Shown: positions 1-29,341 of the stretch, in pieces
Layout: the number at the start of each line of letters is the position of its first letter
Position numbering within the stretch: the first letter of the stretch is position 1
Virus record (IMG/VR): IMGVR_UViG_3300034198_010068
Span: 1 to 29,341 of that record
DNA: 29,341 nt
DNA from: a virus
Direction: 5' to 3' (one strand)
The notes under the pieces: generated by a model
What the model was told of the DNA's origin: nothing
Database searches by the model: none
Seen by the model: only the letters and a program-made list of their open reading frames with translations
Made by a program: the position numbers and the translations under genes

Positions 1-56
1 ATGACAGAGCAGGGGCTAAAATAGAGAAGCGGATAGTGCCAAAGTTTTTTGGATAG
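1..56 (+). CDS. C-terminal end of an upstream gene (terminase large subunit expected by position)
   Basis: The frame starting at base 3 is open from the window edge and ends at a TAG at 54-56, giving a short basic tail that finishes Lys-Phe-Phe-Gly. A start-codon frame at base 1 closes after seven codons and is less likely to be the gene. In HK97-type phages the large terminase lies directly before the portal, so this may be its last 17 or so residues. The identity rests on position alone, because no terminase motif is visible. Confidence 0.4.
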   Translation, partial: DRAGAKIEKRIVPKFFG

Positions 57-63
57 GTAAATT

Positions 64-201
64 ATGATTTCTTCAATAATTCAAGCAGTAGGCATCATTG
101 TTGTAGCGGCAGGTATTGCTTTGATTTATCCGCCAGCAGGTTTGATTGCTTTAGGTATCGGCACACTTCTTTTTGGTTTAGCACTTGGAACGGATAAATA
201 A
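64..201 (+). CDS. Small hydrophobic membrane protein, 45 aa
   Basis: The ORF starts with ATG at 64 and ends in TAA at 199-201, overlapping the portal ATG by one base. The protein is almost wholly hydrophobic: two short membrane-compatible stretches (about residues 5-22 and 26-41) are separated by a Pro-Pro turn, and it ends Gly-Thr-Asp-Lys. The start-stop overlap suggests translational coupling to the portal gene. I do not recognise a family. Small membrane proteins at this position have no settled role, and a holin-like or exclusion role cannot be told from sequence. Confidence 0.6.
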   Translation: MISSIIQAVGIIVVAAGIALIYPPAGLIALGIGTLLFGLALGTDK

Positions 202-1550
202 TGCTAAATAGGCTTTTCAATACACGCTCTGTCTCGTATCAAAGCATTTTCTCTATGGGTGGAGATTTTGGCACAGAAAGCCAAGCAGGTATCAACATTA
301 CTGGCAAGAACGCTTACGAAGTTGTTGCTTTCTTCTCTGCTGTAAGCCTTATCAGCGACACTATCTCCACTTTGCCTGTTGATGCTTTTATTCGTGTTGA
401 TGGGGAACGTAAACCTTACAGACCACGACCAGCTTGGGTTGACCAGCCAGATGTTGACACCACACGCCAAGCACACTATGGGGCTGTCGTTTCTTCTCTA
501 CTTGTCTTCGGAAACTCTTACACTCGTGTTTTTAGAGACAATAAAGGTGATGTCGTAAATCTTGTTGTTTTAGATCCAACAAAGATGGAAGTTCGACGTT
601 CTGCTATCGGTAAGAAAATCTTTGTTTACGCTGATGAGCCAAAGCCTTTGAACTCAGATGAAATCATCCATATCATAGATTTAGCAACACCAGGTTCTTT
701 AACTGGGTTGTCCAGAGTAGATAAGTTGAAAGATGCTCTCGGTGTTGCTACTGCTTTGCAATCCTATGCAGCTCGCTTCTTTGATCAAGGTTCTACCACT
801 AATGGAATCATTGAATATCCAGGCGAGCTAACTGCTGAAGAAGCGAAAGACCTTCGTGAAGGTTTTGACTCTCGACACAGGGGATACAAGAAAGCTCATA
901 AAACTGGCGTTCTTTCTGGTGGGGCAAAATATGTTCAAACTACTGTCCCTAATGACCAAGCACAGTTCCTTGATTCTCGTAGGTTTGCTGTAGAAGAAAT
1001 TGCTAGAGCTTTCAACATTCCGCTACATATGTTGGGTATCCCTGGAACTGCTAGTTATGCTTCTGTAGAGCAAAATAACCTTCAGTTCATTTCTCACACT
1101 CTTAGACCTATTTTGGAGAAGTTGGAGTGGGCTTATAGTCGTGTTCTTCCTACTACAGCGTTCATTAAGTTTAATTTTTCTGCTTTGCTTCGTGGAGATC
1201 TTCAAAGCCGTTATCAAGCGTATTCAATTGCTACTCAGGCTGGTTTCAAGTCAATCAATGAGATTAAGAAGCTAGAAGATGAGCCAGCAGTTGAAGGCGG
1301 AGATGCCTTTAGAGTTCCTTTGGCTAACGTAAACATTCAGGCAGCTGATTTGTCTGAAACCGAAGCTAAGGTGAAGATGGCTGATACTTTGATTGCTGCT
1401 GGCTTTGATCCTGAAGCGGTGCTTATGGAACTTGGTTTGCCTAACATTCCGTATATTAAAACAGAGTATCCGACAGTTGCACCAACTAATGACCCTGTTC
1501 ATGCTGGAGACCCAACTGATCCTACTGATTCACAGACTATGGGGGCATAA
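201..1550 (+). CDS. Portal protein, HK97-type
   Basis: This 449-aa protein has the order and length of HK97-type portals (Phage_portal family). An N-terminal region contains a conserved helix-rich motif around residues 35-60 (NAYEVVAFFSAVSLISDT, then TLPVDAF). The wing/clip region carries the typical GNSYTRV at about 105, and the C-terminal stem half includes IARAFNIPLHMLG near residue 270. Portal dodecamers form the channel for DNA packaging and the docking site for terminase and connector. It overlaps the upstream membrane protein and the downstream gene by one base each. The prohead protease and capsid genes follow, after an inserted block of fibre-like genes. Confidence 0.93.
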   Translation: MLNRLFNTRSVSYQSIFSMGGDFGTESQAGINITGKNAYEVVAFFSAVSLISDTISTLPVDAFIRVDGERKPYRPRPAWVDQPDVDTTRQAHYGAVVSSLLVFGNSYTRVFRDNKGDVVNLVVLDPTKMEVRRSAIGKKIFVYADEPKPLNSDEIIHIIDLATPGSLTGLSRVDKLKDALGVATALQSYAARFFDQGSTTNGIIEYPGELTAEEAKDLREGFDSRHRGYKKAHKTGVLSGGAKYVQTTVPNDQAQFLDSRRFAVEEIARAFNIPLHMLGIPGTASYASVEQNNLQFISHTLRPILEKLEWAYSRVLPTTAFIKFNFSALLRGDLQSRYQAYSIATQAGFKSINEIKKLEDEPAVEGGDAFRVPLANVNIQAADLSETEAKVKMADTLIAAGFDPEAVLMELGLPNIPYIKTEYPTVAPTNDPVHAGDPTDPTDSQTMGA

Positions 1551-1897
1551 TGATAAATCCTGGTGACTACAACATCAAATGTCCGCAGGGCGCAACCTTT
1601 GACAAGACTTTTACTATTACGGTGAATGGTTCGCCTATGAACTTGACTGGCTATACAGCTGCTATGCAGGTTCGTGAAACTTATGATTCAACTTCAACAC
1701 TTTTATCTTTGACTAATGGTTCGGGTATCACTTTGGGTGGAACTGCTGGAACTATTGCTGTCTTAGTGGCTTCTACCGCTACAGCAGCTATTGCTGATGG
1801 TTTCTATTCTTACGATCTTGAAATAACTTCGGGTGGTGGAGTTACTGACCGTCTGCTTCAGGGCAAGTTTGTTGTCACACCGCAGGTGACTAGATGA
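1550..1897 (+). CDS. Small beta-rich structural protein, BppU-N-like
   Basis: This 115-aa protein starts at an ATG overlapping the portal stop. Features such as CPQGATFDKTF near residue 12, the LTGYTAAMQVRE segment near residue 32, and a closing LLQGKFVVTP beta strand resemble small phage proteins related to the N-terminal domain of the upper baseplate protein BppU. In those families a compact beta sandwich anchors a fibre or adhesin to the virion. It is followed with a 4-bp overlap by another beta-rich protein and then a long fibre-like protein, so the three probably build one appendage. The family match is from memory of motif shape. Confidence 0.6.
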   Translation: MINPGDYNIKCPQGATFDKTFTITVNGSPMNLTGYTAAMQVRETYDSTSTLLSLTNGSGITLGGTAGTIAVLVASTATAAIADGFYSYDLEITSGGGVTDRLLQGKFVVTPQVTR

Positions 1898-2472
1898 GTG
1901 GAACTTCTGTAACAGTTGTAGAAAATAACCCTGTCATTACTGTTTCAGGGGATACTGTTGATGTTGCTGTAACGGAGACTACTGTCGCTGTTATTGATGC
2001 ACCTTACATGAAGTATGGGGCTTTCCAATACACAGGTAGCCAAGCGATAACTAGCACTACATCTGCTTTTGCTATGCCTTGGAATACGACAGACTTTTCT
2101 AGTGACGTTTATGTTGCTAACACAAGTAGAATCTATTTTCCTACTGCTGGTCTCTACAATCTTCAATGGTCTGGTCAATTTCAAAATACTGCTAACGCAC
2201 AAGAAGATATTAATGTTTGGTTGCGTATAAATGGAACTGATGTTGCTGGTTCAAATGGTTTGATTTCTATAAATGCTCGTAAATCAGCCAGCGACTATAG
2301 TCACGAGATTATTGGTTGGAACTATTTTCTGCGCCTTACTGCTGGACAGTATGTAGAGTTTATGTGGTCTGCTACTAGCACTCTTGTTAGCCTTGAATCT
2401 TATTCTGCTGGCACTAACCCAACTAGACCTACAACAGCAGCTCTTATCCTTACGGCACAGCAGGTCGCATAA
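1894..2472 (+). CDS. C1q/TNF-like jelly-roll structural protein
   Basis: This 192-aa protein overlaps its neighbour by ATGA. After about 45 residues of beta-rich linker, the remainder has the pattern of C1q/TNF-like virion proteins: SRIYFPTAGLYNLQWSGQF near residue 90, WLRINGTDVAGS near 118, an aromatic FLRLTAGQYVEFMW strand near 148, and a terminal TAALILTAQQV strand. Such trimeric jelly rolls form knobs on phage fibres and contact glycans or other receptors. Placement between two other appendage-like genes supports a surface adhesin. No experimental homologue is known to me. Confidence 0.55.
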   Translation: MSGTSVTVVENNPVITVSGDTVDVAVTETTVAVIDAPYMKYGAFQYTGSQAITSTTSAFAMPWNTTDFSSDVYVANTSRIYFPTAGLYNLQWSGQFQNTANAQEDINVWLRINGTDVAGSNGLISINARKSASDYSHEIIGWNYFLRLTAGQYVEFMWSATSTLVSLESYSAGTNPTRPTTAALILTAQQVA

Positions 2473-4238
2473 TGGCTATTCCTTGGCCGTCTAGCCCAAC
2501 TGTAGGTCAAACTTTTACCTATGGTTCTATTACTTATACCTGGAATGGTGTTGCTTGGATCAATACTGTAACTAACACTCCTGCGACTGTTGGTTCTGTC
2601 GCTGTTACTGCACCTATAGTGAATACTGGCACTCCTACTGCACCTGTTATTGGTATTAGTCAGTCTGGTTTGACTATTGCGGAGTCTCAGGTAACTAATC
2701 TTGTTTCTGATTTAGCTGGTAAAGCATCATTAGGTGCTGCAAACGCTTTTACTGTTGGTGGCCATGTAATCACAAACGCTGCAACAGCAGTAGTGCCGTT
2801 AGTTGTCAAAGGTGCATCAGGGCAAAGTGCTAACTTGCAGGAATGGCAAAACTCGGCAGGTGGAACAGCAGCGAAAATAACATCATCAGGAGATGCCGCA
2901 TTTGCAGCTGTCGCACTTGGTAATGGAACTATTTATGGTTCGTCATCTTGGTTGAATGTTGGTTTGACTAACGCTGCTCAAATTGGCGCAATAATCAAAG
3001 GTGCTGCTTCTCAGTCAGCAGATTTATTACAGATACAAAACTCTGGTGGAACTGTTATAACAAAGGTGGGTTCTACAGGCGATTTAACAACAGGTTATGT
3101 TTATGGGTCAGGTTTGCGTGATACTGCTGCAACTGGCCCATACATCAATACCACAGCAACAAACATTTTATTGAACGCTAGAACAGCAACAAATAAAGGT
3201 TTAATTATTCAAGGTGCTGCATCTCAGTCTGTCAACTTGCAGGAATGGCAGGATTCTGCTGGAACAGTTCTAGCAAGTATTTCATCTGCTGGTGCATCTA
3301 ACTTTGCATCTATGGTCGCTTCTGGAACTGCAAGGGCTAGTGCTGGTTTAGGTTCATCATCAGTTGCATTAAGCACTATAGTCTCTAACGTAACTGCTGG
3401 ACATCTAGTTCTCCAAAATATATCTACCGCCCCAAACGCAGGAACTGGCGGTGGCACACTCTATGTTGATACAGGTGCTTTGAAGTATCGTGGAACATCA
3501 GGGTCAGCTGCAACTATTGTAAATGCTGATGGCACAATGGCTGGTGGCTCATTCACAGGTGGAACACTAACAAGCAACCTAACTCTCGTAGCAGGTAACA
3601 CATCCATCTATCCACTCACTTTTCAAACAAATACTGGAACACCAACAGCATCTGCTGGAACAATGGACTATGACGGCGATAAATTCTATGCAGTAACATC
3701 AGGAACAACTACAGGTAGGCTCATGCTACCTATCAAAGCCTGGGCTTACTCTAACGCCAACGCAACTTCAGCAACAACAAATACTGCCCAATCTATCTTC
3801 CCTGTAGGTGCAAGAACTCTGCCATTAGAAGCAGGTAAAACCTATTATTTCCGTCTAAATCTTGGCGCAAACTTTACCTTCTCTGCTGTTCCAGCATCAA
3901 TCCAGTTAGTGCCAACATTCAGCAACACACCTGTAAGCATTTACTACAACGCCATGTTTATTTCTGGAACTTCAGGTGGTGTGCAATCATTCAGAGCTAC
4001 CGCTACTACTGCACAAAACATCAGCCCAACGCTCGGTTCTACTACATCTAACTCCACCATTGTTATTGAAGGCTATTTCCAAAGCAACGCCACTACTGGT
4101 GGAACAGTTGAATTCAAATATCAGATCAATACTGGTGGTGGTTCTTCTGCAACCATACTTGCCAACTCTTATGAAGAAATAGTGAAGATTGGAACTGGTG
4201 CTTCTGCACCGCTAGTAGTATCAGGAAGCTGGTCATAA
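2472..4238 (+). CDS. Tail fibre-like protein with three internal repeats
   Basis: This 588-aa protein begins with a short Pro/Trp-rich module (PSSPTVGQTF, YTWNGVAWI), typical of phage proteins that start fibres. Residues of about 109-145, 172-208 and 243-279 carry three related repeats of the pattern KGAxxQSxxLxxxQxSxGT, spaced 63 and 71 residues apart. This repeat occurs in trimeric fibre shafts. The remainder is Thr/Ser/Ala/Gly-rich, and a beta-rich C-terminal domain of about 170 residues (from AWAYSNANATSATTN) may form the tip. No Cys is seen. It probably trimerises and takes part in host recognition. It is one base overlapped with both neighbours. Confidence 0.7.
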   Translation: MAIPWPSSPTVGQTFTYGSITYTWNGVAWINTVTNTPATVGSVAVTAPIVNTGTPTAPVIGISQSGLTIAESQVTNLVSDLAGKASLGAANAFTVGGHVITNAATAVVPLVVKGASGQSANLQEWQNSAGGTAAKITSSGDAAFAAVALGNGTIYGSSSWLNVGLTNAAQIGAIIKGAASQSADLLQIQNSGGTVITKVGSTGDLTTGYVYGSGLRDTAATGPYINTTATNILLNARTATNKGLIIQGAASQSVNLQEWQDSAGTVLASISSAGASNFASMVASGTARASAGLGSSSVALSTIVSNVTAGHLVLQNISTAPNAGTGGGTLYVDTGALKYRGTSGSAATIVNADGTMAGGSFTGGTLTSNLTLVAGNTSIYPLTFQTNTGTPTASAGTMDYDGDKFYAVTSGTTTGRLMLPIKAWAYSNANATSATTNTAQSIFPVGARTLPLEAGKTYYFRLNLGANFTFSAVPASIQLVPTFSNTPVSIYYNAMFISGTSGGVQSFRATATTAQNISPTLGSTTSNSTIVIEGYFQSNATTGGTVEFKYQINTGGGSSATILANSYEEIVKIGTGASAPLVVSGSWS

Positions 4239-4387
4239 TGGATGAAATAAATGAACTGCTACAGGCTTTTGGGCGAGATGGTTATGTTAGTCCTGAAGAT
4301 CTACAAACGGTTGCACAAGTTGTTATGCTATTAGTAGCAAAAGTGGAATCACTAGAGCAACAGGTTGCTCTTTTAGAGAATAAATAA
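4238..4387 (+). CDS. Small acidic coiled-coil protein, 49 aa
   Basis: The ORF starts with ATG at 4238 inside the TAATG overlap with the fibre gene and ends in TAA at 4385-4387. The protein starts MDEINELLQAFGRDGYVSPEDL and has a heptad-like C-terminal helix (VAKVESLEQQVALLENK). Short coiled-coil proteins after fibre genes may be chaperones or trimerisation aids, but nothing in the sequence fixes this. Its compact spacing and start overlap make it likely to be a real gene. Confidence 0.65.
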   Translation: MDEINELLQAFGRDGYVSPEDLQTVAQVVMLLVAKVESLEQQVALLENK

Positions 4388-4395
4388 GGAAAATA

Positions 4396-4605
4396 ATGTC
4401 ATTTAATGTATCTAACGAAGCAAAACAACAACTATTGACTCAGCGTATTGAACAGTTGAACCTTGAAGGCTACCAGCACGAGTTGAACAAGAAGTCTGCC
4501 GAAGCTTTGGGTAATACAGAGTTGGTAGAGCAATCTGATGCGGCTATTGCTATCATTCAGTCTGCTATTTCTGTGCATGAAACAGAGTTGGCTGATCTAG
4601 CCTAA
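4396..4605 (+). CDS. Small helical protein, 69 aa, unknown function
   Basis: An AAGGAAAATA stretch precedes the ATG and provides a ribosome binding site. The protein is predicted all-helical, Gln/Glu/Ala-rich, with two helices (about residues 5-32 and 36-66). The composition resembles small phage scaffolding or fibre-assembly helpers, but I recognise no family. It lies between the fibre cassette and the prohead protease, with an 18-base gap before the next gene. Confidence 0.65.
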   Translation: MSFNVSNEAKQQLLTQRIEQLNLEGYQHELNKKSAEALGNTELVEQSDAAIAIIQSAISVHETELADLA

Positions 4606-4623
4606 ATCCTGAAGGAATAGTTT

Positions 4624-5745
4624 ATGGATACTAGGGCTGTGGCTGTTTATAAGCCAACTGAAGGCATGAAGACTGCTGCGGCTAGAGCTTTGCGTTGGAA
4701 AAAAGAAGGTAAGGCTACTGGTGCTGGAACACCTGTTGGTTGGGGTCGTGCCACAGACATTGTTTCTGGTCGTTCTATGTCTTTGAGTGTGGTCAAACGG
4801 ATGTATTCATTCTTTTCAAGACACGAAGTAGATAAAAAAGGCAAAGATTTTAACAATACCGAGAATCCTAGTAATGGAAGAATTATGTGGGATGCTTGGG
4901 GTGGTGACGCTGGTTTCTCTTGGTCAAGTAGTATTGTAAAGAGAGAATCTGATAATCAAAGGAATTTAATGACTGATTCAGTTTTGAGAGCCAACTATAG
5001 GGCTGAAAAGATTATGGCTACTTTACGCAAGATCAATGGCATTAAGCCTGAAGCTGAGACTCGTGTTTCTAATGTTGATTTTGAGATTCGTGCTGTCGGG
5101 GATAAACTAACTTTTTCTGGTTATGCTGCTGTGTTTAATAGTGATAGTCAGCCGTTACCTTTTATTGAGCGTATCGCCCCTGGTGCTTTCAAGCGTTCTC
5201 TACAGTCTCGTAATGATGTAAAGCTTCTTTGGAATCACGATTCTGGTGAGCCGTTGGCTTCTACTCGTTCTGGCACTATGCGTTTAGTTGAAGATTCTAA
5301 AGGTCTTAGGGTTGAAGCGGATTTAGCCCCTACTACTCGTGGTAAGGATTTAAGTATTCTTATGCAACGAGGGGACATAGATAAAATGTCTTTTGGTTTT
5401 AATGTGCAATCTGATTCTTGGTCTCCTGATGGTAGCATTAGAACGCTAGAGTCTGTAAGATTGCTAGAAGTCAGTATTGTTACATTTCCAGCCTACGAAG
5501 CGAGTGTTGCCCAAGTGCGTTCATTAGATCAAATTGATACAGAGAAACTTTCTGATGCTTTACTAGCGTTAGAGACAAGCGATTCATTGACTCCAGACCA
5601 AGCTGGTTTGCTGGAAAATGTTATCAAGCAACTTACTAAGGGTGAAGCACCAGTAGAAGAAGTTGTTGAAGAAAAAGTTGAAGAACCTGTCACCATGATA
5701 GGCTTACTTCAGATGAAGCACACTTTGGAAGGAAAGATGCTCTAA
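4624..5745 (+). CDS. Prohead maturation protease (HK97/S78 type) with N-terminal extra domain
   Basis: The 373-aa protein has two parts. Residues about 150-300 are the S78 protease. They contain FSGYAAVFN, the catalytic-type His in LLWNHDSG (His205) and the catalytic-type Ser in DKMSFGF (Ser256), followed by the conserved ELLEVSIVTFPA-like strand. It would cleave the N-terminal delta domain of the capsid protein during maturation. Residues about 15-105 form a separate Trp/Gly-rich domain (RWKKEGKATGAG, then FSRHEVDKK, then MWDAWGGDAGFSWS) that also occurs in other phage head genes. AAGGA at about 8 bases before the ATG sets the start. Confidence 0.9.
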   Translation: MDTRAVAVYKPTEGMKTAAARALRWKKEGKATGAGTPVGWGRATDIVSGRSMSLSVVKRMYSFFSRHEVDKKGKDFNNTENPSNGRIMWDAWGGDAGFSWSSSIVKRESDNQRNLMTDSVLRANYRAEKIMATLRKINGIKPEAETRVSNVDFEIRAVGDKLTFSGYAAVFNSDSQPLPFIERIAPGAFKRSLQSRNDVKLLWNHDSGEPLASTRSGTMRLVEDSKGLRVEADLAPTTRGKDLSILMQRGDIDKMSFGFNVQSDSWSPDGSIRTLESVRLLEVSIVTFPAYEASVAQVRSLDQIDTEKLSDALLALETSDSLTPDQAGLLENVIKQLTKGEAPVEEVVEEKVEEPVTMIGLLQMKHTLEGKML

Positions 5746-5906
5746 TGGCTACTAAAGAACAGATTATCGCAGCTATACTTGAAGTTGCTGGCAACCCTGC
5801 TGCTGGTGAGATCAAAGATTTGTCAGAAGCATTTGCTGATGCAGTTGTTGCTATTGACACCCCCGCTAAAGAAGTAAGAGTGTTAGAAGCAAAAGAAACT
5901 CGCTAG
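5745..5906 (+). CDS. Small acidic protein, 53 aa, unknown function
   Basis: ATG at 5745 overlaps the protease stop by one base, and TAG is at 5904-5906. The protein starts MATKEQIIAAILEVAGNPAAG and is helical and Ala/Glu-rich. A terminator follows 20 bases downstream, so it closes the portal-protease operon. Small highly expressed proteins next to the protease may act in head assembly, but I do not recognise it. Confidence 0.65.
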   Translation: MATKEQIIAAILEVAGNPAAGEIKDLSEAFADAVVAIDTPAKEVRVLEAKETR

Positions 5907-5926
5907 TTATCCCCTTTTCTAGCGAC

Positions 5927-5969
5927 ACCCCACTAGGTTACTTCCCTTCTCCTGGTGGGGTTTTCTTTT
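5927..5969 (+). terminator. Rho-independent terminator after the portal-protease operon
   Basis: ACCCCACTAGG at 5927-5937 pairs with CCTGGTGGGGT at 5951-5961 (11 pairs, one of them G-T), with a 13-base loop and the tract TTTTCTTTT following. It separates the first head operon from the tRNA-like element and the capsid gene. Confidence 0.85.
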
Positions 5970-5981
5970 GCGTTGATAAAG

Positions 5982-6020
5982 TTACTTGTAAGGGCTAGGT
6001 TGGTTTCGTCTAACAAGTAA
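5982..6020 (+). other. Alternative long-range helix overlapping the tRNA-like element
   Basis: TTACTTGT at 5982-5989 is the exact reverse complement of ACAAGTAA at 6013-6020. That second half overlaps the strand CTAACAA (6010-6016) used by the central helix of the tRNA-like fold, and the helix would also cross the acceptor strand. The two structures exclude each other, so the region could switch between folds. Function is unknown. Confidence 0.4.
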
Positions 6021-6070
6021 AACCTGCAAGGGAATTTGTTAGCACCAGAGTTCGAATCTCTGCTAGTCCA
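5992..6070 (+). ncRNA. tRNA-like element: intact acceptor and T arms, no normal anticodon arm
   Basis: GGGCTAG (5992-5998) pairs with CTAGTCC (6063-6069), with one G-T pair and a discriminator A at 6070. The T arm is perfect: CAGAG (6046-6050), loop TTCGAAT, CTCTG (6058-6062). Between them is GG-containing single strand (5999-6009, a D-loop analogue) and a 7-bp helix, CTAACAA (6010-6016) with TTGTTAG (6036-6042), closing a 19-base loop. I checked every register of the 47-base interior for a 5-bp stem with a 7-base loop and found none. The element therefore resembles the tRNA-like domain of tmRNA more than a decoding tRNA. A degraded tRNA or attachment remnant is the alternative. Confidence 0.55.
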
Positions 6071-6118
6071 CTTTTGATGGTGCATTATTTTCATTAACTA
6101 GACTTAAAGAGTAGTTGA

Positions 6119-6156
6119 GTGTCAGCACCACTACATCTGTTGCGTGTCAGCACCAC
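6119..6156 (+). repeat. Direct repeat GTGTCAGCACCAC, two copies in the capsid leader
   Basis: The 13-mer occurs at 6119-6131 and 6144-6156, 25 bases apart, in the untranslated leader of the capsid gene. It could be a protein binding site or leftover duplication. The stretch 6071-6193 otherwise holds only an AT-rich segment with weak promoter-like hexamers and the capsid ribosome binding site TAGGAGA (6181-6187). Confidence 0.55.
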
Positions 6157-6193
6157 AGGCATCCCTTATTCATTTATTTATAGGAGACTTCAA

Positions 6194-7369
6194 ATGTCTG
6201 ATTTTATTAAACTTCAGCAAGAAGCTCGTAAGTCTGCATATGAGCAAGCTAAGGCTTTGCTTGACAATGCAGCATCTGAAAAGCGTGACCTTTCAGGTGA
6301 AGAAACACAAACTTATGAGCGTATCATGGCTGACATTGACGAGAGAGCAAAGCTCATTGAGTCAATCAAGGCTACAGCAGAGCGTGAAGAAAGAGCAGCA
6401 GAAGCTGCAGCTTCTTTCAAGCCTTCTGAAAGCACTCGTTCAACCGACTCTGACATCCTTCGTGCAATTGCTCGTGGCGAACAGCGTGGTTTTGAGTTCG
6501 CACCAAACGCAGAACAAAGAACACTTGTTGGTTCATCTAACACCGTTCCTACTTCGTTCTACAACCAGGTATTCCAGGTTGCTCGTCTAGTTGGCCCAAT
6601 GCTAACTACAAGCCAGATCTTCAACACTACTTCTGGTGAGAACCTAACTATCCCTACCCTTACTGCTCGTTCAACTGCTGCTGTGGCTACTGCTACTCAG
6701 TCAATTAGCGCAAGCGACCCAACATTCTCATCAATCACCCTTGGTGCTTACAAGTATTCATTCCTTGTCGGCGTAGCCAACGAATTGATTGCAGATGCTG
6801 GATTTGACCTTACATCTCTAATCGCTGAACAGGCTGGTAACGAAATCGGTTATCGTGTAAACAACGACCTAACTTTAGGAACTGGAACTGTCCAGCCTAA
6901 CGGTTTGGCTACTGTTGCAGGTTCTGCTGTTACTGGTGGAACTGGTGTATCAGGTGCGTTCACTTACGACAACCTAGTTGACTTGGTTTACAACATTGAT
7001 GGTTCTGCTCGTCAGCTACCTGGTGTTGGTTTCCAGATGTCAACTTCTTCACTTGGTGTTCTTCGCAAGTTGAAGGATGGTGCAGGTAACTACATCTTCG
7101 TTCCAGGAACTACTGGTGCGCCTGACACAGTTCTAGGTTTCCCAGTTTATGAGAACCCTGCTGTAGCTGCTGTTGCAACAAGTGCTAAGTCTGTTCTATT
7201 CGGTCACCTACCTTCATACAAGGTTCGTATTGCTGGTGGAATTGATATTGCACAGTCACCTGACTATGCGTTCAACCAGGATGTCACAACATTCAGAGTG
7301 AAGATGCGTGTTGATGGTAACTTGACTCACTCAAGCCACATCAAATACTTCAAGGGTGGCGCAAGCTAA
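6194..7369 (+). CDS. Major capsid protein, HK97 fold
   Basis: The start chosen is ATG at 6194, seven bases after AGGAGA, giving 391 residues. An upstream in-frame GTG at 6119 would add 25 residues but lies in the repeat and has no ribosome site. The N-terminal ~85 residues are charged helix (QQEARKSAYEQAKALLD and on), the delta/scaffold region removed by the protease. The body has the Phage_capsid family pattern: P-domain start near TLVGSSNTVPTSFYNQV, E-loop segment, FLVGVANELIADA, and a C-terminal DVTTFRVKMRVDGNL. It is isolated by terminators on both sides, consistent with the very high expression expected for a capsid gene. Confidence 0.93.
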   Translation: MSDFIKLQQEARKSAYEQAKALLDNAASEKRDLSGEETQTYERIMADIDERAKLIESIKATAEREERAAEAAASFKPSESTRSTDSDILRAIARGEQRGFEFAPNAEQRTLVGSSNTVPTSFYNQVFQVARLVGPMLTTSQIFNTTSGENLTIPTLTARSTAAVATATQSISASDPTFSSITLGAYKYSFLVGVANELIADAGFDLTSLIAEQAGNEIGYRVNNDLTLGTGTVQPNGLATVAGSAVTGGTGVSGAFTYDNLVDLVYNIDGSARQLPGVGFQMSTSSLGVLRKLKDGAGNYIFVPGTTGAPDTVLGFPVYENPAVAAVATSAKSVLFGHLPSYKVRIAGGIDIAQSPDYAFNQDVTTFRVKMRVDGNLTHSSHIKYFKGGAS

Positions 7370-7388
7370 CCCCTGAGTTAAACTGAAA

Positions 7389-7426
7389 GCCCCCCTAGTG
7401 TGCGTAGGCATTAGGGGGGTTTTCTT
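7389..7426 (+). terminator. Rho-independent terminator after the capsid gene
   Basis: CCCCCCTA (7390-7397) pairs perfectly with TAGGGGGG (7412-7419), extended by a G-T pair, and is followed by TTTTCTT. It sits 20 bases after the capsid stop and separates capsid transcription from the sugar-modifying genes. Confidence 0.88.
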
Positions 7427-7465
7427 ATGCTATTCTAGTCTTACCTACGACAAAAAGGAAATTAA

Positions 7466-8665
7466 ATGGGAAAACTAAAGGGTGCTGTATCTATCGTTTC
7501 TAATAGCCCTTATCTACCTACTGGTTATGGTATTCAGTCTGGCTATCTTGTAGATCGTTTGAAGCGTGATGGCGTTGATGTTGCTGCTTTGAGTAACTAT
7601 GGTTTGGATGGCATGAATAGCACGTTGAAGACACCTTATGGTGAGATTCCACATTATGCTAGGGGTTTTGAGAACTACTCTAATGATGTGATTGCTATGA
7701 ATCATGCTCACCATGTTGGTAACGCTAATCGGGCTTCTAAGACACAGTTGAATGATGTGCTATTTACTTTGTATGACGTGTGGGTATTCAAAGGCAAAGC
7801 GTTTGACAATGTTCGTCAGATAGCTTCTTGGACACCACTAGATCACATCACTATTCCGCCTAATGTTTTGAAATGGTTGAAACGCTCTAATGTGCTTCCT
7901 ATTGCTATGTCTCCACATGGTAAAAGACAGATGGAAGAAAATGGTTTGGAGTGTGAGTATATTCCACACGCTGTTGACACTAAGACTATGAAACCTACTC
8001 GCACTATCAATGGTGTTGATGGTCGTAGATTTATGGGTGTCAATGATGATGATTTCCTTGTTGGTATGAACGCAGCTAATAAAGCTTCTGGTCTTGTTCA
8101 CCGTAAGGCTTTTGCAGAGAACCTTATGGCTTTTAGTATCTTTGCTAAGAATCGCCCTAACGCTAAAATCTATTTGCACACAGACCCTTTTGGTGGTGCT
8201 GGTGGCTGGAATCTATTTATCCTTTGTGAATCTTTAGGTATCAAACCAGAACAAGTATTATTCCCTGATATCGCTGACTACCGTTATGGCATTAGTCAAG
8301 AAGTTTTAGCTGGATACTATACCGCTATGGATGTGCTGTTGACACCTTCTTTCGGAGAAGGTTTTGGCGTTCCAACTATTGAAGCACAAGCCTGTGGAAC
8401 AAGAGTGATCGGCTCTAACTGGGCTGCGACACCTGACCTTGTATCTGAAGATTCTTGGCTTGTTGATGGACAACCTGCTTGGGATGCGGGTCAGAACGCT
8501 TGGTGGCAGACACCTTCTATTCCTTCTATTGTGAACGCTCTTGAAGCTGCTTACGCTACAAAGGGTGAAAAGTCTACAAAGAGCATTGAGTTCGCTAAAC
8601 AGTTTGATGTTGAAACTGTTTGGTCTAATGAGTGGCTACCGTTATGGAAGAAACTATTAGCGTGA
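7466..8665 (+). CDS. Glycosyltransferase, GT-B fold, GT4-like
   Basis: This 399-aa protein starts after AAAAAGGAAATTAA. It has the two-domain pattern of GT-B enzymes: an N-terminal half with YLPTGYGIQSGYLVDRLK (sugar acceptor side) and a C-terminal half with a donor nucleotide-binding region. The hallmark GT4 E-x7-E motif is present as GEGFGVPTIEAQACG around residue 300, preceded by YYTAMDVLLTPS. Such retaining enzymes move a sugar from a nucleotide donor to a protein, lipid or nucleic-acid acceptor. It overlaps the next glycosyltransferase at GTGA, so the two are translationally coupled. The acceptor cannot be told; capsid, tail or host cell wall are all possible. Confidence 0.88.
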   Translation: MGKLKGAVSIVSNSPYLPTGYGIQSGYLVDRLKRDGVDVAALSNYGLDGMNSTLKTPYGEIPHYARGFENYSNDVIAMNHAHHVGNANRASKTQLNDVLFTLYDVWVFKGKAFDNVRQIASWTPLDHITIPPNVLKWLKRSNVLPIAMSPHGKRQMEENGLECEYIPHAVDTKTMKPTRTINGVDGRRFMGVNDDDFLVGMNAANKASGLVHRKAFAENLMAFSIFAKNRPNAKIYLHTDPFGGAGGWNLFILCESLGIKPEQVLFPDIADYRYGISQEVLAGYYTAMDVLLTPSFGEGFGVPTIEAQACGTRVIGSNWAATPDLVSEDSWLVDGQPAWDAGQNAWWQTPSIPSIVNALEAAYATKGEKSTKSIEFAKQFDVETVWSNEWLPLWKKLLA

Positions 8666-9309
8666 TACCAGTTTTAGGGTTTCTAACTTTAAAACGCTTT
8701 GACCTTGCTGACAGGCTTCTAGCTAGTATTGACTATCCAGTAGAAGATCTAGTTATTGTAGATAACTCTGGCAAGCAAGAGTATAAGCCTGTGAAACCTG
8801 AATTGGTTAAGCGGATGTGGCTTATTCAAGTTCCACATGGGCTTGGCTATGGTGGTGGGCTAAACCTGATTGTAAAGACTACTCCTTTTGCACCTTATTG
8901 GGTTTTGTTGAATGATGATAGTGTCCTTGCCCCTGGTGCGTTAGAGAAGATTGCTAATGAAGCAGACCCTAATACCATAAACTTTTTGAACATCATGCCT
9001 AAATGGTCTGGCTTTGTTTTAGGTGAAAAGGTTGTGAAGGATGTTGGCTTGTTTGATGAGCGTTTTCATCCAATCTATTTTGAAGATAACGATTATGAGC
9101 GCAGGATAATTCACGCTGGTTTTGAAGCTAAGTTTATTGACGCTAGTTTGGCTCACGACAATAGTTCTACTTTGGCTAGTGGTTTTCACAGCCAGAATGA
9201 CACTACTTTTGGGCGTAACCATATGCTTTACATTAGAAAAGAAAATGAAGAAGACTTTTCTGAAGGTAATTGGTCTTTGCAGATTAGGCGGGCTAACTCG
9301 TGGGAGTAG
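8662..9309 (+). CDS. Glycosyltransferase, GT-A fold, GT2-like
   Basis: I place the start at GTG 8662, which forms a GTGA overlap with the upstream stop and gives 215 residues beginning MIPVLGFLTLKR, the expected first strand. Earlier ATGs at 8632 and 8644 only add sequence overlapping the neighbour. Motifs of GT2: LVIVDNSG near residue 33, GLGYGGGLN near 65, the metal/nucleotide motif VLLNDDSVLAPGAL near 85, and FEDNDYERRI near 140 (catalytic-base region). This inverting fold typically uses UDP- or dTDP-sugars. Its coupling with a GT4 gene and a cytidylyltransferase marks a glycosylation cassette. Confidence 0.82.
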   Translation: MIPVLGFLTLKRFDLADRLLASIDYPVEDLVIVDNSGKQEYKPVKPELVKRMWLIQVPHGLGYGGGLNLIVKTTPFAPYWVLLNDDSVLAPGALEKIANEADPNTINFLNIMPKWSGFVLGEKVVKDVGLFDERFHPIYFEDNDYERRIIHAGFEAKFIDASLAHDNSSTLASGFHSQNDTTFGRNHMLYIRKENEEDFSEGNWSLQIRRANSWE

Positions 9310-9743
9310 TTTATACAGGTGGCACTTTTGACTTGTTTCATGCAGGTCATGTAGCGTTTCTTAGATCTTGTAAGCGTATTGCTGGCAAGGATGGGCGTGT
9401 GGTGGTCAGTTTGAATACTGACGAGTTTATTGCAGCTTATAAGGGTAAGCCACCTATCATGTCTTATGATGAGCGTAAAGCGGTATTGATGGCTTGCAGG
9501 TATGTAGATGCTGTTGTAGATAACATTGGTGGCGTTGATTCTAAGCCAGCGATTTTGAATGTTATTCCTGATTTTGTGGTTATTGGTGATGATTGGGCTA
9601 AGAAAGATTATTATGCTCAAATGCAGTTCACTCAGGAATGGTTGGATGGGAATAAAATACAGCTTTGTTATGTTCCTTATACTGTGGGTGTGAGTTCTAC
9701 TGATATCAAGGCTCGTATAGTAAATAACGCTAAAATTGGTTAG
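9300..9743 (+). CDS. Cytidylyltransferase-like nucleotidyltransferase (TagD-type)
   Basis: The GTG start at 9300 lies 10 bases inside the upstream gene, and the product has 147 residues. The N-terminus carries TGGTFDLFHAGHVAFLR, the HxGH motif that binds the nucleotide phosphate. Near the end, SSTDIKARI matches the second conserved motif (ISTSxIxxRI-like). TagD-type enzymes transfer CMP from CTP to glycerol-3-phosphate; relatives such as RfaE-type or GmhB partners activate sugar phosphates instead. It follows two glycosyltransferases with overlaps, so it probably makes the activated donor for one of them. Substrate is not determined by sequence. Confidence 0.85.
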   Translation: MGVVYTGGTFDLFHAGHVAFLRSCKRIAGKDGRVVVSLNTDEFIAAYKGKPPIMSYDERKAVLMACRYVDAVVDNIGGVDSKPAILNVIPDFVVIGDDWAKKDYYAQMQFTQEWLDGNKIQLCYVPYTVGVSSTDIKARIVNNAKIG

Positions 9744-9760
9744 AAAGACTAGGAGTTATT

Positions 9761-10372
9761 GTGCCTGTTGTAAATGGTTACGCTGCTTTAAACGACCTTA
9801 AAACCGCACTTCGTATTCAAGATGGCGTAGATGATAGTTTGCTGGAGATCGCTCTGGAATCTGCTTCTCGCTTGATTGATGAATACACTATGCGTAATTT
9901 CTATAACGCTGGAACAGCTACTAGAGTTTTTGTGCCTAGTGATGATGATTGTGTTGCTATTGATGATGCTATTTCTATTTCATCTATCGCTGTTTCTACT
10001 TTGTTGAATAAGACTTTTGACCAGACTTGGACTACTGCTGAATACCAGTTAGAGCCTTTAAATAATGTTGTTGATGGTCTGTCTGGCTGGCCTTACACTC
10101 GTATTCGTGCTGTTGGTGTTTGGGAGTTCCCTTATGACGAAGATGATGAGATAGCTACAGTCCAGGTTACTGGTGTTTGGGGTTGGAGTGCCGTTCCTAC
10201 GGCTGTAAAGCAAGCAACCATCATTCAGGCTATGCGTATCTTTAAACGCCTTGATTCGCCTTTAGGTGTCATTTCTAGCCCAGATACAGGATACTTTAGA
10301 GTATCTAGCCGCATTGATCCTGATGTGGCTATGTTGTTGAACTCTTACCGTAAGACAAGGCATTTAGGCTAA
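9761..10372 (+). CDS. Head-tail connector (adaptor) protein
   Basis: The 203-aa protein starts with GTG at 9761 after AGGAGTTATT. Helix-rich N-terminal segment ALNDLKTALRIQDGVDD followed by LESASRLIDEYTMRNF is the typical start of HK97 gp6-like connectors. The middle has a beta hairpin and a GWSAVPTAVKQATIIQA segment, with a helical tail that would sit against the portal. It is encoded where the connector is expected: after capsid (with the sugar cassette in between) and before the tail terminator. One-base overlap with the next gene. Confidence 0.85.
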   Translation: MPVVNGYAALNDLKTALRIQDGVDDSLLEIALESASRLIDEYTMRNFYNAGTATRVFVPSDDDCVAIDDAISISSIAVSTLLNKTFDQTWTTAEYQLEPLNNVVDGLSGWPYTRIRAVGVWEFPYDEDDEIATVQVTGVWGWSAVPTAVKQATIIQAMRIFKRLDSPLGVISSPDTGYFRVSSRIDPDVAMLLNSYRKTRHLG

Positions 10373-10779
10373 TGGCTAGTCTTAGCGATCTTCGTGAAGG
10401 TATTGCAGAGAACCTGTCAACCATTGTTGGTTTGAGAGTGTCTAGCTTTGTGCCTGATAACCCTAATGCGCCTATGGCTGTGGTTAGCCCACAAAACATT
10501 GAATACCATAAGTCTTTTGCTAATGGCTTCAATACCTATAACTTTGTTGTAGCAGTTTTTGTGGCAAGGGTTTCTGAGCGCACAGCTCAAAATAGTCTTG
10601 ATGCTTATTGTGCTTCTACTGGATCATCTAGTATAAAAAGTGCGATAGAATCAGATAGGACACTAGCAGGTCGTTGTTTTGATTTGGTAGTATCTGATAT
10701 GAGTAACTACGGCTCAGTCATAATCGGTGATAACACATATCTAACAGCAGAGTTTACCTGTGCTGTTCAAGCAAATTAG
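10372..10779 (+). CDS. Tail terminator / head-tail joining candidate
   Basis: This 135-aa protein (MASLSDLREGIAENLS...) has the alpha/beta outline of small tail-terminator proteins: an N-terminal helix for ring formation, then strands FVVAVFVARVS, and a C-terminal YLTAEFTCAV strand. It lies between the connector and the tail tube protein, where the terminator that stops tube growth is usually encoded. Family assignment is by context and shape, as no diagnostic motif is visible. Alternative: a second joining protein. Confidence 0.6.
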   Translation: MASLSDLREGIAENLSTIVGLRVSSFVPDNPNAPMAVVSPQNIEYHKSFANGFNTYNFVVAVFVARVSERTAQNSLDAYCASTGSSSIKSAIESDRTLAGRCFDLVVSDMSNYGSVIIGDNTYLTAEFTCAVQAN

Positions 10780-10790
10780 GAGAACATACT

Positions 10791-11213
10791 GTGGCAGTTT
10801 ATGCAGCAACAGACCACAAGATTACGGTAAACGGAACGAACTTATCATCAGTTCTCCAGAGCGTAAGCCTTGATCTTTCAGCAGATGAAATTGAAACAAC
10901 CGCTTTTGGTAGTGGTTGGAGAACTCGTATCCCTGGTTTGAAGTCTGGGTCTGTAACCCTAAACTTCTACCAAGACTTTGGTGCTACTTCAACAGATGTA
11001 ACACTTGCAGGTCTATTCAACGCTTCTGGAACAGCTGCTTATGCAACTGTTGTAGTGCTTCCAACATCTTCAGCCGTTTCAGCAACTAACCCTGCTTGGA
11101 CTGCTGTATGCTTGGTTTCCCAGTATCAGCCATTCTCGGCTTCTGTCGGGGATATCGCCACACTTTCTGTAACTTGGCCTACAACTGGCACAGTTACTCG
11201 TGCAACTGCATAA
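10791..11213 (+). CDS. Major tail tube protein
   Basis: GTG at 10791 follows TTAGGAGAACATACT. The 140-aa beta-rich protein has the tail-tube pattern: KITVNGTNLSSVLQSVSLDLSADEIETTAF, in which a first domain of the tube subunit ends at a conserved E-T-T-x-F, then RIPGLKSGSVTLNFYQDF and a C-terminal LSVTWPTTGTV strand. Hexameric rings of this protein stack into the non-contractile tail tube. It is short for the family and has no extra Ig-like domain. It is followed by the tail assembly chaperone, as expected. Confidence 0.88.
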   Translation: MAVYAATDHKITVNGTNLSSVLQSVSLDLSADEIETTAFGSGWRTRIPGLKSGSVTLNFYQDFGATSTDVTLAGLFNASGTAAYATVVVLPTSSAVSATNPAWTAVCLVSQYQPFSASVGDIATLSVTWPTTGTVTRATA

Positions 11214-11229
11214 TAACTAAGGAAAACAA

Positions 11230-11481
11230 TTGAAAATAAACCTACGCATTGAATTTGTTTCTGGCGAAGAAAAAGAGATTACTTGCTCGGCAGCTGACAT
11301 AGTTAAATTTGAATCTAAGTTTGATCTGTCAGTTGCTGTGCTTGAATCTAATGTCAAACTTACTCATCTACTATTTTTAGCTTGGTCTTCTGAAGCTCGC
11401 ACTAAGTCAACTTCTAAAGAGTTTGATGTATGGGTTGAAGATGTTGCATCTATTAAGGCGAGTGAAACAGACCCAAAATAG
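11230..11481 (+). CDS. Tail assembly chaperone, short form (gpG-like)
   Basis: The start is TTG at 11230 (AAGGAAAAC before it), giving 83 residues: MKINLRIEFVSGEEKEITCSAAD, then a helical core. Length, position between tube and tape-measure genes, and the frameshift signal at its end mark it as the gpG-type tail assembly chaperone. It coats the tape measure during tail assembly and is absent from the finished virion. It stops at TAG 11479-11481, right after a slippery heptamer. Confidence 0.8.
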   Translation: MKINLRIEFVSGEEKEITCSAADIVKFESKFDLSVAVLESNVKLTHLLFLAWSSEARTKSTSKEFDVWVEDVASIKASETDPK

Positions 11482-11636
11482 TTGGGTTGGGCGATAGTTC
11501 TGCTCATTGGTATATCGCTTCTCTTGCAGTTGAAACTGGTATTAGTCCTAATGCTCTTTTAGAGTGTAGTGATCGTATGTTGTGGACTATGGGCAGGTAT
11601 TTGATTTGGAAAAGCCAGCAACAATCTAGGGGATAG
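11230..11636 (+). CDS. Tail assembly chaperone, frameshifted long form (gpGT-like, -1 frameshift)
   Basis: The heptamer CCCAAAA lies at 11472-11478 in the correct register (C CCA AAA) and is followed directly by the zero-frame TAG. A -1 slip continues from base 11478 as IVGLGDSSAHWYIASLAVE and on to a TAG at 11634-11636, adding 52 residues for a total of 135. The extension (SSAHWYIASLAV, ISPNALLECSDRML, MGRYLIW) has the composition of the T part of actinophage tail chaperones. It has no ribosome binding site or start codon of its own. In lambda and many siphophages both forms are needed at a fixed ratio for tape measure loading. Confidence 0.85.
11472..11481 (+). promoter_or_regulatory. Programmed -1 ribosomal frameshift site, CCCAAAA then TAG
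   Basis: The heptamer XXXYYYZ (CCCAAAA) sits on the frame boundary with a stop codon immediately after it. This is the textbook order in which a stop codon in the ribosomal A site promotes slippage. A following pseudoknot was not searched for by folding. Confidence 0.8.
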
Positions 11637-11660
11637 AATATAAGAGATTGGTGGTGACTT

Positions 11661-12329
11661 ATGGCAGTAATGGTTCAAAATGGTAATCGTGCTGGTATTT
11701 ATCTCACCGATTATCGTGATCTTATTGCTGAGTTGAATCGTGTTCAACCTAGCCTTGTGAAGCAGATGCAAAAAGATTTTAAGGTTATTGCTAAACCTGT
11801 GCAGACTGCTGTTAAGACTGCTATTCCTTCTTCTCCACCGACTTCTGGTATCCATAAGAAGCGACCACAGAGAACTGTGTCTGGTTTTTATCCTAGGGTT
11901 GTGCCTGGTCGTTTGACTTGGGGTTCTAATACTCAGAATCGTAATAAACCTGTGAAGTCTGTGTTGATTGAGACTCCTAGTGTAGCTAAGGCTGCTAGGG
12001 CTATGCGTAGGGCTAAGGTTGGGGCGGCTTCTATTGCTCGTTTGCGTGTAGATAATGCGGCTGTTGTTATGGCTGATATGGCTGGTAAGACAGGCAAATA
12101 TGTTAATAAGAGAAGACAGACTAATGAGTATAAGTATTCTCGTAGTGCTTCGGGAACTAGAAGACACCGTATAAATAATCAGGGTCGTGGCATGATCAGG
12201 GCTTTGGGTGGTAGGTCTTCTCGTTTTGTTTGGCCAGCAGCTGAGAGAGCTATTCCAAAAACTTTTGCTCAAACTAATGCTAGTTTGCAGAAGGCTTATA
12301 CCGTTATTAACCGAAGGATGGCTGCCTAA
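11661..12329 (+). CDS. Basic minor tail protein, unknown function
   Basis: The 222-aa protein starts with ATG after GGTGGTGACTT and is rich in Arg/Lys. A short N-terminal helix pair (YRDLIAELNRVQPSLVKQMQKDF and KVIAKPVQTAVKTA) resembles HK97 gp10-type proteins. The central region holds a Ser/Arg/Gly-rich loop with many basic residues, and the C-terminal helix ends INRRMAA. It sits between the tail chaperone and tape measure, where small minor tail genes occur. Strong positive charge would fit DNA or nucleic-acid contact, or packing inside the tail. No family is certain. Confidence 0.55.
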   Translation: MAVMVQNGNRAGIYLTDYRDLIAELNRVQPSLVKQMQKDFKVIAKPVQTAVKTAIPSSPPTSGIHKKRPQRTVSGFYPRVVPGRLTWGSNTQNRNKPVKSVLIETPSVAKAARAMRRAKVGAASIARLRVDNAAVVMADMAGKTGKYVNKRRQTNEYKYSRSASGTRRHRINNQGRGMIRALGGRSSRFVWPAAERAIPKTFAQTNASLQKAYTVINRRMAA

Positions 12330-14512
12330 TGGCTGGTTCTATTTTTATTCCTCTAATTTCCGTTTTTGATGGTAAGGGTATTAGGGATGCTAAAACTGGT
12401 TTAGGTGCTATTACAGGTATTGTCAAGAACATGAAGGGTGCAGCTATTGCTGCTGCTGCTTCTATGGCAACTGTTGGTGCTATTGGTTTTGTTAAAGATT
12501 CTGTTACTGCTGCTCGTGATCTTGAACGTAACATGGTTGGTTTGCAGGGTGTTTTTGGTGATTTGACTCCTTCTATGCAACAGTTTGCTAAGGATGCTTC
12601 TTCTATTGGTTTGAGCCAGTTGGAAGCTTCTAGGGCTTCTACGTTCTTAGGTTCTGTGTTGAAGCAGTCTGGTTTTAGCATGGATACTACTGCCGAGCAG
12701 ACTAAAAACTTGGTTGGTTTGGCTTCTGACCTTGCTGCTACTTATGGTTATGATGTGTCTGAAGCATTGACTGGTATGACTGCTCTATTTCGCGGTGAGT
12801 ATGACCCGATAGAGAAGTTCGGTGTTGCTATGAAGCAAGCCGAAGTTAATGCTTTGTTGGCGGCTCGTGGTCAAAAGAATTTAACTGGTGCTACTTTACG
12901 TCACGCTCAGGCACAAGCTCGTCTTGATCTGTTGTATAGCCGTTCTCAGGATGCTCAGGGTGCTTACGCTAAACAGTCGGATAGTTTGTTTGTGCAACAG
13001 AAAAACCTTGCAGCTTCTTTTGAGAACTTGAAGGCTAGTCTTGGTGCTTCTTTAACTCAGCCACTTGCAAATCTTTTAAACTCTATGCTTCCTATTGTTG
13101 ATATGTTAGGGAAGTCTCTTGCCCCTGCTTTTGAAATGTTGGGTAGATTTGTCGGCAAACTTGCACCTTTATTTGCACCTTTAATGGAAGTTATCCTTGC
13201 CCTTTATGATGCTTTTACGCCTATTCTTGATGTTTTGTTGGCTATCATTGAGCCTTTACTTGTTCCTTTAATTGAGATTTTTAAACTTTTAGTGACGATC
13301 ATTAAGCCACTTATTCCTATTATTACTTTGCTTGCAAGGGTTATTGGGGCAATCCTTGTTCCTGTTGTCGTTGTTTTGTCTGTAGCTTTGACTTTGGTTA
13401 TAAAGATTTTGCAAAAGATTTTTGAAGCATTTGCGGCTATCCCTGGTGTTGGTGAAGCTTTTAAGGGCATGAATGAAGGCCTAAAAGGTGTCATGGATGG
13501 CTTTGGTGGTGTCATGGACAAAATTAGTGGAGTTAATAACTCTACTGATGAAATGACAGGCAAACTTTCTAAGAAGCTTCCTGTTCCTAATGTTGATGGC
13601 ACTAATAAGGCGTTGGGCAAGGTTGGTGAAGGTGCTAAAAAGGCTTCAGAGAAAATGACTGACCTTTTAAAAAATGCTTTAGAAATCCAAAAGAACATCA
13701 TGGATTCAGCAAATATTACTGGTGTGTTAGATCAGACTTCTAGCGATATTGTTGAGTCAGTTGTTTATTTGGATGGCAAGTTTAAAACAGTTATTTCTGG
13801 TATCAAAAATAATTCAACTGATTTAGTTAGTGCGTTTCAAGGCAGTTTGACTAAGATTAAAACTTTTTACACAAATCTTAATGCGTTGTTGAAAGCTAAT
13901 CTTGATCCTGCTTTGATTGAGCAGATTACTGCTGCTGGCCCTGATGCTGGTAATGCTACTGCTGAAGCTATTTTGGCTTCAGGTAAAACTGGTATTAAGA
14001 GCCTGAATAAGACTTTTAAGGACATAAAAAAAGTTTCTGGCGATATTGGGGCTAAGGTCGCTAAGTCTATGCAACAGACTGGTGCAGATATCGGTAATGG
14101 TCTTATTGATGGTATTAAGGCTCAGACTGACCGTTTAAATAGTTTGGCTACTTCTATGGGTAAAGGCTTTGGAGATGCTTTTTCTGATGCTATCCCTGCT
14201 GGTATGGGTAATACAGGAAATGGTGATGCGGCTAGTCCTTCTTCAACACCTACAGGAATGACTCCTTATGCTTTTCCTAAAGGCATTAAGCCGAGTGATT
14301 ATGGTATTTATTTGAAGGCTTTTCAAATAAAGAACCCTTACGATAAAGCAAGTTCACCTGCTCAATATAAGAGATTTAATGATGTTTTATCTACTGCTAA
14401 TCAATACAACATAGCGATAAATGTTGCACCAGGTGCTACTAACGCTGACATTGGTAGGCATTTAGTTTCAGCTATTCAAACTTATGAACGTAAAAATGGA
14501 AAACAGTTCTAA
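12329..14512 (+). CDS. Tape measure protein
   Basis: This is the longest gene (727 aa). The N-terminal third is typical of the TP901-type tape measure core: KSIVKNMKGAA-like helix, then TAARDLERNMVGLQGVFGDLTPS, TLSQLEASRASTFLG and a YGYDVSEALTGMTALFRGEYDPI segment. Residues about 275-370 are a run of hydrophobic helices (LFAPLMEVILALYDAF and similar), the predicted membrane segments that the tape measure may insert into the host. The C-terminal part is helix and linker. By the usual rule of roughly 1.5 angstrom per residue, the tail would be about 110 nm long. It is one base overlapped at both ends. Confidence 0.92.
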   Translation: MAGSIFIPLISVFDGKGIRDAKTGLGAITGIVKNMKGAAIAAAASMATVGAIGFVKDSVTAARDLERNMVGLQGVFGDLTPSMQQFAKDASSIGLSQLEASRASTFLGSVLKQSGFSMDTTAEQTKNLVGLASDLAATYGYDVSEALTGMTALFRGEYDPIEKFGVAMKQAEVNALLAARGQKNLTGATLRHAQAQARLDLLYSRSQDAQGAYAKQSDSLFVQQKNLAASFENLKASLGASLTQPLANLLNSMLPIVDMLGKSLAPAFEMLGRFVGKLAPLFAPLMEVILALYDAFTPILDVLLAIIEPLLVPLIEIFKLLVTIIKPLIPIITLLARVIGAILVPVVVVLSVALTLVIKILQKIFEAFAAIPGVGEAFKGMNEGLKGVMDGFGGVMDKISGVNNSTDEMTGKLSKKLPVPNVDGTNKALGKVGEGAKKASEKMTDLLKNALEIQKNIMDSANITGVLDQTSSDIVESVVYLDGKFKTVISGIKNNSTDLVSAFQGSLTKIKTFYTNLNALLKANLDPALIEQITAAGPDAGNATAEAILASGKTGIKSLNKTFKDIKKVSGDIGAKVAKSMQQTGADIGNGLIDGIKAQTDRLNSLATSMGKGFGDAFSDAIPAGMGNTGNGDAASPSSTPTGMTPYAFPKGIKPSDYGIYLKAFQIKNPYDKASSPAQYKRFNDVLSTANQYNIAINVAPGATNADIGRHLVSAIQTYERKNGKQF

Positions 14513-15672
14513 TGGCTAATAACGTCAAAGTATGGCTTTATTCTTCTGACCCTAGCGTTTACAATGATGCTACTTCCTACGCTGTTAGTGTTTCAATTAC
14601 TACAGGTAAATCTAGGACTCTTGACCATTATGAACCTGGTTCTGTATCTATTACTTTTAATAATTACAATCGTGTTTTTGATCCAACTAATGTTTCTTCG
14701 CCTTTTTATGGATACATAAAGCCTAAGCAAAGAGTGTATGTAAGTGTTAGTGGCTATGCTTTATTTTCGGGTTTAGTTGATGATTGGTCTTTTAATTATG
14801 ATGTCAATGGTGAAGCTTACGCTTATTTGACTGCGAGTGATAAAACAAGTTTGTTTGCTAATCAGTATCTTCCAGCTCAAACTTTTCCTGCTGAGTTGTC
14901 TGGTGCAAGGGTTAGCCGTATTTTGAATGATGATGCTGTTGCATGGCCGACTTCTTATGGTTCACAAGTTATTTCTACTGGAACACAAATGTTGGATGCA
15001 GATACTATTTCTGCTAATACGAATGTTTTAGATTATTTACGTCAAATTGAGACTTCTGAGCAGGGTCAGCTTTACATTAGTGGAACTGACTCTCTGAAAT
15101 TCAAAGACAATAACTATAGCGTTTCTGGTCTAGGCAGCTTACCTGTTTTTGCTGATGATGGAACTGGTTGGGGCTATGATTCTATTGATGTTTCTTATAG
15201 TTCCCAGCTTCTTTACAATAGGATTGAAGTAAATACTTGGGATGCTATAACTAGCATTACCGCTAACTCTAGTGATTCTCAAACTTCATATGGTATCTAT
15301 AAACTGACTATTGATGGTGTGCTTTACACCGATACAGATAAACTTAAAAATCTTTGTTCTTTAATATCATCTAAATATAGCCAACCTGAGTATCGGTTTA
15401 ATTCTGTAAGACTAAATTATTATGCTTTGAGTAATGCTAATCAAGATCTTGTTAGCTCTACTTTAGTTTTAAACTCTTTTGCGAGTGTCAAATATACGCC
15501 TAATGGAACTGGATCTGTCATTCAAAAGTATGTTCGCATTATTGGCATCAACCATGACATTTCACCTGGTAGCCATTTTGTAACTTATCAGTTGGAGAGT
15601 ATTAAGAATCCTTCTTTGGTGCTTGATGATAGTGAATTTGGTAAGTTAGACTATTATTCGTTGGGGCTTTAA
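14512..15672 (+). CDS. Minor tail protein (distal tail / Tal-like)
   Basis: This 386-aa protein begins with strands KVWLYSSDPSVYNDATSY and contains the signature block GSVSITFNNYNRVFDPTN followed by SPFYGYIKPKQRVYVSV. This block is typical of distal tail or Tal-N like proteins in actinophages, which build the ring at the tail tip. The later part has an LDYLRQIETSEQGQLY segment and a C-terminal beta domain. It is directly after the tape measure, as expected for the protein that caps the tube and holds the receptor-binding tip. Confidence 0.8.
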   Translation: MANNVKVWLYSSDPSVYNDATSYAVSVSITTGKSRTLDHYEPGSVSITFNNYNRVFDPTNVSSPFYGYIKPKQRVYVSVSGYALFSGLVDDWSFNYDVNGEAYAYLTASDKTSLFANQYLPAQTFPAELSGARVSRILNDDAVAWPTSYGSQVISTGTQMLDADTISANTNVLDYLRQIETSEQGQLYISGTDSLKFKDNNYSVSGLGSLPVFADDGTGWGYDSIDVSYSSQLLYNRIEVNTWDAITSITANSSDSQTSYGIYKLTIDGVLYTDTDKLKNLCSLISSKYSQPEYRFNSVRLNYYALSNANQDLVSSTLVLNSFASVKYTPNGTGSVIQKYVRIIGINHDISPGSHFVTYQLESIKNPSLVLDDSEFGKLDYYSLGL

Positions 15673-15682
15673 GGAGATATAA

Positions 15683-16168
15683 ATGGCTGGTTCGGGTCGT
15701 AAAACTTTTGCAGCTGGGTCTGTGTTGAGTGCTGCTGATGTTCAAAACTATTTGCAAGATCAGAGTGTAATGGTTTTTGCTGGCACAGCTTCTCGTGGTA
15801 GTGCTATTGCTTCGCCTTCTACTGGCATGGTGTCTTTTCTGACTGATTCTGAGCAAATCCAGGTTTATAACGGTTCTAACTGGCTTCCTTTGCCTTATGC
15901 TCAGGCTGTTGGAACTGCTAGTGCGACTACAGGTGTTTTGGCTGCTGATGGTGCTGTTTCTGTGGGTGTGACTTTTCCTACTAACCGTTTTGCTGTTGCC
16001 CCTATTGTCTATGCGTGGGCTACTAATAACAGGTATATGGCTTTTGCTAACGCTATTTCTGCTGGCACAGCGAACATTACTGTTAGAAATGTGTCGGCGG
16101 CTTCTGGTTCGGATGAAACTATTTACTATCATGCAATTCAGATGAGTCTTGGAACGGCTGTCGGCTAG
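15683..16168 (+). CDS. Tail tip protein with lectin-like C-terminal domain
   Basis: The ORF starts after AAGGAGATATAA, a strong ribosome site. The 161-aa protein starts MAGSGRKTFAAGSVLSAADVQNYLQDQSVM, a phage tail module, with an internal VQVYNGSNWLPLPY segment. The C-terminal half, GVTFPTNRFAVAPIVYAWATNNR, has the outline of an H-type lectin-like beta sandwich and ends with IYYHAIQM. This would be a receptor-binding or glycan-binding tip. No experimental homologue is known to me. Confidence 0.6.
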   Translation: MAGSGRKTFAAGSVLSAADVQNYLQDQSVMVFAGTASRGSAIASPSTGMVSFLTDSEQIQVYNGSNWLPLPYAQAVGTASATTGVLAADGAVSVGVTFPTNRFAVAPIVYAWATNNRYMAFANAISAGTANITVRNVSAASGSDETIYYHAIQMSLGTAVG

Positions 16169-16416
16169 TGACTGAGATTAAACGCCCTAATAATAGTGAA
16201 CTTTTATTAAAAATTGTTAATGATATGGCTGAGATAAAGACAGATATTGCTGTTATCAAGAAGGATGTCACTATTCAGTCTGATTTGGTTATTGACCATG
16301 AGATGCGTATTAGGGAGTTGGAGAAAGCTCGCTGGCAGTCAGCTTGGGTTACTGCTGTGCTTTCTGCTGTTATTACTTCGGCAATTGTTGGAGTGTTAGT
16401 GAAACTTATTCAATAG
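16168..16416 (+). CDS. XhlA-like membrane-associated protein (holin-like)
   Basis: The GTG start at 16168 overlaps the preceding TAG. The 82-aa protein has a helical, charged N-terminal region (about residues 1-55) with repeated heptads (NDMAEIKTDIAVIKKDV), then a C-terminal membrane segment (about 58-80: WVTAVLSAVITSAIVGVLV). This is the layout of XhlA-type proteins, which act with a holin and endolysin in lysis. It opens the lysis module. Confidence 0.72.
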   Translation: MTEIKRPNNSELLLKIVNDMAEIKTDIAVIKKDVTIQSDLVIDHEMRIRELEKARWQSAWVTAVLSAVITSAIVGVLVKLIQ

Positions 16417-16425
16417 GAAGGTATT

Positions 16426-17595
16426 ATGCCAAAGTTGACAAGACTTTTGTTTGTTTTGTTTTTGGCATTTGCACCGATTCTGACCTTTACACCTACGGCA
16501 CAGGCAGAACCCTTACAGGGTTTAGGTGTAGATGTTTATACGTTTGATCCGTCAGCGTTACCTGAGAGACAGCCTTATACGCTTTGTGAAGGTGCTTGGA
16601 CTTCTGTGTCTAATGTTGACCATGATTGGGGTGGCGATATTGTTGCTGGCTGTCAATCAGATTTTGTGGTTATTCATTATTACGGCTACATTACTTTAGA
16701 TTATTCGGGTGATGTGTGGTTTCAGTCTTTGGCTGATGATGGTTTTGTTATGTCTATTGGTGATGAGACTGTTATTGATGATTGGACTTTGAAGGGTTGT
16801 TCTGGTTCTTCTGGTGTTCATTCTTTTGAAGCTGGTGTGTCTCAAAAGTTTGATGCTTGGTGGTATGAGTATGGTGGTGGGGCTTGTAATATTTTGTATG
16901 CCAATGTTGGTTTTAATTGGGGTGTTGTTCCTGAGTCAGCGTTTTCTAGGGATGTTGTTGAACCGCCTGTGGTTGTTCCGCCAGTTGTAGAGCCGCCTAT
17001 CGTTGAACCACCTATCGTTGAACCACCGATTGTTGAACCACCAGTAGTTGAGCCACCTGTGGTTGAACCTGTTGACCCTGAGCCACCGATTGAGCCTGAG
17101 CCGCCAGTCGTTGAACCGCCTGTGGTTGTTCCGCCAGTTGTTGAACCTGAGATTCCTGAAGTTCCTGTTGTGCCACCTGTAATCAAACCTGAGCCTGAGC
17201 CATCTATTGTTGATGTTGATTTGACTGAGATTGATCCACAGAGCCTGTCAGAAGAAGATGTGGCTTTACTTATGGCTGATGCTTTACAGACCTTTGAGAC
17301 GGCTGTTGAAGGCTCGGATGAGTATGTCCAGGCTTTAGAGCAGTTGATGATTGTTGCTCAGGCTGACGATATTGTGGTTTCTGAAGAATTGGCTAGTGTG
17401 CCTGTGTTGGGTGCAACAATTGTTGGTTTGACTAATGCTTTTAATGCTTTAGGTAACTTTGGTGCAGATATGTCTCCGAAGGCTAGACATAAAGCTAAAC
17501 AGGAAGTTGTGGCAGCTGTTATTGTCACACAAATAGCAACTACGGCAGTTGGGCTGACTGCTTCAGCACCATCATCTATTAGGAGAATAAAGTGA
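16426..17595 (+). CDS. Secreted protein with PA14-like domain and proline-rich repeats
   Basis: The start is set by AGGAAGGTATT. The 389-aa protein has a signal peptide with a likely cleavage after Ala27 (PTAQA). Residues about 60-165 resemble a PA14 domain: DVWFQSLADDGFVMSIGDE followed by VIDDW and a Cys-bearing C-terminal strand. Residues about 180-260 are a Pro/Glu/Val repeat tract (units such as VEPPIVEPP). The rest is helix plus a hydrophobic stretch near the C-terminus (VVAAVIVTQIATTAVGL). PA14 domains bind sugars or sit in glycosidases and adhesins. Placement within the lysis genes suggests action on the outside of the cell wall or on the virion. Confidence 0.7.
   Translation: MPKLTRLLFVLFLAFAPILTFTPTAQAEPLQGLGVDVYTFDPSALPERQPYTLCEGAWTSVSNVDHDWGGDIVAGCQSDFVVIHYYGYITLDYSGDVWFQSLADDGFVMSIGDETVIDDWTLKGCSGSSGVHSFEAGVSQKFDAWWYEYGGGACNILYANVGFNWGVVPESAFSRDVVEPPVVVPPVVEPPIVEPPIVEPPIVEPPVVEPPVVEPVDPEPPIEPEPPVVEPPVVVPPVVEPEIPEVPVVPPVIKPEPEPSIVDVDLTEIDPQSLSEEDVALLMADALQTFETAVEGSDEYVQALEQLMIVAQADDIVVSEELASVPVLGATIVGLTNAFNALGNFGADMSPKARHKAKQEVVAAVIVTQIATTAVGLTASAPSSIRRIK
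16950..17200 (+). repeat. DNA tract coding for Pro-Glu-Val repeats
   Basis: Repeated units based on GTTGAACCACC / GTTGAGCC encode Val-Glu-Pro-Pro motifs in the PA14-type gene. Repeat number is likely to vary between related phages by slippage. On the other strand the same tract reads as a Gly/Thr-rich open frame, which I treat as a shadow. Confidence 0.75.
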
Positions 17596-17759
17596 AAAAC
17601 TTTTTAAATGACATTATTGGGCAACTTTGGACTTTGTTAGGTATGTTTGTTGCCTGGATTGTGTTGGAAGGTTCTGCAAAGAATGTTGTTGGCTGGTGTA
17701 TTCTAGTATCAATAGCGGTCTGGATTTTGACCTTCCGCTTACGCAACCCGAAGGAATAA
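17592..17759 (+). CDS. Small two-helix membrane protein, holin candidate
   Basis: The start is GTG at 17592, overlapping the preceding TGA (17593-17595); AGGAGAATAA precedes it. The 55-aa protein has two membrane segments (about residues 11-24 and 32-47) and a basic C-terminus RLRNPKE. Two-segment short proteins next to an endopeptidase are holin candidates. It is not long enough for standard gene calling and is easily missed. Confidence 0.7.
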   Translation: MKNFLNDIIGQLWTLLGMFVAWIVLEGSAKNVVGWCILVSIAVWILTFRLRNPKE

Positions 17760-17760
17760 G

Positions 17761-18225
17761 ATGTCTGCGATCTATAAAGAGCCATTTCCAGCTAAAACTC
17801 GTAATGATGAGTTTGGCAATCTAGCCCCTTACCGTAATGGTAGGCCACATAGGGGTCAGGACTGGTCTCCAGCCGAGAAGTCTCCTATTCCTGCTATTAC
17901 TGCTGGAACTGTTACTTTGGCTGAATGGTCTGACGTTTTAGGTTGGTTTGTTGTCCATTCTGCTAAGGATGGTTATTGGGTTCTTTACGCTCACTTGGCT
18001 GAGAAGCCTACCTTGAAGAAGGGTGACAAGGTTGATTTGGGTGACATTATTGGCAAGGTTGGTGGCGGTAGAAACACTCCATCTGGTTCTGCTTCAACTG
18101 GCGCACACCTTCACTTGTCTATCGGTAAAGCTAACAAGTCTTGGTCTAACCCTGCTATCCATCTTGCTGCTTATGACGATCTTGTTGATCCGTTGAAGCA
18201 CATTCTTGCGAACACAGGTAAATAA
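17761..18225 (+). CDS. M23-type zinc endopeptidase (endolysin)
   Basis: This 154-aa protein starts after CCCGAAGGAATAAG. It has the M23 zinc-site motifs: His30 and Asp34 in GRPHRGQDW, and His116/His118 in TGAHLHLS. A further His78 in YAHL fits the third catalytic helper. M23 enzymes cut peptide bridges in peptidoglycan and act as phage endolysins or virion lysins. No secretion signal or cell-wall-binding domain is visible, so release would depend on a holin from this module. Its flanking genes are membrane proteins of the same lysis set. Confidence 0.9.
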   Translation: MSAIYKEPFPAKTRNDEFGNLAPYRNGRPHRGQDWSPAEKSPIPAITAGTVTLAEWSDVLGWFVVHSAKDGYWVLYAHLAEKPTLKKGDKVDLGDIIGKVGGGRNTPSGSASTGAHLHLSIGKANKSWSNPAIHLAAYDDLVDPLKHILANTGK

Positions 18226-18515
18226 TGAACTGGAAGTCTAGGGCTAAAGATGTTGTGGCGGTTATGGCTACGCTTGCTTGGCGTGGTTTTGGTATTTTTC
18301 TTTACATCCTGGGTGGCTCTATGGGTGTTGGTGCAGCTCTAACAGGCAACTGGGTTACAGGTGTGTTGGTTGCTTGGGGAACGCTGATGCTCGGTGTTAT
18401 CGGTGTTATCGGTTATGCGATTGCTACTACTGGTAAAGCTACTAAGGAAGATGTTGCTAAGGGTTCTCAGGATGCCATCCAGAAGGCTAAAGATTCCGCC
18501 GAGAAGCAGAAATAG
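18225..18515 (+). CDS. Two-TM membrane protein, holin candidate
   Basis: The 96-aa protein overlaps the endopeptidase by one base. Two Gly-rich membrane segments lie at about residues 8-38 (MATLAWRGFGIFLYILGG) and 44-66 (VLVAWGTLMLGVIGVIG), followed by a charged helical tail with many Lys/Glu. This matches small phage holins. Its last 29 bases overlap the end of the minus-strand WhiB gene. It is the final gene of the rightward late region. Confidence 0.75.
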   Translation: MNWKSRAKDVVAVMATLAWRGFGIFLYILGGSMGVGAALTGNWVTGVLVAWGTLMLGVIGVIGYAIATTGKATKEDVAKGSQDAIQKAKDSAEKQK

Positions 18516-18792
18516 ACCTTTGAAAGTTTCTTCTTTCATCTGGATCTAATCCACCCCAAATACCGAATTCTTCTCTAGCTTCAAGAGCATACATTCTGCA
18601 ATCTTCTATTATTGGGCAGCTTTGGCAGAGTGATTTTGCTATCTGTGTATCTTCTCTGCGTTTGATTTCTCCGCCTTCTGGGAAGAATGTGTCAGGGAAG
18701 TTTTGGCATGGCACTTCGCCTATTTCTTCTATTTTCTCTAATAGTGAAAATAATTTTCGTGAAATGGGTATCATTTGTCGGTGGTCTGTCAT
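18487..18792 (-). CDS. WhiB-family iron-sulfur regulator
   Basis: This is the only clearly leftward gene, 101 aa. Four Cys lie at 29, 56, 59 and 65 (CQSCPIIEDC holding the last three), spaced as in WhiB proteins that bind a 4Fe-4S cluster. GIWGG at 77-81 is the WhiB signature turn, followed by basic residues. WhiB proteins are found in Actinobacteria and their phages; the WhiB of mycobacteriophage TM4 interferes with host WhiB2. This protein could modulate host gene expression or superinfection. The start at 18792 is preferred over Met7 because a promoter places its transcript start at that ATG. It runs convergent to the holin gene with a 29-base overlap. Confidence 0.93.
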   Translation of the reverse strand: MTDHRQMIPISRKLFSLLEKIEEIGEVPCQNFPDTFFPEGGEIKRREDTQIAKSLCQSCPIIEDCRMYALEAREEFGIWGGLDPDERRNFQRSISASRRNL

Positions 18793-18841
18793 ACACTTAC
18801 CTTACTGATAAACCTGTCAGTTGTAAATAGGAAAAGGGCAT
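18793..18841. promoter_or_regulatory. Divergent promoter region between WhiB and the exonuclease operon
   Basis: On the minus strand TTTACA (18822-18827) and TAAGGT (18799-18804) are 17 bases apart, and the predicted start lies at or beside the WhiB ATG at 18792, so the transcript may be leaderless. On the plus strand CTTACT (18801-18806) and TAAATA (18824-18829) are also 17 bases apart. Between them an inverted repeat ACTGA (18804-18808) / TCAGT (18817-18821) could be an operator. AGGAAAAGGG precedes the 18842 ATG. This is by eye only. Confidence 0.45.
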
Positions 18842-19708
18842 ATGTCTAATAAATTAAATCATGAATTATTTGGCTCGGCTAAGTTGATTGGCGAGTTTGA
18901 GAATCAGAGTCCTGAGTGGCATGAACTTAGGGCTAATGGTATTGGTGGTTCACAGGTTGGCACGATTTTAGGGTTGAATCCTTGGGAGTCTGCTTTTACT
19001 TTGTGGGCTAAGTTGTCTAAGCGTATTGATGATAGCTTTGAGCAGAATGAGAAGATGCGTTGGGGAACTATTGTTGAACCGTTGATCTTTAGTGAGTGGG
19101 GTTTGCGTAACCCTGAATACAAGATGTTCACTACAGGCACTTGGGCTGACGGCTGGAAACACGCTAATCCTGACGGCATTTTGTTTGATGGTGAAACTTA
19201 TGGTCTGCTAGAGATTAAGACTGCTGGCTACCGTTGGGATACTTTGCCTGAGCATTATGCAGCTCAATGTATGTGGTATATGCATCTGCTTGGTTTGAAG
19301 TGGTGCAAGGTTGTTGTGCTGTTCCAGGGTAATCAGTTGGAGACTTTCCATCTTGATTATGATCCTGATTTCGCTGACCGTATGGTTGCTAGGGTTGAAG
19401 ATTTTTGGAACAAGTTGCAGAAGGATGTTGCGCCTGACTGGGATGGTTCTGAAAGCACTTTCCAAACTGTTAGGGTTATGCACCCTGACATTGTGGAAGA
19501 TGAAGTTGAATTGGGTGAGTTGGGATCTAGTTTGTTATTCCTGCAAGCTGACCTTGATTTGACTACTGAAAGAGTAACAAAGCTAAAGAGCCAGATACTT
19601 GACCTTATGGGTAAAGCAAAGTATGGTTCTTTAAATGGCAAAGTAGTTGCCACACGTTCTTCCAGAAATGGTGGAACACCGTATCTATCAATTAAGACAA
19701 AGGGTTAA
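18842..19708 (+). CDS. YqaJ-like exonuclease (lambda exonuclease type)
   Basis: This 288-aa protein has the PD-(D/E)XK nuclease pattern of the YqaJ family: ESPEWHELRANGIGGSQVG with Arg30 and Gly36-Ser37, Glu79 in GTIVEPL, Asp111 in NPDGIL, and Glu124-x-Lys126 in LLEIKTA. Next comes AAQCMWYMHLLG, a helix that forms part of the active site. Such 5'-3' exonucleases make single strands for annealing recombination. Here it is followed by a short basic protein and an Erf-like protein, forming a probable phage recombination pair. The C-terminal segment has extra helices. Confidence 0.9.
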   Translation: MSNKLNHELFGSAKLIGEFENQSPEWHELRANGIGGSQVGTILGLNPWESAFTLWAKLSKRIDDSFEQNEKMRWGTIVEPLIFSEWGLRNPEYKMFTTGTWADGWKHANPDGILFDGETYGLLEIKTAGYRWDTLPEHYAAQCMWYMHLLGLKWCKVVVLFQGNQLETFHLDYDPDFADRMVARVEDFWNKLQKDVAPDWDGSESTFQTVRVMHPDIVEDEVELGELGSSLLFLQADLDLTTERVTKLKSQILDLMGKAKYGSLNGKVVATRSSRNGGTPYLSIKTKG

Positions 19709-19710
19709 AA

Positions 19711-19917
19711 ATGAAAATAACTGATATAGCTGGCATCAAAATTGGCGATAAGGTCGCTATCGTAATTCACAATGATAAGCAAAAGTCCACAAGCGTTACT
19801 GGTGTTTTATCTGGTATCCAGGTGCTTCCTACTGATTCTGTGGGCTTATGTATTCATGGTCTTGGCCAATGGATTTGGCTTGAAAAGAACATGAGTGTCA
19901 CTTGGAGTGATAACTAA
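19711..19917 (+). CDS. Small beta-rich protein, 68 aa, unknown function
   Basis: The ORF starts at ATG 19711, two bases after the preceding gene, and overlaps the next by one base. The protein begins MKITDIAGIKIGDKVAIVIH, with short beta strands and turns, and ends in WLEKNMSVTWSDN. It has the look of a small SH3- or OB-like fold, but no family is recognised. Being sandwiched between an exonuclease and an annealing-type protein suggests a role in recombination. Confidence 0.55.
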   Translation: MKITDIAGIKIGDKVAIVIHNDKQKSTSVTGVLSGIQVLPTDSVGLCIHGLGQWIWLEKNMSVTWSDN

Positions 19918-20405
19918 TGGGCTTTGACCTTTCACAGTATCAAACCGTTCAAGAGAGAATTGATCTTTTCTGGAACGCTTTTCCAAACGGCAGATTGAAC
20001 CTTGAAATCGTGTTGCTTAATGAAGCACAGGTTGTTATGAAGGCTGAAGTCTTTTTAGATAAGGCTGACGAGAAGCCAGCTGCAGTTGATTTCGCTGAAG
20101 AACGTCTAGGCACTAGCCACATCAACAAGGTATCTTTTGTAGAGAACTGTGCTACTTCGGCTTATGGTCGTGCTATTTCGGCTCTTGGCGGTGTGTTTAG
20201 CCCTAAAGGTAAACGCCCTTCAGCACAAGAGATGGAAAAAGTAAATCGTGCTAATGAAGACATTTACACTCAGGCTAGTGAAGCGTATTTCAACAAGGAT
20301 TTGGCTAAGTTGAAGACTTTGTATGTTGAAGCGCAGCAAGCCAAGTTACCTAAAGAGCAGTTGGAGAAGATTGTGATGTGGGGTAAAGAACTTGGAAATA
20401 GTTAG
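19917..20405 (+). CDS. Erf-like single-strand annealing protein candidate
   Basis: This 162-aa protein contains the stretch VSFVENCATSAYGRAISALGG near residue 72, resembling the conserved core seen in Erf-type proteins (ENCxTSAxGRAL). Before it are two beta strands, and after it a charged helical tail. Erf-type proteins coat and anneal single-stranded DNA, pairing with a YqaJ exonuclease. The location two genes after the exonuclease supports this. The call depends on one motif and context. Confidence 0.6.
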   Translation: MGFDLSQYQTVQERIDLFWNAFPNGRLNLEIVLLNEAQVVMKAEVFLDKADEKPAAVDFAEERLGTSHINKVSFVENCATSAYGRAISALGGVFSPKGKRPSAQEMEKVNRANEDIYTQASEAYFNKDLAKLKTLYVEAQQAKLPKEQLEKIVMWGKELGNS

Positions 20406-20730
20406 TCCTGACCAGGTTATCTCTAAACTGAATGAGCTTATTCAGTCTGGTGAAAAGGGTATCAATGCTTTGTATGATGCTGAGATGAAGGTTGCTGATA
20501 GGGATCTTGTTTATGAGAAGGCTTATCAGTCTGCTTTTCTTGAAGCGCAGGGAACTGTTGCTGATAGGACTGCTGTGGCTCGTTTGAAGACTGCTGAGTT
20601 AAAGTTTGAGCATGACATGGCTAAGGTTGAGTTGAGTCGTGTGAAGGCTAAGATTAAGCAGATTTCGGATGCTGGAACTTTGACTGCTGTTATTGCTAAA
20701 CAGGTGGAACTGACTTTTAGACATGGTTAG
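20392..20730 (+). CDS. Helical protein, 112 aa, unknown function
   Basis: The start is TTG at 20392, 14 bases inside the previous gene. The protein is almost all helix, Ala/Lys/Glu-rich, with a probable coiled coil in the middle (KFEHDMAKVELSRVKAKIKQ). It ends FRHG. Short helical proteins of this type accompany the recombination genes in actinophages. I do not recognise a named family. Confidence 0.6.
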   Translation: MEIVSPDQVISKLNELIQSGEKGINALYDAEMKVADRDLVYEKAYQSAFLEAQGTVADRTAVARLKTAELKFEHDMAKVELSRVKAKIKQISDAGTLTAVIAKQVELTFRHG

Positions 20731-21064
20731 TAAGGCAGTTTGGTCTAAGGTTTTACAGCGTGATGTGTGTTGTTGGCATTGTGGGCGGATAGATGATACT
20801 CTCGTGCCACAGCACCGCATCAATCGTGGTATGGGTGGCTCTAAGCTGCTGGATGTGCCATCTAATTTGATCGCTTTATGTAGTGATTCAAATGTTTTGA
20901 TGGAATCTAACGCAGTTTTTAGGGAGAAAGCTTTGGTGAATGGCTGGAAGTTGGAGAGATTTAAGTTCCCTGAGCAAGTGCCTGTTTATGATTTTATGAA
21001 GGGTGACTGGTTTTTGATTGACAATGACTGGAATAAGACTCTTTACCGTTTGAATTTAAGTTAG
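20723..21064 (+). CDS. HNH-like zinc nuclease protein
   Basis: The 113-aa protein overlaps the previous stop by eight bases. Cys16-Cys17 with Cys20 (CCWHC) form a probable zinc site, followed by VPQHRINRGMGGS, the HNH-type His-Arg-Asn loop, and DVPSNLIALCSDSN with the conserved Asn and a second Cys. The final His of a classic HNH is not obvious. Phage HNH proteins nick DNA, help packaging, or act as homing enzymes; here the location in the replication module favours recombination or packaging support. The metal site is reduced compared with full HNH proteins. Confidence 0.72.
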   Translation: MVSKAVWSKVLQRDVCCWHCGRIDDTLVPQHRINRGMGGSKLLDVPSNLIALCSDSNVLMESNAVFREKALVNGWKLERFKFPEQVPVYDFMKGDWFLIDNDWNKTLYRLNLS

Positions 21065-21068
21065 GGAA

Positions 21069-21392
21069 ATGATGGATGATAAAAAGATTTTGACAAAGGT
21101 TCGAGATGATGCTGAGTGGCTGGCTTATCTCCTGGCTTTAGAGCATGAACGTAATGACACAACTCACATTGATAATGCTCGTATCGTGGCTGAAGCTCGT
21201 GAAAAGTTGTCAACAGTCCAGGTTAGACATATTCGGGCTTTAGTTGATGCCGAGATTGAGCAGTTGCAGTCTATGCGTGAGCAGAGAGATAAGTTGTTTT
21301 TTAATGCTGGTCGTTACGCGGCTGGTGCTACTGATGAGATCGCTCAGGCTTCTCACAGCATTATGGATGCTTTATTGGATAGCGAAGGATAA
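21069..21392 (+). CDS. Helical acidic protein, 107 aa, unknown function
   Basis: ATG at 21069 or 21072 follows TTAGGGAAATG; 21072 has the better spacing from AGGG. The protein is helical and acidic (DDAEWLAYLLALEHERND, EIEQLQSMREQRDKL). It ends DALLDSEG. It lies between the HNH-like gene and the replication gene. No family is recognised. Confidence 0.6.
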   Translation: MMDDKKILTKVRDDAEWLAYLLALEHERNDTTHIDNARIVAEAREKLSTVQVRHIRALVDAEIEQLQSMREQRDKLFFNAGRYAAGATDEIAQASHSIMDALLDSEG

Positions 21393-21394
21393 AA

Positions 21395-21454
21395 GATGTT
21401 AAACCTACGCAAAAACGCCCTTAAACGGCTTGTAGGGGGCTTTTCATGTCTGTA
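21395..21454 (+). CDS. Possible 19-aa leader peptide of the replication gene
   Basis: GAAGGATAAAAG precedes ATG 21395, and the frame runs 19 codons to TAG 21452-21454, overlapping the start of the next gene. The encoded peptide is basic (MLNLRKNALKRLVGGFSCL). A hairpin GCCC (21417-21420) with GGGC (21437-21440) would hide the AGGGGG ribosome site of the replication gene; ribosomes passing through the leader could open it. This is inference from layout. Confidence 0.35.
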
Positions 21455-22237
21455 GAGATGATTAGCCTTGTTTTGAATAATAGTCGTGCTGAAGGGCGAG
21501 CAAAACTTGTTTTGATTGGTATAGCTAATCATCATGGCGATAACGGTGCTTGGCCATCTATCGCTACTTTAGCTAGATACGCTAACTCATCTGAGAGATC
21601 TATCAAACGTGATTTGCAGTATCTTCAGGAACTTGGCGAGATAACTATTGAGATTAATGGCTCTGATTTTGGTGGTCAATACAAGACAAATAAGTATTGG
21701 ATTGTTCTGTCAGGGGTGACAGATCAGGTAAGCAGGGGTGACAGACTGGGTAAATCAGGGGTGACAGATCTGGCACACAAACCTTTAAAAGAAACATATA
21801 TAAACCTATATGCTCATTTTGACGAATTTTGGAATGTGTATCCACGCAAGGTTTCTAAGCGAGCTGCGTTGAAAGCATTTGAGTCTGCTTTGGCTAGGGC
21901 TACGCATGACGAGATTTTGGCTGGTGCTATTCGGTTTGCTAATGACCCTAATCTTCCGCCAGCAGAGTTTATTCCGTATCCGACAACCTGGTTGAATGGT
22001 GATCGTTGGGGTGATGCTTTGCTTCCTGAGAGAACTAAGTCTCGTGATGAGTTGATTGCTGAAGCTAGAGCAGCTGAAGAAACAAGACGTGAAAGAGATA
22101 GAACGATTGCTCGTCAGAGAGCATTAGAAGAAAAGGCTCGTGAAGAAGAAGTTAAAAAGAATGCTCCTAAACTTTGTGAACATGAACGTATCGTCTATAA
22201 CTGCTATGACTGCAAGTTGCAAAAGAAGAATAAGTAA
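21446..22237 (+). CDS. Replication initiator / replisome organiser-like protein
   Basis: The 263-aa protein starts with ATG after AGGGGG. Residues about 20-70 form a winged helix (NGAWPSIATLARYANSSERSI). A linker at 88-112 contains three Val-Thr-Asp/Gly-Asp-Arg units encoded by DNA repeats. Residues about 124-190 hold the FDEFWNVYPRKVSKRAALK motif and YPTTWLNGDRW, typical of phage replisome organisers. The tail is charged helix ending in a Cys-rich zinc-like motif (Cys244-x-His246, Cys253-x2-Cys256). Such proteins bind the origin and load helicase. Iterons lie within its own gene, as with lambda O. Confidence 0.78.
   Translation: MSVEMISLVLNNSRAEGRAKLVLIGIANHHGDNGAWPSIATLARYANSSERSIKRDLQYLQELGEITIEINGSDFGGQYKTNKYWIVLSGVTDQVSRGDRLGKSGVTDLAHKPLKETYINLYAHFDEFWNVYPRKVSKRAALKAFESALARATHDEILAGAIRFANDPNLPPAEFIPYPTTWLNGDRWGDALLPERTKSRDELIAEARAAEETRRERDRTIARQRALEEKAREEEVKKNAPKLCEHERIVYNCYDCKLQKKNK
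21711..21834 (+). other. Candidate origin of replication: three iterons plus AT-rich segment
   Basis: The 13-mer CAGGGGTGACAGA occurs exactly at 21711-21723, 21733-21745 and 21756-21768, spaced 22 and 23 bases (about two helical turns). Copy 1 is part of an inverted repeat, CTGTCA / TGACAG (21707-21722). An AT-rich stretch (about 21778-21834) follows and could be the unwinding element. The array is inside the replication gene. The origin role is inferred. Confidence 0.65.
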
Positions 22238-22250
22238 ATAAACTGATGTT

Positions 22251-22517
22251 GTGGATGATAACAAAATTGTCTGTAACCGTTGCGGTTACTCTTGGGTCGT
22301 TGCCCCTGACAAACGTGGTCAAACAGATCTTTTTTGTGCTTCCTGTCGTGCCAAACCTGCAAAAGTTGTGCAGTATGGTAATCTCAAATGTATTCCACAC
22401 AAAGGCGATTTCGCTGAAGATGGAATCACACCCTTATCTGGTGGGGTTGAAGTGCTACCAGGTGCAAGAATATGTAATCACTCCGATTGCGTAAATCCAA
22501 AACACATAGAAAAATAG
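22251..22517 (+). CDS. Zinc-finger protein with HNH-like tail
   Basis: Start is GTG at 22251; 88 aa. Cys8/Cys11 with Cys29/Cys32 form a zinc ribbon. The C-terminal CNHSDCVNPKHI has the layout of the zinc and catalytic end of small HNH/homing enzymes (Cys75, Cys80, His85), but the middle His-Asn core is short. It may be a small DNA-binding protein. No ribosome site is prominent. It lies between the replication gene and an SSB-like gene. Confidence 0.6.
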   Translation: MDDNKIVCNRCGYSWVVAPDKRGQTDLFCASCRAKPAKVVQYGNLKCIPHKGDFAEDGITPLSGGVEVLPGARICNHSDCVNPKHIEK

Positions 22518-22528
22518 AAAAGGCCAAA

Positions 22529-22831
22529 ATGCCAAACACAATTAAAGCAACAAACCTGACTGTAACTAAAAGCTTCCCTAAGTTCTTTATCGCTCAGGAT
22601 ACTTTCAAAAAAGCGGATGGAACTGAAGGGAAACAAAACTATAAAGTTTGGTCAACTATCCCTGTGCAGACAGGTCAGGTTGTAAACATTATCGGTTCGG
22701 CTTCAGCAAATGTTAATGAGTTTGTTGAACAGGCAACAGGTAAGCCTATCGTTTACGCTCAATTGTCTATCAACGCTAAGGAAGTTGAGATCGTTTCTCA
22801 GGCTGCAACAACTAGCTGGGATACATTTTGA
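22529..22831 (+). CDS. SSB-like OB-fold protein
   Basis: I choose ATG 22529, because AAAAGG lies just upstream; an earlier in-frame codon at 22487 adds 14 charged residues overlapping the previous gene. The 100-aa protein has beta strands and aromatic residues typical of small single-strand binding OB folds (FFIAQDTFKKADG, YKVWSTIPVQTGQVVNIIG) and ends SWDTF, resembling the acidic, aromatic SSB tip. It sits between replication and RusA genes. Function is probable, not certain. Confidence 0.6.
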   Translation: MPNTIKATNLTVTKSFPKFFIAQDTFKKADGTEGKQNYKVWSTIPVQTGQVVNIIGSASANVNEFVEQATGKPIVYAQLSINAKEVEIVSQAATTSWDTF

Positions 22832-22986
22832 AACTTGCCTATCTGATTCTGTTTGCAACTGTTGTTGAATTCATTTGGATAGGCATGAACAGCAAGACTG
22901 TGGAAGAAGCATTTGTGCCTTACACCTTTGCTTCAATTTGGTTTATTGTTCTTTGCGTGAACTACTATAAAAGGCATGATAACTAA
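22828..22986 (+). CDS. Small two-helix membrane protein, 52 aa
   Basis: TTG at 22828 overlaps the preceding TGA in TTGA, and the frame ends at TAA 22984-22986. Two membrane segments (about residues 3-19, and 32-44) flank a polar loop with Glu and Lys. The next gene starts inside it at 22976. It is short and not recognisable, but the frame and overlaps support it. Confidence 0.6.
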   Translation: MKLAYLILFATVVEFIWIGMNSKTVEEAFVPYTFASIWFIVLCVNYYKRHDN

Positions 22987-23365
22987 GTTTGCAGTTTTTG
23001 GTGTTCCAGCACCACAAGGATCTAAACGTCATGTCGGTAATGGTCGCATGATTGAAGCATCCAAGTATTTACCTGCTTGGCGTAAAGCTGTTGAAACAGA
23101 ATGTCAGTCATTGTTTGATGAACCGATTGACGGGGCTTTGGAAGTGGAACTTTGGTTTTATCTTCCGAAGCCTTCTTCTGTTTCTAGGGATTATCCAACT
23201 GTAATGCCTGATACGGATAAATTGTGTAGGGGCGTGTTGGATGGTTTGACTAAGGGTGGGGCTATTGTGGATGATGCCAGGGTTGTAGATCTTCACGCTT
23301 ATAAGCGTTATTCGGTTGATGGTTGGACTGGCGTTCAGGTTCAAATCACTCAAATAAAAGATTAA
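22976..23365 (+). CDS. RusA-like Holliday junction resolvase
   Basis: This 129-aa protein carries the RusA hallmark MPDTDKLCRGVLDGLT (Asp79, Asp81, Lys82) and DDARV (Asp99-Asp100) with the N-terminal GVPAPQGSKR strand. RusA dimers cut four-way junctions made during replication and recombination; phages use them to tidy concatemers before packaging. It starts with ATG overlapping the membrane protein. Asp residues for the metal site are intact, so it should be active. Confidence 0.93.
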   Translation: MITKFAVFGVPAPQGSKRHVGNGRMIEASKYLPAWRKAVETECQSLFDEPIDGALEVELWFYLPKPSSVSRDYPTVMPDTDKLCRGVLDGLTKGGAIVDDARVVDLHAYKRYSVDGWTGVQVQITQIKD

Positions 23366-23384
23366 TTTATTTAGTGTGTTGCCA

Positions 23385-23414
23385 TTGACTTTGGGATGAT
23401 TGTTGGACTAGATT
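23385..23414 (+). promoter_or_regulatory. Promoter candidate upstream of the methyltransferase genes
   Basis: TTGACT (23385-23390) and TAGATT (23409-23414) are 18 bases apart in the 77-base gap before the next gene. This is the clearest sigma-70-like pair within the replication module. Confidence 0.45.
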
Positions 23415-23442
23415 TAGGTCTATGAGAACAAGAAAGGGAAAC

Positions 23443-23577
23443 ATGGCTAAACACAGGGGCAACTACCAGTTTGGTAGCAGAGCTTTTCAAATATATTTAC
23501 GCCTACAAAATCGGTGGCGTTTCTTTATTAAACCTGATTTGAGGAAAAGGATTAAAAATGTCTTGGGCGGAAAATGA
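23443..23577 (+). CDS. Small basic protein, 44 aa
   Basis: AAGGGAAAC precedes ATG 23443; the frame ends at TGA 23575-23577, overlapping the next gene by 20 bases. The product (MAKHRGNYQFGSRAFQIYLR then RRFFIK-like and LRKRIKN) is very basic, which suggests nucleic-acid contact. No family is known. Confidence 0.5.
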   Translation: MAKHRGNYQFGSRAFQIYLRLQNRWRFFIKPDLRKRIKNVLGGK

Positions 23578-23854
23578 AAAACTCAATGAGTGGATTGAAC
23601 GTGCTTTTGAGAATGGTAAGCGTGAAGAAAGAGAACGCATTTTCCAAATGCTAGAAGATAATGCTGTTATTCGTAAAGATTTTACTGATCAATATGTTTT
23701 TGTAGATTGCAATACATTAAAAGTCGAATATCTAACAGAATCTGTTATTAATGGAGAACTTACTAAATGTGAGTGCGATCCTTGCGATAATCCTGAATGT
23801 AAATGTCGTGGTAAACGGTGCAGCTTTTGTTTAGGACAAGATGAAAATAGGTAG
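23558..23854 (+). CDS. Protein with Cys-rich C-terminus, 98 aa
   Basis: ATG at 23558 follows GAGGAAAAGG. The first half is helical and charged (ENGKREERERIFQMLED). The last 30 residues contain seven Cys (CECDPCDNPECKCRG, then CSFC), which suggests two zinc ions or redox clusters. It overlaps the methyltransferase start by 14 bases. Its function is unknown; a DNA-binding or partner role for the methyltransferase is possible. Confidence 0.6.
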   Translation: MSWAENEKLNEWIERAFENGKREERERIFQMLEDNAVIRKDFTDQYVFVDCNTLKVEYLTESVINGELTKCECDPCDNPECKCRGKRCSFCLGQDENR

Positions 23855-24401
23855 TTTGTTCTCAGGTTATGGCGGGTTAGATCTTGCCGTAATAAATGTT
23901 CTTGATGCTGAGATGGCTTGGCATTGTGAATGGGAAGATGCACCAAGCAAAATCCTTGAACGAAACTTTCCAGGTATCCCTAACTATCGGGATGTAACAA
24001 AAGTAGATTTCACACAAGTAGAAAAAGTAGATATTTTGACTGGTGGTTTTCCTTGCCAAGATTTATCTTTGGCTGGTAAAAGAGCTGGTTTAAAAGAAGG
24101 AACACGCTCAGGTCTTTGGCATGAGTTTGCTAGAGCTATTGAAGAACTGCAACCTAAATTGGTTGTTATTGAAAATGTTAGGGGTTTATTAAGTGCTAAA
24201 GCGGATAACGGAATGGAATACAGTCAAGAAGATTTGGATGATTGGGGTGGAAGACCTGTTTTCACAGCAATCCAAGCCGTTCTCGGATCGCTGGCCGACA
24301 TGGGGTATGATGCGAAATGGTGTGGTTTACGAGCAGCAGATGCAAATGCCCCCCATAACCGTTACAGAGTCTTCATTATTGCGTTCTCCCAAAGCGAGTG
24401 A
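23841..24401 (+). CDS. C5-cytosine DNA methyltransferase, N-terminal half (motifs I-VIII)
   Basis: The 186-aa product has motif I (LFSGYGGLDLA), motif IV with the catalytic Cys72 (GGFPCQDLSLAG), motif VI (ENVRG, Glu111) and motif VIII (NRYRVFIIA), then stops at TGA 24399-24401. The target-recognition region and motifs IX and X are missing and lie in the next, overlapping frame. Together the two halves have the length of a normal phage Dcm. C5 methyltransferases flip and methylate cytosine and protect phage DNA from host restriction. Split two-polypeptide enzymes such as M.AquI are known. A frameshift error or decay is the alternative. Confidence 0.85.
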   Translation: MKIGSLFSGYGGLDLAVINVLDAEMAWHCEWEDAPSKILERNFPGIPNYRDVTKVDFTQVEKVDILTGGFPCQDLSLAGKRAGLKEGTRSGLWHEFARAIEELQPKLVVIENVRGLLSAKADNGMEYSQEDLDDWGGRPVFTAIQAVLGSLADMGYDAKWCGLRAADANAPHNRYRVFIIAFSQSE

Positions 24402-24930
24402 AGGTGAAGGCGGAGCGTTGGGCGAAGCTGAAGCATTGAAGCGTGGTAATACTGTTGGTGTTAGAGACCAGGTTATGGATTTGGTTGCTAGCCAGGGTTT
24501 TAAAGTTTCTAGGGAAGTAGATAATCTTTTACCTACTCCTATTGTTCGTGACTATAAAGATGGTCAAGCTGCTCAAACTCGTGATGGTGTTGTGTCGGTA
24601 GATACAGTTGCTAGAGCCATTTTTAATAGTGGTGAAGTAACTGATATTTCTTGGGGAAAATTTGCGCCAGCTATTGAGCGTTGGGAACAATTTACTCGCC
24701 CTGCTCCTGCACCTACAAAACCTGACGGTAAGAACGGTAATCACCGTTTATCTGCCGAGTTTACAGAATGGATGATGGGGTTGCCACAAGGTTGGGTTAC
24801 AGGTGAAGACATTGGATTGAAGCGTAATGATCAGTTGAAGGCTTGCGGTAATGGTGTTGTGCCACAGCAAGCTGAGTTAGCTTTAAATCTTTTGCTTGAT
24901 GAAGATATTTTGAAACAGTTAGGAAAATAA
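24193..24930 (+). CDS. C5-cytosine DNA methyltransferase, C-terminal half (TRD, motifs IX-X)
   Basis: GTG at 24193 has an AGGGG ribosome site eight bases upstream, giving 245 residues. It overlaps the N-terminal half by 209 bases in the +1-shifted frame. Residues about 30-55 read RWPTWGMMRNGVVYEQ, resembling the target-recognition region of Dcm proteins. Then LLRSPKASEGEGG, LLPTPIVRDYKDG, WGKFAPAIERWEQ and finally motif X, LKACGNGVVPQQAE. All are normal landmarks of the C-terminal half of phage Dcm. It may form a heterodimer with the N-terminal half, or be joined to it by frameshifting. A later start at 24238 is possible. Confidence 0.8.
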   Translation: MLKRITEWNTVKKIWMIGVEDLFSQQSKPFSDRWPTWGMMRNGVVYEQQMQMPPITVTESSLLRSPKASEGEGGALGEAEALKRGNTVGVRDQVMDLVASQGFKVSREVDNLLPTPIVRDYKDGQAAQTRDGVVSVDTVARAIFNSGEVTDISWGKFAPAIERWEQFTRPAPAPTKPDGKNGNHRLSAEFTEWMMGLPQGWVTGEDIGLKRNDQLKACGNGVVPQQAELALNLLLDEDILKQLGK

Positions 24931-25119
24931 ATGGATTTTAATGATTGGCTAAAAATAGGCAGAGATAACGCTTGGGTAAGTGCAACTGTCTGTGATACGC
25001 ATGAGGGTTTACCTATGAGTGAAGCTGAAGTAAAAGAATTTGAAGAAGGAGATCCTTGTATTCATGCGTTGCGTTTGTATGAAACTAAGGAACAAAAGAT
25101 AGAAGTAGAAGGAGAGTAA
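24931..25119 (+). CDS. Small acidic protein, 62 aa
   Basis: ATG follows TTAGGAAAATAA directly after the methyltransferase stop. The protein, MDFNDWLKIGRDNAWVSATVCDTHEGLPMS and then a Glu-rich tail, resembles short actinophage proteins with a WVSxxxCxTHxG core. One Cys-His pair could bind metal. One-base overlap with the next gene. Confidence 0.6.
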   Translation: MDFNDWLKIGRDNAWVSATVCDTHEGLPMSEAEVKEFEEGDPCIHALRLYETKEQKIEVEGE

Positions 25120-25253
25120 TGCTAGAACTTTTTGGTTCAATAGGTCTGCTTGGTTTGCTCATGCTTGTTGTTGGTTTTGGTTTGATGTGGTGGCTCGCAC
25201 AGATCATTGATGATAAAAACATATTTGATGATGAAAGGGATTCAGATGAATAA
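25119..25253 (+). CDS. Single-pass small membrane protein, 44 aa
   Basis: ATG at 25119 overlaps the preceding TAA, and TAA is at 25251-25253. Residues about 6-28 are a membrane segment (IGLLGLLMLVVGFGLMWW), followed by an acidic tail DDERDSDE. It is too short for standard gene calling. Function is unknown. Confidence 0.6.
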   Translation: MLELFGSIGLLGLLMLVVGFGLMWWLAQIIDDKNIFDDERDSDE

Positions 25254-25446
25254 TGCACAACAAGCAGTAAAGCTATTGCGTGACGATAACCTGGTTTGGT
25301 CTAACGATTTTGACTTGGTTCGCCACAAGATAGCAGACGTTATTGAAGAAGCGAACACGATAACTCATCCAGTTATTATGGCTACTATCAGAGATTTATG
25401 CCATCATTTGACTAGCCCTGTGGTATTGGAGAAACCTAATGCTTGA
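25246..25446 (+). CDS. Small helical protein, 66 aa
   Basis: I choose ATG 25246, which has GAAAGGG upstream and overlaps the preceding stop; an in-frame upstream codon at 25207 lies inside the membrane-protein gene. The product begins MNNAQQAVKLLRDDN and is helical, with HKIADVIEEANTITHP in the centre. No family is known. Confidence 0.58.
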   Translation: MNNAQQAVKLLRDDNLVWSNDFDLVRHKIADVIEEANTITHPVIMATIRDLCHHLTSPVVLEKPNA

Positions 25447-25663
25447 AGGTTTAGCACCATCTGGCCGCCAGTATCCCTGCAAAATCAACACTATTTTAGA
25501 GTCTCTTTCTGAAGCCGATAGAAAAATCTTGGTTGAAGCGTTAGACTCGCCTGTGTGGAATAATTCTGCTCTTACAACTGCTCTAAATGAGCGTGGTTTG
25601 AAAGTTAGTCGGTATTCAGTTGATGCCCATACAGGAAAGCGTTGCTCATGTTGGAGAACTTAA
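25439..25663 (+). CDS. Small putative DNA-binding helix-turn-helix protein, 74 aa
   Basis: ATG overlaps the previous stop. Residues 14-60 read CKINTILESLSEADRKILVEAL, then NNSALTTALNERGLKVSRYS, and the end is KRCSCWRT. This is a common small actinophage family with a helix-turn-helix outline and a terminal Cys pair. Its precise function is unknown. Confidence 0.65.
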   Translation: MLEGLAPSGRQYPCKINTILESLSEADRKILVEALDSPVWNNSALTTALNERGLKVSRYSVDAHTGKRCSCWRT

Positions 25664-26811
25664 CACCTGCTACTAAGGTTGCACCGCCACAGGGCTGGAA
25701 TCCAGCTGTAGAGTTTGATGGCACAGAAGGCACAGCAACCTTGCCACCGTTAGCTGATGATGAGAAACCTGATTTTGACAAGTTTTTGGTTGATGCTGGT
25801 TTTGATCCTAAGCTGATTGAAATTGTTGGTGAGCCTAGAACTAGCCGTTGGCAAGTTGCTAGACCTTTTCCACTTGAACCACAATGGCTGACGGCTTACA
25901 GATTTCGGTTTAGGAAACGTAATTTGGTTGTAGATTTGCCGTTGCTTTATTCACAGGTGAAGAAAACTAAAAAAGTTGAACCAAAAGTTTCTGATTCTGG
26001 TAAGGCTTTTATTATTCTTTGGTCTGACCTTCAGGTTGGTAAAACTGACCATAGGGGCGGAACTGCCGAGTTTCTTGAACGCATGGAAGAAAAGAAAAAA
26101 GCTCTCATCTCTAAAGTCAAGGAAGTTAAGCCAGAGAAGATTATTTTTGCTGATGTTGGAGATGTTATAGAAGGCTTCTCTAATGCAGCTAATCTTATGC
26201 AGTTAAATACGAATAGTCTTAGTTTGATGCAACAGATTGATTTGGCTACAACTTTGGCGTGGGATATTTTGAAGGAACTTTGCAAGTTTGCTCCTGTCTC
26301 TTATCTTTCGGTTGGAAGTAATCATTGTCAATGGCGTGTCAGCAAACAGCGTGTAGGCACAACCCTTGATGATTGGGGTATCCACATTGGTAGAACCTTG
26401 GCTCGCCTAGCAGGTGAAGTTGATTTGCCTATCAAGTTCTTTGAACCACAACCTAATGATGAAAGCTTGGCTTACGACATTTTTGATGATGAATTCCACA
26501 TTCTTGGTTTATGGCATGGACATCAATCACCTAGACCAGATCAAGTGCCTACTTGGTGGAGACAACAAGCTTTTGGTAAGCAACCTGTTCATGCAGCTAC
26601 TATTGGTGTTTCAGGTCATTTCCATCATCTTCGGGTGCAGGAACTTGGTTCAACACCGAGAGGAACATCACGTTTTTGGATTCAAGCTGCCACATTAGAT
26701 AATGGTTCTGGTTGGTTTAGACAGACTGCTGGTGAAGATAGCCAACCTGGTTTGGTTTGTTTTTCGGTTGAAAAGGGTAAGGAATTTACTGGAACTGTTT
26801 GGAAGTTGTAA
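25648..26811 (+). CDS. Calcineurin-like metallophosphoesterase
   Basis: Start is ATG 25648, nine bases after AGGAAAG; the TTG at 25642 is an unlikely alternative. The 387-aa protein carries the metallophosphoesterase motifs in order: SDLQVG (Asp127), FADVGDVIEG (Asp169, Asp172), GSNHCQW (Asn225-His226), LWHGHQSP and GHFHHLRV. An N-terminal 110 residues precede the fold. Phage members are thought to act on DNA or nucleotide ends, and some pair with recombination genes; substrate is not visible. It is in an operon with small zinc-containing and methyltransferase genes. Confidence 0.85.
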   Translation: MLENLTPATKVAPPQGWNPAVEFDGTEGTATLPPLADDEKPDFDKFLVDAGFDPKLIEIVGEPRTSRWQVARPFPLEPQWLTAYRFRFRKRNLVVDLPLLYSQVKKTKKVEPKVSDSGKAFIILWSDLQVGKTDHRGGTAEFLERMEEKKKALISKVKEVKPEKIIFADVGDVIEGFSNAANLMQLNTNSLSLMQQIDLATTLAWDILKELCKFAPVSYLSVGSNHCQWRVSKQRVGTTLDDWGIHIGRTLARLAGEVDLPIKFFEPQPNDESLAYDIFDDEFHILGLWHGHQSPRPDQVPTWWRQQAFGKQPVHAATIGVSGHFHHLRVQELGSTPRGTSRFWIQAATLDNGSGWFRQTAGEDSQPGLVCFSVEKGKEFTGTVWKL

Positions 26812-26814
26812 TGT

Positions 26815-27024
26815 ATGGTTCGGGAAAGGTGTTCGTGTGGGGCAGAGTTTGAGACAGATGAGAAGGCTGCTTTGCAGCTTTTAAAGTCTTGGCGAGCAAC
26901 TCACCGACACGAACTATCTGAGTCAGCAACTTTTGTGAATGTTGGTTCGCAGGTTGAACAGGCAACACAAACGATAGATAGAGAACCAGAACTACAAATT
27001 GGTTTTAGACCAGAAGGAGAATAA
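26815..27024 (+). CDS. Small zinc-finger-like protein, 69 aa
   Basis: ATG 26815, four bases after the previous stop. Cys6-x-Cys8 with a His-rich helix end (WRATHRHEL) resembles a small zinc finger found in actinophages. The rest is acidic. Its ribosome site is weak (TGTATG preceded by GGAAGTTG). Confidence 0.55.
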   Translation: MVRERCSCGAEFETDEKAALQLLKSWRATHRHELSESATFVNVGSQVEQATQTIDREPELQIGFRPEGE

Positions 27025-27025
27025 A

Positions 27026-27469
27026 ATGCCAAAAATAAATGAATCTTGGTTTACAAGTAATGCTGATGATTGGGGAACACCACAAAAATTATTTGATGAT
27101 CTTAATAAAGAATTTGGTTTTACTGTTGATGTTTGCGCTAATGAACATAATTTTAAATTAGATAATTATTTTGATATTGAACAAGATGGTTTAGCTCAGG
27201 TTTGGGATGGTGTGGTTTGGTGTAATCCGCCTTATGGTCGAACTATTAAATTTTGGATGGCTAAAGCTTTGGATGCTTGGAAAAATGGGGCTACTGTTGT
27301 TTGTTTAGTTCCAGCTAGGACAGACACTATTTGGTGGCATGATTACGCTGCTAAAGCTAGTGAAATTAGATTTATTAAAGGTAGATTGAAATATGAACAA
27401 AATAGAGTAGCTGGCACTTCTGCCCCTTTTCCTTCGGCAATAGTTATTTTTAGATCTGAAGGAGAATAA
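27026..27469 (+). CDS. DNA N6-adenine methyltransferase (phage Dam type)
   Basis: Start is ATG 27026 after AAGGAGAATAAA. The 147-aa protein matches the phage Dam family: DDWGTPQKLFDDLNKEFGF, VDVCANE, the catalytic NPPY at residues 67-70 and GRTIKFWMAK. It is compact, with the catalytic motif following the substrate-binding region as in the family. It would methylate adenine in phage DNA and may protect it from restriction. Together with Dcm it gives two modification types. Confidence 0.9.
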   Translation: MPKINESWFTSNADDWGTPQKLFDDLNKEFGFTVDVCANEHNFKLDNYFDIEQDGLAQVWDGVVWCNPPYGRTIKFWMAKALDAWKNGATVVCLVPARTDTIWWHDYAAKASEIRFIKGRLKYEQNRVAGTSAPFPSAIVIFRSEGE

Positions 27470-27639
27470 TGCCAGTCTATGAATATCAATGCTCTAATGG
27501 ACATAAATTTATTATTACTGAACCAATAGCTAATAGCCATAAACCACCTACAAAGTGCAAACAATGTAAGGAAGTTTTGGTTAGACTATTTGGTAGCCCT
27601 AGCATCCAGTTCAAGGGGACTGGTTGGGGTAAAGATTAG
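27469..27639 (+). CDS. FmdB-like zinc ribbon protein, 56 aa
   Basis: ATG at 27469 overlaps the Dam stop; TAG at 27637-27639. The protein starts MPVYEYQCSNGHKF, the FmdB family start, with Cys30-x2-Cys33 in KCKQCKE and an end FKGTGWGKD. It probably binds zinc and may regulate transcription; its role in phages is unproven. Confidence 0.75.
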   Translation: MPVYEYQCSNGHKFIITEPIANSHKPPTKCKQCKEVLVRLFGSPSIQFKGTGWGKD

Positions 27640-27653
27640 AATGAAAAGGGATT

Positions 27654-28157
27654 ATGAAAATAGCATTGTGGCTTTCAGCGTTATCTTTGGTTGTAACCAG
27701 TATTTTGGTTGGTTGTAGCACTACTAAACCATCTGCTCACGCACAGTCAATAAATTTGGTTACAGAACTTAGAGAACAACGTCAAGCTAAAGATTTGGTT
27801 AAAATAACAAAACATTTGGTTCGGTTCGCAGATAAAACACCTTATGTGTTTTCTGGTTCAACAAAATTTGGTTGGGACTGTTCTGGTTTGGTTGTATGGA
27901 CTTATAAACAGATCGGCGTAAAGCTGCCACACTCGGCAGATAAACAAGCTCATCTAGGTAAAAGAGTTAGTATAGCTAAACCAGGGGATATCGTTGTTTT
28001 TGCTTATAAGGGCAGAACAGACTTTAATCATTCAGCGATCTATTTAGGTAACGGCAAAATCATTAACGCTAACAGACTGTATGGCACAACAAAAATTCAG
28101 TCATTAAAAGAATTTGGTTCAAATCAAATTCGATTCGTAAGGATAATAAATGAGTAA
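27654..28157 (+). CDS. NlpC/P60-type cell-wall hydrolase with lipoprotein signal
   Basis: Start ATG after AAAAGGGATT. The 167-aa protein has a lipobox LVGC (Cys21) after a hydrophobic segment, so it is a likely lipoprotein. The NlpC/P60 pattern follows: Cys76 in WDCSGLV, His126 in FNHSAIYL and INAN as the third polar residue. Such enzymes cut stem peptides in peptidoglycan. A phage copy far from the lysis module may modify the host wall, block superinfection or aid lysis. It shows a high density of ATTTGGTT octamers. Confidence 0.85.
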   Translation: MKIALWLSALSLVVTSILVGCSTTKPSAHAQSINLVTELREQRQAKDLVKITKHLVRFADKTPYVFSGSTKFGWDCSGLVVWTYKQIGVKLPHSADKQAHLGKRVSIAKPGDIVVFAYKGRTDFNHSAIYLGNGKIINANRLYGTTKIQSLKEFGSNQIRFVRIINE

Positions 28158-28568
28158 ATTAGAAAAAGCATTATTTGGTTTAAATTTGGTTCTAATCGGT
28201 GTCATTATTTGGTTGATATTTGGTTTCTTCAATAATTCGGTTGAAAATTGTTGGGATAAATACCAGACAGAAAATGAAGCAATAATGCATTGTGAAGATC
28301 ATAATGAGTAGATTTCCGAAACCTTGCTTAGACTGTGGAGAGCTTACCTCTGGCGGTAATAGGTGTGATGAACACGAAAATTTGGTTCAACAGCTCCATA
28401 ACGCTAAACGAGCTGCCGTAAAGAAACTGACAGGACAATATTCTGGTGATTACAAGAAAAGGGCTAAATTGGTTAGAGAAACAGCTCTGGTATGTCATTT
28501 GTGTTCTGGGGGCGCTAGGTTTGACGATCCTTGGGTTGCTGATCACGTTAATCCAGGTGAATTTGGTT
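27754..28568 (+). repeat. Cluster of the octamer ATTTGGTT (11 copies; a 12th at 27112)
   Basis: Exact copies start at 27754, 27793, 27814, 27866, 28112, 28173, 28184, 28207, 28218, 28380 and 28561, with a 12th at 27112. All are on the plus strand and in three reading frames, coding Leu-Val, Phe-Gly and Trp-Leu. By scanning, I saw one other copy in the window (25922). 28173/28184 and 28207/28218 are each 11 bases apart. Confidence 0.7.
28150..28311 (+). CDS. Small membrane protein, 53 aa
   Basis: ATG 28150 overlaps the NlpC stop, and TAG is at 28309-28311. Residues about 9-28 (FGLNLVLIGVIIWLIFGFF) form one or two membrane helices, followed by a polar, acidic tail. Four of the ATTTGGTT octamers lie in its first half. 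Confidence 0.62.
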   Translation: MSKLEKALFGLNLVLIGVIIWLIFGFFNNSVENCWDKYQTENEAIMHCEDHNE

Positions 28569-28636
28569 CTGATGCTCTCTTGTTACCTGCGCATAAAAGC
28601 TGTAACGAGAAAAGGGGCAATAAGCCCTTAAACTAA
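28304..28636 (+). CDS. HNH endonuclease
   Basis: I choose ATG 28304 (ATGAGTAG overlap with the previous stop) over the GTG at 28292. The 110-aa protein has two Cys-x2-Cys pairs (CLDCG, CHLCSG) and the HNH core VADHVNPGE, LLPAHKSCNEKRGN. Phage HNH proteins of this type help terminase cut packaging sites; here it is far from where the terminase is inferred to be, unless the genome ends lie nearby. A terminator follows. Confidence 0.85.
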   Translation: MSRFPKPCLDCGELTSGGNRCDEHENLVQQLHNAKRAAVKKLTGQYSGDYKKRAKLVRETALVCHLCSGGARFDDPWVADHVNPGEFGSDALLLPAHKSCNEKRGNKPLN

Positions 28637-28644
28637 GATCTGTC

Positions 28645-28685
28645 TATCTGGTTCAAAGATTAGTTGTGATACCTAACGCCAGATA
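28645..28685 (+). other. Hairpin in the spacer after the HNH gene
   Basis: TATCTGG (28645-28651) pairs exactly with CCAGATA (28679-28685), with an inner TTAG/CTAA pair. Nothing else is seen in 28637-28689. It could be part of an RNA end or a protein site. Confidence 0.45.
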
Positions 28686-28689
28686 ACAA

Positions 28690-28730
28690 GCTAAACCCCC
28701 TAAACCTCTCTCTTTTAGGGGGTTTTTAGC
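28690..28730 (+). terminator. Strong rho-independent terminator after the HNH gene
   Basis: AAACCCCCTAAA (28693-28704) pairs perfectly with TTTAGGGGGTTT (28714-28725), with a TTTTT tract and a GCT/AGC extension. It separates the replication operon from the small-gene operon. Confidence 0.9.
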
Positions 28731-28836
28731 TTTATAACGGTTTTATAACGACATTTATAAATCTGCTTGTGTTATTGCCGCAACTTGTTATTGTCTATCT
28801 TGTAGCTAACAACAGCTACCTAAACAAAGGGAAAAA
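28731..28836 (+). promoter_or_regulatory. Upstream region of the small-gene operon: tandem repeat, inverted repeat
   Basis: TTTATAACG is repeated in tandem at 28731-28739 and 28742-28750 (11-base period), and a related ATTTATAA follows. GTAGCT (28802-28807) and AGCTAC (28814-28819) form a 6-bp inverted repeat. A weak -10 (TATCTT at 28796) may be present. AAGGGAAAA precedes the 28837 ATG. These look like operator or regulator sites, but the promoter itself is not clear. Confidence 0.45.
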
Positions 28837-29013
28837 ATGAGTAGAACAGTTACCTTAACTGATGAACAGGTTAAGCAAATTCTTTGGGCTATTGATCTTA
28901 TGGAGAACACTTTAGAAGGTTTGACAGCTGAAGATTTAGACAGATTAGGTATTGAAATAGATAAGAGCGCTTTGTTTGCTCTAGCAAGTGAGCTTGAAGG
29001 GAAGGGAAACTAA
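28837..29013 (+). CDS. Small acidic protein, 58 aa
   Basis: ATG 28837 follows AAGGGAAAA; TAA is at 29011-29013. The product begins MSRTVTLTDEQVKQILWAID and is helical and acidic. It is the first gene of an operon of very short genes, each ending in GGGAAAC/GGGAGC and TAATG. Function unknown; short acidic early proteins often target host factors. Confidence 0.62.
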   Translation: MSRTVTLTDEQVKQILWAIDLMENTLEGLTAEDLDRLGIEIDKSALFALASELEGKGN

Positions 29014-29156
29014 TGACTATTAGTTATGACCGTAACGGTGAAGGGGCTTGGGTTCTTTCAACTATTGAAGATGATCGGTTTTATTCAAAGGTGTATTACT
29101 TTTACACTAAGAGAGAAGCAACACTTTTATTTAGAGAATATGTGAAGGGAAACTAA
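29013..29156 (+). CDS. Small protein, 47 aa
   Basis: ATG 29013 overlaps the preceding TAA. The product MTISYDRNGEGAWVLSTIED and YYFYTKREATLLFREYVKGN has beta strands followed by a helix. It is unrecognised, but start-stop coupling and the ribosome site GAAGGGAAAC support it. Confidence 0.62.
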   Translation: MTISYDRNGEGAWVLSTIEDDRFYSKVYYFYTKREATLLFREYVKGN

Positions 29157-29308
29157 TGAAAATATCTAAAGAGCTAACCTGGGAATTGCTAGAAATCCAT
29201 AACCTTCTAGCTGACACAGATCACGCCAATAACGATTATGGGCTTACTTTGCTGACAGAATTTATTGAAAAATATGGTTTTGCAGCACAAGAAGAAGGGA
29301 GCAACTAA
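29156..29308 (+). CDS. Small acidic helical protein, 50 aa
   Basis: ATG 29156 overlaps the preceding TAA. The product starts MKISKELTWELLEIHNLLAD and is helical. It shares the GGGA-N-TAATG junction style with its neighbours. Function unknown. Confidence 0.6.
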   Translation: MKISKELTWELLEIHNLLADTDHANNDYGLTLLTEFIEKYGFAAQEEGSN

Positions 29309-29341
29309 TGAAATTTGAAGATTTAAAACTAACTAGGGTTA
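29308..29341 (+). CDS. Start of a further small gene, cut by the window end
   Basis: ATG 29308 overlaps the preceding TAA, with GAAGAAGGGAGC upstream. Only MKFEDLKLTRV is visible. Confidence 0.5.
   Translation, partial: MKFEDLKLTRV

Follow-up and report, generated by a model that had tools for sequence, protein, structure and literature searches.

A cluster of ATTTGGTT repeats at 27112-28568 is a real feature of the 29,341-base virus record from IMG/VR that was analysed here over its whole length (the window), and comparison with related phages indicates that the octamers represent, in this DNA, a tandem array of short, asymmetric sites that is conserved among those relatives. The array is almost certainly a genuine element at the level of the nucleic acid, and very probably one of double-stranded DNA to which protein would bind. 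Most likely it serves as a docking strip for a putative DNA-binding protein controlling the next genes. That it is a transcriptional operator, a head-to-tail binding array belonging to a regulated promoter, is a proposition we regard as evenly balanced; binding, assembly and control are what we infer from directly observed properties of the array, namely its pitch, single orientation, position, conservation and lineage-specific cores.

Recounting the octamer across the whole window gave 16 copies on the plus strand and none of its reverse complement. Twelve exact copies, all on the plus strand, make up the cluster, in agreement with the sequence-only reading of this DNA, and the other four lie at 16283, 22936, 24479 and 25922, where that reading had reported a single additional copy. 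Its estimate that base composition would give well under one copy in the cluster region held at 0.07 under an order-0 model and 0.5 under an order-2 model (Markov orders above 2 merely reproduce the sites there). Dinucleotide shuffles of the whole window, counted on both strands, yielded a mean of 2.16 copies and a maximum of 6, compared with the 16 observed.

The strand bias inside genes is weak evidence, because TTGGTT is itself distributed 66:2 between the strands over the whole window and nearly all genes run rightward. Among the genes examined, only that of a WhiB-like regulator (18490-18792) runs leftward, and a member of this family occurs in nearly all relatives. The fair null, chosen because the rightward genes and the TTGGTT ratio make in-gene strand bias uninformative, was thus a synonymous-codon shuffle of each gene in which the proteins and each gene's codon counts were kept. 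Over the five cluster genes this gave 3.10 ± 1.48 (s.d.) copies, and the observed 12 was reached in 0 of 2000 shuffles; the encoded proteins therefore do not explain the cluster, as had been proposed earlier from the three reading frames that the copies use (Leu-Val, Phe-Gly and, as rechecked here, Ile-Trp-Leu). The same shuffle applied to the genes left of position 25000 found 1 octamer where 2.1 were expected, and for the looser core TTYGGTY the metallophosphatase gene upstream of the cluster likewise has more copies than expected (7 versus 1.1).

The features of the region are collected in Table 1. The spacings of 11, 11 and 21 bases between copies, originally singled out as close to whole helical turns, were recomputed as 11, 11, 23 and 21. 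Within the densest block, which falls inside a gene for a small predicted membrane protein (28150-28311), the octamers are spaced 11, 23 and 11 apart; apart from this block, the in-gene sites of the window are only loosely phased. Altogether, 18 TTYGGTY cores lie in the window genes just upstream of the intergenic array site, the place at which the array of relatives begins about 5-65 bp past the HNH stop codon. The sites of the window clade have partly moved into neighbouring coding sequences, and in the window itself the tidy intergenic array has decayed. A separate set of 15-bp tandem repeats at 16985-17100 encodes a Pro-Pro-Val-Val-Glu stretch of a putative surface protein.

Table 1. Repeat sites and neighbouring features of the window, from left to right.
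Feature	Position	Strand	Context
ATTTGGTT copy 1	27112..27119	+	Dam methylase gene
Two more TTTGGTT cores (27686, 27704)	27686..27710	+	NlpC/P60 gene start
ATTTGGTT copy 2	27754..27761	+	NlpC/P60 gene
ATTTGGTT copies 3 and 4 (27793, 27814; 21 apart) and overlapping TTCGGTT at 27820	27793..27826	+	NlpC/P60 gene
ATTTGGTT copy 5 (27866) and TTTGGTT at 27887	27866..27893	+	NlpC/P60 gene
ATTTGGTT copy 6	28112..28119	+	NlpC/P60 gene end
Densest block, ATTTGGTT copies 7-10 (28173, 28184, 28207, 28218) and TTCGGTT at 28236	28173..28242	+	
HNH endonuclease gene	28304..28636	+	
ATTTGGTT copy 11	28380..28387	+	HNH gene
ATTTGGTT copy 12	28561..28568	+	HNH gene
Decayed post-HNH array remnant, one TCTGGTT (28647-28653)	28637..28690	+	Tidy array here in relatives
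Terminator-like hairpin and T-run past array site	28690..28728	+	
Direct repeat TTATAACG-N3-TTATAACG, 11 bp apart	28732..28750	+	Conserved beside promoter in relatives
Promoter-like TTGTGT-N16-TATTGT before small-ORF operon (28837 onward)	28767..28794	+	Consensus match, below generic-scan threshold

Relatives were taken from IMG/VR and found through the metallophosphatase and then by an alignment scan with the HNH family; a first search with the NlpC protein as query returned no match. The metallophosphatase relatives form two groups, the window clade and the others (clade B and a 48%-GC group). Window-clade members whose contigs extend to the HNH gene are 66-94% identical and have, beside that gene, 2-12 octamers per 1.5 kb (only 2-4 in several of them). 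The positions of the octamers differ between genomes, some lying in genes that other members lack. Few octamers occur in clade B and the 48%-GC group, and elsewhere in the window and its relatives their density is low (0-2 per kb). Clade B has homologous HNH and NlpC proteins without the octamers, so the motif is not a consequence of the proteins.

The HNH-family scan revealed dozens of uncultured phages with the array in the same slot behind the HNH gene. In these relatives the unit is intergenic: the core, TYYGGTY, takes up 7 bp and the A/T-rich spacer 4 bp, so that the pitch is 11 bp. Over 37 loci, 238 core sites lie on the strand of the HNH gene (plus) and 2 on the opposite strand. Of the spacings between neighbouring sites, 93 equal 11 exactly, and the best period is 11.2 bp, with peaks near 22-23, 34, 45 and 56. 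The paired pattern TYYGGTY-N4-TYYGGTY was found at 45 places, spread over 13 of 26 related genomes; within each genome nearly all belong to a single cluster and lie on the HNH strand. The backwards control gave 1 place. The tandem operator of an OmpR/PhoB-like or other head-to-tail regulator would likewise consist of asymmetric direct repeats about 11 bp long. In one relative (L030), the HNH stop codon is followed directly by a non-coding TTCGGTTGAAATTTGGTTAGTATTTGGTTGTATCACTTTTGGTTATTTGGTTGTAAGTTCGGTT and then by a terminator-like hairpin; several genomes have a second array farther right (14213-14330 in L030). Of the DNA-level roles first suggested for the octamers, the binding array with near-helical spacing is upheld by these intergenic arrays, for which codons are no explanation, and the origin, packaging mark and Chi-like or KOPS-like signal are not.

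The core differs by lineage. It is TTTGGTT in the window clade and in L288 (24 units within 300 nt), TTCGGTY in L298-L317, and TCTGGTY in L289, L290, L292, L295 and L345, while L296 and L297 carry TTTGGTT every 25-27 bp. Where the HNH protein is at least about 57% identical the arrays are clear, and at lower identity they are reduced: more distant HNH relatives, at about 49-57%, have 1-5 units of TTCRGTY type in the same slot, and the most distant have none there. Phages with the HNH gene directly beside the terminase (clade B G015 and phiPsal1) likewise have zero arrays. When bacterial genomes were scanned for three TTYGGTY units, the matches listed were mostly isolated or in repeat proteins, and one clearly actinobacterial record was among them.

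The sequence that follows the array has its own recurrent features. In many lineages the stretch from the array to the first small ORF contains direct repeats of RTAACG at a distance of 11 bp (the exact 11-bp distance is also seen in L278, L274, L331, L337 and others), and we take these to resemble an activator site of the MtrA/GlnR-like kind. At 16 of 40 loci the RTAACG pair is followed, mostly 20-21 bp on, by a -35-like hexamer, these being consensus matches only; the combination is absent at the other 24, and a generic promoter scan made no call for the window promoter. LexA-type palindromes (TCGAACN4GTTCGA) lie about 50-110 bp from many arrays in several lineages (for example, beside the array at L298 3512-3580 and L305 about 3495-3550, and in L287 and L293), and the window has no such box. 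Boxes of this type also lie near the small terminase gene (TerS) in G010, G019, G021 and G042, some about 100 bp upstream of the terminase. If these are actinobacterial LexA-type boxes, SOS control of both early and late operons is possible.

From this arrangement, each unit of 7-bp core and 4-bp spacer most likely takes up a single subunit of a sequence-specific protein, encoded by phage or host, and the subunits on successive units would align head to tail along nearly the same side of the DNA. The array would sit between the HNH gene, as the end of a replication/recombination operon, and a promoter with LexA-type, RTAACG and sigma70-like elements that would drive an operon of small, probably early, genes. 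The bound protein could then determine how the genes past this boundary are transcribed: it might activate the promoter, silence it, or block read-through into the small-gene operon. A presence/absence search for the binder compared 113 families between 26 genomes with an array and 14 others and gave no exact tracker; the best were a pair of genes upstream of repO, present in 25 and 24 of the 26 versus 4 of the 14. The small universal protein encoded at 25439-25663 was rejected as the binder because it shows no covariation with the core.

The repeats might instead act in the transcript, as UYYGGUY elements bound by an RNA-binding protein and affecting termination, stability or translation. All sites are oriented with transcription, as such elements would be, and the arrays of the window clade stand just before terminator-like hairpins. 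However, several lineages have no terminator after the array, an Rfam search returned zero matches, and the 11-bp pitch suits double-stranded DNA well; we know of no RNA-binding array with an 11-nt pitch. We consider action at the RNA level unlikely.

A role as an iteron-type origin, or second origin, bound by the initiator RepO (21446-22234) is also rather improbable. Fixed-pitch tandem direct repeats are characteristic of iterons, a phage can have two origins with direct repeats, as in SPP1 (PMC6316719), and full-length RepO is common to the array-bearing window clade. Two of the lowest-GC 150-bp segments of the window are those at 27026 and 28101, as an unwinding element might be, but low GC, true of the window, is inconsistent across relatives, and this idea was rejected. 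TTTGGTT-N4 arrays with an 11-bp pitch do occur inside initiator genes of unrelated Firmicutes-type prophages and Bacteroides/Clostridia-type elements; however, the Firmicutes cases were found with that same pattern, so that the shared core is partly a matter of selection. The repeats in these initiator genes (11-bp or 33-bp, core TTTGGTT-N4; L085, L102, L132, L147, L442, L452 and L483) give repeated peptides in the Firmicutes-/Bacteroides-type elements, such as NQMATKWQPNG and NQTETKGKPNN.

What decides against RepO is that its gene has separate iterons. An unbiased lag scan showed that the RepO-like initiator gene contains CAGGGGTGACAG three times, at a spacing of 22-23 bp (at 21711, 21733 and 21756, within 21711-21767), and these are probable lambda-type origin iterons. 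They recur in relatives with the same RepO N-terminal domain; in Arthrobacter phages the repO iterons have the related core GGGGTG, and phiPsal1 and some clade B genomes have other iteron sequences in repO. The sequence of the array does not follow the DNA-binding domain of the initiator in this way: repO has its own GGGGTGAC iterons, and one array core, TTCGGTY, accompanies unrelated RepO N-termini (G026 versus G028/G031). An origin bound by RepO was rejected on these two grounds, and the array is probably not a replication origin. At least three N-terminal and two C-terminal types of RepO were distinguished, and the two halves have been exchanged between phages (G024, G026, G028, G021, G022). 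A structure model of RepO had a mean pLDDT of 65 and gave generic winged-helix matches only, none of them significant.

Two further explanations appear improbable. The sites could resemble stoperators, at which a repressor on asymmetric sites of a single orientation halts elongation along the genome, and the array sites do share the asymmetry and the single orientation, lie where operons end and have a predicted promoter beside them. Stoperators are single 13-bp sites dispersed genomewide in short intergenic gaps, whereas the array sites are clustered in 11-bp tandems; moreover, no immunity repressor or integrase was recognised in the subset of window proteins tested. The array could also be a cosB-like packaging signal bound by the small terminase, the adjacent HNH protein or both, given that an HNH gene adjoins it in every case, that HNH genes are often adjacent to cos, and that the HNH gene is directly beside TerS in clade B and phiPsal1. 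Against this, phages with the order HNH-cos-TerS have no array, and TerS identity is equal (46-47%) with and without a full array.

The position of cos bears on the same question. It was placed 45-95 bp upstream of TerS because independent contigs end there, and coincident contig starts in metagenomes can thus locate cos without virion data (contigs starting in this interval are G001, G002, G003, G014, G024, G026, G033 and G039). So placed, cos is not within a few hundred bp of the array, which lies 2-6 kb off with an operon between. Packaging was rejected by this position and by the TerS comparison, and the array is probably not a cos or packaging site. Finally, the idea that the cluster simply follows from codon usage and protein repeats, on a strand that is T-rich and codes rightward, can be practically dismissed: it would account for the TTGGTT ratio and for several copies being Leu-Val codons, including 21-bp (7-codon) repeats in the NlpC/P60 proteins of relatives, but is refuted by the non-coding arrays and disagrees with both the codon-preserving shuffles and the octamer-free homologues of clade B.

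Returning to the operator array, we propose more tentatively that it is a phage control element not described before, in which an array of 11-bp pitch is read by a putative DNA-binding protein, the core is shifted by lineage (TTTGGTT, TTCGGTY, TCTGGTY) with position and pitch kept, and in some phages the sites have spread through neighbouring genes in all frames. If true, it would offer a natural series for the joint change of a DNA-binding protein and its many sites. The array is kept across dozens of uncultured freshwater phages related to the Pontimonas phage phiPsal1, an actinobacterial phage and the only cultured-phage relative by the HNH marker (43% identity), and it would mark a regulatory hub where two modules meet, in a group of phages that has hardly been studied by experiment. 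Its lineage-specific cores form a ready-made set for how a multi-site recognition sequence changes, and its in-gene copies illustrate how genes can accommodate DNA-level sites in each of the three frames.

Among known systems, Chi and KOPS share with the octamers their length and strand specificity; unlike these, which are dispersed genomewide, the array is confined to one or two loci, with a fixed pitch and 0-2 sites per kb elsewhere, so that the early suggestion of a Chi-like or KOPS-like signal falls away. At head-to-tail sites of the lambda Xis and P2 Cox type, a small winged-helix protein able to polymerise along DNA binds to short repeats in direct orientation. The array has many more units than these, and no integrase or att site was found beside it. 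It resembles the iteron arrays of lambda O, SPP1 gp38 and repO itself in its one-orientation direct repeats, AT-rich in the window and near replication genes, and differs from them in lying about 6 kb from the repO iterons and in a core that does not track the RepO N-terminus. Like the stoperators of Cluster A mycobacteriophages (PMC9283540), its sites are asymmetric and follow the direction of transcription, and they lie where operons end and near predicted promoters. The repressor of mycobacteriophage L5 is monomeric and binds more than 20 asymmetric sites, the orientation of which matches transcription and matters for function (PMC9283540). The 11-bp tandem arrays at one or two loci are unlike those dispersed single sites. 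No response regulator was seen among the phage proteins tested, and the core TYYGGTY does not match what we take to be the PHO-box core. In architecture, however, the array is like PHO boxes and OmpR/PhoB operators, with several tandem asymmetric 11-nt units of unequal conservation in a row before a promoter, in its case a predicted one, the direct repeat units of Streptomyces PhoP being 11 nt each (PMC7866108); what sets it apart from PHO boxes is that it is phage-borne and extends to arrays of up to 9-24 units.
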